This document shows, piece after piece, positions 1-64,000 of a DNA stretch of 64,000 bases; position 1 is the stretch's first letter, and the number at the start of each line of letters is the position of its first letter. This DNA is from Cryptosporangium phraense. Its GTDB lineage: Bacteria; Actinomycetota; Actinomycetes; Mycobacteriales; Cryptosporangiaceae. The DNA is taken from positions 1 through 64,000 of the forward strand of contig NZ_VIRS01000011.1 of NCBI RefSeq assembly GCF_006912135.1. Reading direction: 5' to 3'. The notes below the pieces were generated by a model. It saw nothing but the letters and a program-made list of their open reading frames with translations, did no database searches and had not been told where the DNA came from. The translations under genes and the position numbers were made by a program.

Positions 1-29
1 CTAGCGATCAGAAAGGGCTTCAGAGGCTC

Positions 30-1010
30 TCAGCTGGCGAAGACCGGGAACGGGCCGGCTGGTTCCAGTTCCAGGCACGCTCCCCGCACCGCGGCGGCGA
101 GCTCCGCCGCGTCCGCCTCAGCCTGGACGTAGAACCCCTCGTCGGCGAGCTGCTCCCGATCCAGGTAGCGGCGTAGCCGCAGTATCGGGTCCAGCGCGCG
201 CCAGTGCTCGAGTTCATCCTCGTCGCGGTAGCGACGCGGGTCGTCCGACGTGGTGTGCGGGCCCATCCGATACGTGAACGACTCCACCAGCGTCGGACCC
301 TCGCCGGCGCGGGCCCGCTCGACCGCCCACCGAGTCACCGCGAGCACCGCGAGCACGTCGTTGCCGTCGACCCGGACGCCGGGAAAGCCGAAGCCCTCGG
401 CCCGCCGGTACAACGGCGCCGGAGACTGGCGCTCGACCGGCACCGAGATCGCGTACTGGTTGTTCTGCAGGCAGAACACCACCGGCGCGTCCATCACCCC
501 GGCCCAGTTCAGCGCCTCCATCGCGTCGCCCTGGCTGGTCGAGCCGTCACCGAAGTACACGCCGACGACCTCCTCGACGCCGTCGCGCTGGACGCCCATC
601 GCGTAGCCGACGGCGTGCAGGAGCTGGGCGGCCAGCACGATCGTGTACGTGTTCAGCTTGCGCTCGAACGGGTTCCAACCGCCGTGGGAGGTGCCGCGGA
701 ACGTCGCCAGCAGCTCGGCCGGCTGGACGCCCCGCGCCAGCGCGACGCCGTGCTCGCGATACGAGGGGAACAGCATGTCGTTCGGGGCGAACGCGCGGGC
801 GGACGCGACCTGGGCCGCCTCCTGGCCCAGGCTCGGCGCCCAGAGGCCCAGCTGGCCCTGGCGCTGCAACGCGGTGGCCTCGGCGTCGACGCGCCGGGTC
901 GCGACCATCTCGCGGTACATGCCCCGCAGCTCGTCGGGGGTGATGCCGAGGGGAAAGCGATCGTCGTCCCGGCGCTGGCCGTCGGGAGTGAGCAGTTGAA
1001 CGGTCGTCAC
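30..1010 (-). CDS. Thiamine diphosphate-dependent 2-oxo acid dehydrogenase E1 component, alpha subunit
   Basis: Decarboxylating E1-alpha subunit of a pyruvate or branched-chain 2-oxo acid dehydrogenase complex (cytosolic). The ThDP-binding block is visible around residues 150-180 (GDGSTSQGD followed by NNQYAIS), with PSYREHG near residue 82 and the phosphorylation-loop type RMGPHTTSDDP near residue 248. The 326 residues are somewhat short for this family (about 360-400); the missing part is the C-terminal tail. The GTG start overlaps the stop of mtnA in a GTGA junction, so the two are translationally coupled. The E1-beta partner would be expected just left of the window. The choice between pyruvate and branched-chain substrate cannot be made here. 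Confidence 0.9.
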   Translation of the reverse strand: MTTVQLLTPDGQRRDDDRFPLGITPDELRGMYREMVATRRVDAEATALQRQGQLGLWAPSLGQEAAQVASARAFAPNDMLFPSYREHGVALARGVQPAELLATFRGTSHGGWNPFERKLNTYTIVLAAQLLHAVGYAMGVQRDGVEEVVGVYFGDGSTSQGDAMEALNWAGVMDAPVVFCLQNNQYAISVPVERQSPAPLYRRAEGFGFPGVRVDGNDVLAVLAVTRWAVERARAGEGPTLVESFTYRMGPHTTSDDPRRYRDEDELEHWRALDPILRLRRYLDREQLADEGFYVQAEADAAELAAAVRGACLELEPAGPFPVFAS

Positions 1011-2077
1011 GACAGGCTCCGTAGGGGTCCGAGAGGTATGTCGTCCCAGGTCTGGCCGGCGGCGAACCGTACCACCCTCCGATCGGTGACCACAGCGGTG
1101 ACCAGGTCGAACGGAGTCACATCGAACGCCGGGTTGGCCGCCGGGAGGTTCGGCGCGAGTTCGGCGCTCCCGCGGTCCTCGATCTCCACCGCGCCGCCGT
1201 CCGGCGTCTGCCGGTCCACGGTGGACTCCGGCGCCACCACCACGAAGGGGACGCCGGCCCGGGCGGCGCCGAGTGCGTGGGCGTAGCTGCCGATCTTGTT
1301 GACGACGTCACCGTTCGCGCAGATCCGGTCGGCGCCGATGATCACCGCGTCGACCTCGCCGCGGGCGATCAGGAACGGCCCGGCCCCGTCGACCGCGACC
1401 CGGAAGGGGATCTGAGCCCGGCCGAGCTCCCAGGTCGTGAGCCGCGCGCCCTGCAGCAGCGGACGCGTCTCGCTGGCCACGACCCCGCCGAGCCGCCCGG
1501 CGCGGTGCAGCGCGAACACCACGCCCAGCGCGGTGCCTCCGGTGACCGTGGCCAGGCCGCCGGTGTTGCAGTGGGTCAGCAGCCGGGGTTCGGCGCCACA
1601 CAGCTCGCCGATCAGGTCGACGCCGTAGGCGGCCATCGAGTCGCTGCTGGCGATCTCCTCGTCCCGGATCGCGAGGGCCTCGGCGAGCGTCCGTTGCGGG
1701 CCGTCGGGCAGGACGGCGGCCACGCGGTCGACGGCCCGGGCCAGGTTGACCGCGGTCGGTCGGGCGTCGCGGAGCGCGGCCACGGCCGCGTCGCGGGCCG
1801 CAGGATCGGAGATCGTGACCGCGGCCAGTGCGACGCCGAGACCGCCGGCGACGCCGATGGCCGGCGCACCGCGGACGGCCAGCCGTTGGATCGCGTCGAC
1901 GACCTCGTCGACGGTCGTCAGCCTCAGGAGACGTTCGACGTCCGGCAGCGCGGTCTGATCGATGAGTTCGACGGCGGGCCGGCCGGCATGCGTGGACCAG
2001 TCGACCGTGCGCTGACCAAGTGGTAGCTGGACGTTGCCGGTCGGCGGCGTGGACCTCGGCGGTTCGGTGCTGCTCAC
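1007..2077 (-). CDS. mtnA: S-methyl-5-thioribose-1-phosphate isomerase
   Basis: Converts methylthioribose-1-phosphate to methylthioribulose-1-phosphate in methionine salvage. Family motifs are clear: VRGAPAIGVAGG, then CNTGGLATVTGGTALG, ETRPLLQGARLT and VIIGADRICANGDVVNKIG, which includes the catalytic Cys and Asp. I chose the GTG at 2077 (VSSTEPP), giving 356 aa, which fits the family; the frame stays open further upstream but that part is low-complexity and unlike MtnA. First gene of a two-gene unit with the E1-alpha gene. Confidence 0.93.
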   Translation of the reverse strand: MSSTEPPRSTPPTGNVQLPLGQRTVDWSTHAGRPAVELIDQTALPDVERLLRLTTVDEVVDAIQRLAVRGAPAIGVAGGLGVALAAVTISDPAARDAAVAALRDARPTAVNLARAVDRVAAVLPDGPQRTLAEALAIRDEEIASSDSMAAYGVDLIGELCGAEPRLLTHCNTGGLATVTGGTALGVVFALHRAGRLGGVVASETRPLLQGARLTTWELGRAQIPFRVAVDGAGPFLIARGEVDAVIIGADRICANGDVVNKIGSYAHALGAARAGVPFVVVAPESTVDRQTPDGGAVEIEDRGSAELAPNLPAANPAFDVTPFDLVTAVVTDRRVVRFAAGQTWDDIPLGPLRSLS

Positions 2078-2178
2078 GCACCGAGCCTGCCATGTCCACG
2101 CCGACCGACCGGTTCCGCCAGTCGCCAGGACCGTCCGGGGGCGCGTGTGGACGATCAAGGCGACGTTCGTGGGGGTCG

Positions 2179-2442
2179 TCAGACCCGTTCTTCGCTTCCC
2201 GTCAGTGCTCGTTCGAGTACCGTCCGCGTCGCGCACGGCCACAGCACGCGGCCGCTCGGGGTCTCCGGGCAGCCGGTGCAGTAGAAACGACCGCCGGGTT
2301 CGGCGGGTATCTGGACGCCGTCGTGCAGCGCCAGCACGGCCTCCACGGCCCGGAGCAGGTCGTAGAGATCGAGAGGGGCATGCGCGAGCAAGGCGACGTC
2401 GTCCGCCGTCCGGATGCGCTCGCGGATGTCGCGAAGCGTCAC
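2179..2442 (-). CDS. Small cysteine-containing protein of unknown function
   Basis: About 87 aa from a GTG at 2442 (VTLRDIRERIR). The N-terminal part is helical (DLYDLLRAVEAVLALHD) and the C-terminal part has a CxxC (FYCTGCPE) followed by LWPCATRTVLE. Small proteins with a helical N-terminus, a CxxC and a WPC motif are common in actinobacteria, often near XRE regulators; no function is established. The start is uncertain because the frame remains open to about 2724 and the RBS is weak. It lies just upstream of mtnA on the same strand. Confidence 0.55.
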   Translation of the reverse strand: MTLRDIRERIRTADDVALLAHAPLDLYDLLRAVEAVLALHDGVQIPAEPGGRFYCTGCPETPSGRVLWPCATRTVLERALTGSEERV

Positions 2443-3072
2443 CCAGACGTTCGTGGGGTTGCCTCGACTCACCGGGCGCACCGGAGTTGCAGAGCGGAGC
2501 GTGGATGCGAGCGTCCAGGCGACCAACGCGACGAGTCGTCCGCCGGCCGGGCCCCGGTGAGCGGCTCTTCGGGCGCCGCGGTGTTCCGTCCGCACGAGAG
2601 GAACCCCCGGTTCCGGAGCGATCTCGAGTACCGACCGCGCCCTTCCGCGCCCGCCTTCGCCATCAGGCTCACCCCTCCGCTCGTTCGTTGCGATCCGAGA
2701 CTGGGCTGTCGACGAGGAGTACACAACTCGTCACTGACTGATGTTGATACCCGGACGTATGAGATGAGCGGTCGGGGATACGTCAACTCTGGTGGGGTGA
2801 TTGCCATCGCCCGCACCATTCACATTGCTCACACCAACCCGGTTGGTACCAGTGGTGGAATTCTCGTAAGCCCAAGGGCCAGGGAAGACCAGCCGACAAG
2901 CGGAGTCAGACCCGGCGCACGACGCCACACAACGCTCCTACCTGCACTCACACGCCGAAGTATTGGGGTGCTAGCCCTACCATTGTGGCCTTGCGCACAC
3001 TTTGGGCGCAGCTATCATCAGCCTCATCCGGGTGTATGACCAGTGTCCACTGCGCAGGGCAGGAGCACGTCG
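2443..3072. other. Divergent intergenic region, no confident gene
   Basis: About 630 bp between the small CxxC gene and the XRE regulator. A short minus-strand frame starting at an ATG at 2663 has a good GGAGGGG sequence upstream and ends at 2469, but its 64-residue product is low-complexity and unlike anything I know. The region holds a palindrome at 2831-2845. GC content falls locally, as expected for promoters. Confidence 0.5.
2831..2845. promoter_or_regulatory. Inverted repeat, candidate operator
   Basis: ACCAACC-C-GGTTGGT, two perfect 7-bp arms around one base, about 230 bp upstream of the XRE regulator start. Its symmetry and place suggest a repressor site; the cognate protein is unknown. 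Confidence 0.35.
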
Positions 3073-4560
3073 ATGGCCCGTGAGTCGTCTGAGCACTCCC
3101 ACGCTCCCCGGGTGTGCGCCCATTGTGGGGGGCGACTTCGCCGAGACAACACCAACACGCTGTGTGATCCGTGCTCGCGAAGCGCCCACACCGTCGAGCT
3201 GCTGGCTCCGGTGCTGCCCCTCGATTTCTGGGCCGAGCCGGAGATGCGCCAGGCCCTCGCCGACCACGATCTCGGAAAGGTGTCGCAGCTCTATCGCGCG
3301 CGCACTCCGATTCGTCGTCAGCACATGGTCGCGGAACTCGTCGGTTTCTCGCAGGCGCACATCTCGCGTATCGAACGGGGTCTCTGCGAAATCCGGCTCG
3401 ACACCGTGCTGCGTTTCGTCCAGGGCCTGCGTATACCTCCCCACCTGGTAGACCCCATCGGCGCTCCATACCTCGACGGATCAACGGCGCCCGAATTGGC
3501 AACTACCGTCCCTACTCATGCAGGGCATGAAGTAGGAGACAACATGCGACGTAGAAGTGTGCTGAAAGGACTGACCGGTGCGGCCGCGCTGGTGGGGTTC
3601 TCGCTCGCCGGCGACGAGGAAGAAGAAGCCCTTGCGAGCGACGATTTCGGCCGCGTCGGCGAGGCGCACGCCGCGCAGTTGGAAGATGCCCCGAAGCATC
3701 TGTACAACCTCGACTACCGATACGGCGGCGACACTCTCTGTGATCAGGCGGCCGCGCAGCTCCGGCGCGCGAACAAGCTGCTCAACCGCGGGCAGTACAG
3801 CGAGCAGGTCGGTCGTCGCCTCCAGGTAGCCACCGGCGAGCTCGGCATCTGCGCCGGTTGGCTCGCGTTCGACGCGGGCCGGCAAGACCAGGCGCGCTAC
3901 TGCTACACCGAGGCGCTGGCCGCGGCGCGGATGGCGAACGATCCGAACCTCGAGGTCCACGCGCTCGCGAACATGAGCATGCAGGCGGTCGCGCTCGACC
4001 GGCCGCGCGAGGGCCTGCACATGGCCCAGGCCGCGCAGCGGGTCGCCGAGAAGATCTCGACGCCGACGATGGACTCGCTGCTCGCGATGCGCGAGGCCCG
4101 CGCCTGGGCGAAACTCAACGACGGTCCGGCCGCGCGCCGGGCGATGGTGCGGGCCCGGGACTCGTTCGAGCGCCGCAGCGCCGATGAGGAGAAGCCGGTC
4201 TGGATCGCGTTCTTCGACGAGGTCGAGCTGGCCGGCAACGAGGGCATGTGCGAACTCGACACCGGCCGCGCGAACAAGGCCGCGTCGTTCCTCGAGCTGG
4301 CCCGGGGCAAACAGCGCGAGGGCATGGTGCGGAACAAATCGCTCTATACCGTGCGGCTGGCCTTCGCTACCCTCGCTCGCAGGGACGTGACGCGCGCGAT
4401 CGAGATCGGTGAGGAGGCGCTGGGCATGGTCGTGAACGAAGTGACCTCCACCCGCACCCTCAACGAGTTGAGAGCTTTCCGCCGTCAGCTGGCCCAGGTG
4501 AGTACGTCGACCGCCGCCCGTAGCTTCATGGCGAGATTCGATTCGACGGTAGTCGCGTGA
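3073..4560 (+). CDS. XRE-family transcriptional regulator with zinc-ribbon N-terminus and TPR-like C-terminus
   Basis: DNA-binding regulator of a type common in actinomycetes. From the start at 3073 there is a short CxxC...CxxC zinc-ribbon-like segment (VCAHCGG, LCDPCSR), a helix-turn-helix with SQAHISRIERG near residue 95, and from about residue 200 to the end a helical, TPR-like region (DQARYCYTEALAAARMA, VHALANMSMQAV). ATG 3073 is preferred because AGGAG ends 7 nt upstream; an in-frame GTG at 3043 is possible. Followed by a strong terminator and then a GNAT gene. The ligand or partner sensed by the helical region is unknown. Confidence 0.85.
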   Translation: MARESSEHSHAPRVCAHCGGRLRRDNTNTLCDPCSRSAHTVELLAPVLPLDFWAEPEMRQALADHDLGKVSQLYRARTPIRRQHMVAELVGFSQAHISRIERGLCEIRLDTVLRFVQGLRIPPHLVDPIGAPYLDGSTAPELATTVPTHAGHEVGDNMRRRSVLKGLTGAAALVGFSLAGDEEEEALASDDFGRVGEAHAAQLEDAPKHLYNLDYRYGGDTLCDQAAAQLRRANKLLNRGQYSEQVGRRLQVATGELGICAGWLAFDAGRQDQARYCYTEALAAARMANDPNLEVHALANMSMQAVALDRPREGLHMAQAAQRVAEKISTPTMDSLLAMREARAWAKLNDGPAARRAMVRARDSFERRSADEEKPVWIAFFDEVELAGNEGMCELDTGRANKAASFLELARGKQREGMVRNKSLYTVRLAFATLARRDVTRAIEIGEEALGMVVNEVTSTRTLNELRAFRRQLAQVSTSTAARSFMARFDSTVVA

Positions 4561-4590
4561 ATTCGGCCGCCGGAAACGGCGGCCGAATTC
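4559..4590 (+). terminator. Strong hairpin after the XRE regulator
   Basis: Perfect 14-bp stem (GAATTCGGCCGCCG and its complement) closed by a GAAA tetraloop; the stem begins inside the stop codon. No long T run follows, as is usual in actinobacteria. Confidence 0.8.
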
Positions 4591-4704
4591 GTTCTCTCAC
4601 CCGGGTTGTCACGCAGTGCGAGTCGCGTCCCACGATCGGTGGCATACACCCCTTGAAGTCCGCATGTCCGGACGGGGGTAACCGTCCGGTCTGCAGGAAG
4701 GCCA

Positions 4705-5283
4705 ATGATGACCCCTACTGCGCCGCACCAGCTCATCACCCGCGCCTACGACACCGCAGGCGCGCGCGCCATTCAGGACGAATTGTTCGCCCTGTACGCC
4801 GAGATCTACGCCGATCACCTCTCCGACCCGTTCTATTCGGTGGAGCGGTTCGCTGATCGGTTCGCCGGTCATTCGAATCGGTCCGGCTTCCGGTTGGTGA
4901 CGGGTTCGATCGGTGGCGCGCTCGTCGGCTACGCCTATGGCGGCCCGCTGGGCCGCACCACCCGATGGTGGGACGGTCTTCGTGACGACGTTCCGGCCGA
5001 CGCTCTGGTCGAGGACGGCACGCGGACGTTCGCGCTGAACGAGATCATGGTGCAGGAGAGCTGGCGGCGTCGGGGGATCGCTCGCTCGCTGCACGACACT
5101 CTGCTCGGCGGGCGTCCGGAGCTCCGGGCGACGCTGCTGGTCGATCCGGACAACGATCCGGCGCGCAACGCCTACCTCTCGTGGGGCTGGCGGACGCTCG
5201 GCCACCTGCAGCCGTTCCCGGACGCGCCAGTCTACGAGGCGTTGGTGATCGATCTGCCGTTGCCGGAAGCCGCGGCCAGCTGA
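4705..5283 (+). CDS. GNAT-family N-acetyltransferase
   Basis: 192-aa acetyl-CoA-dependent acyltransferase. The acetyl-CoA-binding turn is RRRGIARSLHD (about residues 121-131), preceded by the beta-strand FALNEIMV and followed by the typical NDPARNAYLSWGW. Start at ATG 4705 with GGAAGG just upstream; ATG 4708 is also possible. Such acetyltransferases frequently sit beside XRE/TPR regulators in actinomycetes. The substrate is unknown. Confidence 0.85.
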   Translation: MMTPTAPHQLITRAYDTAGARAIQDELFALYAEIYADHLSDPFYSVERFADRFAGHSNRSGFRLVTGSIGGALVGYAYGGPLGRTTRWWDGLRDDVPADALVEDGTRTFALNEIMVQESWRRRGIARSLHDTLLGGRPELRATLLVDPDNDPARNAYLSWGWRTLGHLQPFPDAPVYEALVIDLPLPEAAAS

Positions 5284-5607
5284 AACTCCCACAATTCCGG
5301 ACGCAATTCCCAGAACCCGTCACCGCACGCGAAGGCCGTCGTTGGGCAGAGCGTGCTGACCCCGCGCTCCTTCTGCTCCCGGACGCCGACGCCGCAGGCC
5401 GACGAGTCGGGGGAGAGTGCTGCGCGTTCCGGGCCCACCGAGCACGTGATGGCGGTGTCCCCGTCCGGCCGGCGGGAGCGGCATCGTGCGCACACGTTGC
5501 GCTGCAGCCGCCCCCGTCCGTCGGAGCGGTCCGGGTCGGGAGTCGAGTCGGCGAAGGTGCGCTGAGTAGGTGTTACATTTCCGCCTAAATGGGGCGGGGG
5601 GTGCTCG
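5284..5607. other. Region without a confident gene
   Basis: Between the GNAT gene and the small membrane protein. A minus-strand frame ending at 5232 contains several cysteines (CARCRSR and further) but lacks a supported start and overlaps the acetyltransferase end, so it is not called. Confidence 0.4.
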
Positions 5608-5871
5608 GTGCGGGCGGCTTGGTGGGTGTCGGGTGCTTTGCTGGCGGTCGGGGCCGTGTTGGTCGTGGCCGTGGTTCTCGGGGGTGCGGCGGGGCTAGGG
5701 CGCTCTTCGGAGGCGCCGGCGCCGGTGTCTTCTCCGTCGGAGTCGGGGTTCGATTCGGGCGCGATGATTCCGGACACGACCGGGACGTTGCCTGGGGACG
5801 TGGTGACGCTGGATCCGGGGTCGATCGACTATCACTACGCGGATCTCGACACCGACTGGTTCCCGCGCTGA
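5608..5871 (+). CDS. Small membrane-anchored protein of unknown function
   Basis: 87 aa from GTG 5608. One hydrophobic helix at about residues 5-28 (WWVSGALLAVGAVLVVAVVL) acts as signal anchor, followed by a Ser/Pro-rich extracellular linker and a short acidic C-terminus (LDTDWFPR). No recognised domain. A G-rich stretch lies just upstream of the start but is not a clear RBS. Confidence 0.55.
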   Translation: MRAAWWVSGALLAVGAVLVVAVVLGGAAGLGRSSEAPAPVSSPSESGFDSGAMIPDTTGTLPGDVVTLDPGSIDYHYADLDTDWFPR

Positions 5872-6529
5872 CCGGCGTCGTTGGCAAGGTCGGTTCGAAG
5901 CTGGTCAGTGGGTGGCGACGGCTCGATGGTGCTTGCGGCGCTTGATCCCGCACTCGACCCGTGTGCCGCTGGGTGTGGAGGGCGGGAGGCTGCCGTCTGC
6001 TTGGCTGCGGGCGTCACCGGGTGGCCCCGGCGGTCAGTAGCGAGGCGGATTACCGGGGCCCCCGGCCGCCTAGTTGAAGCCGCCAGATGAACCTTGGTGC
6101 TCAGCCCGCCGCGGGATCGGCCCGGATAGTGGCCGTGGGGCTCTGCGGTGCACCGCGACGCGGTGGTCGGGTCGTTTCCGCGGTCAGCCGGGTCCTCGAC
6201 GGGCCACGCAAATCTCGTCGCCGACGGGCAGAGGGATCTTGCTCAGACCGCCGTGGGACAGCCCGGTCGATGTGGAAAATCCATTCGATCTCGCGGATCG
6301 CCAGGATCTCGTCCGGCGCGGCCGCTCGTGGGCGGTCTTCCAGATCGGTATCTGTCGGGGGATCTCGCGCCTCGGCGCACTGGTCCGTAGCTTCCCTACG
6401 ACCGCGTTCATGACCTGCCGATGATTTGGGTCGAGGCCGAGTCCGGTGGGTGTCGGTCGGCGGGCCGGCCAGCCAGTATTCGACCGGCCAGGACACTTCG
6501 GGAGCCTTCGCGCCAGGTGATCGGGTGGA
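5872..6529. other. Non-coding or decayed region
   Basis: About 660 bp with no convincing gene on either strand. On the minus strand near 6430-6500, WPVEYWLAGPPTDT followed in a shifted frame by GLGLD weakly recalls the C-terminal part of IS701-type transposases with an internal deletion. If real, this is a small transposase relic; the evidence is too thin to call a pseudogene. Confidence 0.3.
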
Positions 6530-7603
6530 TCAGGTCAACGAGCGACCCTCGGCCGTCCACCTCGCGCCGCGGGTGGCGGACTGTAGCTTTCGGCGCGCCA
6601 TCTCGAGACCGCGCGCGGCGGCCTCGTGGAGGGGGTTTCCGGTGGCTAGTGCGGTGAGGAAGCCGGCGGCGAAGGCGTCTCCGGCGCCGGTGGCGTCTTG
6701 GATGGTTTCGGGCGGGAGCGGGGTCTGGGGGACATGGCCGGTGCCGTGCCGGCCGAAGGTGCGGATGCCGTCCGGACGCTTGAGCACGATCGTCGCCGCT
6801 GGGGCGCGGACTCGGACCCTAGCCGCAAGGACGCCATCCGGCTCGGGTGCGGCCGGTTGCTCGGGTGCGGCCAGGTGCTCGGGTGCGGCCCAGTGCTCGG
6901 GTGCGGCCCGGTGCTCGGGCTCGGCCGGCGAGGTGGATCCGGCCAGCGCCCGGAACTCGGACTCGTTGACCAGGACGTAGTCGGCGGTGGCGAGGATTTC
7001 GTCGATCGAGCGGGTCGGGTGGGTCGCCCAGGTGTGACCCGGGTCGACGGAGATCGTGGGGCCGGCCGCGCGCACGGCGCGGAGCACCTCGACGAGCACC
7101 GGGGGCGGCCCCGGGTCCAGGAACGACGTGACGTGCACGAACCTCGCCGCCGACAGGTACGCGACGATCGGCTCGAACGAGCGCTCCAGATGACCGGCCA
7201 TCAAGACGTTCGCACCGGCGTGCGTGAGCAACGTCCGCTCCCCGGACTCGGTGTAGGCGACACAAACGCCGCTGAGGGCGGCGTCCGTATGGAGCACGTG
7301 GGGGTGATCGACGGCGGGGAACCACTCGACGGGGGTGCCGGACGGCGTGCGGCCGGCCACGCCGACGTAACCGACGCGGAGGTGGGGCGGGACGGCGGCG
7401 ACCGCGTTGTAGGCCGAGCCACCGGGGGTAGGGCGAGCCGGGAAACGGCGAAGGACGGTCTCGATCGTGGCCGCGTCGACCGGAGTCTCGGTCCCCCAGT
7501 CGATCGGCCGGCCGAGGAGCGCCGAGAGGGTCGCGGTCGTCGGACCGCTGACCCGGTAGTCCAGGTTCAGCGCGCCGACGCCGACGATGTCGACGTCGCT
7601 CAA
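6530..7603 (-). CDS. PfkB-family carbohydrate kinase
   Basis: Cytosolic sugar or nucleoside kinase, 357 aa. The C-terminal PfkB signature DATGAGDAFAAGFLTAL holds the catalytic Asp, and the N-terminus has the family strand VDIVGVGALNLDY. Start: TTG 7603 overlaps the stop of the upstream GH18-like gene (TTGA junction), so translation is coupled. Around residues 226-255 an Ala-Pro-Glu-His repeat is inserted, encoded by an 18-bp tandem repeat and absent from normal PfkB folds. Substrate unknown. Confidence 0.85.
   Translation of the reverse strand: MSDVDIVGVGALNLDYRVSGPTTATLSALLGRPIDWGTETPVDAATIETVLRRFPARPTPGGSAYNAVAAVPPHLRVGYVGVAGRTPSGTPVEWFPAVDHPHVLHTDAALSGVCVAYTESGERTLLTHAGANVLMAGHLERSFEPIVAYLSAARFVHVTSFLDPGPPPVLVEVLRAVRAAGPTISVDPGHTWATHPTRSIDEILATADYVLVNESEFRALAGSTSPAEPEHRAAPEHWAAPEHLAAPEQPAAPEPDGVLAARVRVRAPAATIVLKRPDGIRTFGRHGTGHVPQTPLPPETIQDATGAGDAFAAGFLTALATGNPLHEAAARGLEMARRKLQSATRGARWTAEGRSLT
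6841..6930. repeat. 18-bp tandem repeat inside the PfkB kinase gene
   Basis: Four near-identical 18-bp units start at 6841, 6859, 6877 and 6895, with a degenerate fifth at 6913 (unit GCTCGGGTGCGGCC plus four variable bases). They encode six-residue A-P-E-H/Q repeats. Confidence 0.85.
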
Positions 7604-9234
7604 TCGCCGGCCGACGGGCCGAGGAACGCCTTGGTGAAGACGTACGGGGCGGACGCGTTGCCCGCGCAGGCGTCGGTGTCGGCGTCGGCCTCCACACCCG
7701 GCGGGCAGGGCTGGTCGCGGGTGATCGCCCACATCGAGACGAACGCGATGTGCTTCTCCTTGGCGAACGCGGCGACTTTGACCGCGTCGGCGATGCTGAA
7801 CACCTCGGTGGTGGGGGAGTTGACGCCGATCAGCGGCGTGACCGCGATGCGTTTCCAGGCTTCCTCGCTGGTCAGGCCGAACACGCTCTGGATCTTGAGT
7901 TTGGCGTTCGTCATGGCCCGGATCGCGTAGTTGCCCATGTTGCCCTCGGGGTCGGGGGCGGCCCAGCGTCCGTAGTCCATCGCCATGATGTTGACCACGT
8001 GGATCGTCGCGTGGGCGTCGGCGGCGGCGGTCAGCATCCAGCCCGGGCTGGCGGTGAAGCCGCTCGGGTTGATCGGGAGCGTCAGCGAGACGTTCAGTTT
8101 CTTGCCCGCGGCCTTGGCGTTCTTCTCGAGGAGGGCGATGGCCTGGCCGCGGAGGATGTCGGCGTCGCGGTCGGAGAGTTCGGCGCCCTCGATGTCGAAG
8201 TCGACCATCGTCGCTCCCAGGGTGTCGATCGCTACCTGGTAGGCGTGGGCGAGGGCGGTCACCGAGTCGCAGGCGGAGGCCAGTTCGGTGCCGGCCGCGC
8301 CGCCGAACGAGATGCGGATCTCGCCGCCGGCTTCGCGGAACTTCCTGACCCGGTAGAGGGTGTCGGGGTCGTCGATCGGGGTGTCGCCGCTCCAGGTCGG
8401 GGTGCAGCCGTCGCCGGCGATGATGAAGCCGAGGATGTACTGCTTGATGCCGGTCTCTTGGACGGATTTCGCCAGGTCGAAGAGGGGGTAGTAGCCCATG
8501 TCGACGTAGGGGGCGAAGCCGGTCTGGGGGATGACCGGGGGTTTGGTGGGGGTGGGTTTCGGGGCGGCGGCCGGCCGGATTTCCGGCTTCGGGCTCGGGG
8601 TGAGCGTCTGGTAGGCGATGGTCGCGCCGGTGGCCAGGACTATGAGGGCGGCCAGTACCGCGGTGAGGCGGAGCGGGGTGCTGGAGCGGCGGTGGCGGCC
8701 GGCTCGTTTGGTGGCGAAGTCGGGTGGGGGCCCGGAGTGGCGGGGTGCGGTGTCTCGGGTGCGGGGTGGGCCGTCGGCGTTCCACGCCACCTGGGGCGGG
8801 AGGCCCCCGGCCCCGGAGACCGGCGCCCCGTAGACCGGTGCCGCCCCGGAGACCGGCGCCCGGTAAACCGGTGCCGCTCCGGAGATGGGTGCCCCGCGGA
8901 CCGGTGCCGACCCGGAGACCGGCGCTGCGCCCGACGTCGGGCGGGTTCCGTAGACGGTTGCGGCTCCGGAGACGGGGGCCGCTCCCGACACCGGCCGGGC
9001 GCCGGAGACGGGCGCGTCGTAGACGGGAGCCGCCCCGGAGACCGGGCGGGATCCGTAGACGGGAGCCGCTCCGGAGACCGGGGCCGTGCCGGAGGCGCGG
9101 GCCGCTCCATAGACCGGAGCCGCTCCCGACACCGGCCGGCCGGGCACTCGGGCTGCCCCCGTCGACGTGCGGCGACGGGGCGGCAGACCCGGGTCGTCAG
9201 ACTCCGGTCCTCGTCCGGGCCCAGCAGGTCGCAC
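7600..9234 (-). CDS. Membrane-anchored GH18-like (chitinase-like) protein with Pro/Ala/Gly repeat N-terminus
   Basis: About 544 aa from GTG 9234 (start uncertain, the frame is open further upstream). Order: about 160 residues of degenerate SGAAPVYG-type repeats, a basic segment, one transmembrane helix (LRLTAVLAALIVLATGATI), a Pro/Lys linker, and an extracellular TIM-barrel-like domain with the GH18 motif MVDFDIEG, which holds the catalytic Glu. The repeats would lie on the cytoplasmic side if the helix is a simple anchor, which is odd. It resembles the protein at 49508-50578. Activity on chitin is not shown; many such actinobacterial domains are unassigned. Confidence 0.75.
   Translation of the reverse strand: MRPAGPGRGPESDDPGLPPRRRTSTGAARVPGRPVSGAAPVYGAARASGTAPVSGAAPVYGSRPVSGAAPVYDAPVSGARPVSGAAPVSGAATVYGTRPTSGAAPVSGSAPVRGAPISGAAPVYRAPVSGAAPVYGAPVSGAGGLPPQVAWNADGPPRTRDTAPRHSGPPPDFATKRAGRHRRSSTPLRLTAVLAALIVLATGATIAYQTLTPSPKPEIRPAAAPKPTPTKPPVIPQTGFAPYVDMGYYPLFDLAKSVQETGIKQYILGFIIAGDGCTPTWSGDTPIDDPDTLYRVRKFREAGGEIRISFGGAAGTELASACDSVTALAHAYQVAIDTLGATMVDFDIEGAELSDRDADILRGQAIALLEKNAKAAGKKLNVSLTLPINPSGFTASPGWMLTAAADAHATIHVVNIMAMDYGRWAAPDPEGNMGNYAIRAMTNAKLKIQSVFGLTSEEAWKRIAVTPLIGVNSPTTEVFSIADAVKVAAFAKEKHIAFVSMWAITRDQPCPPGVEADADTDACAGNASAPYVFTKAFLGPSAGD
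8800..9150. repeat. Degenerate coding repeats, SGAAPVYG type
   Basis: Many imperfect copies of a 24- to 30-bp unit built on GGAGCCGCTCCGGAGAC-like sequence, encoding P-V-S-G-A-A-P-V-Y-G repeats at the N-terminus of the GH18-like protein. Confidence 0.75.
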
Positions 9235-9379
9235 GGTTAACGGTCTCCACGAAGTTTGCGTCTGCAACCTTAATACCGTACGACCGCCAGGCGTCCTGCG
9301 TCCCGAAGACGTACGACATCTTGCTAATCGCCCCGAATGCCTGTTTAGTAGAGGAAACGGCGACTTCGGGAGGGTGTGA

Positions 9380-10177
9380 ATGGCTGAACCCCTACCCTCA
9401 CCCCTCTCGCTCCCCAAGTCCCAATACCGCCAGATCGCCGACCTCCTCCGCGCCCGCATCGAGACCGGCCACTACGAAAAAGACGACCCGCTCCCCTCCG
9501 AGCCCGAGCTCGCCGCCGAGCTCGGCGTCTCCCGCGTCACGATCAACAAAGCGATCAGCCTGCTGCGCATCGAGGGCCTCGTCCGCGTCCGGCGCGGCGC
9601 CGGCACCTACGTCCGCTCCACCCCGCGCATCACCCGCGACGCGCGCTACCGCTACGCGGTCGTCCCCGGCGGCACCCACGCCAGCGAGCTCGAGGGCCGC
9701 GCGCTGGGCCTGACCCCCCGCGCCGAGTGCACCGAGGTCGGCGAGGTCGGCGCGCCGCCGGACGTCGCCGCTGCCTTCGGCATCGACCAGGGCGATCCGG
9801 TCGTCGTCCGCCGCCGTCGGCTCTATGCCGACGAGGAACCGACGCGCCTCGCCGACACCTACCTCCCCTGGGACGTCGCCGACGACACCGAACTGCTCGA
9901 TTCCGACGTCGGCAGCGGCGCCATCTACTCCGACCTCGCCGATCACGGGCACGGGCCGGTCCGGTTCGCGGAGGACATCACGGTCCGGATCGCGTCCGAC
10001 GAGGAGGCGCGCGCGCTCGATCTCGAGGACGGCCAGGCGGTCATCCACATCAAGCACGTCGCCTGGGACGCCACCGACCGGGCCGTCGAGGTCGCGCTGC
10101 ACGTCATGCCCGCCCACCTCTGGCGCCTGCACTACGACTGGGACGTCTTCGGCCCCGACGAAGAAGACGACGAGTAG
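9380..10177 (+). CDS. GntR/HutC-family regulator with UTRA domain
   Basis: 265 aa. Winged helix-turn-helix at about residues 15-75 (LPSEPELAAELGVSRVTINK, then GAGTYV), then a UTRA ligand-binding domain (DPVVVRRRRLYADEEP, LDLEDGQAVIHI). ATG 9380 follows GGGAGGG by 5 nt. It is divergent from the GH18-like/PfkB pair across a 145-bp gap with lower GC, so it probably controls that pair and senses a sugar or related metabolite. That regulation is inferred. Confidence 0.88.
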   Translation: MAEPLPSPLSLPKSQYRQIADLLRARIETGHYEKDDPLPSEPELAAELGVSRVTINKAISLLRIEGLVRVRRGAGTYVRSTPRITRDARYRYAVVPGGTHASELEGRALGLTPRAECTEVGEVGAPPDVAAAFGIDQGDPVVVRRRRLYADEEPTRLADTYLPWDVADDTELLDSDVGSGAIYSDLADHGHGPVRFAEDITVRIASDEEARALDLEDGQAVIHIKHVAWDATDRAVEVALHVMPAHLWRLHYDWDVFGPDEEDDE

Positions 10178-10413
10178 CCCAGCCCAGCGGCGTCCCCAAT
10201 GTGCACTTGGGTCACCCACCGAATGCCCGCGGCGGCATACTGTGCCGCAACCACCTCGGGCGTTGGCCCTAAACGGCTATTCCGTAACGGTATAAATCGC
10301 CCGGCCAATCGGTCATCCGGGCGTTTATCACCTTATGGCTGTGAGACAACCATGCGTCCGCCAGGATCGGTGCAGTTCTCAGCAGTTACCCCTCGCTGAC
10401 GACGGAGGCATAA

Positions 10414-12024
10414 ATGGGAAGACGCGCAGCACTGGCCGCCGCCGGGGTCGCCTTAGCCGGGTTGATCTCGCCGGCGCTGGTGTCACCGGCCGCAGCGGCG
10501 CCACAAGCGCCACGGGCCGCGGCGGCCCCCGCGCCGATCACCTGGACCGCATGCGGCACCGAGAACTATCCGACGCTGCAGTGCGGCAAGGTCTCGGCCC
10601 CGCTCGACTACGGCAACCCGGGCGGTAAGAAGATCACGCTCGCGGTGTCCCGCATCCCCCACACCGCGGCGACCTCGCAGGGCGCGCTCCTGGTCAACCC
10701 GGGTGGCCCGGGTGGATCCGGCCTCACGCTGGCCGGGTTCGTCGCCAGCAACCTGCCGGCTGCGGTCGCGTCCCAGTACGACGTCATCGGTTTCGACCCG
10801 CGCGGGGTCGGCGACAGTGACCCGTCGCTGAACTGCGCGCAGGGCATCTTCGACCCGGTCCGGCCGGACTCGGTGCCGAAGACGAAGGCCGACATGGAGG
10901 CGAACCTCAAGCGGGTGAAGAGCTTCGCCCAGGCCTGCGCCACCAAGTACGGCAGCATCCTGAAGTACATCGACACGATCAGCGCCGTCAAAGACATGGA
11001 CGTGATCCGGCAGGCGCTCGGCGTCAAGACGATCAACTACTTCGGCTACTCGTACGGCACCTACCTGGGTTCCGTGTACGCGAAGTTGTTCCCGAAGAAC
11101 GTCCGCCGGATGGTGCTGGACAGCGTCGTCGACCCGACCGGGGTCTGGTACGAGGACAACATCGACCAGGACTACGCGTTCGACGCCCGCCACAAGGCGT
11201 TCGCGGCCTGGGTGGCCAAGTACGACAGCACGTACCACCTGGGTACGACGCAGAAGGTCGTGCTCGACAAGTGGTACGCGGCCCGGGCCGCGCTCAAGGC
11301 CAAGCCGGCCGGTGGAGAGGTCGGTCCCTCGGAGTTCGAGGACACGTACATCCCCGGCGGCTACTACAACGGCTACTGGCCCTACCTGGCCGACGGCCTC
11401 GCCGCGTACGTGAACCAGAAGGACGAGCAGGCGCTGGTCGACCTGTACGAGGCGTTCGGCGCGATCGACGAGAGCGGCGAGAACGGCAACACGATCTACA
11501 ACGCCGTGCAGTGCCGGGACGCCCACTGGCCGCGTGACTGGTCGACGTGGGTGGAGGACACCTGGCGCGTGTACAAGAAGGCGCCGTTCATGGCCTGGAA
11601 CAACGCGTGGTTCAACGCCCCGTGCGTGTACTGGCCGACGAAGAGCCTGCAGCCGATCGACGTCACGAACTCGAAGGTCCAGTCCGTGCTGATCTTCCAG
11701 GCGACGCTCGACGCGGCGACGCCGTACCCGGGCGCCGTGGTCACCCGGCAGAAGATCAAGAACTCGCGGCTGGTCGTCGAGGTCGGTGGTGGCAACCACG
11801 GCATCACGCTCGGCGGTAACGCCTGCCTCGACAAGTACCTGAGCGACTACCTGGCCACCGGGGCGCGCCCCGACAAGCCGGGGCTCGTCGACGCGACCTG
11901 CGCGAAGGTGCCGGACCCGGAGCCGCTGGCCCCGACCGCCGCCGCCGGATCGACGGCGAAGGCCGCCATCAAGGCCGGCCGCGGGACGATCCACGAATTC
12001 GTGGCAACTCGACCCGTAGAGTAA
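10414..12024 (+). CDS. Secreted alpha/beta-hydrolase, tripeptidyl aminopeptidase (TAP-like) family
   Basis: 536 aa exported hydrolase. Signal peptide about residues 1-29 ending in Ala-rich SPAAAAPQA. Oxyanion region LLVNPGGPGGSG, nucleophile elbow GYSYGTYLG, acid in ATLDAATP, and catalytic His in GGGNHGITL with the family C-terminal TAP-like domain. ATG 10414 follows GGAGG by 5 nt. Related enzymes remove tripeptides or are esterases; the real substrate is unknown. Stands alone. Confidence 0.88.
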   Translation: MGRRAALAAAGVALAGLISPALVSPAAAAPQAPRAAAAPAPITWTACGTENYPTLQCGKVSAPLDYGNPGGKKITLAVSRIPHTAATSQGALLVNPGGPGGSGLTLAGFVASNLPAAVASQYDVIGFDPRGVGDSDPSLNCAQGIFDPVRPDSVPKTKADMEANLKRVKSFAQACATKYGSILKYIDTISAVKDMDVIRQALGVKTINYFGYSYGTYLGSVYAKLFPKNVRRMVLDSVVDPTGVWYEDNIDQDYAFDARHKAFAAWVAKYDSTYHLGTTQKVVLDKWYAARAALKAKPAGGEVGPSEFEDTYIPGGYYNGYWPYLADGLAAYVNQKDEQALVDLYEAFGAIDESGENGNTIYNAVQCRDAHWPRDWSTWVEDTWRVYKKAPFMAWNNAWFNAPCVYWPTKSLQPIDVTNSKVQSVLIFQATLDAATPYPGAVVTRQKIKNSRLVVEVGGGNHGITLGGNACLDKYLSDYLATGARPDKPGLVDATCAKVPDPEPLAPTAAAGSTAKAAIKAGRGTIHEFVATRPVE

Positions 12025-12092
12025 AAGCTCGCTTTACCGGGCATTCTGGGCACGGGCGACAATGCAGTCGTCCGTGCCCAGGAGGTCCGGCC

Positions 12093-12464
12093 ATGATCTC
12101 TCATGTCAACTGCGTGATCCTCTACGTTCGCGACCAGCAGCGATCGCTCGAGTTCTACGTCGACACGCTCGGCTGGGACCTCCGGACGGACGCCTTGATG
12201 TCCGACGGCACGCGCTGGATCGACGTCGCACCGCCCCGGGCTCGCACCCGGGTCGCGCTGATCACGCCCACCGGCGGCTACGTCTTCCCGCCGAGCGCCG
12301 CCGCGCCCTGCACGCTCACGACCGAGGACGCTCAGGCGACGTTTCACGACCTGAAGGGCCGGGGCGTCGAGGTGACCGAGCCGGTCGTCGAGTCCTGGGC
12401 CACCTACCTCACGGTCACCGACCCGGACGGCTACGTCTACGTCGTCGGCGAGAACCACGATTAG
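12093..12464 (+). CDS. VOC-superfamily protein (glyoxalase/bleomycin resistance fold)
   Basis: 123 aa, two beta-alpha-beta-beta-beta units: SHVNCVILYVRDQQRSLEFY and the C-terminal TVTDPDGYVYVVGE. An AGGAGG sits 8 nt upstream of the ATG. Likely metal-dependent small-molecule binding or lyase; substrate unknown. Its stop overlaps by 4 bp the stop end of the convergent gene. Confidence 0.85.
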   Translation: MISHVNCVILYVRDQQRSLEFYVDTLGWDLRTDALMSDGTRWIDVAPPRARTRVALITPTGGYVFPPSAAAPCTLTTEDAQATFHDLKGRGVEVTEPVVESWATYLTVTDPDGYVYVVGENHD

Positions 12465-13534
12465 CGGCGGGGCAGCCTCAACACGTGATCGCGGATGTCG
12501 CCGCCGACGCCGGTCGAGAGCGTCTTGCCGGCCGCGTGCAGCTCTCTCACCGCGGCCCTGATCTGGGCCGTGTCGGCGGTGCCGAACAGCCCGTCGAGAA
12601 CCTCGCGGGGACGGTCGGAGATCCGGAACTCGCCCACCCGGCGCCGGGTGGCCAGCAGGTTCTGCTTGAGGCTCTCGACGACCGCCCGCTCCTCGTGCCG
12701 CTCGGCCCCCACGGCCAGGTGCTGCGCGCTCTGCATCCCTTCGACCGGCAGTTGGTCGCCCTCGTCGGGCGTCCCGGACTGTCGTAACGTGCGGCGCCAG
12801 CCCCGGCGCGCCCTCGCGACAGCGTCCGCGAAAGCCCAGGCGCCGTGGGGTTGCCGAGTGATCAGGATCAGCCAGAACACCGGTTCGTCGTTCGGGTTCA
12901 CCCGGACCGCGGCCGGCCAGGCGCGGCCCGGCAGGGCCGCCTCCAGACGGCGGAGGTAGCCGCGGACCACCGCGCCGGCGCCGCCCGAGTGGAACTCGGT
13001 GCGCCAGTCCGCGCCGACCGCGCGGTCGAGCTTCTCGAGCGCGGCCTCCGACCGGCGCCCGCCGACCAGGTTGACCGCGATCCGTTTGATCGCGTCCGCC
13101 CGGACGAACGCGATGACGTCCGTGCTCGGCCAGCGACCGGCGCGCGGTCCGCTGAGTAACTCGGTCAGCGCGTCGAGCTGCAGGCTGCCCGCGGTGACGT
13201 CGTGGACGAGGAGGAGCGCGGCCTGCTCGGCCTCGGTGAGGAGCTCGGGCAGCGCGTCGGCGACGGTTCCCCGCCGGGCGTCGGTGCCGGCCAGCGGTTT
13301 GAGGGCGGCCGGGCTCTCGTCGAAATGGATCAGGCGCGCGTCCGGCGCGCCTGCGGCGGCCGATTCCAACGCGGACGCCAGGGAGCCCGCCGGTTCGCCG
13401 ACGACGACGGGGGACGCGGTGACCCGGCCTTTTGTCGCAGTTCGGAGCCAAGAACCCAGATAGTTCCCGAGGAACTGCGCTACCAGGAGCGCCGACGACT
13501 GCCGCGATGTAACGAGCGGTGTCGACCGGGCCAC
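12461..13534 (-). CDS. TcmP-like (three-Cys-motif partner) protein, divergent
   Basis: 357 aa from GTG 13534, with GGGAAAG 8 nt upstream. The middle (VGEPAGSLASALESA, then LLLVHDVTAGSLQL, then TDVIAFVRADAIKRI) and FWLILITRQPHGAW follow the layout of TcmP proteins, which resemble methyltransferase-like Rossmann folds, but the usual D-P-F-G is H-D-V here. No three-Cys-motif Gp37/DUF5131 partner lies nearby. I treat the family call as tentative. Confidence 0.5.
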   Translation of the reverse strand: MARSTPLVTSRQSSALLVAQFLGNYLGSWLRTATKGRVTASPVVVGEPAGSLASALESAAAGAPDARLIHFDESPAALKPLAGTDARRGTVADALPELLTEAEQAALLLVHDVTAGSLQLDALTELLSGPRAGRWPSTDVIAFVRADAIKRIAVNLVGGRRSEAALEKLDRAVGADWRTEFHSGGAGAVVRGYLRRLEAALPGRAWPAAVRVNPNDEPVFWLILITRQPHGAWAFADAVARARRGWRRTLRQSGTPDEGDQLPVEGMQSAQHLAVGAERHEERAVVESLKQNLLATRRRVGEFRISDRPREVLDGLFGTADTAQIRAAVRELHAAGKTLSTGVGGDIRDHVLRLPRR

Positions 13535-13609
13535 GCCACTACTTTCCCACGGGCCTCCGGGGCCGTGTGGGCGCAGTCAGCCGAACGGTCACACGTCGCC
13601 CAGGTCACC

Positions 13610-13639
13610 TTGACTGTTCACCGACCGGGCCTGCAATCT
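13610..13639 (+). promoter_or_regulatory. Candidate promoter of the sulfonate-type transporter operon
   Basis: TTGACT at 13610-13615 and CAATCT at 13634-13639, separated by 18 bp, 49 bp upstream of the substrate-binding protein start. Fits the housekeeping sigma consensus loosely. Confidence 0.4.
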
Positions 13640-13687
13640 CTAGCGAGCAGCTAGGTCTTACCGAACTCATCATCAAAGGGAGCCGCC

Positions 13688-14728
13688 GTGATCACGCGCC
13701 GCCAACTGTTCGCAGGCTCTGCCTCGCTCGGCCTGCTGGGTGCGCTCGCGGCTTGTGGGGGTAACGACGAAGACAGCGGCACCGAAGGCGTCGCCAAGGA
13801 ACTGCGGCTGGGCTTCTTCCCGAACCTGACCCACGCCCCCGCGCTGGTCGGCGTGAGCGAGGGTCTGTTCACGAAGTCCCTGGGCAGCACGAAGCTCTCG
13901 ACTCAGCAGTTCAACGCCGGTCCGGCCGCCGTCGAGCAGATCTTCGCCGAGGCGCTGGACGCGACCTACGTCGGTCCTAACCCGACGGTCAACGCGTTCG
14001 TCAAGAGCAAGGGCGAGATCATCCGGGTCATCGCCGGTGCGGCCTCCGGCGGCGTGGCTTTCGTCGTCAAAAAGGGCATTACGGAAGCGAACCTCAAGGG
14101 TAAGAAGATCGGCACGCCTCAGCTGGGCAATACCCAGGACGTCGCGTTGCGGTACTGGCTCAAGCAGAAGGGGCTGACCGCGACCAAGGAGGGTGGCGGC
14201 GACGTCAAGATCCAGCCTCAGGAGAACGCGCAGATCCTGGAGAAGTTCACGGCCGGCCAGCTCGACGGCGCCTGGGTGCCCGAGCCCTGGGTGAGCCGCC
14301 TGGTCGCGGCCGGCGGCGAGGTGCTGGTCGACGAGCGCGACCTGTGGCCGAACAAGCGGTTCGTGATCACGAACCTGATCGTCCGCACCGAGTTCCTCGA
14401 GAAGTACCCGAAGACCGTGAAGGCGCTGCTCGAGGGCCACGTGGCCGCGAACGACGCGATCAAGAGCGATCCGGCGAAGGCCCAGCAGGCGGTCTCGGAC
14501 CAGATCGGCAAGCTCACCGGCAAGCCGCTCAAGCTCGACACGATCAAGAAGGCCTGGCCGACGCTGGAGTTCCTCAACGACCCGATCGCGTCCTCCCTCA
14601 CCACCGGCGCCGAGCACGCCGAAGAGGTCGGGCTGCTCGACAAGGTCGACCTGAAGGGCCTCTACGACTTGAAGCTTCTCAACGAGGTGCTCAAGGAGAA
14701 GGGGGAGAGCTCGGTGACCCAACCATGA
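13688..14728 (+). CDS. ABC transporter substrate-binding lipoprotein, nitrate/sulfonate/taurine (SsuA/TauA-like) family
   Basis: 346 aa. Lipoprotein signal with lipobox LGALAAC after a twin-Arg-like start (ITRRQLF). The body shows family features: ELRLGFFPNLTHAPALVG, a Y-V-G-P-N-P loop and WVPEPWVSRL. GTG 13688 follows AAGGGAG. The stop overlaps the ATPase start (ATGA). Substrate is likely a sulfonate or similar anion by family; not determined. Confidence 0.9.
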   Translation: MITRRQLFAGSASLGLLGALAACGGNDEDSGTEGVAKELRLGFFPNLTHAPALVGVSEGLFTKSLGSTKLSTQQFNAGPAAVEQIFAEALDATYVGPNPTVNAFVKSKGEIIRVIAGAASGGVAFVVKKGITEANLKGKKIGTPQLGNTQDVALRYWLKQKGLTATKEGGGDVKIQPQENAQILEKFTAGQLDGAWVPEPWVSRLVAAGGEVLVDERDLWPNKRFVITNLIVRTEFLEKYPKTVKALLEGHVAANDAIKSDPAKAQQAVSDQIGKLTGKPLKLDTIKKAWPTLEFLNDPIASSLTTGAEHAEEVGLLDKVDLKGLYDLKLLNEVLKEKGESSVTQP

Positions 14729-15492
14729 CAGCCGTGACCACCGGCACGACCACGAAGGCGGGCGCTGTCCGCCTTCGTGGCGTGTCCAAGCGCTATCCGG
14801 GCGGCACGCTCGCGCTCGACGGTGTCGACCTGTCGGTCCAGCCCGGCGAATTCGTCTGCCTGGTCGGGGCCTCGGGATGCGGGAAGAGCACGCTGCTCAA
14901 CCTCGTCGCCGGGCTGGACGCTCCGACCGCGGGCGAGATCGACGTCGAGGGCGGCCGGGCCGCGTTCATGTTCCAGGAACCGGCGCTCTTCCCCTGGCTG
15001 AAGGTCGGGCAGAACGTCGAGGTGCCGTTGAAGCTGCGGGGGGTCTCTCGGGCCGAGCGGCGTGCACAGGCATTGGATCTGCTGGCGACGGTTCGTCTTC
15101 GGGATGTCGCCGACAAGCGGCCCCACGAGCTCTCCGGCGGTATGCGTCAGCGGGTCGCGCTGGCCCGCACCTTGGCCCAGGACGCGCCGGTGCTGCTGAT
15201 GGACGAGCCGTTCGCCGCGCTCGACGCGATGACCCGGGACGCTCTCCACGACGAGCTCGAGCGGGTGTGGCTGGAGCGGAAGCTGAGCGTCCTCTTCGTC
15301 ACGCACAACGTCCGCGAGGCGGTGCGCCTCGGCGACCGGATCATCCTGCTGGCCAGCCGTCCGGGCCGGGTGATCCAGGAGTTCGTCGTCGATCAGCCGC
15401 GGCCGCGGCGGCTGGATGACCCTTCGGTCGCCGCCTTGGCGGGCGAGGTCACCGATCGCCTGAAGGAAGAGGTGCGCCGGCATGTCAGTTGA
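14725..15492 (+). CDS. ABC transporter ATPase, nitrate/sulfonate/taurine type (SsuB/TauB-like)
   Basis: 255 aa. Walker A GASGCGKST, Q-loop MFQEPALFPW, signature LSGGMRQR, Walker B VLLMDEPFAALD and H-loop VTHNVREA. Start ATG 14725 overlaps the previous stop; the frame is open upstream but that part lies within the binding-protein gene. Overlaps the permease start by 11 bp. Confidence 0.92.
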   Translation: MTAVTTGTTTKAGAVRLRGVSKRYPGGTLALDGVDLSVQPGEFVCLVGASGCGKSTLLNLVAGLDAPTAGEIDVEGGRAAFMFQEPALFPWLKVGQNVEVPLKLRGVSRAERRAQALDLLATVRLRDVADKRPHELSGGMRQRVALARTLAQDAPVLLMDEPFAALDAMTRDALHDELERVWLERKLSVLFVTHNVREAVRLGDRIILLASRPGRVIQEFVVDQPRPRRLDDPSVAALAGEVTDRLKEEVRRHVS

Positions 15493-16369
15493 GATCCCCG
15501 GCAAGCCGGACTTCTCGAGCGCACAGGAAATGGCCGAGCTGGCCGGGCTCGACGCGCTGGAATTCGAGCCGGAGCGGCGGGATCTCGGGCGCCGGATCTG
15601 GCGCAGTGCCTGGCCGAAGCTTCTGGCGATCGTGCTCGCGGTCGCGGTGTGGCAGATCGTGGTCGAGACGGGCTGGCGATCGCGCACGATCCTGCCCCCG
15701 CCCACCGAGGTGTTCCCGCAGCTCTGGGACATGCTGACGACCGGCTCGTTCTGGAGCGCGGTGGCCACCACCATGCGCCGGGCGATCATCGGGTTCGCGG
15801 TCGCGGTGGCGATCGGGCTGGTGATCGGGTTCGCGGTGGCCCGGTTCGCGGTGCTGCGGGCCGCGGTGGGGTCGCTGATCACCGGTCTGCAGACGATGCC
15901 GTCGATCGCCTGGTTCCCGCTGGCGATCGTGCTGTTCCAGGGCGGCGAGGCGGCGATCTTCTTCGTGATCGTGCTCGGTGCCGCTCCGTCGGTGGCGAAC
16001 GGCGTGCTGGCCGGCGTCGACTTCGTGCCGCCGTTGCTCGTCCGGGCCGGGCGGAACATGGGCGCGAGCGGGTTCAGCCTCTATCGGACCGTGATCGGGC
16101 CGGCGTCACTACCGGCGATCCTGGCCGGGCTGAAACAGGGCTGGGCGTTCTCCTGGCGCAGCCTCATGGCCGGTGAGCTGATCGTCGTGATCGGCGAGTC
16201 CGGGTCGCTGGGCGCGTTGCTGACGTTCACCCGCGAGCTGTCCGAGTACGGGCAGATGCTCGGGGTCATGATCGTGATCCTGGTGATCGGAATCCTGGCC
16301 GACGCCGTGTTCGGCTGGGCCAACAACTCCCTCCGCCGGCGCTGGGGTCTGGCTACCGACCGCACCTGA
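15482..16369 (+). CDS. ABC transporter permease, nitrate/sulfonate/taurine type (SsuC/TauC-like)
   Basis: 295 aa, about six transmembrane helices; permease signature region SLYRTVIGPASLPAILAGLK (EAA loop). An unusually long soluble N-terminus of about 45 residues precedes the first helix. Third gene of the transporter operon, translationally coupled to the ATPase. Confidence 0.9.
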   Translation: MSVEIPGKPDFSSAQEMAELAGLDALEFEPERRDLGRRIWRSAWPKLLAIVLAVAVWQIVVETGWRSRTILPPPTEVFPQLWDMLTTGSFWSAVATTMRRAIIGFAVAVAIGLVIGFAVARFAVLRAAVGSLITGLQTMPSIAWFPLAIVLFQGGEAAIFFVIVLGAAPSVANGVLAGVDFVPPLLVRAGRNMGASGFSLYRTVIGPASLPAILAGLKQGWAFSWRSLMAGELIVVIGESGSLGALLTFTRELSEYGQMLGVMIVILVIGILADAVFGWANNSLRRRWGLATDRT

Positions 16370-16460
16370 TCAGCAGATTTTCCGTAAGTTTCCCTCAATT
16401 CCGATGCATTCGGTCGGGGCTGAGTGTGACCGACGGGCGAATGAGCGGCATGATGGGAAG

Positions 16461-16916
16461 GTGCAGATATCGGCTCGGGCGGAGTACGCGGTAAGGGCAC
16501 TTCTGGCGCTCGCCGCGAACGATCCCACGACGTCCACGGCCCAGGCGCTCGCTGACGAGCAGGGCCTTCCCCGCAAGTTCCTCGAGGCGATTCTTTCCGA
16601 CCTCCGCCGCGGTGGGCTGGTACGCAGCCAGCGCGGGGCCGAGGGCGGGTACCGGCTCGCGCGTCCGGCCGACTCGATCGCGATCGGTGAGGTACTCCGG
16701 GTGGTCGACGGCCCGCTGGCCGGCGTCCGGGGTGAGCGGCCCGAGGCCGCCATCTATACCGGAGCGGCGCAGAACCTGCAGACCGTGTGGGTCGCGGTGC
16801 GGGCGGCGGTCCGCAACGTGCTGGACGAGGTGACGCTGGCCGATGTGTTGTCGGGGAACTTCCCGGCTCACGTCAGCGAGATGGTGGCGGCGCCGGGAGC
16901 CTGGGCGTCGAAGTAG
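16461..16916 (+). CDS. Rrf2-family regulator without cysteines
   Basis: 152 aa from GTG 16461, the start that matches family N-termini (VQISARAEYAVRALLALA). Winged HTH then LVRSQRGAEGGYRLARP and a dimerisation helix. No Cys is present, so it is not an IscR/NsrR-type Fe-S sensor and is closer in kind to CymR, the sulfur-metabolism branch. Its place 92 bp after the sulfonate-type permease suggests it controls that operon. GGGAAG abuts the GTG, so a leaderless or weakly initiated message is possible; CATGAT upstream could be a -10. Confidence 0.82.
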   Translation: MQISARAEYAVRALLALAANDPTTSTAQALADEQGLPRKFLEAILSDLRRGGLVRSQRGAEGGYRLARPADSIAIGEVLRVVDGPLAGVRGERPEAAIYTGAAQNLQTVWVAVRAAVRNVLDEVTLADVLSGNFPAHVSEMVAAPGAWASK

Positions 16917-16920
16917 GTTC

Positions 16921-17079
16921 TCAGCCTCGCAGAGGCTCGGAGGCGCTGAGCGCGAAGGCGGCGGCCGCGTCGACCGGGCGGGGGCGCTCGACCGAGCCCT
17001 GCTCGTCCCACTCGATGCGGGCGGCCAGCTCGAGGTAGCGGTCGATGTCGTTGACGCTGTCGGTCGCGGTTCCGTACAT
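16921..17079 (-). CDS. Small hypothetical protein
   Basis: 52 aa from ATG 17079, with CGGAGGG 4 nt upstream, a strong RBS. Sequence is acidic and helical (VNDIDRYLELAARIEWDEQ) with an Ala-rich tail. No cysteines or core-peptide-like segment. It sits between the Rrf2 gene (convergent) and the hairpin after the 1108-aa gene, so it is probably transcribed separately. Function unknown. Confidence 0.55.
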   Translation of the reverse strand: MYGTATDSVNDIDRYLELAARIEWDEQGSVERPRPVDAAAAFALSASEPLRG

Positions 17080-17171
17080 GGTGCCCTCCGTTGGGTCCGT
17101 TGCCTCCAACACAGATAACGACCGGAAAAGTGCGTCGTCCGGTTCAGATCGGGTGCAGGGAAGGAGCAGGG

Positions 17172-17199
17172 GCCGGCCGCTTGCATCCGCGCGGCCGGC
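17172..17199 (-). terminator. Hairpin downstream of the 1108-aa gene
   Basis: 9-bp perfect stem GCCGGCCGC/GCGGCCGGC around a 10-nt loop, 5 nt past the stop of the minus-strand gene. Confidence 0.6.
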
Positions 17200-17203
17200 T
17201 GAG

Positions 17204-20200
17204 CTACCGGGCGGACGGTAGCGGACGGGGTTCCTCCTTGATGGTTTTGCTCGTACCGGTGGTCGGCCAGAGGTTGCGGGGGTCGGTGGACCGGGCCGTG
17301 TCGGTGCTGCCGTCGGCGAGCCAGGCGGCCTGCCCGTTGACGTAGAGTTCCCACCCGCCGAAGGCGTCGTGCGTGCCCGAGACCGCGTACTGGAGCGCGC
17401 CGTCCGCGCCCCTGGTGATCGTCACGCGGACGACGGCGTCGACGTCGGCGATCTGGGTGTTGATCAATCCCCCGACGATGTCTCGGAGGTTGAGCGGGCC
17501 GATGCCGACGTTCGGCATGAAGTCCGCTGACTTCCAGGGGAAGTAGGGCGTGCCCACGAGCTGGAAGGTCACTTCGACGCGATCGCTGACGTTGCGGTAA
17601 CCCGCCGACGCCACCATGTCTTTCGGGTCCGACGCGGTCAGCGTGCCCGCGATGGGCAGCGCTCCGGGCTTGAGCTGCCGCCACCAGGCCGGCGAGTCGG
17701 GCGCCTGGGTCGTATCGCCGTTCCAGTAGAGCTCCGTCTCGCCGAACTGGGCGGCCGGTTTCTCGGCCGCCGTGACGCGGAGCTGGTCGGGGTTGAGCCG
17801 CACGGTGTACGCGATGCGCGCGCGGCTCGATCCGCCGCTCTGTTCGTAGTACCGGTCGTCGCCACGGATCGCGACGGGGGCGCCGGCGAGGGTGATCGCC
17901 TCCGCCGGGATGAACCAGCGCAGCTCGAAGGTGACCGTCACGTTCCGGGTCCGCTTCAGCGACTGCGTGGTGGCGGTCGTTCCCGAGTCCCCGTGCTTCA
18001 GGTCCGAGCCTTGGTCGTCGCCCGGCCATTGATCCCACTCGCCGGGATCGGAACCCTCCGGCTCCGCCTGCACCAACGGCGGGTCGCTGTACGCCTGCTG
18101 TTCGTTGGGCCCGACGCTGCCCGGCTGCTGTTGTTGCCGGCGGTCCATGTCTTTGCCCTGGTTCGCGCGGGCGCCCTGCTCCGAGGTGTTCTTGGGCTTG
18201 CCTACCAGCGACGCGGCCGTCTTGAAGTTCTCGGCGGCCCAGCGCTGCGCGGCCTCCGATCCGCCGAACGCTCCGCGCAGCGCCGCGTCCGCGAGCCCGG
18301 TGGTGCCGGAGAGCCCGCTCATGTCACGGAACATGGTGCCTTGTGAGAGGGCGTTGAGCGCCGCTGTCATGCCGGTCGGATCCGGGAGCGGCGTCGGGTT
18401 CGTGATGTTGAGTACCGTCGGCGACAACGGCTGCGCCTTCAGATCCGGTGTCTGGTCGCGCGACTCGGCGGTGAGCGCGGCGATCTCGGAGGCGACGATC
18501 GGGATCGGCGAGTCCTGCCAGTTCCAGAACCGGCTGTTGTCGAGCTTCTCCGCGGAGTTCGCGCGCCCGAGCACCGCCTCGGCGAACACGCCGCCGGTCG
18601 GCAACGGCACGATCGCCTCCGACACCACTCCCGTCTGGAGTTGCTTCTCGTCGAGGAACTTCTGCCAGTCGTCGTCGGTGGCGTAGGTGCGGAACACGAG
18701 ATAGTTGGCGGCCACCGTCACGGGTGTGGGGTCGATCGCCTCCATCAACGGCCGGCCGGCCAGCGTGAAGCGCGCCAACGCGAGCGCGATCGACGGGGCA
18801 TCGAGGCTCTGCCAGATCGCTTGGCTGTAATGCAGGGCGTTCTCGTCCAAGTGCCCGGAGATCGTGTCGAAGCCGGCGCTGACGCCGAGATCGAGCAGCG
18901 CGACGTCGTCCGTTCCGGCGGTGACCGGCACGGTGACCGTCGCGGTGACCCACCGTCCGTGGTCCTCGCCGGGGTCGGCCCGCACTCGCTCGCCCCGGAT
19001 CTGTACGGCCACCGTGCCGGCATAGGCGCTCTTCTGCGGGTCCCGACGCAGCAGGACGCGGCGGACGGACGACATCGCGCCGTCGAAGTTGGTGCTGATG
19101 TGATCGTGCTCGGCCACGGCTGGGGCCTTGTCCACACCGGCCGTCTGCCGGTCCGAGGCGGTCGTCGGCTGAGCCAAGGCGGCCGTCTGCTGGTCGGCCA
19201 GGGCCGGAGGCCGCGTGGCGTCGGCCGCGAAGGGCTGGTATGTCACGCTTCCGTTCTGGTGTTCGACGACGAGCCCGCGGAACGGATGCCCCGGCGTGCT
19301 GGTGCCGACGTCGATCCTGTGCCAATCCTCGACCGGAATCGCGACGTCGCGCGCGCGGACGGCGCCGACCCCGTACTCCGCGGCGAACTCGGTGACCGTC
19401 CACGAGAGCGCTGGCGACGAGAGCGCGAGGATCTCCGCGTCGAGGTCGGTGCGTAACGCCGTGCCGACCGCCGGGGTCAGCGCGGCGGCTGCGATCGCCT
19501 CGCGGAAGCGGTAGACGAGTTCGCGCCGGCGGAAGTCGAATACCTTCATCGGGACGAACAGGCAGCGGGTCACTCGGTTGAGCTCGATCGCCACGCGGTA
19601 GGTCTGGACGACCTCGTAGTACTGCACGGTCAGCGCGTGCATGTGGTTGTAGTTCGTGACGGCGCGGGTCGAGAGCCGTTCGTGCTCCTCCTGAGAAACC
19701 TCCTGGACCACTGTCGACCAGCGCTCACGGACCATCGTCGACGCCTGCTGGGTCAGGTCGGCGATGTTCTGCGTGAGCTCCGACCGCAGGTTGCGCGAGC
19801 CGGTGGAGACGCCCCAACTCGACGCCTGGCTCTTCCCCGAGCCGTAGCCGATCGAGTAGCCGCCGCCCCAGCCGTACCCCTGGCTGTCTCCGCCGTACGA
19901 GCCGCCACCCCCGCCGCTCTTGCCGATTCCCCAGCTCTCGCCGCCGGACTGGGCCGCGCTCATGCCGGATTGGAACTCGCCGGCCACCGCGTCGACGACC
20001 TCGTTGAGCGCCCGGGTGTGCGTCTGTTGGTTGGTGAGCTGATCCTGTTCGCGGGTGCTCTCCATGCGCTCACCCCGCTCGCGGCGTTCCCAGTCGACGA
20101 GCGCTATCCGCGTACTCTCTCCCGGCGCGAGTGCCAGGCTATGCAGCAGCTGGCCCAGGGCCAGGCCGTTGGTGTACCAGGACTGCGAGAACTCCACCAC

Positions 20201-20530
20201 GGCGCCGACCGCGATGCGATCGAACCCGGCGTTGCTCAGCAACGCGTCCGTGAGATCGACCTGCCCGGCGGCTTCGATCGCCGGGCTCGCCGGGTCGACG
20301 TGCGCCGGCAGCCAGTGTGCGAGCGCGGACCGCGGGTCGGCCGCCGCGAGTTCGCGCGGCCCGGCGGGTGCCGGCGGCGGGTCGACGAAACGATCGAGCA
20401 GAATTGTCTGGTAATAGGCGCGTTGGTTGGGGTGCGTGCCCATTGTCGGCACGAGCTCGGGTGGGGTGCCGGGATCCCAGACGCCGCTATCCCAAATAGT
20501 GTCGGAATTCTGCGCGGGAGTGTCGACCAC
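17204..20530 (-). CDS. Large uncharacterised protein with Gly/Ser/Tyr-rich insert
   Basis: 1108 aa, no family I recognise. Residues about 110-200 hold a conserved-looking block (VEFSQSWYTNGLALGQLLHS, LAPGESTRIALVDWERRERG) leading into a helical stretch. About 205-250 is a Gly/Ser/Tyr/Trp-rich low-complexity segment (SGGGGGSYGG). Then a long coiled-coil-like helix (LTQNIADLTQQASTMVRERW, NHMHALTVQYYEVVQTYRVA). The C-terminal half alternates beta-rich segments with a charged linker rich in Gln (RRQQQQPG). No signal peptide or transmembrane helix is obvious. It is divergent from the 278-aa gene at 20611 across an 80-bp gap, suggesting shared regulation. The helical block recalls large scaffold or shell proteins but nothing firm can be said. 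Confidence 0.8.
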   Translation of the reverse strand: MVDTPAQNSDTIWDSGVWDPGTPPELVPTMGTHPNQRAYYQTILLDRFVDPPPAPAGPRELAAADPRSALAHWLPAHVDPASPAIEAAGQVDLTDALLSNAGFDRIAVGAVVEFSQSWYTNGLALGQLLHSLALAPGESTRIALVDWERRERGERMESTREQDQLTNQQTHTRALNEVVDAVAGEFQSGMSAAQSGGESWGIGKSGGGGGSYGGDSQGYGWGGGYSIGYGSGKSQASSWGVSTGSRNLRSELTQNIADLTQQASTMVRERWSTVVQEVSQEEHERLSTRAVTNYNHMHALTVQYYEVVQTYRVAIELNRVTRCLFVPMKVFDFRRRELVYRFREAIAAAALTPAVGTALRTDLDAEILALSSPALSWTVTEFAAEYGVGAVRARDVAIPVEDWHRIDVGTSTPGHPFRGLVVEHQNGSVTYQPFAADATRPPALADQQTAALAQPTTASDRQTAGVDKAPAVAEHDHISTNFDGAMSSVRRVLLRRDPQKSAYAGTVAVQIRGERVRADPGEDHGRWVTATVTVPVTAGTDDVALLDLGVSAGFDTISGHLDENALHYSQAIWQSLDAPSIALALARFTLAGRPLMEAIDPTPVTVAANYLVFRTYATDDDWQKFLDEKQLQTGVVSEAIVPLPTGGVFAEAVLGRANSAEKLDNSRFWNWQDSPIPIVASEIAALTAESRDQTPDLKAQPLSPTVLNITNPTPLPDPTGMTAALNALSQGTMFRDMSGLSGTTGLADAALRGAFGGSEAAQRWAAENFKTAASLVGKPKNTSEQGARANQGKDMDRRQQQQPGSVGPNEQQAYSDPPLVQAEPEGSDPGEWDQWPGDDQGSDLKHGDSGTTATTQSLKRTRNVTVTFELRWFIPAEAITLAGAPVAIRGDDRYYEQSGGSSRARIAYTVRLNPDQLRVTAAEKPAAQFGETELYWNGDTTQAPDSPAWWRQLKPGALPIAGTLTASDPKDMVASAGYRNVSDRVEVTFQLVGTPYFPWKSADFMPNVGIGPLNLRDIVGGLINTQIADVDAVVRVTITRGADGALQYAVSGTHDAFGGWELYVNGQAAWLADGSTDTARSTDPRNLWPTTGTSKTIKEEPRPLPSAR

Positions 20531-20610
20531 AGAAGAAAGGTAGCGCCAGCGGCGATTCAGGAGAAGGCTGAGGGAGAAGTAGTGGCTCGCCGACGCAGTG
20601 AGGAATCTCC

Positions 20611-21447
20611 ATGGCCATTCCGGCGCGCAGGATTCGTGACCGTGAGTCCTTCAACAACGTGACTTCCTCACCACACGAAACCGCCGCGATCTACTTTTTC
20701 AAGCAGCTTGATCCGATTTATGACGCGGTCTGTGCCGTAGCGCAAGATTTCATCAATCGGCCGCATCTCTACACGCGAATCGGCAGCGACGAATGCGTCG
20801 AGGCCCTGGCGAGGCTGCGGTCCCAGCTCGGCACCGACCCGCGCCTGCCCTCGCGTGACCAGCGCGCGCAGGCGTACGCGGCGGTGTACGGCCCGCCGAA
20901 CGGAGTGGCCGAATTCGACAAACTCCGCGAAGACCTGATGGCGGCCGCAACCGCCTATGCCGAGCGGGTATTCGACACCGGGGTCGACATGCTTCGGGAA
21001 CGGGTGAGAACGGCACACAAGCCGCTCAAAGACTTTCTGACGGGCGCAACGGGCGATTCCACGAGATGGACGAGTGGGCAGGCTCTGGACAATCTCGCGG
21101 AACGCACGTGTTTCAGCGTCTTGCGCGTTCCCGGAATCAGCAGCGTCTTCGGAATCGCGTCGGCGCCGCAAAAGGATTGGCCCTATTCCGAAGACAGCGA
21201 CGCCAACAAGCTGCTCGACGAGATCAGCCGCCGCCTGACGCCCGCGAACGTGCTCGATCGGCAGGGCGCCAGTAGTCGGCAGCGGGTCGCCGCGCGGGGT
21301 GCCGAGGCCATCGCCTCGGTGCTGGATTACTCCGAAAACGGCGCCGATCGCGGCGACGACAACGCCTCGCTGGACATCCTGATCACCCAGGTCTACACGT
21401 GGGCCACGGCCAAGAAAGCGCTCGCGATGGGCGCAACCTCAAACTGA
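20611..21447 (+). CDS. Uncharacterised protein
   Basis: 278 aa, mostly helical, no recognised domain. ATG 20611 has GAGGAA 5 nt upstream. Features: ETAAIYFFKQLDPIYDAVCA near the N-terminus, and DNASLDILITQVYTWATAKK at the C-terminus. Divergent partner of the 1108-aa gene; the two are probably one functional unit. It is the last chromosomal gene before the AICE left boundary and is followed by a terminator hairpin. Confidence 0.75.
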   Translation: MAIPARRIRDRESFNNVTSSPHETAAIYFFKQLDPIYDAVCAVAQDFINRPHLYTRIGSDECVEALARLRSQLGTDPRLPSRDQRAQAYAAVYGPPNGVAEFDKLREDLMAAATAYAERVFDTGVDMLRERVRTAHKPLKDFLTGATGDSTRWTSGQALDNLAERTCFSVLRVPGISSVFGIASAPQKDWPYSEDSDANKLLDEISRRLTPANVLDRQGASSRQRVAARGAEAIASVLDYSENGADRGDDNASLDILITQVYTWATAKKALAMGATSN

Positions 21448-21576
21448 ATCGCTTACAGTATGACTTACGTGAGCGATGGGCATCGGGTGGGAGCCTGCTG
21501 CCGAGCGGCCGAACCAGGGGGCCGGCGGGGCGCCGGAACCGAAACGAGACGGAGACCGGTTCCGAGTGGACGACGA

Positions 21577-21604
21577 AGGCCCGGTCCATCCATGGACCGG
21601 GCCT
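21577..21604. terminator. Chromosomal hairpin outside attL
   Basis: Perfect 13-bp stem AGGCCCGGTCCAT/ATGGACCGGGCCT around CC. Ends 20 bp before attL. Before integration this would have been the terminator downstream of tRNA-Ser (minus strand); it can also end the 278-aa gene transcript. Confidence 0.75.
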
Positions 21605-21624
21605 CACGTTTAGCCTGCTCAGCG

Positions 21625-21683
21625 GGCTGGCGGAGGATACGAGATTCGAACTCGTGAGGGGTTGCCCCCAACACGCTTTCCAA
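21625..21683. other. attL
   Basis: 59-bp sequence identical to 49224-49282, from the anticodon loop through the CCA end of tRNA-Ser and a few bases beyond. It lacks the 5' half of the tRNA, so it is the displaced chromosomal 3' fragment. Confidence 0.93.
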
Positions 21684-21780
21684 TGCTGCTCGGCGGCGTT
21701 CGCGGGCATCCGTACCCGTCCGGACCTGCGGCGCGACCAAACCGCCGCACGTCGCCGGACCTCCCCGAACGCGCATGAAC

Positions 21781-21800
21781 GAGACGGAAACTGAGACGGA
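21781..21800 (+). repeat. Left arm repeat, candidate integrase/excisionase arm site
   Basis: GAGACGGAAACTGAGACGGA, identical to 49132-49151. It lies 98 bp inside attL and contains two GAGACGG half-sites 12 bp apart. The rest of 21684-22116 holds no gene and probably carries the promoter of the 662-aa gene. Confidence 0.7.
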
Positions 21801-22116
21801 CGGCGTTGCGACCGCACACGTGGGATATCGCGGCGGGAGCTCCGCCGTGCTACTGTCCCCGATCACGACGCGAGGTGCGTCGCGGTGTACCGAAGCGCAG
21901 GCACCGACCTGCGTAGAGGTGGCAGTACCCGTTCGGCCCTGGCACGCCGGGACCTGAGGTCAGTCCATAGCCGCGATCGGCAACTCGTTTCGCTCGGCAG
22001 AAGGCGGGCTCGATCCGCTGGATGCTGGAGCGCGAGCTGGTCGGTGTCCGGCTCCCGCGTGTAGTGCCCGCGGGAGAATCCCCTTCCGTGGGACGTCCGG
22101 GATCCGGAAGGACACC

Positions 22117-24105
22117 ATGGTTACCCCGGAAGAGAACCACCCGTCGGCGCCGAGCCACGTCATCGGCGAGACGACCGAAATGCCCAAGCCGCTCCGCCGT
22201 CTGCCGGAGCTGCCCGAGCCGGGCAAGATCCGCGCGGTCCGTGCCGCCGCGCGCAAGCACCTGGGAATGGGTGACCGCGCGGCCGGCGCCATGTCCACGA
22301 TCTGGGTGCGGCCCGATGACGTTTTGCCGCAGATCGAACAGCCGCGCCGGATGCGCATTCCGGGCGGCGACCTCCTGTACGTCGAGGGGCTGGTCTGGAT
22401 CCCCCGGCTGATGGCCGACCCGTTCAACCCGCGTAACGCCGCGGATCACCGCTACCCGGTGTCGGGCGGTGGTGCGTCCTCCCTGGAGCACGACATCGCC
22501 GGCAGCATCACCGCGGGGCGGGCGGAACTGGCGATGACCGCGCCGTCGCGCGACGCCCTGCTCAACGCGCTGAGCAAGGGCATGGCGAAGACGCGCGTGG
22601 CGAACACGCCCTACCCGCCGATCGGTGACCAGGGGATCATGGATGCGCCGTTCGGGGTGATGACGGTCTTCGGCTTCGAAGACGGCACCCCAGACGTCGC
22701 GGTGCCCGGGGTCCGGGAGGGCTCCAGCCGCGTCACCCACGCGCAGGCGATGCACGAGCTGGAGCCGGAGGACACGGTCCTGCGGATGCCGTCCGGCTCG
22801 AAGGCGATGACCGACTTCATCGCGGAGATCAACAGCATCGTCGACAAGCCGGCCGCCGAGCTCACCGAGAACGACAAGGCGCGCGTGCGGTGCGCGACCA
22901 CGAACTTCATCCTGATCGTCGGCTTCGATCCGGACGTGGACGGCAGCATCGACCTCGCCGAGGCCGTCAAGACCAAGGTCGCTCAGGAGCATCTGAACAT
23001 CAAGGCTGACTGGTCGCTCCCCGCCCGCCACTCCGTCATGGCCGACGACTGCCTGCGGTCCGCGTTCGGCGAGTCGCTGCTCACGAGCGGGCAGGAGTAC
23101 GACTGGCTCCGCGGCCTGATGACCGCGGACACGGCATCGGCGGCAGGCGTGTCCAAGGACGCGGACGACCGCACCACCCGGCTCCTCTACCTGTTCACCA
23201 CCGACGAGCCCAAGGTGCACGCCGCGATCCGGCGGCCGATCGCCTTCGTCCTGAGCCGTGACAACACGCGGAAGGTCCAGGTCAAGAAGACGACCAAGGT
23301 GCCGTACGCGGTGGAACTGGTCTCCCGCGAGTTCCGCGGGCGGCCCGGCTATGAGAACTCGACCGTCGACCGCATGGTCAAGGTGGTGGAGAACGGCGCG
23401 AAGATCACCGGGCTCAGCCCGTGGACGATGACCTCCCGGTCGCTCAACGCGCTGGAGAAGGCCGCCCTCGCCGAGCTGCACTCGGCCGGAAAGCCCGGGG
23501 CCAGCTGCACGGAACTCGCCGTCCGGGCGCTCTACTACATCGCGGTCCACGACGTTCTGCGGGTTCCCCGTAACGACCAGGGAGCGACGTCCGACCGTCG
23601 TACGGTCGCCGAGGTTCTGGAGGCGATGCTGGACACGCCTCGCGGGATCGCTCAGCTGGCCCTGATCGTGCGCGATGGGCGCCGGGGGCAGCGGCCCTTC
23701 CTCCGCGACGAGGCGGGTGAACCCGTGATGGACGCTACGGGCACCGATCCCGTCACGCTGCAGAACCACACGATGCGCTACGACCTGTACCCGAAGGGCC
23801 AGGCCAGTGAGGCCCCCCAGGGCCAGGACCCGTTCCTCGCCGCACAGATCCGGCTCAAGGACGCCGTGAACGCGCTGGAGATCACGGCAAACGACCTCGA
23901 AGCCGTGAAGGACGACGAGGGCAACAAGCTGGTCGAGCAGCAGGGCCTGCCCACCCAGGCCAAGGCCTGGCGCAAGCAGCTGCGCGACGTCGCCGAGCGG
24001 CTGTCCGACTGGTACGAGGTCGGCGTGGAGTACCGCGCCAGCAACGCGGACATCCCCGCGAGTCCCACGACCGACCCGGGGGATGAGGACCCGGAGGCCG
24101 CTTAG
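22117..24105 (+). CDS. Unknown AICE protein with ParB-like motifs
   Basis: 662 aa; ATG 22117 has AAGGA 4 nt upstream. Residues about 85-105 (WIPRLMADPFNPRNAAD) resemble the N-terminal box of the ParB/sulfiredoxin fold (hydrophobic, D-P-F-x-P-R), and about 205-215 (VREGSSRVTHAQA) sits where a G-x-x-R box II is expected. The rest, including RPIAFVLSRDNTRKVQ and a helical C-terminus (RDVAERLSDWYEVGVEY), is unfamiliar. DndB/DGQHR proteins share this general logic. It could be a nuclease, a partition-type protein or a defence cargo gene. Followed by a terminator, so a single-gene unit at the left edge of the element. Confidence 0.75.
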   Translation: MVTPEENHPSAPSHVIGETTEMPKPLRRLPELPEPGKIRAVRAAARKHLGMGDRAAGAMSTIWVRPDDVLPQIEQPRRMRIPGGDLLYVEGLVWIPRLMADPFNPRNAADHRYPVSGGGASSLEHDIAGSITAGRAELAMTAPSRDALLNALSKGMAKTRVANTPYPPIGDQGIMDAPFGVMTVFGFEDGTPDVAVPGVREGSSRVTHAQAMHELEPEDTVLRMPSGSKAMTDFIAEINSIVDKPAAELTENDKARVRCATTNFILIVGFDPDVDGSIDLAEAVKTKVAQEHLNIKADWSLPARHSVMADDCLRSAFGESLLTSGQEYDWLRGLMTADTASAAGVSKDADDRTTRLLYLFTTDEPKVHAAIRRPIAFVLSRDNTRKVQVKKTTKVPYAVELVSREFRGRPGYENSTVDRMVKVVENGAKITGLSPWTMTSRSLNALEKAALAELHSAGKPGASCTELAVRALYYIAVHDVLRVPRNDQGATSDRRTVAEVLEAMLDTPRGIAQLALIVRDGRRGQRPFLRDEAGEPVMDATGTDPVTLQNHTMRYDLYPKGQASEAPQGQDPFLAAQIRLKDAVNALEITANDLEAVKDDEGNKLVEQQGLPTQAKAWRKQLRDVAERLSDWYEVGVEYRASNADIPASPTTDPGDEDPEAA

Positions 24106-24112
24106 CCTCCGT

Positions 24113-24142
24113 CGCCGGGGACGACTGCGATCGTCCCCGGCG
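24113..24142 (+). terminator. Hairpin after the 662-aa gene
   Basis: Perfect 12-bp stem CGCCGGGGACGA/TCGTCCCCGGCG around CTGCGA, 8 nt after the stop. Confidence 0.75.
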
Positions 24143-24647
24143 GTTGCCCCGCGCCCTCGGCGGCTCCGACTGAGACGACTCGACCGGTAACCCCGGGCGG
24201 ATAAGCCCGCGCGGTCACCCACCGTATGCGGACCTGGCCTAGCGAAGCCGCCAGGACCCTTGCGCCCCACCGGCGGGCACGGGGCGTCACACAACGCGTC
24301 TGACGGCGGTTGAGCGGGCACACCACGATGTCCCTCAACTGGATGGCCTATGTGGTTGCCGGCCGGTCAGCGCGACTATCCACAGCCCCGCGTCGCGTGA
24401 CGCGATGCGTCGGGGTGAACGCTTATCATCACGAACAGGCAACGGCCCCCACAGTTGGCGCTGTGAGGGCCGTAGGCCGGGCACGGAGCCCGTCGTTCTT
24501 CCCAAGGCGACGATACCGAGCAGTCCGAAGCCTCGCATGTCCGAGGTTGCGATCGCTTGGGTGATTTTTCTCCTCCGAACGTCCGGTCGCGCCTGACCGG
24601 GTCGGGCCATCAGGGGTCGACCTACGTTCGAGAGAGAGGAGGGGCAG
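24143..24647. other. Non-coding region with several inverted repeats and a DnaA-box-like site
   Basis: About 500 bp without a convincing gene. It holds CTATCCACA at 24376-24384 (one mismatch to the DnaA box), a 13-bp hairpin with one mismatch at 24442-24473, a smaller hairpin just after it, a CCTCG/CGAGG hairpin near 24535, and a T run. It could be the leader of the next gene, a small RNA, or origin-like DNA. Confidence 0.4.
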
Positions 24648-25292
24648 TTGCCCCCCGCCCGTTCCATCGCGCACGTCTCGTTGCTCTACCTCGCCCGGCA
24701 CGCCGGCCTGTCCGGGTTCGCCCGGTCGCGGTACGTCACCCGGCTCCGCCGCGACCGTGACGCCGGTAACACCGGCTTCAACGCCGACGGAAAGCTCATC
24801 GCCGGGTTGAAGGCTGATCTGCAGTTCGGCACCGCCGGCGCCGGGGTGACCGAAGCCGTGGCGACGGTCAGCCCCCGCTTACGGGGCCGGTACCGGGCGC
24901 TCGCGCCGGGTCTGTTGACCTACCTGCGGGCCATGCCCGAGCGGCTCCGGTGCGCACCGGTGTCTCTGAGCCAGCCTACGGTCGTGGTCGCCGACCTTCC
25001 GATCAAGCTGCGCGCGCACCTCGGCGTGCAGCACCCGGACGGCTCGGTCGAGGTGGTCTGGTTCTGGTGCGACGAGGAGCCGCCGAAGTCCGAGACCGTG
25101 GCCCTCGTCCACCACCTGCTGGCCGAGCACCTCGAACTGCTCCACCCGGCCGCGAGCCGCGTGGTGATCCTCGACGTCCGCCGGGGCACCCGGTACGAGG
25201 CGCCTCTCGGCATCAGCGGACACAACCTCGACGGCTTCATCGCCAGCGAGGCCGCCGCGTTCCGCGCAAGCTGGAGCGCGGCAGCGGCATAG
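24648..25292 (+). CDS. Unknown AICE protein
   Basis: 214 aa from TTG 24648, preceded by AGGAGGGG. Basic N-terminal third (GFARSRYVTRLRRDRDAG), then a compact alpha/beta region (IKLRAHLGVQHPDGSVEVVW, SRVVILDVRRGTRYEA). No family recognised. A strong bidirectional hairpin follows. Probably cargo or an accessory transfer protein. Confidence 0.65.
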   Translation: MPPARSIAHVSLLYLARHAGLSGFARSRYVTRLRRDRDAGNTGFNADGKLIAGLKADLQFGTAGAGVTEAVATVSPRLRGRYRALAPGLLTYLRAMPERLRCAPVSLSQPTVVVADLPIKLRAHLGVQHPDGSVEVVWFWCDEEPPKSETVALVHHLLAEHLELLHPAASRVVILDVRRGTRYEAPLGISGHNLDGFIASEAAAFRASWSAAAA

Positions 25293-25338
25293 CGCCTGGC
25301 CAAGATGGTGAAGCGAAGCGGGCCTGACGCCGATTAGC

Positions 25339-25370
25339 GATGGCCCGGCCGGACCTCCGGCCGGGCCATC
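25339..25370. terminator. Strong bidirectional terminator
   Basis: Perfect 15-bp stem GATGGCCCGGCCGGA and complement around CC, followed by TTT on the plus strand. Lies between the plus-strand 214-aa gene and the end of the minus-strand HAD gene. Confidence 0.85.
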
Positions 25371-25467
25371 TTTCCATTACATGCCCTTGATGCAGGGGTG
25401 CGATCGTCGTAGACACTCGCCCGCCCTGATCTTCACACGGTCATCTACCGCCGAGACATTTGCCGGG

Positions 25468-26148
25468 TTACCTAATCGCATCCGCTATGTTGCCCATGCT
25501 CGTCACCAGGGCGTCCGGCGCGGCCGCGCGAAATAGCTCAACTTTAGACGGCCGATTGGCATAGGCAATCACCCTCACCCCGGCGGCTCGGGCGGCCTCA
25601 ATGTCCGTCATTGAGTCTCCGATAAAAACACACTCACCCGGTTCGCTTCCCAGGTCGCCGATCGTGCGTGTGAGCAAATGCGGATGCGGTTTCATTAGGC
25701 CGGGATGACCTGCCGGTCGTCCGGCAATTGATGATACGTAATCAGCGAGTGACCGCGCCCGAAGGAATTCTCTGATCGCTCCGGCTGAATTGTTGCTCAC
25801 GACGGCCACCGGCCGACTGGATTTCGCTGCGGCGCGGATAAGTGCTCTTGCCCCTGGTGTCTCTTCGGCAGTCTCTATGGCCCGTAGTTCGGCGCCGGAT
25901 ATCTCTTGTTCCATTGACAAAACGACATCCGGCCGGTCAAGTGTTGCGGACCAGTGGAGTACCGCCAGTGGATCGCCAGTTTCTGCGATATCGAGCGGTA
26001 GAGATTCTCCGTATCGGATTGCGACCTCGCGGGCTCGATCGGCTACGGATGTTGCTGGATATCCCGCGAAGACGTGACAGATCGGGCCGTCGAAGTCGAG
26101 CAATAGAGGGCCGGTGTACCCGACTATCTGCTCCAGGGAAGCGGTCAC
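25468..26148 (-). CDS. HAD-superfamily hydrolase
   Basis: 226 aa from GTG 26148, which overlaps the stop of the GntR gene (GTGA). HAD motifs: LLLDFDGP (nucleophile Asp), VVSNNS, conserved Lys in MKPHPH, and FIGDSMTDIEAA. Phosphatase of the phosphoglycolate/beta-phosphoglucomutase-like type. HAD or Nudix hydrolases beside the GntR regulator are a recurrent AICE arrangement; they may clear a signalling metabolite, which is inference. GC content is lower than in the conjugation genes. Confidence 0.85.
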   Translation of the reverse strand: MTASLEQIVGYTGPLLLDFDGPICHVFAGYPATSVADRAREVAIRYGESLPLDIAETGDPLAVLHWSATLDRPDVVLSMEQEISGAELRAIETAEETPGARALIRAAAKSSRPVAVVSNNSAGAIREFLRARSLADYVSSIAGRPAGHPGLMKPHPHLLTRTIGDLGSEPGECVFIGDSMTDIEAARAAGVRVIAYANRPSKVELFRAAAPDALVTSMGNIADAIR

Positions 26149-27008
26149 GGCTGGTACTCGTACGAGATCGTGTTCCAGACTGATTCGAACCACTGGCGCG
26201 ACGAAGCAACAAACTGTGACCCGTCGGAAGTCTCATCGTCGCTCACGACGTAATGGAATAGCGCTACGTCCTTACCCATCAGGTCGAATATCTGCGTCGA
26301 CTCCCCTTTGATGCTGACCGGCCGCCGTACGACGGGGTAGAAGCCGTAAAAAACTTCTGATTGGTTGATGACGTATAGCTTGAAGAGAGGTGCGGCCTGA
26401 TGTAGTCGGATCTCCACGGAACTAGACTTAATCAATCCTAGTTCGGCCAATTCCGAGACTTGGTCGAAAATACCATCCGCCGCGCGCCGGGTTATTCGCT
26501 CCGCCCGCTGCCGGACTGGTCCGTCGTCACCTCCGTCGGCGTCCGCAGGAAGCGGTCCGGGCGAAGACATGTCGGAAAGTAGAAGACGGACCGCTATCGA
26601 TTCCGGTGTGTGGCGGCCCGCCCGTACCTTATCGAGCGCCTCCGCGATGGCGTCTCGCAAAGTCTCGCCAGAGAACCCCGCAAAGTCGATCGATACGTGC
26701 GATTGTTCGAACGCCGCTTCAATATGCGGACGCAGTTCAACCGCGCGCTGAGTCTGAGCGCGCACGAATGCTCCGCTGCCCTGCCGGGTGATGATCAAAC
26801 GCTCGCTACGCAGAATTTCCAATGCGCGCTTTACCGTCTCTCTGGCGACCTCGTAACGCGCCGCGAGGTCAGGCTGCGACGGTAGCCGATCGCCGGGCCG
26901 CAACTTGCCGGTCAGGATCGCAGCTCGGAGCTGATTGGCGATTTGGACGGACGCCTGCTTCGGATCGTCGGGGTCCAACTGGCCGAGAAAGTCCAGTTCA
27001 CGGGACAT
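26145..27008 (-). CDS. GntR-family regulator of the AICE
   Basis: 287 aa from ATG 27008 (MSRELDFLG); an ATG at 27035 is possible but lies on the operator. Winged helix at about 25-90 (LPSQPDLAARYEVARETVKR, QGSGAFV), then a C-terminal part unlike FadR, HutC or YtrA effector domains. By position it is the counterpart of KorSA-type repressors of AICEs such as pSAM2. It probably represses the divergent transfer/replication operon through the TAGCCA sites between 27023 and 27116. Confidence 0.85.
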   Translation of the reverse strand: MSRELDFLGQLDPDDPKQASVQIANQLRAAILTGKLRPGDRLPSQPDLAARYEVARETVKRALEILRSERLIITRQGSGAFVRAQTQRAVELRPHIEAAFEQSHVSIDFAGFSGETLRDAIAEALDKVRAGRHTPESIAVRLLLSDMSSPGPLPADADGGDDGPVRQRAERITRRAADGIFDQVSELAELGLIKSSSVEIRLHQAAPLFKLYVINQSEVFYGFYPVVRRPVSIKGESTQIFDLMGKDVALFHYVVSDDETSDGSQFVASSRQWFESVWNTISYEYQP

Positions 27009-27022
27009 GCGGCGAGCGTACA

Positions 27023-27116
27023 CATGGCTAGCCATGCAAGCAAAGTTTGGCCATCGGTCTTGACTTGACTAGCCAGGTGCGCATACCTTTGCTCCATCGC
27101 AGCCTGACTAGCCAGG
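27023..27116. promoter_or_regulatory. Operator cluster in the divergent GntR / transfer operon promoter
   Basis: A perfect 14-bp palindrome CATGGCTAGCCATG at 27023-27036 and two identical copies of TGACTAGCCAGG at 27066-27077 and 27105-27116 share the core CTAGCCA. They lie between the GntR gene and the first rightward gene, where a KorSA-type repressor would bind both promoters. Confidence 0.6.
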
Positions 27117-27137
27117 CTGGCCATCTTGGGAGGTCGA

Positions 27138-27386
27138 GTGAAGCGGATGCAGTACTCGCGAGCGACGGACGTTGAGCCCACGTCGGCAGCGCTTCGGGCG
27201 ATCGAGCGGGAGTGGCCGGTCATAGAAGCCGAAATGGATCTGGTGTCAGTCGAGGCTGCGCTGGCCGACATTGACGACCTGTCACAGCTGGACGCTCACC
27301 GCCTGATGGCGGCGCAGAAGCGTGTCGAGACCACGAGGGCTCGATTCGCTGCGGCGGACGGCTTCTACGGGTGGGAGGCGGCCTGA
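27138..27386 (+). CDS. Small AICE protein, DUF6284-like
   Basis: 82 aa from GTG 27138 with GGGAGG 4 nt upstream; ATG 27147 is an alternative. Helical with EREWPVIEAEMDLVSVEAAL and a conserved-looking LDAHRLMAAQKRVET, which recalls the DUF6284 proteins of actinobacterial plasmids. First gene of the rightward operon; the stop overlaps the next ATG by one base. Confidence 0.7.
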   Translation: MKRMQYSRATDVEPTSAALRAIEREWPVIEAEMDLVSVEAALADIDDLSQLDAHRLMAAQKRVETTRARFAAADGFYGWEAA

Positions 27387-27586
27387 TGACGCTCTCCCTC
27401 GCCGTGATTCTGGCCCTGATCGTGGCCGCCCTGATCTTCTTCGGCCGCACCACGATCCTCACCGCGCTGGTCTGCCTCGCCGCGGGCGTCGCTCTGGCGC
27501 CGACGCCGGTCGGGCCGGTGCTGTTGCTGATTCCGCAGGCGATCGCCACGGGCGTCGCCGCCGGCGTCTCGGCGGTGTTCTCATGA
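27386..27586 (+). CDS. Small membrane protein (spread-type)
   Basis: 66 aa, nearly all hydrophobic with two helices (LSLAVILALIVAALIFFG and a second to the C-terminus). Small membrane proteins of this kind in AICEs and Streptomyces plasmids act in intramycelial spread; here that role is inferred from position. Overlaps genes on both sides (TGATG and ATGA junctions). Confidence 0.7.
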   Translation: MTLSLAVILALIVAALIFFGRTTILTALVCLAAGVALAPTPVGPVLLLIPQAIATGVAAGVSAVFS

Positions 27587-28959
27587 CCGCCCCGACTCGG
27601 TCCACCGCCGCGCGCCGCGCCGTGACCGTCGAGCGCAGCGCCGCTGAGCTGGCCGCCGACTTGGCCGCCGAGCGCGACCTGGACACCGTGTGGCGCGAGG
27701 ACACCCGCGCCCGCCGGGCCGGTGCCGTCGAGCACCGCAACGCCCTCGCCGATGTCGAGGAGACCGCCTCCGCGGCCAAACGCGCCCGCCGTGAGCGGGC
27801 CACCGACGCCCGCGAGTCCGAGAAGCTCAACGCCCTGTACCGGCGGGCCACCCGATCGGGGGAGCGCGCCCGGCTTCGTGCCCGGATCCTCGGGTCGGCC
27901 GAGGTCCGCGCCCTGCGGATCGCGAAGGTCCGCACGGTTACTCTCGCGGCCGGTGTGCCGGTGCTGACCGCGTTCGCCGCCTGGTCGACCACCGGTGTCC
28001 AGGCCGGCGTCGTGCGGTTACTCGACGTCGAGAGCGGTTCGGCACCGTGGTGGACCGCGTGGGCCGTCGAGCCTGCCCTGATCGCCGTGGTGGCGCTCAT
28101 CATCATTGGCCGGGCGGTGCTGCGCTCTTCCGGCGGTGACACTGACTGGCGGGCCACGGTCGCGGAGTGGACGGCCCTCGGGTTGTCGCTGGCGCTGAAC
28201 ATCTTCGGCGGCTGGCCCGCCGGCGCCGGATGGGACGGTCTCGGGTCCGCGCTGCCGCACGCGATCGGCCCGGCCGGTGCTGCGGGGACGGCGTTCCTGA
28301 TCGGCCTGTTCGACGGCTACGTGTCCGCGGCCCGCCCGTGGGACGGGGCGCCGCGTCTGGCCGACCTCACCGACGTGAAGCCCGACGTCGAGCCGGTCGA
28401 GGTCGACGCGGAGACCCGTACCGACGTGAAGCCCGACGTCGAGCCGGTCGAGGTCGACGCGGAGACCCGTCGCGTCGCCCCGGGGGGATCCGACGTGATC
28501 GACCCGGCCGCGGTTGAGGTCGTCGCCGCTGCGGCACGCCGGGCCGAGCGGTCGGAGTGGTGGGCGCGGCTGGCCGCGGCCTACGGCGACCAGGTCGCGC
28601 CGGAGGCCGACGTCCACGGGTGGATGCGCGATCTGGCACGGGAGTTCGGGACGGTGCCGAGCTACCGCAAAGCACGGGAGTTCTGGGGCCGCTGCCCCGG
28701 CGCGAAGCGCTACGCCGAGCTCCGCGCGCAGGTGCTCGCCGAGGTCCTCGGACAGTCCGGCGACGACGCCCCGGAGCCGGTGTCACCGGCCCCCGCCGGC
28801 GCCTCCAGTCACACCCCGGAAACCCCGGCCCCGGCTGTGACCGGAGCGGACTCCGACGCGACCACCGACGACGGTTCGGAGCCGCCGCTGGTCGCAGCGC
28901 AGAACGGTCACGACCAGCGCGAACTCCTCCCGGTCTTCTCGTTTCAGTCACGCCCTTGA
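27583..28959 (+). CDS. DUF2637-like membrane protein, spread-type
   Basis: 458 aa from ATG 27583. N-terminal Arg/Glu-rich coiled coil (about 1-115), then about four transmembrane helices (RTVTLAAGVPVLTAFAAWST, PALIAVVALIIIG and others), then an acidic linker with a 17-residue tandem duplication, and a soluble C-terminal helical domain (REFGTVPSYRKAREFWG) resembling a small DNA-binding module. Matches the DUF2637 type of AICE transfer proteins. Translationally coupled to the previous gene. Confidence 0.75.
   Translation: MTAPTRSTAARRAVTVERSAAELAADLAAERDLDTVWREDTRARRAGAVEHRNALADVEETASAAKRARRERATDARESEKLNALYRRATRSGERARLRARILGSAEVRALRIAKVRTVTLAAGVPVLTAFAAWSTTGVQAGVVRLLDVESGSAPWWTAWAVEPALIAVVALIIIGRAVLRSSGGDTDWRATVAEWTALGLSLALNIFGGWPAGAGWDGLGSALPHAIGPAGAAGTAFLIGLFDGYVSAARPWDGAPRLADLTDVKPDVEPVEVDAETRTDVKPDVEPVEVDAETRRVAPGGSDVIDPAAVEVVAAAARRAERSEWWARLAAAYGDQVAPEADVHGWMRDLAREFGTVPSYRKAREFWGRCPGAKRYAELRAQVLAEVLGQSGDDAPEPVSPAPAGASSHTPETPAPAVTGADSDATTDDGSEPPLVAAQNGHDQRELLPVFSFQSRP
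28369..28470. repeat. Perfect 51-bp tandem duplication within the DUF2637-like gene
   Basis: Two identical 51-bp units (28369-28419, 28420-28470) encode the linker T-D-V-K-P-D-V-E-P-V-E-V-D-A-E-T-R twice. Perfect identity points to a recent event. Confidence 0.95.
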
Positions 28960-29060
28960 GCACCTGTTCGGAGGCTCCCGCACCCGGTACCGGCCGGGCG
29001 CCCGCTCACGACGGAGCGGGAGCACGCACCACCCCATCCCCTTACTGCCTGGAGGCATGT

Positions 29061-29789
29061 GTGAGCACCGAAACGAACCCGACTCCCGCCGCCGACAGCG
29101 ACGACGGTTGGAGCTCGGACTGGCTCGACGACCTGACCGGATTCGACGAGGTCACCGACCCGGCTGACGTCGGGCAGGTCGCGACGCCGATCCTGACCAG
29201 TGAGGCGTGCCGGCTGCTCGACGACACCGAGTTCTACGCCGTCGAGGACCTCGGGTCGGAGGGCACCGGCGAGAGCCGCATGGTTCCCCGCACCGACGAA
29301 GAGACCGCGGCCAAGGTCCGGCTCTCGGCGACCTACGCCGCGATCGCCACCGCCGAGGCGGTCGAGGCGCTCGACACCTCGCTGAACCGGCAGACCGACG
29401 TCCTGACCGAGCTCACCCAGCACGCCGTCGGCGGTCTGGTGATCCTCGGCGACGCCGCGCACGCCCAGGCGGCGTTCCTCGCCGAGATCGCCCGCACCGC
29501 GCAGGCGTCCCGCCGCGACGCGATCGACCAGGCGTCCGCCGTGGTCGACGCGGAGTACGCCGACTCGGCGTCCCGGGCCGGGTGCTGGTCGGTCGGCGCG
29601 CTGGTCCTGGCGGTGTGGGCCGCGATCGGCGGTCCGCGCCCGGACTGGTCGTGGCTGCCGCAGAACACCCTGCCGGGCTGGCTCGCCGGCGCGTTCGCGC
29701 TGGTCGGGATCGCGCTGGCCATCGGCGGCGCGGCGATCACCGTCCTGCGCTACGGCGAGGCCCGCTACCGCTGGTCGATCCGCGGCTGA
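29061..29789 (+). CDS. AICE membrane protein of unknown function
   Basis: 242 aa from GTG 29061, with GGAGG 5 nt upstream. Acidic N-terminus, a long amphipathic helix (LSATYAAIATAEAVEALDTS), then two transmembrane helices near the C-terminus (CWSVGALVLAVWAAIGG and GWLAGAFALVGIALAIGG). Topology suggests an inner-membrane component with a cytoplasmic coiled coil, consistent with spread or transfer. Confidence 0.75.
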   Translation: MSTETNPTPAADSDDGWSSDWLDDLTGFDEVTDPADVGQVATPILTSEACRLLDDTEFYAVEDLGSEGTGESRMVPRTDEETAAKVRLSATYAAIATAEAVEALDTSLNRQTDVLTELTQHAVGGLVILGDAAHAQAAFLAEIARTAQASRRDAIDQASAVVDAEYADSASRAGCWSVGALVLAVWAAIGGPRPDWSWLPQNTLPGWLAGAFALVGIALAIGGAAITVLRYGEARYRWSIRG

Positions 29790-29805
29790 CCTATCCGCTG
29801 AGTGC

Positions 29806-29849
29806 GCCGGGACGCGGGCCACGACTACCAATCCCGTCCGCGTCCCGGC
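29806..29849 (+). terminator. Intra-operon hairpin
   Basis: 11-bp stem GCCGGGACGCG/CGCGTCCCGGC with a 22-nt loop between two membrane-protein genes; may attenuate or stabilise the transcript. Confidence 0.45.
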
Positions 29850-29876
29850 TCTCTCACCGAAGGAGAGGAGTCCAGC

Positions 29877-31598
29877 ATGACCTACATCACCGATCCGAGC
29901 GGCCCGGGTGCCGACGGAGATGCGGCCACGGCCACGCCTCCGGAAGCACCCGTCCCGCCCGTGGTCGAACCGGCGCCGGTGGCCGAGCCGCTGGTCTCCG
30001 ATCTGCCGGTCGAGTCCACCCCGGCGGCCGACGCCGAGCCGGCACCGGCCGGGGGATTGCCCGCGTGGCAGACCCTTGCGCTGCTCGGCGGAATCGTGGT
30101 TCTGCTGACCGCCGCGGCGTATGCGGCGTTCGGCGTCAAGGGCGCCGCGGCGCTGGTTATCGTCGCCGTGATCCTCGTTCTGTTCCGGATGCTGGTGCGC
30201 AGCCTGCGGGTCGTCGGCGCGCTGGTCGGCGGCGGTCTGCTCGCCGGTCTCCTGCGCAAACTGCCCCGGCTGAGCGGCCTCGGCGGACGCCGTAACGGCG
30301 CCGGTGGCAGTCCGTCGTCGCGGTTCGGCGGCCGGGGCTTCGGCCGCGGTGCCGGTCGCAGCGTGCGGCACGCCGCGGGACGTTCCGGTGGCGGTCGTTC
30401 CGGCCGGGGTCTCGGCGCAGCGCTCCGTGGTGGCCTCGGACGTCTCGGCGGCCGGGGCGCGGGCCGCGGCTCGGGTACCGGTCGGGGCCGGAGCACCTCG
30501 GGGCGGGGTGGCGGGTTCCCGCCGCGGGCCGGTGGGATGCGCCTCCGGCGGCGCGGCGGCCCCCACGGCGGCGGGTCCGGTGCCGGCGGTGGCCGGGGTC
30601 GGGGCGGACGCGGCACGGGCACCGGCGGTTCGACCGGTAGCGGCGGTGCGTCGCGGCGGGGCCGGGCCGGACGTGCCATGCGGGGTCTGGGGCGCGGCCT
30701 GTGGGCCGGGCCGCGGGCCGCAGGCCGTCTCGCCCGCCGGGCCGGCCAGGCAGCATGGCGCCGAGGCCGGACACTCCCGCGGCGGGCGCTCCGGGCCACG
30801 GGCCGGGGCGTGCGCGGGATGGGCCGCGGTGTGGCCGCCTCGTGGCGGGCCAGCCGGGGCAACGGGCCGCGGGCCGCGTGGCAGGCCGCCCGTGTCGGCG
30901 CCGGCCGCGGGATACGGTCGATCCTGGTCGCGGCCGGTGCGGTGGCCATGACCGGGGTCCGCCGGGTGGGCCGTTTCCTGCGGGAGATGGCCGTCCGGTC
31001 CTGGCGGACGGTCTGGGGTCAGGTAAAGCGTTTCGGGGCCGCGATACGGGACCGGGCACTGCGGATCGGCCGGGCGGCCCGGACGTGGGCGGCGCGGCAG
31101 GTCCGGCGGGCGTGGTCGTGGTCGCGGCGGCTGGTCACCGGATGGGCCGTCGCGTTCTGGGCATGGGTCCGTACCCGGATCCTGCGCCGCCCGGCACGCC
31201 CGGCCACCGCTTCGACCGGCAGCGGCGACCCGGCCGACGACGCCGGGAGCACCTCGACCGGCCCCACCGGGCCGAGCTCTCCCGACCCGGCCGGGAGCAC
31301 CGGACCGGCGCCCGGGACGCCGGCCCCGGCGTCGAACCCGTGGCCCACCCGCGAGACGGCGTACCCGGCCGGAACCCCGGCCGACCTGCCGGAACTCGCG
31401 GCCTACCTCGACGCCGGCGTCGAGCACGCCGACACCGTCGCAGGCCGCGGCGACCGGCTCGACCAGTACGCGAACTCCGACCTGCGGCTGACCCCCCGGC
31501 TGCGGGCCGCGATCGCCGACGCCTCCGACGCCTGCCACCTCGCCGCCGACGCCGTCGGGGCACTCCCGGCCGCACTCCGTACCGACCTCGACGTCTGA
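29877..31598 (+). CDS. Arg/Gly-rich membrane protein with C-terminal DLDV domain
   Basis: 573 aa from ATG 29877; AAGGAGAGGAG lies upstream. Acidic Pro-rich N-terminus, two transmembrane helices (about 62-105), then some 300 residues extremely rich in Gly and Arg, a basic amphipathic stretch (WSWSRRLVTGWAVAFWAWVR), a Ser/Thr/Pro linker and the shared C-terminal domain (residues about 506-573, ELAAYLDAG to TDLDV). The Arg/Gly region could bind DNA or peptidoglycan, as in Spd proteins. First of five proteins carrying this C-terminal domain. Confidence 0.8.
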   Translation: MTYITDPSGPGADGDAATATPPEAPVPPVVEPAPVAEPLVSDLPVESTPAADAEPAPAGGLPAWQTLALLGGIVVLLTAAAYAAFGVKGAAALVIVAVILVLFRMLVRSLRVVGALVGGGLLAGLLRKLPRLSGLGGRRNGAGGSPSSRFGGRGFGRGAGRSVRHAAGRSGGGRSGRGLGAALRGGLGRLGGRGAGRGSGTGRGRSTSGRGGGFPPRAGGMRLRRRGGPHGGGSGAGGGRGRGGRGTGTGGSTGSGGASRRGRAGRAMRGLGRGLWAGPRAAGRLARRAGQAAWRRGRTLPRRALRATGRGVRGMGRGVAASWRASRGNGPRAAWQAARVGAGRGIRSILVAAGAVAMTGVRRVGRFLREMAVRSWRTVWGQVKRFGAAIRDRALRIGRAARTWAARQVRRAWSWSRRLVTGWAVAFWAWVRTRILRRPARPATASTGSGDPADDAGSTSTGPTGPSSPDPAGSTGPAPGTPAPASNPWPTRETAYPAGTPADLPELAAYLDAGVEHADTVAGRGDRLDQYANSDLRLTPRLRAAIADASDACHLAADAVGALPAALRTDLDV

Positions 31599-31620
31599 CC
31601 AGAAAGGAGGGCGCATCCCA

Positions 31621-32379
31621 ATGACGTTCACCCCCGACGACCTCTCCCGCGACGAATGGGACGTCATCAGCCACGCCGCCGCGATGGGCGGATGGCTCAC
31701 CACCGGCTATTTCGAGTCCGAGCGGTGGGCCGAGGGCCAGGATCTCCCCGGCCGACTCCTCGGACCGGTGTTCACGCTGGTCACCGGCGGTGGCCCCGAC
31801 CGGTACGCCCTGACCCCGGCCGGCTGGACGCTCACCGACGAGATGGCCAAACACTCCGCCGGCGCCCCGCGTCACGTCCGCTACGTCTGCCCCGAGTGCG
31901 GCGAGCCGGTCGAACACGTCCCGCCGTATGACGCCGGCACCGGCGCTCTCGCCGGCGGCGACCCGGCCCGGCAGGAGTGGTCGCACCTCGACGGTGAGCC
32001 GCTCTGCCCGGTCGTCACCGACACCGGCTACCAGCCGGCCCTACCCACCCGCATCGACCCGCCATCCACCCCGCCGACCAGCACCACCGCATCGACCAGC
32101 ACCGCCCCGTCCCTGAGCACCACCCTCACGAAGGAGGCCCCCATGACCGCTGAAGAGCCCCAGGACATGCAGGAACTCGCCGCGTACCTCGACACCGGCG
32201 TCGAGGAGGCCGAGGCGCTGTCCGAGCGTGCCCGTCGGCTGGAGGAGATCGCAGACTCCGACCTGCGGCTGACCCCGCGGCTGAAGACGGCGATCTCCGA
32301 GGCCGCCGGTGCCTGCAAGCTCGCCGCCGAGGCCGTCGGCGAGCTGCCCGGCACCCTGCGCTCCGACCTCGACGTCTGA
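31621..32379 (+). CDS. Winged-helix-like protein fused to C-terminal DLDV domain
   Basis: 252 aa. N-terminal 80 residues look like a small winged helix (DEWDVISHAAAMGGWLTTGY, RYALTPAGWTLTDEM), then a CPECGEP zinc-knuckle half, a Ser/Thr-rich linker, and the shared domain (ELAAYLDTG to SDLDV). Within the frame, AAGGAGG at 32131-32137 sits 5 nt before an in-frame ATG at 32143, so a separate 78-aa protein consisting of the shared domain can be made. AAAGGAGG also precedes the main ATG at 31621. Confidence 0.8.
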   Translation: MTFTPDDLSRDEWDVISHAAAMGGWLTTGYFESERWAEGQDLPGRLLGPVFTLVTGGGPDRYALTPAGWTLTDEMAKHSAGAPRHVRYVCPECGEPVEHVPPYDAGTGALAGGDPARQEWSHLDGEPLCPVVTDTGYQPALPTRIDPPSTPPTSTTASTSTAPSLSTTLTKEAPMTAEEPQDMQELAAYLDTGVEEAEALSERARRLEEIADSDLRLTPRLKTAISEAAGACKLAAEAVGELPGTLRSDLDV

Positions 32380-32392
32380 GCGGGGGCGCGCG

Positions 32393-32638
32393 ATGTACGG
32401 CGGCCTGACCGACCACGAGGTACCGACCAGCGTGCAGGAACTCGCGTCGTTCCTCTCCGCCGCGACTGAGGCGGCCGAGGAGCTCTCCGAGGGCTTGGGC
32501 CACCTCGCCACGGAGGGCGGGTTCGGTCTGTTCCCCAAGTTCACGGCCAGCTTGGAGGCCGCCGAGGAGGCGTGCGGTCTGGCCCGTGAAGCGATCGGCG
32601 AGCTGCACAGCGCGCTCCGCGAGGACGTCGACATCTGA
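32393..32638 (+). CDS. Stand-alone protein of the DLDV-domain family
   Basis: 81 aa from ATG 32393, almost entirely the shared C-terminal domain (from ELASFLSAAT) in its most divergent form, ending E-D-V-D-I. The LTPRL signature is replaced by LFPKF. The RBS is weak. Its existence as a separate gene shows the domain folds on its own. Confidence 0.7.
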   Translation: MYGGLTDHEVPTSVQELASFLSAATEAAEELSEGLGHLATEGGFGLFPKFTASLEAAEEACGLAREAIGELHSALREDVDI

Positions 32639-32651
32639 CCCGACCATCCCC

Positions 32652-32693
32652 GGTGACCGGCCCCGCGACCTGCGGGGACCGGGGCCGGTCACC
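32652..32693 (+). terminator. Hairpin upstream of traB
   Basis: 13-bp perfect stem GGTGACCGGCCCC and complement with an inner CCCGC/GCGGG stem possible. Between the small DLDV gene and the TraB gene, so it could limit read-through into traB. Confidence 0.55.
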
Positions 32694-32720
32694 CCGCCCG
32701 GCGGGAGAGGAGACAACACG

Positions 32721-34724
32721 ATGACTAGCAACAAGAACACCGACCCGGCACCGCGCACCGGCCCCTACCTCGACTGGTCGACCGGCTCGGGTGGACCCGG
32801 GTGGACGACCGCCACCGGCACCGTCGCTACCGGGGTGTTCGGTGTCGCCGCAGCGGTCGGCGGGATGGACCCGTGGTGGGCGGTCGCCGCCGGCGGCGTG
32901 CTCGGGGCGGTGTCGGCCGGGGTCGCGTGGATGGACGGCGACCCGGTCCGGGACCGGATGCTTCGGTTGACCAAGTGGGCGTGCGGCGGCGCGTGGATCA
33001 CATGGGCGGCCACCGGGGACGCGTGGCGGCACGGGTGGGCGCCGTGGGTGACCCTCGGCGTCGGCGGCCTCGTGGTCGGCGCGCTCTCGGCGGCGTTCGA
33101 GCGGCGCCGCCCGGCCGGCCCCGCCGACCGGGCACGGGTACAGGCCGCCGCGGTCGCGGGGGCATCGGAGATCGCCGAGGAGTGGCGGACCCGCCTGCGG
33201 GTCGTCTCGAAGATCAGCCTCCCCGCCGGCGCCGTGGCGGTGGCGCTGTGGACCAACGGCTACGGCTACGACGTCCACGCCGACCTCTCCAGCACCCGGC
33301 ACACCTGGCGGACGCTGAAGAAGGATGAGGACGCCCTCGCCGGGAACGCCCGGCTGGCCAACGGCGGCGGGGTCGAGGTCACCGCGGGCGTGCACCGCGG
33401 CGCCACGATCCTGCGCGTCTGTGTGCGGGACGCGATGGCCGAAGAGCGGTTTTACCCGATCAACGACGTCGATCAGGTGCGGTCGATCAACGACCCGATC
33501 AGTTTCGGCCGGCACCGCGACGGCTCCCGCGCCGAAGCCGTCATCCGCTACGCCCGGGTGATCCTGTCCGGCCCGCCGGACGCCGGCAAGTCCAACGAGC
33601 TCCAGGTGCTCAACGCCGAGATCAACCGGTGCGGTGACGCGATCATCCGCATCATCGACCTCTCCGGCGGCTCCCTCGCCTGGCCGTGGGTCCGCCCGTG
33701 GGTCGAGGGCCGCGCGAAAGCCCCCGGCGTGGACTGGGTGGCGCCGGACGCGGAGGAGGCGCAGAAGCTCGCCGAGGACACCCTGTGGGAGTCCAAGCGC
33801 CGCAAGCGCGAACTCCAGTACCTCATCCCCCCGAACGACGACAAAATCCCGGTGTCGGCCGAGGTGCCGGAGATCTTCGTCGTAATCGACGAGGGCGCCG
33901 AGGTCGGCGGCCAGGCCACCTCGGGAGCGGCGAAGAAGACGAAGGCCGCGATCGACGAACTCGCCCGGATCGGCCGGTCGGCCGGGATCAACGTGGTGCG
34001 GTGCGTGCTGCGGCCGACCTCGGACATGACCGGCGGCGCGCAGGTCAAGCGCCTCTCGGGGGTGCGGGTGCTGATGACCAGCCCGGACTCCAAAGACGAG
34101 GGTGCGGCGCTGTTCGGCGGTGGCCGCTACCTCCCCGAGGACGCCCCCTACGCCGGCTGCGGCTGGCTGGCCCGCGAACGCGCCACCGAGGGCCGCCCGT
34201 TCCGCGGGGAGCGGATCACCCCGGCGATCATCGACGCCCTCGCGGTCGCCACCGGCGAGCGGCGGCCGGAGCCGTTCCCGTCGCCGAACTACGCCGGCCG
34301 GTGGGAGCGCATCGGCATCACCCCACCCGGCGCCCCCACCGCGGCGGCACCGGACCCGGCCGCGGGCCGGACGGCGACGGCGACCGCCGAGCGGCCGACC
34401 GGGGAGCGTCCGGAGCGGGACACCGGAGACATCGGCGACCGCCTCGCCGAGCTCCAGCGCCGCCGCGCCGACCGCAAGGCGTTCGACCAGATGGCCGACC
34501 TGTTCAACACGACCGAGGCTCCCGACCCGACGCCCCGGCCGGACTGGCGGACCCGCCTGACCGAACTCCTCCGGGCCGCCGGCGAGGAGGGTCTGAGCGT
34601 CCGCGGCGCGGTCGCCGCGCTCAACGCCGACGGGTTCGAGATCGGTAAAACCGTCGTCCACGAGTGGCTCCAGAAGAACGCCCGCAGCGGCCCGACCGGC
34701 TACACCCTCCCACCCACCACCTAA
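32721..34724 (+). CDS. traB: TraB-type FtsK/SpoIIIE DNA translocase
   Basis: 667 aa conjugative motor that moves double-stranded DNA between cells. From ATG 32721 (GGAGAGGAG upstream): three or four N-terminal transmembrane helices to about residue 135, then the motor domain with Walker A SGPPDAGKSN near 283-292 and Walker B IFVVIDEG near 385-392, and at the C-terminus a winged-helix-like domain (about 610-660, LSVRGAVAALNADGFEIGKT) that in TraB proteins reads the clt locus. Walker A has Pro-Asp-Ala rather than the common Gly-Thr/Ser-Gly. A GGACAC repeat cluster lies immediately downstream. Confidence 0.88.
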   Translation: MTSNKNTDPAPRTGPYLDWSTGSGGPGWTTATGTVATGVFGVAAAVGGMDPWWAVAAGGVLGAVSAGVAWMDGDPVRDRMLRLTKWACGGAWITWAATGDAWRHGWAPWVTLGVGGLVVGALSAAFERRRPAGPADRARVQAAAVAGASEIAEEWRTRLRVVSKISLPAGAVAVALWTNGYGYDVHADLSSTRHTWRTLKKDEDALAGNARLANGGGVEVTAGVHRGATILRVCVRDAMAEERFYPINDVDQVRSINDPISFGRHRDGSRAEAVIRYARVILSGPPDAGKSNELQVLNAEINRCGDAIIRIIDLSGGSLAWPWVRPWVEGRAKAPGVDWVAPDAEEAQKLAEDTLWESKRRKRELQYLIPPNDDKIPVSAEVPEIFVVIDEGAEVGGQATSGAAKKTKAAIDELARIGRSAGINVVRCVLRPTSDMTGGAQVKRLSGVRVLMTSPDSKDEGAALFGGGRYLPEDAPYAGCGWLARERATEGRPFRGERITPAIIDALAVATGERRPEPFPSPNYAGRWERIGITPPGAPTAAAPDPAAGRTATATAERPTGERPERDTGDIGDRLAELQRRRADRKAFDQMADLFNTTEAPDPTPRPDWRTRLTELLRAAGEEGLSVRGAVAALNADGFEIGKTVVHEWLQKNARSGPTGYTLPPTT

Positions 34725-34751
34725 CCCACCGTCACCGACCGCGAGGCCGGG

Positions 34752-34910
34752 TGTCCGCCCGCTGTCCGCCCCGGACAGCACATCCCCGAAACACCGTCTC
34801 AGAGCGCCGTCCGGGGGCTTATTCCTCGGCGGACACGGCGGACGGACACCCGGACGGACAGGGGGCGGACGGACACCTGGACACCCCCGGCGGACACCCC
34901 GACCGGACAC
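34752..34910. repeat. GGACAC repeat cluster, candidate clt locus
   Basis: In the 265-bp gap after traB, GGACAC occurs on the plus strand at 34831, 34844, 34871, 34879, 34892 and 34905, GGACAG at 34773 and 34856, and the inverted TGTCCG at 34752 and 34763. Spacing is mostly 12-15 bp. In Streptomyces plasmids TraB recognises short direct repeats in clt beside traB, so this is the likely transfer locus. Confidence 0.65.
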
Positions 34911-34989
34911 CCGCGACCGACACACAGCGTAACCAGATAGCCCGCCGAATCGCCTGAATCGACCCTTCGCACGGAGAGGCGCTACCGCC

Positions 34990-35274
34990 ATGCCCGAAAC
35001 CGCTCTGGCCACCTCGTTCGCGTTACTCACCGCTACCTCGACCGGCGTCGGTGGCGCCGCCCTGGCCCGCCTGATCGTCCTGGCGTTCGTCGCCGGCGCC
35101 GTCCTGTGGTTCGCGTGGCGGCTCTCGCTGCGCAAGAACCCGTACACCGCCTGCCGGTCCTGCAAGGGCCACGGCATGAAGCACGGCCGGGTGTTCACCC
35201 GCGCCATGCGCCACTGCGGCGGCTGCGGCGGCTCCGGCCACGTCCTGCGCGTCGGCGCCCGCGACCACCGCTGA
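34990..35274 (+). CDS. Membrane-anchored DnaJ-type zinc-finger protein
   Basis: 94 aa. One transmembrane helix (RLIVLAFVAGAVLWFAW), then two CxxCxGxG-type knuckles (CRSCKGHG and CGGCGGSG) that together bind one zinc as in DnaJ. No J domain. Such small proteins are common in actinobacterial plasmids; role unknown. Confidence 0.7.
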   Translation: MPETALATSFALLTATSTGVGGAALARLIVLAFVAGAVLWFAWRLSLRKNPYTACRSCKGHGMKHGRVFTRAMRHCGGCGGSGHVLRVGARDHR

Positions 35275-35330
35275 CGCTCCCCGCTCTCGCGATCTACCCC
35301 GTTCCGGACCTGACCTGTTTGGAGGCCGCG

Positions 35331-35552
35331 ATGACCACCACCGCCGCCCGGTTCGTCGTGCACTGCCGCCCCTGCGAATGGCTCTCCTCCGACCGGCCCA
35401 CCTCGCAGGCAGCCACCGACCTGGCCGGCACCCACGACGACACCCACCACCACGACCACCCCGGCCCGGTCGCCACCGTCATCCCGCTCATCGGCGCCCG
35501 CCTGCCGCTCCCAATCCCGCACACCGGCCAGCCCCTCGCGGTGGCCGCCTGA
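35331..35552 (+). CDS. Small AICE protein, unknown
   Basis: 73 aa from ATG 35331, GGAGG 5 nt upstream. CRPC pair near the N-terminus and a His-rich run (HDDTHHHDH) suggest metal binding. No family recognised. Confidence 0.6.
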   Translation: MTTTAARFVVHCRPCEWLSSDRPTSQAATDLAGTHDDTHHHDHPGPVATVIPLIGARLPLPIPHTGQPLAVAA

Positions 35553-35568
35553 CCAGGAGGTACACCCC

Positions 35569-36240
35569 ATGACCGAAGAACTTCTCAACGAGGACATCCG
35601 CGTACTCACCGATGCGTTACCGGCATGGATGTGGTCGGACGCGTCGATCGCCCCGACGCCGGAGCTGTTCGAGGTCGCCGCCGCGGTACTCGGCATGGCC
35701 GCCTGGCTCGACCGGCACGACGACCGGCCCGCCCACGCCCGCCAGGGGCTGCGAGTTCTCAAGCTCGCCGAGGAGACCGGCGAGACCGTCGCGGCGTGGA
35801 TCGGCGCCACCGGCCAGAACCCCCGCAAGGGCATCACCGCCCGCGCCATCGACGTCGCCCGCGAACTGGCCGACGTCACGTTCTCCGCGCTCACCGCGCT
35901 GGTCAGCGTCGGCGGCGACGCCGCCGAAGCGCTCACCGACGCCCTTATGTCGTGGGGCTGGATCGTCGCGGGCGAAGACGCCGGGTTCGTGTCGGCCGAC
36001 GAGGTCAACGAGTGGCTTCTGCGCGTGACCCGCGACGCCGGTGAGGTCTGCGCCGCGTTCCTCCTCGACCCCGGCCCCGACCGGGACCAACGGCTGATCG
36101 ACCACCTCAACGACGTCGTGGTCGACGCCTGCAACGGCATCGCGCAACTGGGCTTCGACCCCAACGAGGTGCTCAGCGGCACCGCCCGCGTCGTCGCCGG
36201 CCGGGTCCTGAGCCACCCGACCGGCCCGCACACCTCCTGA
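35569..36240 (+). CDS. MazG-like nucleotide pyrophosphohydrolase
   Basis: 223 aa from ATG 35569 with AGGAGG 8 nt upstream. The ExxE-type metal site is [15 protein letters not shown] (about residues 64-78), followed by [15 protein letters not shown], the usual all-alpha MazG pattern. Probably hydrolyses NTPs or dNTPs; AICEs and phages use such enzymes to adjust nucleotide pools. The C-terminal half is unassigned. Confidence 0.7.
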
Positions 36241-36305
36241 CCGCTTCACTCCCTACCCGCATAGCCCGAACGTCCGTATTTGCGGACTTTCCGAAGGAGA
36301 ACGTC

Positions 36306-36764
36306 ATGGCCAACGACACCGTCATCACGCTGGTCGGGAACCTCGTGGACGATCCCGAACTCCGGTTCACCCCGTCCGGGGTGGCGGTCGCGAAGTTCCG
36401 GATCGCCTCGACCCCCCGCACCTACGACCGGACCACGAACGAGTGGAAGGACGGCGAGGGGCTGTTCCTGACCTGCAACGTCTGGCGGCAGATGGGCGAG
36501 AACGCCGCCGAGACGTTGCAGCGCGGCACCCGCGTCATCGTGCAAGGCCGGCTGCGGCAGCGATCCTACGAGACCAAGGACGGCGAGAAGCGCACCGTCT
36601 ACGAGGTCGAGGTCGACGAGATCGGCCCCTCCCTGCGGTGGGCCACCGCTCGGGTCAACAAGGCCGCCCGCAGCGGCTCCGGCGAGGCCAGTACGCCCGC
36701 GGTGGACCCGAACGCCGACCCGTGGGCCACCACCGCGGTGCCGTCCGGCGACGAACCGTTCTGA
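36306..36764 (+). CDS. ssb: Single-stranded DNA-binding protein
   Basis: 152 aa OB-fold [42 protein letters not shown] and [19 protein letters not shown]-terminal tip ends GDEPF, a form of the acidic D-D-x-P-F tail that recruits replication and repair proteins. AAGGAG upstream. Element-borne, so dedicated to AICE replication or transfer. Confidence 0.92.
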
Positions 36765-36772
36765 CCGGCCCC

Positions 36773-36802
36773 GGGGCGCCGGGCGCGACCGCCCGGCGCC
36801 CC
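36773..36802 (+). terminator. Hairpin after ssb
   Basis: Perfect 13-bp stem GGGGCGCCGGGCG and complement around CGAC, 9 nt after the ssb stop. Confidence 0.7.
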
Positions 36803-36844
36803 TGGCCGCCTCCGTCCATCCCGCCACCGAGAAGGGGCACCCGC

Positions 36845-37249
36845 ATGCCTGCTACCCACGTCACCACCGGCCAGGGCGACCTCTGGACCGCGGCCGACCT
36901 CGACACGGTCGACCAACCCGCGATCCGGCTGGAGGCCGGTGAACTGCACATGCCGCCCCGTCCCCGGCAGGACGCCGACCAGCCGGGGCTGTTCGACCTC
37001 ACGCCCCCGCCGGAGCCGCCGTCCCTGCCCTACCTGGCCGCCGACTCGGCGCCGCTCGCCGAGGCGCTGACCGGCGACGGCTACGCGTGGCTCGCCGCGG
37101 TGCTGCCCGAGCCGGCGCCGGTCTGGTGCGCCGCGCACCGGGTGCCGATGGTGCTCACGGGCGCGGCCCGGCTGGTCTACGGCTGCGCACGCTGCGACGC
37201 CGAGTGTCTCGACGTCGAGCACGGCGGCGGTTCGGCGGTGGCGGCATGA
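36845..37249 (+). CDS. Small AICE protein, unknown
   Basis: 134 aa from ATG 36845 (GAAGGGG upstream). Pro/Asp-rich N-terminus; the C-terminal part has WCAAHRVPMVL and YGCARCDAEC, a likely zinc-binding pair set. The stop overlaps the next ATG (ATGA). No family recognised. Confidence 0.65.
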   Translation: MPATHVTTGQGDLWTAADLDTVDQPAIRLEAGELHMPPRPRQDADQPGLFDLTPPPEPPSLPYLAADSAPLAEALTGDGYAWLAAVLPEPAPVWCAAHRVPMVLTGAARLVYGCARCDAECLDVEHGGGSAVAA

Positions 37250-38427
37250 CCCGCCGGCCGCGTCCCTTCGACCCGAAGCCGGGCCAGCCCGGCGCCGCGA
37301 TCACCTACACCGTGTCCACGCCGGACGGGCCGGTCGAGCGAACCGGCATCGTGTGGTCGGACGGGCCGATGCCGTCGTCGGTGTGGGTGACCCCTGACGA
37401 CGCCCCCGGCACCGCGGTAGCGGTGAAGATCCCGACGAAACTACGCGCCGAGCGCGACGGCGCCCGACCGACGGCCCTACCCACCCACGGCGCCTACGGC
37501 GAACAGTGGCAGGCCGACACGCTCTACCAGTGCAACCGCGCCCGCACCTACCCGCAGGCGTACCGGATGTGGCACCGGGGCCAGGGCCGCGCCTACGACG
37601 TCCGGGCCGGCTACACCCACGGAACCCGGTTCATCGCCGCTGACCGCAACTACTGGCACCAGACCTGGCACCTCGACCAGGACTGCACGCACGCCGCGAC
37701 CGGCGCCCCGGCCACCCCCGGATCCCCGGACACCGGCCAGGCCGCTACCTCCAGCGGCGCGATCGTCGCCGCGCTCCTGGGCCGGCACCACCATTTCGAC
37801 CCCGTCCACCCCGGTGACCTGTGCCCGGTGTGCGTCCTCACCCCCGCCCCATCCCCGTCGCTGCCCCCGTCATCTCGACAGGAGGTCCCGGCCATGACCG
37901 GTCCGACCTACCACCTGGACTACTACGCCACCCGCGACGACGCCACCTACTCCTACGGCGAAGCGCTCGACTCCCGGGACATCACCGCGGACGACGACAG
38001 CGACGCCGCGTACTTCCGGGTGAAGGCCGACGCGCAGGATCCGGACCTGTTCCCCGAGGGCGCAACCACCGCGACCTTGTGGAGCAGCGAGCCGGGCGGC
38101 GGTATGCCGGTCGCGATCTACCCCGTCTACCCGGACCCCGCGCCGACCAGCACCCCCACCGCAGTCCCCGCCACCACGGGCGCCGGAGACGGCGGTGATC
38201 CCGGGGTTACCGACCTCGCCGAGCTGGCCGCCTACCTCAACGACTGCGCCGGCCACGCCGAGTCCCTCACCGAGCGAGCACGCCGGTTGCAGGAGATCGC
38301 CTCCTCCGACCTGGCACTGACCCCACGGCTCCGGGACGCGATCGGCGAGGCCGAGAACATCTGCGCCCTCGCCGCGTCCGCGGTCGCCGAGCTTCCCGCC
38401 GCGCTCCGCGCCGATCTCGACGTCTGA
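37246..38427 (+). CDS. Two-part AICE protein ending in the DLDV domain
   Basis: 393 aa from ATG 37246, coupled to the previous gene. N-terminal part (about 1-215): basic with YQCNRARTYPQAYRMWH and cysteines and histidines late (HHHFDPVHPGDLCPVC). An in-frame ATG at 37894 is preceded by AGGAGG at 37880-37885, so a 177-aa product starting MTGPTYHLDYYATRDD can be made on its own. That part ends in the shared domain (ELAAYLNDC to ADLDV). Looks like two genes fused in frame, or one gene with two starts. Confidence 0.75.
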   Translation: MTRRPRPFDPKPGQPGAAITYTVSTPDGPVERTGIVWSDGPMPSSVWVTPDDAPGTAVAVKIPTKLRAERDGARPTALPTHGAYGEQWQADTLYQCNRARTYPQAYRMWHRGQGRAYDVRAGYTHGTRFIAADRNYWHQTWHLDQDCTHAATGAPATPGSPDTGQAATSSGAIVAALLGRHHHFDPVHPGDLCPVCVLTPAPSPSLPPSSRQEVPAMTGPTYHLDYYATRDDATYSYGEALDSRDITADDDSDAAYFRVKADAQDPDLFPEGATTATLWSSEPGGGMPVAIYPVYPDPAPTSTPTAVPATTGAGDGGDPGVTDLAELAAYLNDCAGHAESLTERARRLQEIASSDLALTPRLRDAIGEAENICALAASAVAELPAALRADLDV

Positions 38428-38440
38428 CGGGGGGTCACCC

Positions 38441-39070
38441 ATGAGCAGCGATTTCACCCCGGCCAAACGTGGTGACCTGGTCGCGATCGTGACGACCGAG
38501 CGCGCGTTCTACATCGGCCAGCCCTCGACCGAGCGGACGCGCGTTGAGCTCGCGATCGTCCGCAGTGTCTCCCGCGAGGGCGTGGTCAAGGCCGTCCGGT
38601 ATGCGTGGGATTCGAGCCCGGTCGGGAAGAACGCGCTTCCCGACCGCGGTCAGCGAACGCTGGTGATCGGTCAGGATCGCATCGACGTCGAGGCCGCGAT
38701 GGCGATGGCCCGCGCGCACACCTGGCCGGGCCACTCGACGGTGAAGCCGTTCGACTCGATCGCGGAGGCGACGGCCGCGCTCCGCCCCTACCTGCGCACC
38801 TCGGCGCATGCCACGCCGGCGCGTCCGGCGGCCATCACTGATGTCCCGGTGACGGGCTTCGCCGAGCTTGCCGGCGTGCTGGACCAGCACGCGGCCGACT
38901 GCGGATGGGTCGTCGAGCGCTCCGACCGGTTGCAGGAGATCGCCGACGGAGATCTCCGCCTGACCCCGCGGTTGCGGGCGGCGATCGAGGCCGCGGCCAC
39001 CGCCTGCGCGCTCGCCGCGGACACCGTCACCCTCCTGCCCGGCGCGCTCCGCGCTGACCTCGACGTCTGA
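38441..39070 (+). CDS. AICE protein with C-terminal DLDV domain
   Basis: 209 aa from ATG 38441. N-terminal 130 residues contain a small beta-rich region (RGDLVAIVTTERAFYIGQPS, VKAVRYAWDSS) of unknown function; the last 68 residues are the shared domain (ELAGVLDQH to ADLDV). The DNA around the stop (GACCTCGACGTCTGA) is identical or nearly so in four of the five family members. Confidence 0.75.
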   Translation: MSSDFTPAKRGDLVAIVTTERAFYIGQPSTERTRVELAIVRSVSREGVVKAVRYAWDSSPVGKNALPDRGQRTLVIGQDRIDVEAAMAMARAHTWPGHSTVKPFDSIAEATAALRPYLRTSAHATPARPAAITDVPVTGFAELAGVLDQHAADCGWVVERSDRLQEIADGDLRLTPRLRAAIEAAATACALAADTVTLLPGALRADLDV

Positions 39071-39088
39071 GAAAGGAGGGGAATCGCT

Positions 39089-39538
39089 ATGCGCATCCTG
39101 GTCACCGGCTCCCGCACGTGGACCGACGCCCGCACGATCGCGACCACCCTCGACCGCGCCACCGACGGGCACCCCGGCCCGCACATCCTCGTGCACGGCG
39201 GCGCCCGCGGCGCGGACACGATCGCCGCCACCCTCGCCGGCCGCCGCGGCTGGCAGGTCGAGGCGCACCCGGCCGACTGGCCCACCTGCGCCCCCGACTG
39301 CCGACCAGGTCACCGGCGCACCCGGTACGACGGCGCGACGTACTGTCCGACGGCCGGGCACCGGCGTAACGCCGCGATGGTGGCCGCCGGCGCGGACCTC
39401 TGCCTCGCGTTCATCCGGGCGAACTCGACCGGCGCGTGTCACTGCGCGAACCTCGCAGAGACCGCCGGGATCCCCGTCCTGCGCCGCATCACCTACGTCG
39501 CCCCCGGCTCCGGTGCGGCGGGCGGTGGTCGAGCATGA
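39089..39538 (+). CDS. SLOG/YspA-like (DUF2493) nucleotide-binding protein
   Basis: 149 aa Rossmann-like protein: MRILVTGSRTWTD, VHGGARGADTIA and AGHRRNAAMV mark the DUF2493/YAcAr branch of the SLOG superfamily, which binds nucleotides or nucleotide-derived ligands. AAGGAGG upstream. Common on actinobacterial plasmids and phages. First gene of the replication operon, ATGA overlap with the polymerase. Confidence 0.8.
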   Translation: MRILVTGSRTWTDARTIATTLDRATDGHPGPHILVHGGARGADTIAATLAGRRGWQVEAHPADWPTCAPDCRPGHRRTRYDGATYCPTAGHRRNAAMVAAGADLCLAFIRANSTGACHCANLAETAGIPVLRRITYVAPGSGAAGGGRA

Positions 39539-41376
39539 CCGCCTACATCCGCCGGCACGGCGGCCACACCTCAATGATCGAGGCCCCCCGCGCCGGCTCC
39601 GACCTCGACCGGGCCGCGGTCTACCGGGATCTCGAGAATCCGGTGCTCGGGTTGGACGTCGAAACCCGCGCGATCGTAGACGGCGGCCCCGGCCACTTCG
39701 GCCCCGACGCCGGCGTCCGCCTGGTCCAACTCGCGACCCCCGACACGGCATGGGTGTTCGACCCCACCGACACCCGCCAGCGCGCCCTGTTGGTCGAGAT
39801 CCTCGCCGACCCGGCCCGCCGGTTCGTCTCCCACACCCCCTACGACGTACTCGCGGTCTGGTCGGCGTTCGGGATCGCCCTCGGACAGCGGGCGGTGGAT
39901 ACACACCTGCTCTCGAAACTCGTCAACCCCGACGAACGCGCCGGTCACCGGCTCAAAGAGCTCACGGCCCGGTACCTCGACGACGGCCTCCGCAAGGCCG
40001 AGGAAGCCCTGCACATCCGGGCCGCCTCCCTCGCCCCGGCGGGCCAGCGGGCCGGGGACGCGGCGATGACGTGGGCGTGGAACCACCTGCGCGCCGACGA
40101 CCCGTCCTACGTGGTCTACGCCGGGATGGACGCCATCTACGTGCGACGGCTGTTGCCGGTGCTGTTGCAGCTCTGCGCCCCGTTCGCCCACCTCGTCACC
40201 GTCGAACAGTGGCTGTCGGCGCAGGCCATCGGCATCACGATCCGCGGCCTGGCCCTCGACAGCGACTACACCCGGGGTCTGTTGGGGCAGGTCGAGGCCG
40301 AGCACGCCGCCGCAGTCGACGCGATCGCCGACGGATTGGGGTTCAAGGCGACCTCACCGAAGTTCGCCGGGTGGCTCGACGACCTCGGGGTGGACGGGCC
40401 GCGCACCGAGAAGACGGGCCGGTTGAAGGTCACGGCCGAGACCCTTGCGGCTCTGGTCATCGCGATCGAGGCCGGGACGCTCCAGCTCGACGACCAGGCG
40501 ACCGCGCTGGTCCGGGCACGGCAGCGGGTCTCGGCGACCTCGAACACGATCGCGAACCTGCGGAGCTTTCTCGCGCACGCCGACGCCGCCGGGCGGGTGC
40601 ACCCGGCGATCAACACCCTGCGCGCGAAGACGGGGCGCATGTCGATCACCCACCCGGCGCTCCAGACGCTGAACAAAGCAGACACGCGCCTTCGGCACTC
40701 ATTCCGAGCCGACCCCGGCTACACCCTCGTGAGCTGCGACTTCGCACAAGTAGAAGTCCGGGTAGCCGCCGCGCTCTCCCGGGACCGGACGCTGCGGGAG
40801 GTCATCGCGTCCGGGGTCAACATCCACGCCGCGACCGCGTCCCTGATGTACGGGCCGGACTTCACACCCGTGCAGAAGACGCTGTCCAAGCGGGCCACGT
40901 TCGGAACCATCTACGGCGGCGGAGTCCGGGCACTCGCGGCGCAGACCGGTGTTCCCGAGCACGTGGCGGCCGAGGTCATCGACCTGTGGCGCCAGACCTA
41001 CCCGGGCGTGATCGCCTACGGCCATCGCATCGCCCGTGACGAGGTCGTGGTCACCGGCTCGGGACGGCGGATCCCGGCCGACCCGAACCGCACCTACGCC
41101 AACAGCAACTACTCGATCCAGTCCACCGCGCGGGACCTGTTGGTGGCCGCGGTCTACGAACTGGTGGTCGTCCACGGCCTCGACCCCGCCACGCTCTGGC
41201 TGTTCGTCCACGACGAAGTCATCCTTCACGTCCCCACCGAGGACGCCGAAGACGTGCGACAGCTGGTCAAGCAGGTCATGACCAGTACCTACCGCGGGGT
41301 GCCGATCGGGGCCGACGCGGAGATCCTCGGCACCCACTGGGGCCACCTCGACCACCCGGCGCAGGTGGCAGCATGA
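39535..41376 (+). CDS. Family A DNA polymerase with 3'-5' exonuclease domain
   Basis: 613 aa from ATG 39535. Exonuclease motifs: LGLDVETRA near residue 41 (Exo I), SHTPYDVLAV (Exo II) and VVYAGMDAIYV (Exo III). Polymerase motifs: A near 401 (SCDFAQVEVRVAA), B KRATFGTIYGGG, C FVHDEVILHV near 558. No 5'-3' exonuclease domain. All catalytic acids are present, so it should be an active proofreading polymerase, phage-like rather than the host PolI. Unusual for an AICE and probably part of its own replisome. Confidence 0.9.
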   Translation: MTAYIRRHGGHTSMIEAPRAGSDLDRAAVYRDLENPVLGLDVETRAIVDGGPGHFGPDAGVRLVQLATPDTAWVFDPTDTRQRALLVEILADPARRFVSHTPYDVLAVWSAFGIALGQRAVDTHLLSKLVNPDERAGHRLKELTARYLDDGLRKAEEALHIRAASLAPAGQRAGDAAMTWAWNHLRADDPSYVVYAGMDAIYVRRLLPVLLQLCAPFAHLVTVEQWLSAQAIGITIRGLALDSDYTRGLLGQVEAEHAAAVDAIADGLGFKATSPKFAGWLDDLGVDGPRTEKTGRLKVTAETLAALVIAIEAGTLQLDDQATALVRARQRVSATSNTIANLRSFLAHADAAGRVHPAINTLRAKTGRMSITHPALQTLNKADTRLRHSFRADPGYTLVSCDFAQVEVRVAAALSRDRTLREVIASGVNIHAATASLMYGPDFTPVQKTLSKRATFGTIYGGGVRALAAQTGVPEHVAAEVIDLWRQTYPGVIAYGHRIARDEVVVTGSGRRIPADPNRTYANSNYSIQSTARDLLVAAVYELVVVHGLDPATLWLFVHDEVILHVPTEDAEDVRQLVKQVMTSTYRGVPIGADAEILGTHWGHLDHPAQVAA

Positions 41377-42284
41377 CCGCCCCCGAGTGCGCCCCGGCCG
41401 AGGCGTCGCGTGGCGCCGCGGCGGAACACGACGCGTCGCGTCACCCTCGAGTGCGACACGACGTGTCGGCTCCCGCGGCATCCAACGCGTACCCGGCGGG
41501 CCCGCGCGACGCGTCGCGCGTGGCCACGGACGACGCGTCGGCTCCAGCTCGACGCGACGCGTCCGGTGGGCCTGCGCTACGGCTCTGCGCGTGGTGCGGC
41601 GGTCCGATCGCCGCAACGGTGCGGCGGGACGCGGTGTGCTGCTCGACCCGGTGCCGGCAGGCCCGCCACCGCTTCGCCCGCACCGTCGGGCAGGCCGAAG
41701 CCGTAGCGGTCGGCCGCCCGCTACGGCTGGCCTACGCCGACCCGCCGTATCCGGGCAACGCGTACCTCTACCGCGGACACTGCGACTACGCCGGCGAGGT
41801 CGACCACGCCGCCCTCATCGCCGGCCTCCAGAAATACGACGGGTGGGCGCTGTCGACTTCAGCGGTCGCGCTCCCGGCCGTGCTGGCGCTCTGCCCGCCC
41901 GGCGTGCGGGTGGCCGCCTGGCACCGCGGCCCGCGGACCACGCCCTCGCGGTGGCCGCTCACCGCGTGGGAACCGGTCATCTACATCGGCGGCCGTCAGA
42001 TCGTCGCGACGCCGGGAGCAGAGCGGCGCACGGACTCTCTCGTGCACGGCGTGTGCGCGATGACCACTCTGCCCGGCCGGGTGATCGGGGCCAAGCCAGC
42101 CGAGTTCTGCCGCTGGCTGTTCACCCTCCTCGGCGCCGCACCTGGCGACACCCTCGACGACCTGTTCCCCGGCTCCGGGGTCGTCGCCCGGGCATGGGCG
42201 GTGTTCACCGGCGCCGAGCCGTCGAGCGAGGCCCGGGACGACATCTCCGAACCAGCCGCCGAGACCTGCGGGAGGACCGCATGA
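41373..42284 (+). CDS. Predicted N6-adenine DNA methyltransferase with zinc ribbon
   Basis: 303 aa, overlapping the polymerase by ATGA. Residues about 1-65 are a low-complexity tract rich in D-A-S encoded by spaced ACGCGT sites. A zinc ribbon follows (LCAWCGGPI, CCSTRCRQARHRF), then a compact methyltransferase domain with catalytic ADPPYPG and a late LDDLFPGSG S-adenosylmethionine motif, the permuted order of MT-A70-like enzymes. No restriction endonuclease is nearby, so an orphan enzyme, perhaps for anti-restriction. Confidence 0.78.
   Translation: MTAPECAPAEASRGAAAEHDASRHPRVRHDVSAPAASNAYPAGPRDASRVATDDASAPARRDASGGPALRLCAWCGGPIAATVRRDAVCCSTRCRQARHRFARTVGQAEAVAVGRPLRLAYADPPYPGNAYLYRGHCDYAGEVDHAALIAGLQKYDGWALSTSAVALPAVLALCPPGVRVAAWHRGPRTTPSRWPLTAWEPVIYIGGRQIVATPGAERRTDSLVHGVCAMTTLPGRVIGAKPAEFCRWLFTLLGAAPGDTLDDLFPGSGVVARAWAVFTGAEPSSEARDDISEPAAETCGRTA
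41485..41562. repeat. Four ACGCGT sites at exact 24-bp spacing
   Basis: ACGCGT at 41485, 41509, 41533 and 41557; a further copy at 41431 is out of phase. Three of the four are flanked as GACGCGTC. They encode the N-terminal D-A-S repeats of the methyltransferase but look iteron-like. Confidence 0.6.
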
Positions 42285-42952
42285 CCAGCCTGATCGGACT
42301 AGCCCGGCCGCGGCTGCTCGACCTGTTCTGCCGCGCCGGCGGGGCCAGCATGGGCTACCACCTGGCCGGATTCGACGTCACCGGCGTCGACAAAGGCGAC
42401 CACTCCGGCGCCTACCCGTTCACCTACCACCAGGCGGACGCGATCGAGTTCGTGATCGAGTATGGGCGGGAGTTCGACGTCATCGCGGGGTCCCCCCCGT
42501 GCCAGCTCTTTTCCCAGTGCCACCGAATCCGCCGCAACGACCACCCGGACCTCATCGGGCCGATGCGGGACGCCGTCCTGCCGCTCGGTAAGCCGTACGT
42601 GATCGAGAACGTCGAGGATGCCCGGGCAGACCTGCGCGACCCGGTCGAGCTGTGCGGAGCGATGTTCCCCGAGCTCAACGTCTACCGGCACCGGCTGTTC
42701 GAGTCCAACGTGCCGCTGTTCGTCCCGGTGCATCCGGTGCATGTCGAGCCGCAGGTGAAGATGGGACGGCCGCCGCGGCCGGGGCATCGGATGCACGTGA
42801 TCGGGAACTTCTCCGGTGTCGCCGCCGGCCGGGTCGCGATGGGCATCGATTGGATGACCCGCGACGACCTGCGCGAAGCTATTCCGCCCGCCTACACCCA
42901 CTTCCTCGGCGGACAGGTCATGGCGGCGCTGACCGGGCAGCGTGCGGCATGA
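42281..42952 (+). CDS. C5-cytosine DNA methyltransferase (compact)
   Basis: 223 aa from ATG 42281. Motif I LLDLFCRAGGASMGYHLAGF, motif IV AGSPPCQLFS with the catalytic Cys, motif VI VIENVED, a motif VIII-like YRHRLFES and a final motif X-like FLGGQV. The target recognition region is very short, as in small phage enzymes. ATGA overlaps on both sides. No cognate endonuclease nearby. Confidence 0.88.
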   Translation: MTSLIGLARPRLLDLFCRAGGASMGYHLAGFDVTGVDKGDHSGAYPFTYHQADAIEFVIEYGREFDVIAGSPPCQLFSQCHRIRRNDHPDLIGPMRDAVLPLGKPYVIENVEDARADLRDPVELCGAMFPELNVYRHRLFESNVPLFVPVHPVHVEPQVKMGRPPRPGHRMHVIGNFSGVAAGRVAMGIDWMTRDDLREAIPPAYTHFLGGQVMAALTGQRAA

Positions 42953-43815
42953 CGCCCCGGGACGGCGAACTCCTGACCGCGGCGTTCGGGTACGCCGGGC
43001 GGGGCTGGCCGGTGTTCTTCCTCGGCCGCACCAAACGCCCGGTGCAAAACTGCCCGGCCTGCCCGACCGGCGCTCCCGGCCACGACCCGGCGGCGTGTGA
43101 GTGCCTGACCTGCCACGGATTCCACGCCGCCACCCTCGACCCCGCCCGAATCCGCGCCATGCACGCCGCCGTGCCAGGCGGGAAACTCGCCATCGCCACC
43201 GGCCTGCGGGCCGGCCTGGCGGTGGCGGACATCGACCCGCGCAACGGCGGAGCCATCGACCACGCCCTGATGCCGCCCACGTATGCGGTGAGCAGCGGCG
43301 GGCGTGGCTGGCACCTGTACTACCAGCATCCCGGTGGCGCCCGGATCCCCTCGCGGGAGCTCGCGGGGCATCCGGGTGTGGACATCAAGGCCGACGGCGG
43401 GTATGTCGTCGCGCCGCCCTCGATCCACCCGGACACCCGCCTGCCGTACCGGGTGATTGGGGGCCGGTCGGTGGTTGAGATGCGCCGCCCCTTGCTCGAC
43501 CTGGCCCGGGCCACGACGGCGGCTCCGGCCCCGTCCGGGCCGGTGTCTCCGGTCGCGGATGGGGGGCGCATCTCCTCACCCCCGGCCCTACTCGCCGCGC
43601 TCCTCGCCAAGGTCGGCGAAGCCCCGGCCGGGCGCCGCCGGACCACGCTCTACGGTGTCGCCCGCGGGGTCGCCCGCCTGGTGAGCGCTGGCCACCTCGA
43701 CCGCGCCGAGGCCGTCGCGATCCTCACCGACGCCGGCCACGCCGCCGGCCAATCCACCCGGGACACCGCCGCGGCGATCGCCGGGGGATTCCGAGCCGAA
43801 GGGGTGCGGACATGA
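42949..43815 (+). CDS. Prim-Pol bifunctional primase/polymerase
   Basis: 288 aa archaeo-eukaryotic primase fold. Acidic metal motif LAVADIDPRNGG, catalytic His in SSGGRGWHLYY, and DIKADGGYVVAPPS, the order of Prim-Pol domains. A cysteine cluster (NCPACPTG, CECLTCHGF) may bind zinc. Replication initiator or primase of one AICE replication class; works with the DUF3987 protein downstream, whose start it overlaps. Confidence 0.88.
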   Translation: MTPRDGELLTAAFGYAGRGWPVFFLGRTKRPVQNCPACPTGAPGHDPAACECLTCHGFHAATLDPARIRAMHAAVPGGKLAIATGLRAGLAVADIDPRNGGAIDHALMPPTYAVSSGGRGWHLYYQHPGGARIPSRELAGHPGVDIKADGGYVVAPPSIHPDTRLPYRVIGGRSVVEMRRPLLDLARATTAAPAPSGPVSPVADGGRISSPPALLAALLAKVGEAPAGRRRTTLYGVARGVARLVSAGHLDRAEAVAILTDAGHAAGQSTRDTAAAIAGGFRAEGVRT

Positions 43816-45461
43816 CCGCCGCCGACGTTCGTCAGCACCTATCCGACCTTGACGAAATTGACACAACCCCCCGCCCCGGACGTCCGGCCGCGGCACCAAC
43901 CCCGGCACCCGGGCCGGATGCGATGCCGACCGTGGGCGGGTGGGAGGCCCCGGCACCCGTTGACGAAATTGACAGAATCCCGCTCCCCGGCTCGACCGGC
44001 CGCTACCCCGCGCCGCTGTGGGCGTTCGTCGACGCCGTCGCCGAATCCCGGCAGGTGCCCCGCGACATGGTGTTCCTGCTGGTTCTGTCAATTCTGTCAA
44101 CGGCATCCGGGGGCCGGTGGCGCGCACGGATCCGCCCGGACTGGACCGAATCCCTCGCCCTCATGACCGTGTCGGCAATGCCCTCGGGGTCGCTGAAGTC
44201 CCCGACCGTCAAGGCCGTCGCCGCCCCGCTATTCGAGCTCGAACGCGAACTGGTCGAGGAGTACGCGCCGCTGGTCAGCGAGAAACAAGCCGCCAAAGAC
44301 TTTCGGCTCGCCGAGGTCGAACGCCTCAAGCGCCGCGCCGGCCGCGGCGACACCGACGAAACCGCCCTCCTCGACGCCGTCCGCGCCGCCGACGAGATCA
44401 CCGTCCCCGCGGTCCCGCGGCTGGTCGCCGACGACGTCACCCCCGAAATGCTCGCCATCCTCATGTGCGAACAAGGCGGCCGGATGGGCGTCCTGTCCTC
44501 CGAAGGCGGCCTGTTCGCCACCCTCGCAGGCCGGTACTCCTCCGGCGTCCCGAACCTCGACCTCGTGCTCAAAGCCTGGTCCGGGGACCCGCATCGGGTC
44601 GACCGCACCACCCGCGCGCCGATCATGCTCAACGAACCGTTCCTGTCCATCGGCGTCACCGTGCAACCCGAGATCATCGAAGGTCTCGCCGACACCCGCC
44701 TGTTCCGCGGCTCCGGGCTGCTCGCCCGGTTCTTCTTCGCCCTCCCGAAACCCCTGCTCGGACACCGCAACCTCGAACCCGACCCCGTCCCCGCCGCCGT
44801 GGCTGATGGCTACGGCCAGCGCATCCGCGCCCTCGCCCGGACCGCCCGGCGGCGCGACGGCATCACCGAACTGCCCCTCACCGTCGCGGCGCAAGAGGCG
44901 CTGCACGCGTTCCGCGTCGACCACGAACCGCGCCTCGACCCCGAGGGCGGCGCGCTCGCCGAGATCACCGACTGGGGCAGCAAACTCCCCGGCCAACTCG
45001 CCCGCGTCGCCGCGCTGTTCGAGCTGTTCACCGACCCCGACGCCGACGCCATCGGCGACACCGCCATGCGCGGCGCCCTCGAACTCGCCCCGTACCTCAC
45101 CGGCCAAGCCCTCGCCGCGTTCGACGCGATCAACGGCCGCCGCGCCCGCGCCGCCCGGCCCCGCGCCGTCCTGACCTGGATCCGCCGCAAGAACCTCGGC
45201 GAGTTCACCGTCCGCCAAGCCCGCCGCGACCTCGGCGGCCAGGACTGGGCCACCAGCGTCGACACCATCCGCGACGTCCTCGACGAACTCGAAGACCACG
45301 GCTGGATCCGCCTCGAAACCCCCACCGACCAGCCTGCCCGCGCCGGCCGACCCCCGAGCGCCCGCTACCGCGTCAACCCCGCCACCCACCGCACCGCCCC
45401 CGTTCTGTCATTTACGTCAACCCCACCCAGCCCCCAACACCCACACACCGCCGCCGGCTGA
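43812..45461 (+). CDS. DUF3987-family replication protein (primase-helicase-like)
   Basis: 549 aa. The conserved N-terminal block (APLWAFVDAVAESRQVPRDM) and a degenerate P-loop (SAMPSGSLKSPTVKA) followed by GRMGVLSSEGGLFATLAGRY are typical of DUF3987 proteins found beside Prim-Pol. The C-terminus has a winged-helix-like segment (VDTIRDVLDELEDHGWIRL). Four copies of a 19-bp sequence, two in each orientation, lie inside this gene. Last core replication gene before xis/int. Confidence 0.82.
   Translation: MTAADVRQHLSDLDEIDTTPRPGRPAAAPTPAPGPDAMPTVGGWEAPAPVDEIDRIPLPGSTGRYPAPLWAFVDAVAESRQVPRDMVFLLVLSILSTASGGRWRARIRPDWTESLALMTVSAMPSGSLKSPTVKAVAAPLFELERELVEEYAPLVSEKQAAKDFRLAEVERLKRRAGRGDTDETALLDAVRAADEITVPAVPRLVADDVTPEMLAILMCEQGGRMGVLSSEGGLFATLAGRYSSGVPNLDLVLKAWSGDPHRVDRTTRAPIMLNEPFLSIGVTVQPEIIEGLADTRLFRGSGLLARFFFALPKPLLGHRNLEPDPVPAAVADGYGQRIRALARTARRRDGITELPLTVAAQEALHAFRVDHEPRLDPEGGALAEITDWGSKLPGQLARVAALFELFTDPDADAIGDTAMRGALELAPYLTGQALAAFDAINGRRARAARPRAVLTWIRRKNLGEFTVRQARRDLGGQDWATSVDTIRDVLDELEDHGWIRLETPTDQPARAGRPPSARYRVNPATHRTAPVLSFTSTPPSPQHPHTAAG
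43848..43866 (+). repeat. 19-bp dispersed repeat, copy A
   Basis: CTTGACGAAATTGACACAA, direct orientation, two mismatches to copy B. Encodes L-D-E-I-D. Confidence 0.75.
43959..43977 (+). repeat. 19-bp dispersed repeat, copy B
   Basis: GTTGACGAAATTGACAGAA, direct orientation, 111 bp after copy A. Encodes V-D-E-I-D. Confidence 0.75.
44083..44101 (-). repeat. 19-bp dispersed repeat, copy C (inverted)
   Basis: On the minus strand GTTGACAGAATTGACAGAA, two mismatches to copy B. On the plus strand it encodes L-S-I-L-S, so the match to A and B is at DNA level. Confidence 0.75.
45403..45421 (-). repeat. 19-bp dispersed repeat, copy D (inverted)
   Basis: On the minus strand GTTGACGTAAATGACAGAA, two mismatches to copy B, near the 3' end of the DUF3987 gene (encodes L-S-F-T-S). 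Confidence 0.75.
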
Positions 45462-45489
45462 CGCCCCTGAACCAGAAGGAGGGCGCACC

Positions 45490-45906
45490 GTGCCCGAACC
45501 GACCCCGAAACCGACCTGCTCGTACCGCCGCAGCGCATCCGGCGGTACGCGACACACCAACCCCCAAACGACAAGCCCGCAGACGCGCGCTCAGCGGCCC
45601 GCCAGAGCCGCGCCATGCCCCGCCGCCGAGGCGTCCCCGCTGATCGCTCATCCCCAAGGAACGGAGCCGACGATGGATCTCGAAGCGCTTCCCGGCCCCG
45701 CAGTCGACGCGCCCGAGGCCGGTGACGACCTCGTGCTGACCGTCGAGGAGGCCGCCGCCCGGCTACGCGTCGGCCGGACGACGATGTACGGCCTGATCGC
45801 CTCCGGTGCCGTCGAGACGGTCACGATCGGCCGACTCCGCCGGGTGCCGACCGCAAGCCTGCACACCTACGTCGAGGGACTGCGAACGCGAGGTGAGGCG
45901 GCATGA
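45490..45906 (+). CDS. xis: Excisionase (Xis), MerR/HTH type, with optional N-terminal extension
   Basis: The excisionase proper is the last 77 residues from ATG 45673: a winged HTH of the excisionase family (LTVEEAAARLRVGRTTMYGL, VTIGRLRRVPTASL). It directs Int toward excision. The frame continues upstream to GTG 45490, which has a much stronger RBS (AAGGAGG 7 nt away), 28 bp after the DUF3987 stop. The extension is low-complexity, so either start may be used. Its stop overlaps the int start. Confidence 0.82.
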   Translation: MPEPTPKPTCSYRRSASGGTRHTNPQTTSPQTRAQRPARAAPCPAAEASPLIAHPQGTEPTMDLEALPGPAVDAPEAGDDLVLTVEEAAARLRVGRTTMYGLIASGAVETVTIGRLRRVPTASLHTYVEGLRTRGEAA

Positions 45907-47150
45907 CCGAACCGAAGCGCACCCGCCGGGGGAACGGCGAATCCAGCATCTACCTCGGGAAAGACGGCAAGTGGCACGGCCGGGTGACGGTCGGTGTCAA
46001 GGACGACGGCAAGGAGGACCGCCGCCACGTCGAGCGGAAGACCCGAACCGAGGTCGTGAACGCCGTCCGCGAGCTGGAGAAGCAGCGCGACGCCGGGCGT
46101 GTCCCGAAGCCGGGGGAGCGGTGGACGCTCGGGAAGTGGTTGACGCACTGGCTGAAGGAGGTCGCCCTCCCCTCGGTGAGCGAGAACACCTACGCCGGTT
46201 ACGAGGTCGACGTGCGGGTGCATCTCATTCCCGGCCTCGGCGCTCACCGGCTCACTGGCCCGAACCGCCTCCAACCTGACCACCTCACGCGCTTTTACAC
46301 GAAAATGCAGAAGCAGGGCAGCAAGCCCGCGACCGCTCATCACGCGCACCGCACCGTCCGCACGGCGCTCGGTGAGGCCGTGCGCCGCGGCATCCTGACC
46401 GAGAACCCGGCCGAACTCGCCAAACCTCCCCGGATCGAGGAGGAGGAGATCGAACCGTACACGGTCGAAGAGGCGCAACGGATCCTCCTCGCGGCGAAGG
46501 GACCGAACCGGGCGCGGTGGGTGCTCGCCCTCGCGCTCGGCCTGCGCCAGGGCGAGGCGCTCGGGCTGAAGTGGGAAGACGTCGACCTCGACGGCGGCTA
46601 CCTGCGGATCCGGAAGAACCGGCTCCGCCCCAAGTACGAACACGGATGCGGCGGCACGTGCGGGCGCAAGGCCGGCTACTGCCCGGCCCGCAAGCAAATC
46701 CGCCGGGAGACCAAGGCCACCAAGTCACGCGCCGGACGTCGCACCGTCGGCCTACCCGACGAGTTGGTCAAGCTCCTCCGCAAGCACCGCGAGGAGCAGG
46801 AGGCGCTACGCGCGACCGCCGCACAGCTCTGGACGGCGAAGGGTTACGTGTTCACCTCGGCGACCGGTGAGCCGATCGTGCCCAACACCGACTACCACCA
46901 CTGGAAGCAGTTGCTCGCCGACGCCGGCGTCCGGGACGCCCGGCTGCACGACGCCCGGCACACTGCGGCGACCGTGCTCCTCATCCTCGGCGTGGACGGC
47001 CGGATCGTGGACGCCATCCTCGGGTGGGAGCCGGGCGGCGCCGCCCGGATGCGAGCCCGGTACATGCACGTCACCGACCCGATGCTGAGCAAGGTGGCTA
47101 AGAAGGTCGGCGCCGCGCTCTGGGGCTCCTCAGCGGAGGACACGACCTAG
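45903..47150 (+). CDS. int: Tyrosine site-specific recombinase (integrase)
   Basis: 415 aa. N-terminal arm-binding domain (SSIYLGKDGKWHGRVTVGVK), core-binding domain (about 75-175, WLTHWLKEVALPSVSENTY), catalytic domain with Arg in LGLRQGEALGLKW near 214, HxxR in LHDARHTAAT near 349-352, and nucleophile Tyr in RARYMHV near 386. A short Cys-rich insert (HGCGGTCGRKAGYC) lies after the first catalytic block. ATGA overlap with xis. Acts on the tRNA-Ser att sites. Confidence 0.95.
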   Translation: MTEPKRTRRGNGESSIYLGKDGKWHGRVTVGVKDDGKEDRRHVERKTRTEVVNAVRELEKQRDAGRVPKPGERWTLGKWLTHWLKEVALPSVSENTYAGYEVDVRVHLIPGLGAHRLTGPNRLQPDHLTRFYTKMQKQGSKPATAHHAHRTVRTALGEAVRRGILTENPAELAKPPRIEEEEIEPYTVEEAQRILLAAKGPNRARWVLALALGLRQGEALGLKWEDVDLDGGYLRIRKNRLRPKYEHGCGGTCGRKAGYCPARKQIRRETKATKSRAGRRTVGLPDELVKLLRKHREEQEALRATAAQLWTAKGYVFTSATGEPIVPNTDYHHWKQLLADAGVRDARLHDARHTAATVLLILGVDGRIVDAILGWEPGGAARMRARYMHVTDPMLSKVAKKVGAALWGSSAEDTT

Positions 47151-47271
47151 CTCGGCGAGGGCATCAAATCTGTAGTTGGGAAGGGGACCACACGGGCCAG
47201 GCCCAGTCAGTAATCGTCATACGCTGCCAGTACCGTCGGCACACCCACTGACAGACAGCCCAGGAGTCCCG

Positions 47272-47904
47272 ATGACACGCAGGACACGCATCCTGCACTT
47301 CACCCATGAGGACAACTTGGTGCAGATTTTCGGGCGGGGAGGGCTGGTATGCGACAAGCAACGCCGCTCGTCAGGCATCGAATCGCGGAACGTCGCTTAC
47401 AGCGATCTTAAGCTGGAGCGATCCCAAACGATTGTTGAGGTTCCGCCGGGTGGAACCCTTGACGACTACGTTCCCTTCTATTTTGGTCCAAAGTCACCAA
47501 TGATGCTCACCTACATGAACGGGAATGTCACTGGATCTCTTGAGGACCTTAACGAGATTGTGTATTTCGTGTCCTCTGCCCAGCACGTCGAAGCCAGTGG
47601 CCTAAAGTTTGCTTTTACCGACGGTCATCCAGTTAAGCAGCCGCGATTCTTTTACAATGACCTAGCGGACCTTGGGGAAGTCGACCACGCCCTCATGTGG
47701 CAGAAATGGTGGCACGACACGGACGAGTACCCCGACCGCAAACGTCGCAGACAAGCTGAGTTTCTGGTGTGGCGGGAGATGCCCCTCACAGAAATTGACC
47801 ACTTGGTCACGAAGAGTCATCCGAAGCGGCTGGAAGTTGAATCAATGTTGTCGAATTGGGATCTAGATATTCCGTGCCGTGCGTGGCCTAGCTGGTACTA
47901 TTAA
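47272..47904 (+). CDS. darT: DarT-type DNA ADP-ribosyltransferase toxin (DUF4433)
   Basis: 210 aa from ATG 47272, CAGGAG 5 nt upstream; an in-frame upstream start is less likely. Family marks: N-terminal ILHFTHEDNLVQIFGRGGL, the NAD-binding region YVPFYFGPKSPMM, and the catalytic Glu in AEFLVWREMPLTEI near residue 163. DarT modifies thymidine or guanosine in single-stranded DNA and acts in phage defence. GC content and codon use are clearly lower than in the rest of the element, so a separate acquisition. Coupled to darG 26 bp downstream. Confidence 0.9.
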   Translation: MTRRTRILHFTHEDNLVQIFGRGGLVCDKQRRSSGIESRNVAYSDLKLERSQTIVEVPPGGTLDDYVPFYFGPKSPMMLTYMNGNVTGSLEDLNEIVYFVSSAQHVEASGLKFAFTDGHPVKQPRFFYNDLADLGEVDHALMWQKWWHDTDEYPDRKRRRQAEFLVWREMPLTEIDHLVTKSHPKRLEVESMLSNWDLDIPCRAWPSWYY

Positions 47905-47930
47905 AGCGGATCAGATGGGGAGGCGAGACG

Positions 47931-48974
47931 ATGGCGATCAGGGTTGAACACGGCAATCTTCTGCTGGCGCAAGTGGACGCGATTATCAACACTGTGAATA
48001 CGGTTGGTGTAGCCGGCAAGGGTATAGCCTTGCAGTTTCGTCAAGCTTTCCCGGAGAATTTCCGTGCATACGAGAAAGCTGCGAAGCAGGGGCAAATAGT
48101 TCCAGGCAAGATGTTCGTCACCTCGACAGGTCTGATTCAGTACCCTCGTTACATAATAAACTTCCCCACCAAGCGCCACTGGCGGGCGGGGAGTCGAATC
48201 GCCGATATTGAATCGGGCCTGGTTGATCTAGTCGCCATGATACGCGAATATCAGATCTCTTCGATAGCAGTTCCTCCTCTTGGCTGCGGTAACGGCGGTC
48301 TTGACTGGTCGGATGTCCAGCCGCTTATTGTCGGCCATCTAGACGCGCTTTCGGATGTTGATGTATTGCTCTATCCCCCTAGCACGGCGCCGTTGGCCGA
48401 GGAGATGCCCATACGGACCGAACGGCCGGCGATGACTCTAGGCAGGGCGGCGCTTCTAATGCTTCTTAAACAGTACCGAGAGGCTGATAGTTTCCGTCTG
48501 TCGGCTCTAGAAGTCCAGAAGTTGGCATACTTCCTCCAGGCTTCCGGAGAGTCGCTTCGCTTGAATTATGTCAAGGCGAAGTACGGCCCCTATGCCGAGA
48601 ATCTCAACCATGTCCTACGAACCATGGATGGGCATTACACCGTCGGTTACGGGGACCGAAGTCGAGAGCCGCAGATAAGGCTCGTCGACGGCGCGGCGTC
48701 GGAAGCGAAGAACTTCCTCGAAGGCCATGGCGCGACTAAGGCCAATTTGGATAGAGTATCCAGGCTCGTGCGAGGCTGGGAAACACCGTTCAGTCTCGAA
48801 CTTCTCGCTACGACTCATTGGGCACTCACGCACGGAATGGGGAAGGTCTCTCGCGCCGAGGTCTACAAATTTGTTGCATCCTGGACGCCTCGCAAGGCTG
48901 ACCTTTTCAAGGAGAAACAAATCGATCTAGCGATCGATCACCTCGTTGCGCATCGGTTCGCAGATCCCGTCTAG
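47931..48974 (+). CDS. darG: DarG-type macrodomain antitoxin
   Basis: 347 aa. N-terminal macrodomain (about 1-155) with IINTVNTVGVAGKGIALQFR and VPPLGCGNGGLDW, which removes ADP-ribose from DNA. The C-terminal half (about 160-347, LEVQKLAYFLQASGESLRL, VKAKYGPYAENLNHVL) is the domain that binds DarT. GGGGAGG upstream of ATG 47931. Same low GC as darT. Right-most element gene. Confidence 0.92.
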   Translation: MAIRVEHGNLLLAQVDAIINTVNTVGVAGKGIALQFRQAFPENFRAYEKAAKQGQIVPGKMFVTSTGLIQYPRYIINFPTKRHWRAGSRIADIESGLVDLVAMIREYQISSIAVPPLGCGNGGLDWSDVQPLIVGHLDALSDVDVLLYPPSTAPLAEEMPIRTERPAMTLGRAALLMLLKQYREADSFRLSALEVQKLAYFLQASGESLRLNYVKAKYGPYAENLNHVLRTMDGHYTVGYGDRSREPQIRLVDGAASEAKNFLEGHGATKANLDRVSRLVRGWETPFSLELLATTHWALTHGMGKVSRAEVYKFVASWTPRKADLFKEKQIDLAIDHLVAHRFADPV

Positions 48975-49131
48975 TGTCTGCGTCGGACTATCGCTTCGAG
49001 CCGTCCGGCGGTCTGTCGGACCGGTGACGTTGGCTCTGCCCTCGAACTTGGACCCCTGCCCCCGCCGCTGCGACAGCGCGTCGAGGGACGCAGTCGCGCC
49101 TCGCGCCCGACAGAGGCTCCTGAGGGCAACC

Positions 49132-49151
49132 GAGACGGAAACTGAGACGGA
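49132..49151 (+). repeat. Right arm repeat, candidate integrase/excisionase arm site
   Basis: GAGACGGAAACTGAGACGGA, identical and in the same orientation as 21781-21800. Lies 73 bp inside attR; in the circular form the two copies flank attP. Confidence 0.7.
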
Positions 49152-49174
49152 GCCCAGGTTCTGAGCACACATTG

Positions 49175-49204
49175 AAGGCCCGGCCGGCAGTCCGGACGGG
49201 CCTT
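49175..49204 (-). terminator. Element-borne hairpin downstream of tRNA-Ser
   Basis: AAGGCCCG/CGGGCCTT 8-bp stem with a GC-rich interior, just beyond the CCA end of the rebuilt tRNA. It replaces the displaced chromosomal hairpin at 21577-21604. Confidence 0.6.
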
Positions 49205-49223
49205 CGTTGTGCCTGGTCAGCCA

Positions 49224-49282
49224 GGCTGGCGGAGGATACGAGATTCGAACTCGTGAGGGGTTGCCCCCAACACGCTTTCCAA
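49224..49282. other. attR
   Basis: 59-bp copy identical to attL; forms the 3' half of the functional tRNA-Ser. Confidence 0.93.
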
Positions 49283-49314
49283 GCGTGCGCCCTAGGCCTC
49301 TAGGCGAATCCTCC
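49227..49314 (-). tRNA. tRNA-Ser (anticodon GGA)
   Basis: The acceptor stem GGAGGAT pairs with ATCCTCC, the anticodon loop reads TTGGAAA, a long variable arm follows (TTGGGGGCAACCCCTC), the T loop is GTTCGAATC, and CCA is encoded. The 3' half comes from the AICE. Confidence 0.95.
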
Positions 49315-49507
49315 GCCGAACAGGCTACCGGACGCAGCCCCCCGCTCCGTACACCGGTCCACGCACAGCCCGCTCTTGCCTCCACCCGCCAGGATCGGGT
49401 CACGGACGCGCGACCCCCGGTCTCCGTCCGTGGCGAACCGATGACACGATGACGGGGCCGAGTACCCCGCGCGCACCCCAGCGCGCACCCCGGTTGCAGG
49501 AGGACTT

Positions 49508-50578
49508 GTGGCAAGGGGCCGGAGAAGGCGTCAGGGCGGACCAGGCCGCTGGATCGCCGCGGCGGTAGCGCTGATCGTGGTGGTCGCCGCGGCGGTCACG
49601 GCCGTCACCCTGCTGCGCGGGAACGACGACGACCAGAGCGACACCGCCGGCCCGGCGAACACGACGTTCAAGACCGAGTACGCGCCGTACGTCTACATGA
49701 CGCTCGCGAACCGGCCGACGCTCACCCAGATCGCCGCGAAGACCGGCGCCAACGCCCTGCATCTCGCGTTCGCGATCACCCAGGGCGACAGCTGCTCGGT
49801 GGCCTGGGACGGCACGACCGCGATCGACAAGTACAAGGCCGAGATCAAGGAAGCCGTCGACAAGGACATCGACGTCATCGTGTCGACCGGGGGCGCGAAC
49901 GGCGGCGACGTCGCCCAGGCCTGTGGCGACGCGGAGACCACCCAGGCTCAGCTGCAGAAGCTCGTCGACCTGGGCGTCCGCTACCTCGACTTCGACGTCG
50001 AAGGGGACGAGCGGGAAGCCGACGCGGACGCGAACAGCGTGCGCGCGGAGGCGATCGCCGCGCTGCAGAAGAAGTACAGCGACCTCAAGGTCTCGTTCAC
50101 GCTCCGGGCGGCCAGCCCGACGGCGGCCGACCAGGCCGACGGCGCGGTCAGCACCGCACCCTGGGTGGCCGCGGTCGACGCCGGCGTGACGATCGACCGG
50201 GTCAACCTGATGACGATGAACTTCGGCGGCGACGTCGCGGCCAACGACATGGCCGCGGCCACCACCGCGGCCGCGAACGGCCTGCACCAGCAGGTTCAGA
50301 CGATCCAGGGCGTCGAGTCGGCCGAGGCCTGGAGCATGATCGGCATCACTCCGATGATCGGCGCCAACGACACCAAGGGCGAGACGTTCTCGCTGGACAA
50401 CGCCAAGACCGTCACGCAGTTCGCCACGAAGAACGGCATCGGCATGCTCGGGTACTGGGCCGCCGGGCGCGACACGCAGTGCGGTGCCGACGTCGCCACA
50501 CAGCCGGTCGCCAACTGCAGCGGCGTCGACCAGGACCCCTACGCGTTCGCGTCGGTCTTCAAGGCGGTCCTCGGTTAG
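49508..50578 (+). CDS. Exported or membrane-anchored GH18-like (chitinase-like) protein
   Basis: 356 aa from GTG 49508, GCAGGAGG upstream. Basic N-terminus then one hydrophobic segment (WIAAAVALIVVVAAAVTAV), an acidic linker and a TIM-barrel-like domain with YLDFDVEG, the GH18 DxxDxDxE type motif. Layout from FAPYVYM-like start to the W-A-A-G-R-D-T-Q-C end parallels the domain at 7600-9234, so the two are paralogues. Substrate unknown. Confidence 0.78.
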   Translation: MARGRRRRQGGPGRWIAAAVALIVVVAAAVTAVTLLRGNDDDQSDTAGPANTTFKTEYAPYVYMTLANRPTLTQIAAKTGANALHLAFAITQGDSCSVAWDGTTAIDKYKAEIKEAVDKDIDVIVSTGGANGGDVAQACGDAETTQAQLQKLVDLGVRYLDFDVEGDEREADADANSVRAEAIAALQKKYSDLKVSFTLRAASPTAADQADGAVSTAPWVAAVDAGVTIDRVNLMTMNFGGDVAANDMAAATTAAANGLHQQVQTIQGVESAEAWSMIGITPMIGANDTKGETFSLDNAKTVTQFATKNGIGMLGYWAAGRDTQCGADVATQPVANCSGVDQDPYAFASVFKAVLG

Positions 50579-50614
50579 AGGCCGCTGACCCGCTGTGGTT
50601 AGACTCATGACCAG

Positions 50615-50698
50615 CCCCTCGTGCGGCGCGTAACCTGTGAACCTCCCCAGGGCCGGAAGGCAGCAAGGATAAGCGGGCTCTGGCGGGTGCACGGGGGG
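50615..50698 (+). ncRNA. ffs: Signal recognition particle RNA (4.5S type)
   Basis: Terminal stem CCCCTCGTGC pairs with GCACGGGGGG; the conserved domain IV with GGAAGGCAGCAAGGATAAGC lies in the middle. A T-rich stretch follows. Placed just upstream of dnaX, the usual actinobacterial order. Confidence 0.92.
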
Positions 50699-50765
50699 TC
50701 CTTCTTTTCCCCAGCCGCCGTCCGTCGGGTGTGAGTTGTCGGACGGGCGTGGGAAGCTTTCTGGC

Positions 50766-53700
50766 GTGGCCAACCGCGCTCTCTACCGGAAATACCGGCC
50801 CCGCACGTTCGCTGAGGTCATCGGCCAGGAACACGTCACCACACCGCTGATCCAGGCGCTGAAGAACGGCAAGCTGAACCACGCTTACCTGTTCTCCGGC
50901 CCGCGTGGCTGTGGAAAGACGTCCAGCGCCCGCATCCTCGCCCGGTCGCTCAACTGCGTGAACGGCCCGACGCCGGAGCCGTGCGGAGTCTGCGACTCCT
51001 GCGTCGCGCTGGCTCCCGACGGGCCCGGCTCGCTCGACGTCGTCGAGATCGACGCGGCCAGCCACGGCGGTGTGGACGACGCCCGCGACCTGCGAGAGCG
51101 TGCATTCTTCGCGCCGGTGTCCAGCCGGTTCAAGGTGTACGTCATCGACGAGGCGCACATGGTCTCGTCGCAGGGCTTCAACGCGCTGCTCAAGCTGGTC
51201 GAAGAGCCGCCGGATTTCGTCAAGTTCGTGTTCGCGACGACCGAGCCCGACAAGGTGTTGCAGACCATCCGGTCTCGTACCCATCACTACCCGTTCCGGC
51301 TGATTCCGCCGAGCACGATGGTCGGGCTGCTCGACCGGATCTGCACCGACGAGAGCGTGACGATCGAGAAGTCGGTCCTGCCGCTCGTCGTGCGGGCCGG
51401 CGGGGGGTCGGCGCGTGACTCGCTGTCGATCCTCGACCAGCTGCTCGCCGGCGCCGGCGAGGGTGGCGTCACGTACCAGAACGCGGTCGCGCTGCTCGGC
51501 GTCACCGACACCGGGCTCCTCGACGAGGCGACCGGCGCGCTCGCCGCCGACGACGGCGCCGCGCTCTACGGCGTCGTCGACCGCGTCGTCGAGGCCGGGC
51601 ACGACCCGCGTCGGTTCGCGTCCGACCTGCTGGAGCGGCTCCGCGACCTGGTGATCCTGTCGACCGTGCCCGACGCCGGCCCGAAGGGCCTGGTCGATGC
51701 GCCGGCCGACGAACTCGAGCGGATGACGCTGGTCGCCAACCAGCTCGGTGTCGCGACGGCGTCGCGGATGGCTGATGTCGTGCACAACGGCCTGGTCGAG
51801 ATGCGCGGCACGACGTCTCCACGCTTGCTGCTCGAGCTCGTCTGCGCGCGGATGCTGCTTCCCGCGGCCGACGAGAGCCAGGCCGCGCTCCTGCAGCGCC
51901 TGGAGCGACTCGAGCGCCGTTTGGCGATCGCCGGTGACCCCGGTCAGTCGTCTGCTGCTTTCATGCCTACGCCCGGCGGTACGACGTCGGCGGCGGCATC
52001 GCCGCCCGCCCAGGCGCCCGGCGGCCCGGCGGCGGGTGTCTCCGATGCCGGGGCCCGGGGTGCCGGGGTGCCGGGTGCTTATGGGCCGGGCGCCGCGGTC
52101 TCGGGTGCCGGTGGGCCAGGCGCGGGTGCTGTGGGGCCGGGCGCCGGGGCGGCGGGCGTCGAAGGTCTGGCGGCTGGGGCGCCCGCGGCTGGGGCGGCCG
52201 CGGCTGCGGCGGCGGCCTCCGGCGGTGGGGCTTCGGGCGCGGGAGCGCCAGGTGGCGCGGCCGGGCCAGGTGGCGCGGCCGTGGCGGGTGGCGCGGCTGT
52301 GTCAGGCGGGTCGGTGCCGGCTCAGGGCTCGGCGCCGGATACGCACGCCGGCGTGCCGTCCGCGCAGGCGCACGGCGGGGCGCCGGCTCAGGCCGGTTCG
52401 CAGACTCACGCCGGGTCATCGGCGATCGGCGTCTCGCAGGCGTCCGGCGGGCCGGCGGTGGACAGGGCGCAGACCCACGGTGGGTCGGTTGCCCAGGGCG
52501 GGCCGACCGCGAGCGCGTTGCAGGCGTCCGGCGGGCCGGCGATGGGCGGGGCGCAGACCCACGGCGGGTCGGCCGCGCACGGTGGGTCGGCAGCGCACGG
52601 TGGGTCGGCTGCGCACGGTGGGTCGGCTGCGAGTGGGGCGCAGGCGGCTGGCGGGTCGGCGGCGCACGGTGACGCTCTGCAGGGTGGGGCGGGACCGGGT
52701 GGGGTGGGGGAGCCTCCTTGGCCTACGCCGGCTCCGATCACGCCGCCTCGGCCGGCCGGACCCTCCGGGCCATCGGCCCAGGCCGGATCTTCCGGGCCGT
52801 CGGCCCCGGCCGGACCTGCCGGGCCGTCGGCCGGTCAGTCCGGGCCGGCAGGCGGGCACGCCGGGTCGGCGGCGGGGTCGGGCGGGGGCCCGAGCGTTCC
52901 GGCGCAGACCCCCGCGCCGATCTCCCGGCCCGCGCCCCCGGCGGCCCCGCAGCCCGTGCCGACCGCGCAGCCGGCTCCGGCCGCTCCGGCCGCGGGTGGG
53001 CTGGACGCCGGGGCGGTACGTCAGGTGTGGCCGCAGATCGTCGACCAGACCAAGCAGCGCAGCCGGATGGTCTGGGCGCTCGTTCAGAACGCGACTCCGC
53101 GCGAGGTCACGAACAACGAGCTCGTGCTCGCGGTGAAGCACCAGGGCGAGGTCCGGCGACTGTCGGACGAGAAGGTCGCCTCGGTCATCCAGGACGTGCT
53201 GCAGTCCGTGCTCGGTGTCCGGTGGAAGATCCGGGCCGAGGCGGACGGCGCGTCGGGCGGTGGGCGGGCGAGCGGTGGGCGTCGGGGTCCGGCGCCGCCG
53301 GCGGTTCCGGCTTCGATGCCGCCGATGCCCGGTTCCGCGCCGAGCGGTGGAGGTGACTGGCCGACGATCGCGCCGGTGGGTGGACAGTCGGTGCCGGTCA
53401 CACCCGCTCAGGCGTCGTCTGCGCCGGTGAGCCCCTCGCCGTCCGGTGCGGCCCCGGCCAACGCCGGTCCGTTCAACGCTCCCTCCGGTGCTGCCCCCTC
53501 CGGGGCGGCCCCGGCCGGCGCCGGTCCGTTCAACGCCCCCTCCGGTGGTGCCCCGGCCGGCGCCGCGCCGTTCGGCGGCGGCTCGGCCCAGTACGGTTCC
53601 GCGCCTGCGAGCGCGCAGCAGGCCTCCGCGCCCGCGGGCTCCCCGCAGTACGGCTCCGACCCCGCGAGCGCCGGCCAATTCGGCTCGGCACCCGCGCAAC

Positions 53701-54128
53701 ACGGCTCCGCGCCCGGCGGCGCCCCGCAGTACGGCTCCGCGTCCGCGGGCGGATCGCAGTACGGCTCTGCGCCCACCGGTGCCGGGCACTACGGCTCTGC
53801 GCCGGCGAGCGCTGCGCAGCTCGGCTCCGCGTCCGCAACGGTTGCACCATTCGGCGCCGGACCCGCAGGGGCCGGAACCGGCGGACTCGGCGGACCAGGC
53901 CCCGGAGGCGCGCCGACCGGTCGGCCGGGCGGCCCGGCGCCGTCCGTGCCGGACGACGACGACATCCCGCTGCCCCCCGAACCGGCCGACCCCATGTACG
54001 ACGGCTTCGACCCGGGCGACGAACCCCTCGACGACGAAGACGAGGCCGGCACCGCCAAACCCACCGACTCCGAAGCGGACGCGATCGCACTCCTGCAACA
54101 GCACCTGGGCGCCTCGAAGATCGACTGA
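50766..54128 (+). CDS. dnaX: DNA polymerase III subunits gamma/tau, very long form
   Basis: About 1120 aa from GTG 50766 (VANRALYRKYRPRTF); an upstream TTG at 50736 is possible. Clamp-loader ATPase: Walker A GPRGCGKTSS, zinc cysteines (CGVCDSC), Walker B VYVIDEAHM, sensor 1 FATTEPDK. From about 400 to 745 and again about 840 to 1080 the protein is almost purely Gly/Ala/Pro/Ser/Gln low-complexity, with a short ordered domain between (VWPQIVDQTKQRSRMVWAL). Ordinary actinobacterial DnaX is much shorter (roughly 600-800 aa). Confidence 0.95.
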   Translation: MANRALYRKYRPRTFAEVIGQEHVTTPLIQALKNGKLNHAYLFSGPRGCGKTSSARILARSLNCVNGPTPEPCGVCDSCVALAPDGPGSLDVVEIDAASHGGVDDARDLRERAFFAPVSSRFKVYVIDEAHMVSSQGFNALLKLVEEPPDFVKFVFATTEPDKVLQTIRSRTHHYPFRLIPPSTMVGLLDRICTDESVTIEKSVLPLVVRAGGGSARDSLSILDQLLAGAGEGGVTYQNAVALLGVTDTGLLDEATGALAADDGAALYGVVDRVVEAGHDPRRFASDLLERLRDLVILSTVPDAGPKGLVDAPADELERMTLVANQLGVATASRMADVVHNGLVEMRGTTSPRLLLELVCARMLLPAADESQAALLQRLERLERRLAIAGDPGQSSAAFMPTPGGTTSAAASPPAQAPGGPAAGVSDAGARGAGVPGAYGPGAAVSGAGGPGAGAVGPGAGAAGVEGLAAGAPAAGAAAAAAAASGGGASGAGAPGGAAGPGGAAVAGGAAVSGGSVPAQGSAPDTHAGVPSAQAHGGAPAQAGSQTHAGSSAIGVSQASGGPAVDRAQTHGGSVAQGGPTASALQASGGPAMGGAQTHGGSAAHGGSAAHGGSAAHGGSAASGAQAAGGSAAHGDALQGGAGPGGVGEPPWPTPAPITPPRPAGPSGPSAQAGSSGPSAPAGPAGPSAGQSGPAGGHAGSAAGSGGGPSVPAQTPAPISRPAPPAAPQPVPTAQPAPAAPAAGGLDAGAVRQVWPQIVDQTKQRSRMVWALVQNATPREVTNNELVLAVKHQGEVRRLSDEKVASVIQDVLQSVLGVRWKIRAEADGASGGGRASGGRRGPAPPAVPASMPPMPGSAPSGGGDWPTIAPVGGQSVPVTPAQASSAPVSPSPSGAAPANAGPFNAPSGAAPSGAAPAGAGPFNAPSGGAPAGAAPFGGGSAQYGSAPASAQQASAPAGSPQYGSDPASAGQFGSAPAQHGSAPGGAPQYGSASAGGSQYGSAPTGAGHYGSAPASAAQLGSASATVAPFGAGPAGAGTGGLGGPGPGGAPTGRPGGPAPSVPDDDDIPLPPEPADPMYDGFDPGDEPLDDEDEAGTAKPTDSEADAIALLQQHLGASKID
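52575..52628. repeat. 18-bp tandem repeat in dnaX
   Basis: Three near-identical units start at 52575, 52593 and 52611 (GCGCACGGTGGGTCGGC plus one variable base), encoding A-H-G-G-S-A. Part of a longer degenerate repeat field. Confidence 0.85.
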
Positions 54129-54188
54129 CGATCCGAGACTGACGAGCCGAGACCGGCAGGGCGGGCACCCGGACAGTAGGCTGGGGCC

Positions 54189-54521
54189 ATGCAGCCCGGT
54201 GGTCAGCTCGACATGCAGGCGATCCTCGCCCAGGCACAGCAGATGCAGCAGCACATCATGGACGCTCAGGCGCAGCTGGCCGAAGCCGAGTTCACCGGCG
54301 CGGCCGGCGGCGGGCTGGTGTCCGCGACCGTGTCCGGCACCGGCGAGCTCGTCGGCCTGGTGATCCAGCCGGCCGCCGTCGACCCCGACGACACCGAGAC
54401 GCTGGCCGACCTCGTGGTCGCCGCGGTCCGGGCCGCGAACGCCGAGGCGCAGCAGGCGGCCGCCGACACGATGGGTCCGCTGGCCGGCGGGTTGCCCGGC
54501 CTGCCCGGCCTGGGGATGTAG
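54189..54521 (+). CDS. YbaB/EbfC-family nucleoid-associated protein
   Basis: 110 aa. Helical N-terminus ([20 protein letters not shown]), then the YbaB core [19 protein letters not shown], and a Gly/Leu-rich tail. Conserved position between dnaX and recR. Confidence 0.92.
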
Positions 54522-54525
54522 ATAG

Positions 54526-55125
54526 ATGTACGAAGGGGCCGTTCAGGACCTCATCGACGAGTTGGGGCGGCTCCCCGGGGTCGGGCCGAAGAGCGCCCAG
54601 CGCATCGCGTTCCACATCCTCAACTCGGACCCGGCCGACGTGAAGCGGCTGGCCGACGTGCTCGGGCGGGTGAAGGTCGAGGTCCGGTTCTGCCGGATCT
54701 GTTTCAACATCGCCGAGGCCGACGAGTGCCGGGTGTGCCGGGACGCCCGTCGCGGTGACGACGTGATCTGCGTGGTCGAAGAGCCGAAGGACGTCGTCGC
54801 GATCGAGCGGACGCGTGAGTTCCGGGGCAAGTACCACGTGCTCGGTGGGGCGATCAATCCGTTGGAGGGGGTCGGGCCCGATCAGCTGCGGATCCGGGAG
54901 CTGATGACCCGGCTGCAGAGTGGCCTGGTCAAGGAGCTGATCCTGGCCACCGACCCGAACACCGAGGGTGAGGCCACCGCGACGTACCTCGCGCTGCTGG
55001 TCAAGCCGATGGGGCTCCAGGTCACCCGCCTGGCGTCCGGTCTTCCGGTCGGCGGTGACCTCGAGTACGCCGACGAGGTGACGCTGGGCCGAGCCTTCAG
55101 CGGCCGCCGCTCCCTCGACATCTGA
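54526..55125 (+). CDS. recR: Recombination mediator protein RecR
   Basis: 199 aa. HhH motif [21 protein letters not shown]4 zinc finger ([16 protein letters not shown]), Toprim domain [14 protein letters not shown], and C-terminal Walker-like [20 protein letters not shown]. Works with RecF/RecO in gap repair. Starts 2 bp after the ybaB stop. Confidence 0.97.
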
Positions 55126-55173
55126 TACCTCGACGGCTCGGCGCGCCGGGGACCGGCCCGGTATCCGTGATGC

Positions 55174-55719
55174 GTGTTGTTCGCGCAGATCGATCCGATG
55201 ACCGAGGCAGAATTCGTCGCGCTCGGAGAAACCGGCCAGCGCCACGAGGTCATCGACGGTGTCCTCCTGACTAGGCCCGCCCCCGACCTGCGCCATCAGC
55301 GCATCTCGGCGAGGCTGCGGCTGGCCCTGGACGAAGCCGTGCCGAACGGCTGCGAGGTGCTCGGGCCGATCAATCTCCGGCTCGCGATCGATCGGATCGT
55401 CATCCCGGACATCTCCGTGCTCACCACACCCGGTGGCGACAAACTCGTGGCCTCGGCGGCCGAGGTGCTGATGATGATCGAGATCGTCTCGCCCTCGACC
55501 GAGCCGCTCGACCGGATACTCAAGCCGGCGCTGGCCGCCGAGTCGCGAATTCCGTTCTACGGGCTCGTCGAGCCCGACGGACCCACCGTCACCATCTCCG
55601 CACTGGACGGTGACGGCTACCGGGTCGTGACCAAAGCGACCGGCGACGAGCCCCTCGCCCTCACCCAGCCGTTTCCGCTGGATTTCCGACCTGCCGATTT
55701 ACTGGCCACACGCCGGTGA
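55174..55719 (+). CDS. Uma2-family (DUF820) predicted endonuclease-like protein
   Basis: 181 aa from GTG 55174. PD-(D/E)XK-like core: GQRHEVIDGVL, VIPDISVLTTP, and VLMMIEIVSPSTEPLDR with the conserved E-I-x-S-P-S-T. Widespread in actinobacteria and cyanobacteria with unknown biological role. Confidence 0.85.
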   Translation: MLFAQIDPMTEAEFVALGETGQRHEVIDGVLLTRPAPDLRHQRISARLRLALDEAVPNGCEVLGPINLRLAIDRIVIPDISVLTTPGGDKLVASAAEVLMMIEIVSPSTEPLDRILKPALAAESRIPFYGLVEPDGPTVTISALDGDGYRVVTKATGDEPLALTQPFPLDFRPADLLATRR

Positions 55720-55851
55720 GCACCCCCAGCGTTGCCAATACGTGACATTACGAGGGCAGCACAACGCGACATCATGGCCTGTTTCGGCGGTAGCGTCCCC
55801 GCACGTCAACGGATGGGAAACCCCTGTCCATGGAATCAGCCTGGGGGCTAC

Positions 55852-57513
55852 GTGTACCGAGTCCGACGCGCGCTGGCCGCCGCCGTGAGCGTAGGTCTGG
55901 CCGTCTCGATGGCGGCTTGCGCGAAGAGCGAACGCGGCGAAGGCGGTGAGGGTGACAGCAACGCCACCCTGACGATCGCCGGCACCGGCAAGCCGAAGAA
56001 CTTCGACCCGATCTTCAACGACGACGGTGAGAGTTTCCGGCCGGCCCGCCAGATCTACGACACGCTGATCCAGAACAAGGCGGGCACCGCCGACCTGGAG
56101 CCCGCGCTGGCCACCAAGTGGGACGTCAGCCCGGACGGCAAGGAAATCACGTTCACCCTGCGTGAGGGCGTGAAGTTCCAGGACGGCTCGGCGTTCAACG
56201 CGGCCGCGGTCTGCTTCAACTTCGACCGCTGGTTCAACATGAAGGGCGCCGCCGCCCAGAGCCAGATGATCTACTACGCCGACACGTTCAGCGGTTTCGC
56301 GAAGAACGAGACCGACTCGGCCGGCGACCCGATCTACAAGAGCTGCACGGCCAAGGACGACAAGACCGCGGTCGTCGCGCTGAACAAGTTCCGGGGCGCT
56401 CTCCCGGCCGCGCTCACGCTGACCGCGTTCTCGATCTCCAGCCCCGACGCGCTGAAGAAGTACGACGCCGACAAGGTCACGCAGTCCGGCGACAGCTTCA
56501 CCTACTCGTCGTACGCGACCGAGCACCCGACCGGCACCGGCCCGTACAAGTTCGAGAAGTACGACGCGGCCAGCGGCACCACGACGCTCGTCCGCAACGA
56601 CGACTACTGGGGCGAGAAGGCGAAGACCGCGAAGCTGGTCATTCGCACGATCGAGACCGAGACCGCGCGTAAGCAGGAGCTCGAGGCCGGATCCGTCGAC
56701 ATCATCGACTTCCCGGCCGCCCAGGACTGGAAGGGCCTGGAGAGCAAGGGCATGAAGGTCGAGGTCCGCCCGGCCTTCAACATCCTGTACCTCGGCATGA
56801 ACGAGAAGAACCCGAAGCTGAAGGACCTCCGCGTCCGCCAGGCGATCGCCTACGCGATCAACCGGGACCAGCTCGTCAAGACGAAGTTCCCCGAGGGCGC
56901 CGAGGTGGCCAAGGAGTTCATGCCGTCGACGCTGTCCGGGTACGCCGACGACGTCACCCAGTACAACTACGACCCGGCGAAGGCCAAGTCGCTGCTCGCC
57001 GCGGCCGGTGCGTCGAACCTGACGCTGAAGTTCTACTACCCGACCGAGGTCACCCGGCCCTACATGCCGGACCCCAAGGCGATCTTCACCTCGATCGCGG
57101 CCGACCTGACCGCGGTGGGCATCAAGATCACCCCGGTCGCCCGGCCGTGGAACGGTGGCTACAAGGACGACATCCAGCAGGCCGGTAAGCAGGACCTCCA
57201 CCTGCTCGGCTGGACCGGTGACTACAACGACGCCTACAACTTCGTGGGCACGTTCTTCGGCCGGGAGAAGCCCGAGTTCGGCTTCACCGACAAGACCGCG
57301 TTCGCCCAGATCGCGGCGGCCGACGCCGAGCCGGACGCCGACAAGCGCAAGGCCGACTACGAGCAGGTGAACAAGGACCTGGTGGGCAAGTATCTGCCGG
57401 CCGTCCCGATCTCGCACTCGCCGCCGGCCATCGCGACCGCGGGCAACATCGACGGCCTGGTGGCCAGCCCGCTGACCGACGAGCGCTTCTTCACGGTCAC
57501 CAAGAAGAGCTGA
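55852..57513 (+). CDS. Peptide/nickel-type ABC transporter substrate-binding lipoprotein (family 5)
   Basis: 553 aa from GTG 55852. Lipobox VSMAAC after a short signal (RALAAAVSVGLAVSMAAC). Family 5 features: LAGTGKP-like start of the mature part, LEPALATKWDVSPDGKEITF, LRVRQAIAYAINRDQLV. First gene of a five-gene Dpp/Opp-type operon. An upstream ATG (55813) would add a hydrophilic stretch before the signal and is less likely. Confidence 0.92.
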   Translation: MYRVRRALAAAVSVGLAVSMAACAKSERGEGGEGDSNATLTIAGTGKPKNFDPIFNDDGESFRPARQIYDTLIQNKAGTADLEPALATKWDVSPDGKEITFTLREGVKFQDGSAFNAAAVCFNFDRWFNMKGAAAQSQMIYYADTFSGFAKNETDSAGDPIYKSCTAKDDKTAVVALNKFRGALPAALTLTAFSISSPDALKKYDADKVTQSGDSFTYSSYATEHPTGTGPYKFEKYDAASGTTTLVRNDDYWGEKAKTAKLVIRTIETETARKQELEAGSVDIIDFPAAQDWKGLESKGMKVEVRPAFNILYLGMNEKNPKLKDLRVRQAIAYAINRDQLVKTKFPEGAEVAKEFMPSTLSGYADDVTQYNYDPAKAKSLLAAAGASNLTLKFYYPTEVTRPYMPDPKAIFTSIAADLTAVGIKITPVARPWNGGYKDDIQQAGKQDLHLLGWTGDYNDAYNFVGTFFGREKPEFGFTDKTAFAQIAAADAEPDADKRKADYEQVNKDLVGKYLPAVPISHSPPAIATAGNIDGLVASPLTDERFFTVTKKS

Positions 57514-57520
57514 GTTCGAT

Positions 57521-57567
57521 CGTCCCCCGGGTCGGGGAAGGGCTGAACCGCCCCGACCCGGGGGACG
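57521..57567 (+). terminator. Strong intra-operon hairpin
   Basis: Perfect 17-bp stem CGTCCCCCGGGTCGGGG and complement with a 13-nt loop, between the binding protein and permease genes. Typical of sites that reduce read-through or protect the upstream mRNA, raising the binding protein over the permeases. Confidence 0.8.
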
Positions 57568-57586
57568 CTCCCGTTTAAGGACGTCA

Positions 57587-58591
57587 ATGCTTCGGTACGT
57601 CGTGCGCCGGCTCCTCGGAGTGATCCCGACGCTGTTCGTGCTGTCGTTCCTGCTCTACGTCTGGCTGCGATCGCTGCCGGGCGGGCCGGCGACAGCGCTG
57701 CTCGGCGATAAGGCAACTCCCGAGAAGATCGCGGCGCTGAACAAGACGCTCGGTCTCGACCAGCCTCTCTGGGTGCAGTACGGAAAGTTCGTCGGCCGGG
57801 TCTTCACCGGCGACTTCGGCTCGTCGCTGGCCAGCTCGCGCCCGGTGATCAGCGAGCTCGCCGACGCGCTGCCGGCCACGATCGAGCTGAGCGCGGCCGC
57901 GCTGCTGTTCGCGATCGTGCTGGGCATCCCGCTCGGCTACCTCTCGGCCAAGCGCCGGGGCGGCTACTTCGACAACAGCACGGTCATCGCCACGCTGGTC
58001 GGCGTCGCCGTGCCGGTGTTCTTCCTCGGCTACGTGCTCAAGCAGTGGTTCGCGGTCGACCTCGGCTGGCTGCCGCCGTCCGGGCGCATCACCGCGGGCA
58101 TGGACCAGACGAAGATCACCGGCTTCCTGATCCTCGACGGCATCATGACCCGCGAGTGGGACGTCGTCTGGGACGCGATCCGGCACCTGATCCTCCCGGC
58201 GATCACGCTCGGCACGATTCCGCTCGCGGTCATCGTCCGCATCACCCGGGCGTCCGTATTGGACGTCCTCAACGAGGACTACGTCCGGACCGCGGAGGCC
58301 AAGGGCCTCCGGGCGCGGACGATCCGCAGCCGGCACGTGCTGCGCAACGCGCTGCTGCCGGTCTCGACGACGATCGGCCTGCAGGCCGGCCTGCTGCTCG
58401 CGGGGGCCGTCCTGACCGAGAAGGTGTTCGTCTGGGGCGGGATCGGGTCGCTGCTCGCGGAGGGCATCGAGAAGCGCGACTACCCGCGGTTGCAGGCGCT
58501 GATCCTGGTCGCCGCGCTCACCTACGTGCTGGTCAACCTCCTGGTCGACCTTTCGTACGCACTGATCGACCCGAGGGTGCGTGTGCGTTGA
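57587..58591 (+). CDS. Peptide-type ABC transporter permease (DppB/OppB-like)
   Basis: 334 aa, six transmembrane helices, N-terminal YVVRRLLGVIPTLFVLSFLL and EAA loop EDYVRTAEAKGLRARTI. ATG 57587 has AAGGA upstream. C-terminal DPRVRVR is typical of the family. Confidence 0.93.
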   Translation: MLRYVVRRLLGVIPTLFVLSFLLYVWLRSLPGGPATALLGDKATPEKIAALNKTLGLDQPLWVQYGKFVGRVFTGDFGSSLASSRPVISELADALPATIELSAAALLFAIVLGIPLGYLSAKRRGGYFDNSTVIATLVGVAVPVFFLGYVLKQWFAVDLGWLPPSGRITAGMDQTKITGFLILDGIMTREWDVVWDAIRHLILPAITLGTIPLAVIVRITRASVLDVLNEDYVRTAEAKGLRARTIRSRHVLRNALLPVSTTIGLQAGLLLAGAVLTEKVFVWGGIGSLLAEGIEKRDYPRLQALILVAALTYVLVNLLVDLSYALIDPRVRVR

Positions 58592-58647
58592 GCTCCGTTG
58601 AAACCTGCAGCATCGACACAGGTCCGGATGGGGTGCGTGTGCGTTGA
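58575..58647. repeat. 17-bp direct duplication at the permease gene junction
   Basis: GGGTGCGTGTGCGTTGA occurs at 58575-58591 (end and stop of the first permease gene) and at 58631-58647 (start region of the second). The TTG start of the second gene lies in the downstream copy. Confidence 0.9.
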
Positions 58648-59558
58648 CAAGCCTCCTCGAACGTAAGCGCGACCGCATCGATCAGACCGCCCGGGGTCAG
58701 AGCCTCACCCGCTCCGCGTTCCAGCGGCTCTCCCGCAACCCGGTCGCGATCCTCGGCGCGATCATCGTGCTGCTGTTCGTGCTGGTCGCGATCTTCGCGC
58801 CGCTGCTCGCGCCGAAGGACCCGTACGTCCGGTACCTGATCGACGAGGTGCGCCAGAACTCGCCGCTGCCGGCTCGCGACGGATTCCCGCTCGGCGCCGA
58901 CCAGAACGGCCGCGACGTGCTCAGCCGGCTGATCGTCGGCTCCCGCCAGTCGCTGCTGGTCGGCGTGCTGGCCACCACGGCCGGGCTGGTCGTCGGCATG
59001 CTGATCGGTGGCCTGGCCGGCGCGGTCGGCGGCTGGGTCGACACGGTCCTGATGCGGTTCGTCGACATCCTGCTGTCGGTGCCGAGCCTGTTGCTCGCGA
59101 TCTCGATCGCGGCGGTCTTCAAGAGCGCCAGCCAATGGACGGTCATCGCCGCGGTCGCGGTCGTCTCGGTGCCGATCTTCGCCCGGCTGTTGCGCGGCGC
59201 GATGCTCGCCCAGCGACACGCCGACCACGTGCTGGCGGCCCGCTCGCTGGGCGTCAAAGAGTCCTCGATCGTGCTCCGGCACATGCTGCCGAACTCGCTG
59301 TCCGCGGTGATCGTTCAGGCCACGCTGACGCTGGCCACCTCGATCATCGACGCGGCCGCGCTCTCGTTCCTCGGCCTCGGCGACGCCGACCCGAACCGCG
59401 CCGAGTGGGGCGCGATGCTCGGCGATGCCCAGACGTACTTCGACATCCAGCCGTCGCTGGCGGTCTGGCCCGCGCTCTGCATCATCGTGGTCGCGCTGGG
59501 CTTCACCCTGTTCGGTGAGTCGCTGCGCGAGGCCCTCGACCCCAAGAACCGGCGGTAA
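58644..59558 (+). CDS. Peptide-type ABC transporter permease (DppC/OppC-like)
   Basis: 304 aa from TTG 58644. N-terminal RSAFQRLSRNPVAILGAII, five or six helices, EAA loop DHVLAARSLGVKESSIVLRH. The unusual TTG start sits in a duplicated 17-bp segment, so translation may once have been coupled directly to the first permease. Confidence 0.92.
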   Translation: MTSLLERKRDRIDQTARGQSLTRSAFQRLSRNPVAILGAIIVLLFVLVAIFAPLLAPKDPYVRYLIDEVRQNSPLPARDGFPLGADQNGRDVLSRLIVGSRQSLLVGVLATTAGLVVGMLIGGLAGAVGGWVDTVLMRFVDILLSVPSLLLAISIAAVFKSASQWTVIAAVAVVSVPIFARLLRGAMLAQRHADHVLAARSLGVKESSIVLRHMLPNSLSAVIVQATLTLATSIIDAAALSFLGLGDADPNRAEWGAMLGDAQTYFDIQPSLAVWPALCIIVVALGFTLFGESLREALDPKNRR

Positions 59559-59562
59559 TTCC

Positions 59563-60561
59563 ATGGCGCTCCTCGAGGTCAAGGACCTGACCGTCACGTT
59601 CGGCCGCCGCGGCGAGAAGCCGGTGCGGGCCGTGGACGGTGTCAGCTTCAGCGTCGAGCCCGGCCAGACGGTCGGGCTGGTCGGCGAGTCCGGCTGCGGC
59701 AAGTCGGTCACGTCGCTGGCGATCATGGGCCTGCTGCCCAAGCGGGGCGTCGACGTGGGTGGCACGGCCACCTTCGAAGACGTCGACCTGCTGAAACTGC
59801 CGGCCAAGCAGATGCGGGACCGGCGCGGCAAGGACATCGGCATGGTGTTCCAGGACCCGCTGAGCTCGCTGAACCCGGTCATCCCGATCGGCAAGCAGGT
59901 GACCGAGGTGCTCGAGCGGCACCGCGGGATGCACCGCGGCGAGGCTCGGGCCGAGGCGACCGACCTCCTCAAGGCGGTCGGGATCCCCGACCCGGAGCGG
60001 CGCCTGAAGGACTACCCGCACCACCTCTCCGGCGGTATGCGTCAGCGTGCGTTGATCGCGATCGCCCTCGCCTGCCGACCGCGTCTGCTCATCGCCGACG
60101 AGCCCACCACTGCTCTGGACGTGACGGTGCAGGCCCAGATCCTGGCCCTGCTCGAGCGTCTGGTGGACGAGGTGGGCAGCGCGCTGGTGCTCATCACGCA
60201 CGACCTCGGAGTGGTCGCCGGGCTGTGCGACAGCGTCAACGTGCTCTACGCCGGGAAGGTGGTCGAGAAGACCGACCGGTACCGGCTGTTCGCGCAGCCC
60301 CGACACCCGTACACGGCGGGCCTGCTCGGGTCGGTGCCCCGCCTGGACGCCCCGCGCGGGCAGGCCCTCACGCCGATCCGCGGGTCGGTGGCGGACGCGA
60401 TCCCGTGGGAGTCCGGCTGCGCGTTCGCGCCGCGGTGCGACAACAAGATCGACCGCTGCACGGCGGAGAGCCCGCAGCTCGAGCCCGACGCCGAGGACCG
60501 TCGGCTGCTGCGATGCTTCAACCCGGTGGAAGCGCCGGCCGTCGAGGAGGTTGCCCGATGA
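59563..60561 (+). CDS. Peptide-type ABC transporter ATPase (DppD/OppD-like)
   Basis: 332 aa from ATG 59563. Walker [11 protein letters not shown]-loop [11 protein letters not shown], signature LSGGMRQR, Walker [13 protein letters not shown], and C-terminal cysteine motif ([22 protein letters not shown]) typical of the subfamily. ATGA overlap with the next ATPase. Confidence 0.93.
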
Positions 60562-61688
60562 CTTCTCCGGAATCCGAGGGGTTCGGGGAGCCGCTCGTCG
60601 AGGTCACCGACCTCGAGGTGCACTTCCCGATCAAGCGCGGGGTGCTGTTCGACCGCACGATCGGCCACGTGCACGCGGTCGACGGCGTCTCGCTGACGAT
60701 CCTGCGCGGCGAGACGTACGGCCTGGTCGGCGAGTCGGGGTGCGGCAAGACGACGTTCGGCCGGGGCCTGCTCCGGCTGGTCGAGCCGACCGGCGGCAAG
60801 GCGCTGTTCGAGGGCTCCGACCTGCGCGAGCTCAAGGGCGAGGCGCTCCGGAAGGCTCGCCGCCGGATGCAGATGGTGTTCCAGGACCCGCTGTCCAGCC
60901 TGGACCCGCGCCAGAACGTCGAGTCGACGCTGTCCGAGGGCCTCAAGGCCCACGGGCTGTGGGGCTCCGACGGACACCGGACGCTGACCGAGATTCTCGA
61001 CGCGGTGGGCCTGCCGAGTTCAGCGCTGCGCCGGTACCCGCACGAGTTCTCCGGCGGCCAGCGTCAGCGCATCGGCATCGCCAGGGCCCTCGTCCTCAAG
61101 CCCGACCTGATCGTCGCCGACGAGCCGGTCTCGGCGCTCGACGTGTCGGTGCAGGCCCAGGTGTTGAACCTGCTCGAGGACCTGCAGCTGCAGTACGGGC
61201 TCACGTACCTGCTGATCGCCCACGACCTGGCGGTCGTCCGGCACAGCGCCGACCGGGTCGGCGTGATGTACCTGGGCGGGCTGGTCGAGGAGGCCACGTC
61301 CGAGGCGCTGTACGAGGAGCCGCTGCACCCGTACACCCGGACGCTGCTCTCGGCCGTGCCGGTGCCGGACCCGCTGGTCGAGGACGATCGGCAGCGGATC
61401 CTGCTCGCCGGAGACCTGCCGTCGCCGGCGAACCCGCCGAGCGGCTGCCGGTTCCACACCCGGTGCCCGTGGCGGCAGGAGACTCGCTGCGACACCGAAC
61501 GGCCGGTGCTGCGCGAGATCACGCCGGGCCACCGGGTGTCGTGCCACTACGCCGAGGACATCCGGGACGGCAAGATCCAGCCCCACGAGGTGCGTCCGGA
61601 GCTGGTGGAGGCGTCCGAGGCCCTCGGAGCGGCGTCCGTCCAGACCGTGACCGCGGAGATCGCCGGCACCCTCCCGCCCGGACACTGA
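60558..61688 (+). CDS. Peptide-type ABC transporter ATPase (DppF/OppF-like)
   Basis: 376 aa from ATG 60558, GAGGAGG upstream. Walker [10 protein letters not shown], signature FSGGQRQR, Walker [13 protein letters not shown], cysteine motif [10 protein letters not shown]. Ends 2 bp before the stop of the convergent ABC gene with no terminator between. Confidence 0.93.
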
Positions 61689-61690
61689 CG

Positions 61691-62548
61691 TCAGGTCATG
61701 ACGGCCAGGTAGCCGTCCTCCAGGGCGGGCGCGGCCGGGCTCGCCCCGGGGGGCGGCGCGGTGGGGGCGACCACCCGGTAACGCATGCCGCCCTCGTGGG
61801 GCAGCGCGGACACCACCGTGCCCTCGGTCGGCGGCGGACCGTCGGTGACGACCGACCAGACCCGTCCGTCGGCCCGCTGGACCAGCTCCTCGGTCGTCCC
61901 CCGGAAGATCAGCCGGCCCTTGGCCAGCACCGCGACCTCCCGGCAGGTCTGCGCGATGTCGTCGACGATGTGTGTGCTCAGCAGCACCGTCCGGCTACCG
62001 GCGAACTGCGACAGCAGCGTCCGGAAGCGGATCCGCTCCTCCGGGTCCAGGCCCGCGGTCGGTTCGTCGACGATCAGCAGCTGGGGGTCGGCGAGCAGCG
62101 CCTGCGCGATGCCGACGCGCTGCCGCATCCCGCCCGAGAACCCGCGCAGCCGGCGGTCGGCATCGGCGGTCAGCGCGACGACCTCCAGCAGTTCGCCGAC
62201 GCGCCGACGCCGGGCCGAGCGGTCGTCCAGGCCCTTGAGCAGCGCGATGTAATCGAGGAACTGCCGGGCCGTGAGGTCGGGGTACACGCCCAGGTCCTGG
62301 GGCAGATAACCGAGCTCGCGCTGGACGGCGGCCCGCCCCTCACCGGTGCCGAGGTCGTGACCACCGGCCACGACGCGGCCGGACGTCGGCCGCGCGATGC
62401 CGGCCAGGATGCGCATCAGCGTGGTCTTACCGGCCCCGTTCGCGCCGAGCAGCCCGAACATCCCGGTGGGGATCGTCAGGTCGAGGCCGTCGAGGGCCGC
62501 CACCCCGCCTCGAAACGTCTTGGTCAAGCTCGTGATCGTGATCTGCAC
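61691..62548 (-). CDS. ABC-2 type exporter ATPase
   Basis: 285 aa from GTG 62548, AAGGAAG upstream. Walker A GANGAGKTT, signature FSGGMRQR, Walker B LLIVDEPTAGLD. The final 60 residues are an unusual variable tail (EGTVVSALPHEGGMRYRVV). Forms an exporter with the permease genes upstream on the same strand. Confidence 0.92.
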   Translation of the reverse strand: MQITITSLTKTFRGGVAALDGLDLTIPTGMFGLLGANGAGKTTLMRILAGIARPTSGRVVAGGHDLGTGEGRAAVQRELGYLPQDLGVYPDLTARQFLDYIALLKGLDDRSARRRRVGELLEVVALTADADRRLRGFSGGMRQRVGIAQALLADPQLLIVDEPTAGLDPEERIRFRTLLSQFAGSRTVLLSTHIVDDIAQTCREVAVLAKGRLIFRGTTEELVQRADGRVWSVVTDGPPPTEGTVVSALPHEGGMRYRVVAPTAPPPGASPAAPALEDGYLAVMT

Positions 62549-62559
62549 AGGACTTCCTT

Positions 62560-63366
62560 TCAAGAGGCTCGGCGGGCGCGGAGGACCGAACCACCCGCGA
62601 GTGCGGCGGCGGCGAGGACCAGCAGCACGGCGATCGAGAGCCACGCGGTCAGCGTCGTCGGCTCGGGCCGGAGGAAGTTGAGCGTCGCGCCGGACGTCGG
62701 GCCGGCCAGCGTGTCGTCGCCGTCGACGCCGTTGAAGTGCAGCAACACGGTCAGTGGGTAGCCGCCGAGCGGGTTGATCAGCGTCCGCGCGAGCGTGGGC
62801 ATCACGTCCGGCGGCACCAGGTTGCCCCAGAGCCAGTAGCCGACGAACAACACCCGGAACAGCGGCGCCGGAACGATCAGCGGGACGGTCAACGCGAAGG
62901 CGGCCACGAACAGCAGACCCGGCACGATCACCACGGCCGAGACGACGAGCGCCCAGCCCAGCGCTTCCGGCGCTGCGGTGTGCACCGCGTAGGCGGCGGC
63001 GAACCCGAAGTAGGCCAGGAAGACCGGGATGGCGGTCGCGGCGGCGGTTCCCAGGTACTTGCCGAGCAGGCGTCGGCGTGGCGAGGTCGGCGTCGCGTCC
63101 AGGATCGGGGCCACCCGCAGCCGGTCGTCGCGGATCAGCCGGTCGGCGAGCAGGCAGCCGAACCCGATCGACAGCAGCCCGTGGATCTGGACCGCGAGGC
63201 CGGTCACCGCGGTCCGCGCGTCCGGCGGAGCCTCGTTCGGGTCGAACAGGTCACGCAGCAGGCTGCCGCCGATCAGGACGAACAGCAGCAGCGTCAACGC
63301 GGGCACGATCCACACCGACCGCTTGCGGACCTGCATCCGGAACTCGTAGCGCAGGCTGGCGATCAT
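62560..63366 (-). CDS. ABC-2 type membrane permease
   Basis: 268 aa from ATG 63366. N-terminal cytoplasmic LRYEFRMQVRKRSVW then six hydrophobic helices (IVPALTLLLFVLIGGSLL and further). Overlaps the upstream permease stop (ATGA). Confidence 0.85.
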   Translation of the reverse strand: MIASLRYEFRMQVRKRSVWIVPALTLLLFVLIGGSLLRDLFDPNEAPPDARTAVTGLAVQIHGLLSIGFGCLLADRLIRDDRLRVAPILDATPTSPRRRLLGKYLGTAAATAIPVFLAYFGFAAAYAVHTAAPEALGWALVVSAVVIVPGLLFVAAFALTVPLIVPAPLFRVLFVGYWLWGNLVPPDVMPTLARTLINPLGGYPLTVLLHFNGVDGDDTLAGPTSGATLNFLRPEPTTLTAWLSIAVLLVLAAAALAGGSVLRARRAS

Positions 63367-64000
63367 TCGTCCTCCTCGCGAATGAGTCGCTCCGAGCGAC
63401 CCAGCACCACCACGGCGAGCGTGATGAACACGGCGGCCGCGCCGAGCAGCGTCAGCCGGTTCGCGGTCCAATCGTCCGGGGCCGCGCCCCGCGTCGTCGC
63501 GAACAGGTAGAGCAGGCGTCCGGGCCCGAGCTGGGACGCGCCGGCGAAGAACTGCTGGATCGCCCAGATCGTGGTGACCAGCGCACCGGCCGCGGCCGCG
63601 CTGCGGAACAGGGCGGCCAGCGCGAAGCCCAGACCGCTCAGGCCGAGCGTCGGCGCCACCCAGGTGAGCTGCCCGACGACCGCGCCGTGGTTCTGCGGCC
63701 AGCGGGCCCACCAGCCGGTGACGATCAGCACGACCGCGGTGCCCAGAGCGAGCGCCGCGGACCAGCCGAGCGTCACCACCATCCGCCGCACCAGCGTGAC
63801 GCGGTAGCGGGTGGGCGACGTGAGCTGCAGTTCGATCGCCGCGTCGTGGCCGACCAGCGAGGCGCAGGCGACACCGGCGGCGAGCGGGATCGCCATTTCC
63901 AGCGTGCCGAGCAGGACGCGGGCCGTGCTGGAGTCGCTCTCCAGTGGGTTGGCCAGCGCGGCCGCGACACCGAGGGCGATCGCGAGCGGTGGACCGAGCA
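63363..64000 (-). CDS. ABC-2 type membrane permease, partial
   Basis: Minus-strand frame open to the window edge; N-terminus outside. Several hydrophobic helices (AALALGTAVVLIVTGWW, TLGLSGLGFALAALF, AAAVFITLAVVVLG). Partner of the next permease in the exporter operon. Confidence 0.82.
   Translation of the reverse strand, partial: LGPPLAIALGVAAALANPLESDSSTARVLLGTLEMAIPLAAGVACASLVGHDAAIELQLTSPTRYRVTLVRRMVVTLGWSAALALGTAVVLIVTGWWARWPQNHGAVVGQLTWVAPTLGLSGLGFALAALFRSAAAAGALVTTIWAIQQFFAGASQLGPGRLLYLFATTRGAAPDDWTANRLTLLGAAAVFITLAVVVLGRSERLIREEDE

Follow-up and report, generated by a model that had tools for sequence, protein, structure and literature searches.

The closest described systems to the one considered here are the Rep origins of the SaPI/PICI elements, in which an initiator helicase uses its C-terminal domain to read short iterons, and the origin, which has an AT-rich centre, usually lies just 3′ of the initiator gene with two iteron sets whose sequences are element-specific (PMC6092414, PMC7581432). 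In SCCmec, the self-loading helicase Cch2 carries its dsDNA-binding domain at the C-terminus and three direct 5-nt iterons are found downstream; the operon includes a polymerase, CCPol (PMC7581432). The pRN1 protein ORF904 combines a Prim-Pol with a helicase and a winged helix, and its origin, which can be moved from its place immediately downstream of the gene, is a large stem-loop explicitly without iterons (PMC4234260). Amongst the actinobacterial integrating elements, the AICE RepPP / SLP1 SCO4617–4618 module has the gene order of our locus, with a Prim-Pol gene followed by a replication gene, and neither an origin nor iterons were reported for this Prim-Pol/RepPP type (PMC3218068). DUF3987 proteins have been predicted to be helicases of mobile elements, and in related replication proteins the winged helix was predicted to be the part that recognises the origin (PMC5862659). 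We found no description of the origin of the Prim-Pol/RepPP-type AICEs in the literature searched. Iterons within the coding sequence of the initiator itself, as seen in our locus, are known from phage lambda where ori lies in gene O, though O is not a helicase and is unrelated to DUF3987.

The window, by which we mean the whole 64-kb stretch of Cryptosporangium phraense DNA analysed, includes a 27.7-kb AICE-type element bounded by 59-bp copies of the 3′ part of a tRNA-Ser gene (attL, 21625–21683, + strand, and attR, 49224–49282, + strand, the latter within the complete tRNA-Ser gene at 49227–49314 on the minus strand). The element encodes, all on the + strand, an FtsK/SpoIIIE-like transfer protein (32586–34724; phrog_31069, E 4e-69; no Pfam FtsK match was above threshold), and in one operon a family A DNA polymerase (39436–41376; PF00476, E 4e-49), a Prim-Pol (42652–43815; PF09250, E 2.5e-30) and the DUF3987 (YfjI/RepPP-type) protein whose gene bears the repeats (43812–45461; PF13148, E 1e-89), followed by an excisionase-type HTH protein (45490–45906; PF12728, TIGR01764) and a tyrosine integrase (45903–47150; PF00589). 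A GntR regulator is also found amongst its genes. The tyrosine integrase with att sites at a tRNA gene, the FtsK/SpoIIIE-type protein and the replication module of Prim-Pol plus DUF3987 identify this as an AICE with a Prim-Pol/RepPP-type replication module of the kind described earlier (PMC3218068), and bear out the AICE setting proposed when only the sequence had been read. We note that the attR end carries as cargo a DarT ADP-ribosyltransferase and macro-domain (DarG-like) pair of much lower GC (47176–48974), and that a second in-gene repeat set, a cluster of palindromes of the CGACGCGTCG type at 41399–41575, is found in the ORF adjoining the family A polymerase gene (41373–42284). This has four exact GACGCGTC copies in 134 bp plus degenerate ones, though the window total of six GACGCGTC is not above the 8.7 expected by chance and only the clustering is unusual.

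A search of the whole window at ≤3 mismatches found exactly four matches to the 19-bp consensus GTTGACGAAATTGACAGAA, two on each strand and all within the DUF3987 ORF, where 100 dinucleotide shuffles gave none. Each copy splits into two 9-bp half-units, TTGACnnnA and TTGACAGAA, of the GACAGAANN type. Pair A (GACGAAATT GACACAACC; 43848–43866, +) differs from the consensus at two positions and encodes LDEIDTT, and pair B (GACGAAATT GACAGAATC; 43959–43977, +) matches it exactly. Array C (GACAGAATT GACAGAACC AGCAGGAAC; 44074–44101, −) encodes LLVLSILS and consists of a 19-bp copy with two mismatches (44083–44101, −) plus a third degenerate unit, and pair D (GACGTAAAT GACAGAACG; 45403–45421, −), again with two mismatches, is at the 3′ end of the gene. 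These results agree with the sequence-only reading in the number, orientation and position of the copies, in the two mismatches separating A, C and D from B, and in the peptides, with DEID encoded twice by the direct copies and LSILS and LSFTS by the inverted ones. Its expectation that the motif would be confined to the element was borne out by a scan of the entire 8.46-Mb genome, in which TTGACNNAATTGACA occurs three times, always within this gene. The further claim that selection on the protein does not account for the match is upheld by codon usage: the gene is 72% GC, yet 16 of the 28 motif codons end in A or T compared with 57/522 in the remainder (Fisher p 1.7e-8), and the TCA and ATT codons (four and three, respectively) are all within motifs with none outside. 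This concentration of odd A/T-ending codons in the motifs indicates that selection acts on the DNA.

The nearest relatives of the window DUF3987 protein, from Saccharopolyspora spinosa, Halopolyspora and Micromonospora veneta (52–54% identical), all have, at matching codons in the 5′ end of the gene, + arrays together with a − array; in two of them the 3′ end has a − array as well. The position of pair B in the alignment (VDEIDRIPLP) coincides with the + arrays of all three; array C has counterparts at the same codons in loci L034, L035 and L036, each with its own unit, and pair D has counterparts in L034 and L035 and none in L036. The units of these relatives are mainly GCCAAAATT or GCCAGAATT, compared with GACAGAATT or GACGAAATT in the window, and the A-, B-, C- and D-type sites change together (GCCAAAATT to GACAGAATT) despite encoding unrelated peptides (relatives/window: AKNAK/DEIDR, ILAILA/LSILS and GNFGN/LSFTS). 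The conservation anticipated for related elements was therefore found in the positions of the sites and not in their letters, which differ and change in concert at all sites, the behaviour expected of cognate iterons.

We expanded the comparison to 80 named loci obtained by an alignment-based scan (a single-protein contig scan gave no matches). The exact 19-mer is absent from the homologues, with partial look-alikes in L019 and L032 only, but many carry their own version of the repeat in which the layout is kept and the letters have diverged. A typical relative has about three NNCA(G/C)AANN units with a 9-bp period facing a second, convergent array, and the pair is usually found immediately 3′ of the DUF3987 gene. 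In the 80 loci, 123 CA(G/C)AA pairs with a 9-bp period were found in 1.0 Mb and 119 of these adjoin a DUF3987 gene, compared with 10 for the reversed pattern and 0–13 for other periods, apart from 18 and 21. A test free of any motif, which counted self-similar 16-mers with an inverted partner, also peaked at period 9 (658 pairs, 520 of them near the gene), with 49 pairs in all and two near the gene for periods 6–8. These period- and orientation-specific tests replaced raw best-repeat scores, which did not discriminate between gene and control windows because GC-rich repeats dominate them.

The arrangement of these arrays is regular, with convergent arms in 31/31 two-armed loci; at the 3′ end of the DUF3987 gene the arrays of three units are + on the left and − on the right. 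Reading inwards, the fully built region has an outer set of three units spaced at 9 bp, then a conserved block, an inner set of three at 10–11 bp and a GC-rich centre of approximately 50–105 bp, followed by the mirror image; the mean AT content of the centre between the arms is 0.22. In most relatives the candidate origin covers some 60–340 bp immediately beyond the 3′ end of the gene, and each side has as many as six units; most of the Micromonosporaceae that have arrays show three plus three units, set ~17 bp apart. The bases flanking the core of the units are far more alike between the left and right arms of one locus (0.90) than between loci (0.44; permutation maximum 0.65). A terminator hairpin would be feasible where the arms are 17–26 bp apart, as in the Micromonosporaceae, but was rejected as a general explanation given that elsewhere the innermost arms are usually 24–180 bp apart and the window sites are within a gene. 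No array was found for approximately 22 of the 74 aligned loci, either close to the gene or, in those searched further, up to ~18 kb from it. Several Streptosporangiales lack an array beside the gene, and in six such elements a convergent region is found to the 5′ side of the gene at a distance of 8.5–17 kb; in 602 kb the reversed control returned no such region. The IMG/VR loci provided one clear two-armed case, L160. A full array region is also carried by an 18.45-kb circular Streptomyces record filed as a plasmid (NZ_CP107792.1), which by gene content (FtsK, Prim-Pol, YfjI, HTH and integrase) is an excised AICE, and such elements do therefore exist as circles.

The identity of the iterons follows that of the DUF3987 protein. 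In a training set of 46 loci, residue 472 (R in the window; codon 45225–45227, + strand) was the sole column of 487 to separate G-first from C-first iterons without overlap, and in all 46 of these loci R is found with units starting G(A/C/G), A, S, T or N with CG, and V with CA. The first base switches four times in the helicase-core tree and residue 472 switches each time, though it should be noted that the training tree has only four independent switches, giving a sign test p of 0.125. Column 472 was chosen post hoc, and this is answered in part by the held-out loci, in which R against G agreed in 20/20 (18/18 without rows identical to training; eight held-out loci are ≤60% identical to any training row), and by the six distant origins, where S or T at 472 predicts that there should be no G-first unit and none was found. 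As these origins obey residue 472 from 8.5–17 kb away, adjacency of gene and origin is not the cause of the link between residue and repeat. Streptacidiphilus sp. ASG 303 has two AICEs (L039/L048) with DUF3987 proteins that are 96% identical but have R and N, respectively, at 472; in both arms the iterons are of the GACAGAA type with R and the CGCAGAA type with N, and the two elements retain much of the origin sequence lying in between. In the predicted structure, R472 is in helix α2 and not in the usual recognition helix α3, which counts against the reading proposed below, as do the loci for which no array was found.

This structure, an AlphaFold2 model of the window protein (pLDDT 87.8), resembles MCM AAA+ motors over residues 62–435 (archaeal MCM 6mii: Z 17.4, rmsd 3.8, 270 residues). 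The best match to the C-terminal 90 residues, which taken alone form a winged helix, is the C-terminal domain of MCM4 (Z 9.1 over 70 residues), and we propose this winged-helix domain of the window protein (residues 443–521; 45138–45374, + strand) as the iteron reader of what is predicted to be an MCM-like AAA+ initiator helicase. On the sequence evidence, the repeats are probably iterons to which DUF3987 binds at the replication origin of the element. We infer that after excision the C-terminal winged helix would recognise the 9-bp units, and the convergent arrays would seat two MCM-like AAA+ rings head to head, with the AAA+ motor then opening the DNA; priming and extension would fall to the Prim-Pol, possibly aided by the family A polymerase of the element, and in this way the element would replicate. 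In the clade to which the window belongs, arrays A, B and C (plus D) are encoded in the proposed initiator's own gene.

Of the two alternatives in the sequence-only reading, which had suggested iterons of an AICE origin or sites for a regulator, the former is favoured as iterons of the cognate initiator, because relatives have the same convergent layout and specificity tracks the winged helix of DUF3987. We consider it improbable that the repeats are not an origin but operator sites, at which a regulator, or DUF3987 as an autorepressor, controls the replication or xis–int operon. Many relatives do have the array between DUF3987 and the xis/int genes, and iteron initiators often autoregulate too, but the sites of the window clade are in a coding region and those of six elements are 8.5–17 kb away, while the multiple inverted sites retain their layout at every location and specificity tracks DUF3987. 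The last of these also bears on the very unlikely suggestion that the repeats are arm-type sites for the integrase or excisionase, or part of attP, as the covariation was found with DUF3987 (DUF3987 columns being those compared). Arm-type sites would fit short repeats in both orientations which in many relatives are close to xis/int, but the att sites of the window element at 21.6 and 49.2 kb (tRNA-Ser) are >3.8 kb from the nearest copy.

The 9-bp period corresponds to three codons and tandem units will therefore give peptide repeats, and DEID and LSILS might be read as such; nonetheless, there is hardly any chance that the motif simply mirrors repeated peptides or is a chance repeat, given that copies in the two orientations code for unrelated peptides, that rare codons cluster within the motifs and that the arrays are outside genes in most relatives. 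A less improbable, though still doubtful, alternative accepts the sites as iterons but regards those in the window as a decayed or partial origin, or as control or incompatibility iterons, with the working origin elsewhere in the element. The window sites have only two or three units each, fewer than in the relatives, with D 1.3 kb from C, and origins are mobile between relatives, all of which would suit this alternative. Against this, the unit pair has no other copy in the whole genome and three related elements keep the sites at matching codons, and we retain the view that these are probably the iterons of the origin itself.

The best reading of these sequences is that the proposed DUF3987 origin works like the SaPI/PICI and SCCmec origins and adds a new form to the iteron origins on which self-loading initiator helicases act. 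As in SaPI/PICI, short iterons would be read by the C-terminal domain of an initiator helicase, and two iteron sets beside the initiator gene are found in the relatives, though in the window the sets are in-gene. The initiator is of another family, however, and no AT-rich melting region was found between the iteron sets, the centre being GC-rich instead (mean AT 0.22, and 0.25 between B and C in the window), and we therefore do not class it as a PICI origin. DUF3987 iterons may also be in-gene or kilobases away, and there is the residue-472 code. SCCmec CCPol is a family A polymerase, but the DUF3987 elements differ from SCCmec in having a separate Prim-Pol, two convergent arrays and another helicase family. 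We lean slightly towards the wider proposal that DUF3987 initiators across the Actinomycetota share an undescribed class of origin, in which the iterons are specified by a largely one-residue code (R, V, or A/S/T/N at 472) that has switched repeatedly and allows near-identical elements to coexist in a cell without cross-reading, and that in some lineages the whole origin has been brought inside the initiator coding sequence. Prim-Pol/RepPP-type AICEs are a main gene-transfer vehicle of antibiotic-producing actinobacteria, for which precise candidate origin coordinates are now given; a domain of unknown function is offered a role as an iteron-reading, MCM-like initiator, the code predicts origin sequence from protein sequence, and the in-gene arrays would provide a clean case of one stretch of DNA serving both protein and origin.

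Several further observations were made amongst the relatives. Conserved blocks, TGACC(A/T)GC(A/G)CA(A/G)A and CGCAG(A/G/T)TCA, are found between the outer and inner arrays (L037–L113) with partial enrichment (X, 9 near compared with 2 far; Y, 26 compared with 76), and as the former is on the left in Streptomyces and on the right in some Pseudonocardiaceae it may give the direction of the origin. Only the left half of the origin is seen in Tsukamurella (L142, 7280–7400), where a TGACCTGCAC block separates three iterons at a 10-bp period from three at a ~11-bp period. In three Micromonospora loci without CAGAA arrays (L087, L089 and L101), the DUF3987 gene is followed directly on its 3′ side by a hairpin, AAATGGCCGCAATGGCAGAAACCCC...GGGGTTTCTGCCATT, which may be either a terminator or an iteron set that has diverged. 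A large array in Nonomuraea montanisoli (L092, 10184–12508) has dozens of matches to the GC-rich unit TCCCCGCGCACGCGGG at 61-bp spacing and is likely to be a CRISPR-like or other repeat array. Finally, three DUF3987 loci in Dactylosporangium roseum (L093, L095 and L097; NZ_CP073721.1, ~7.36–7.39 Mb) are spaced ~8.1 kb apart and may represent a tandem array of a small element.
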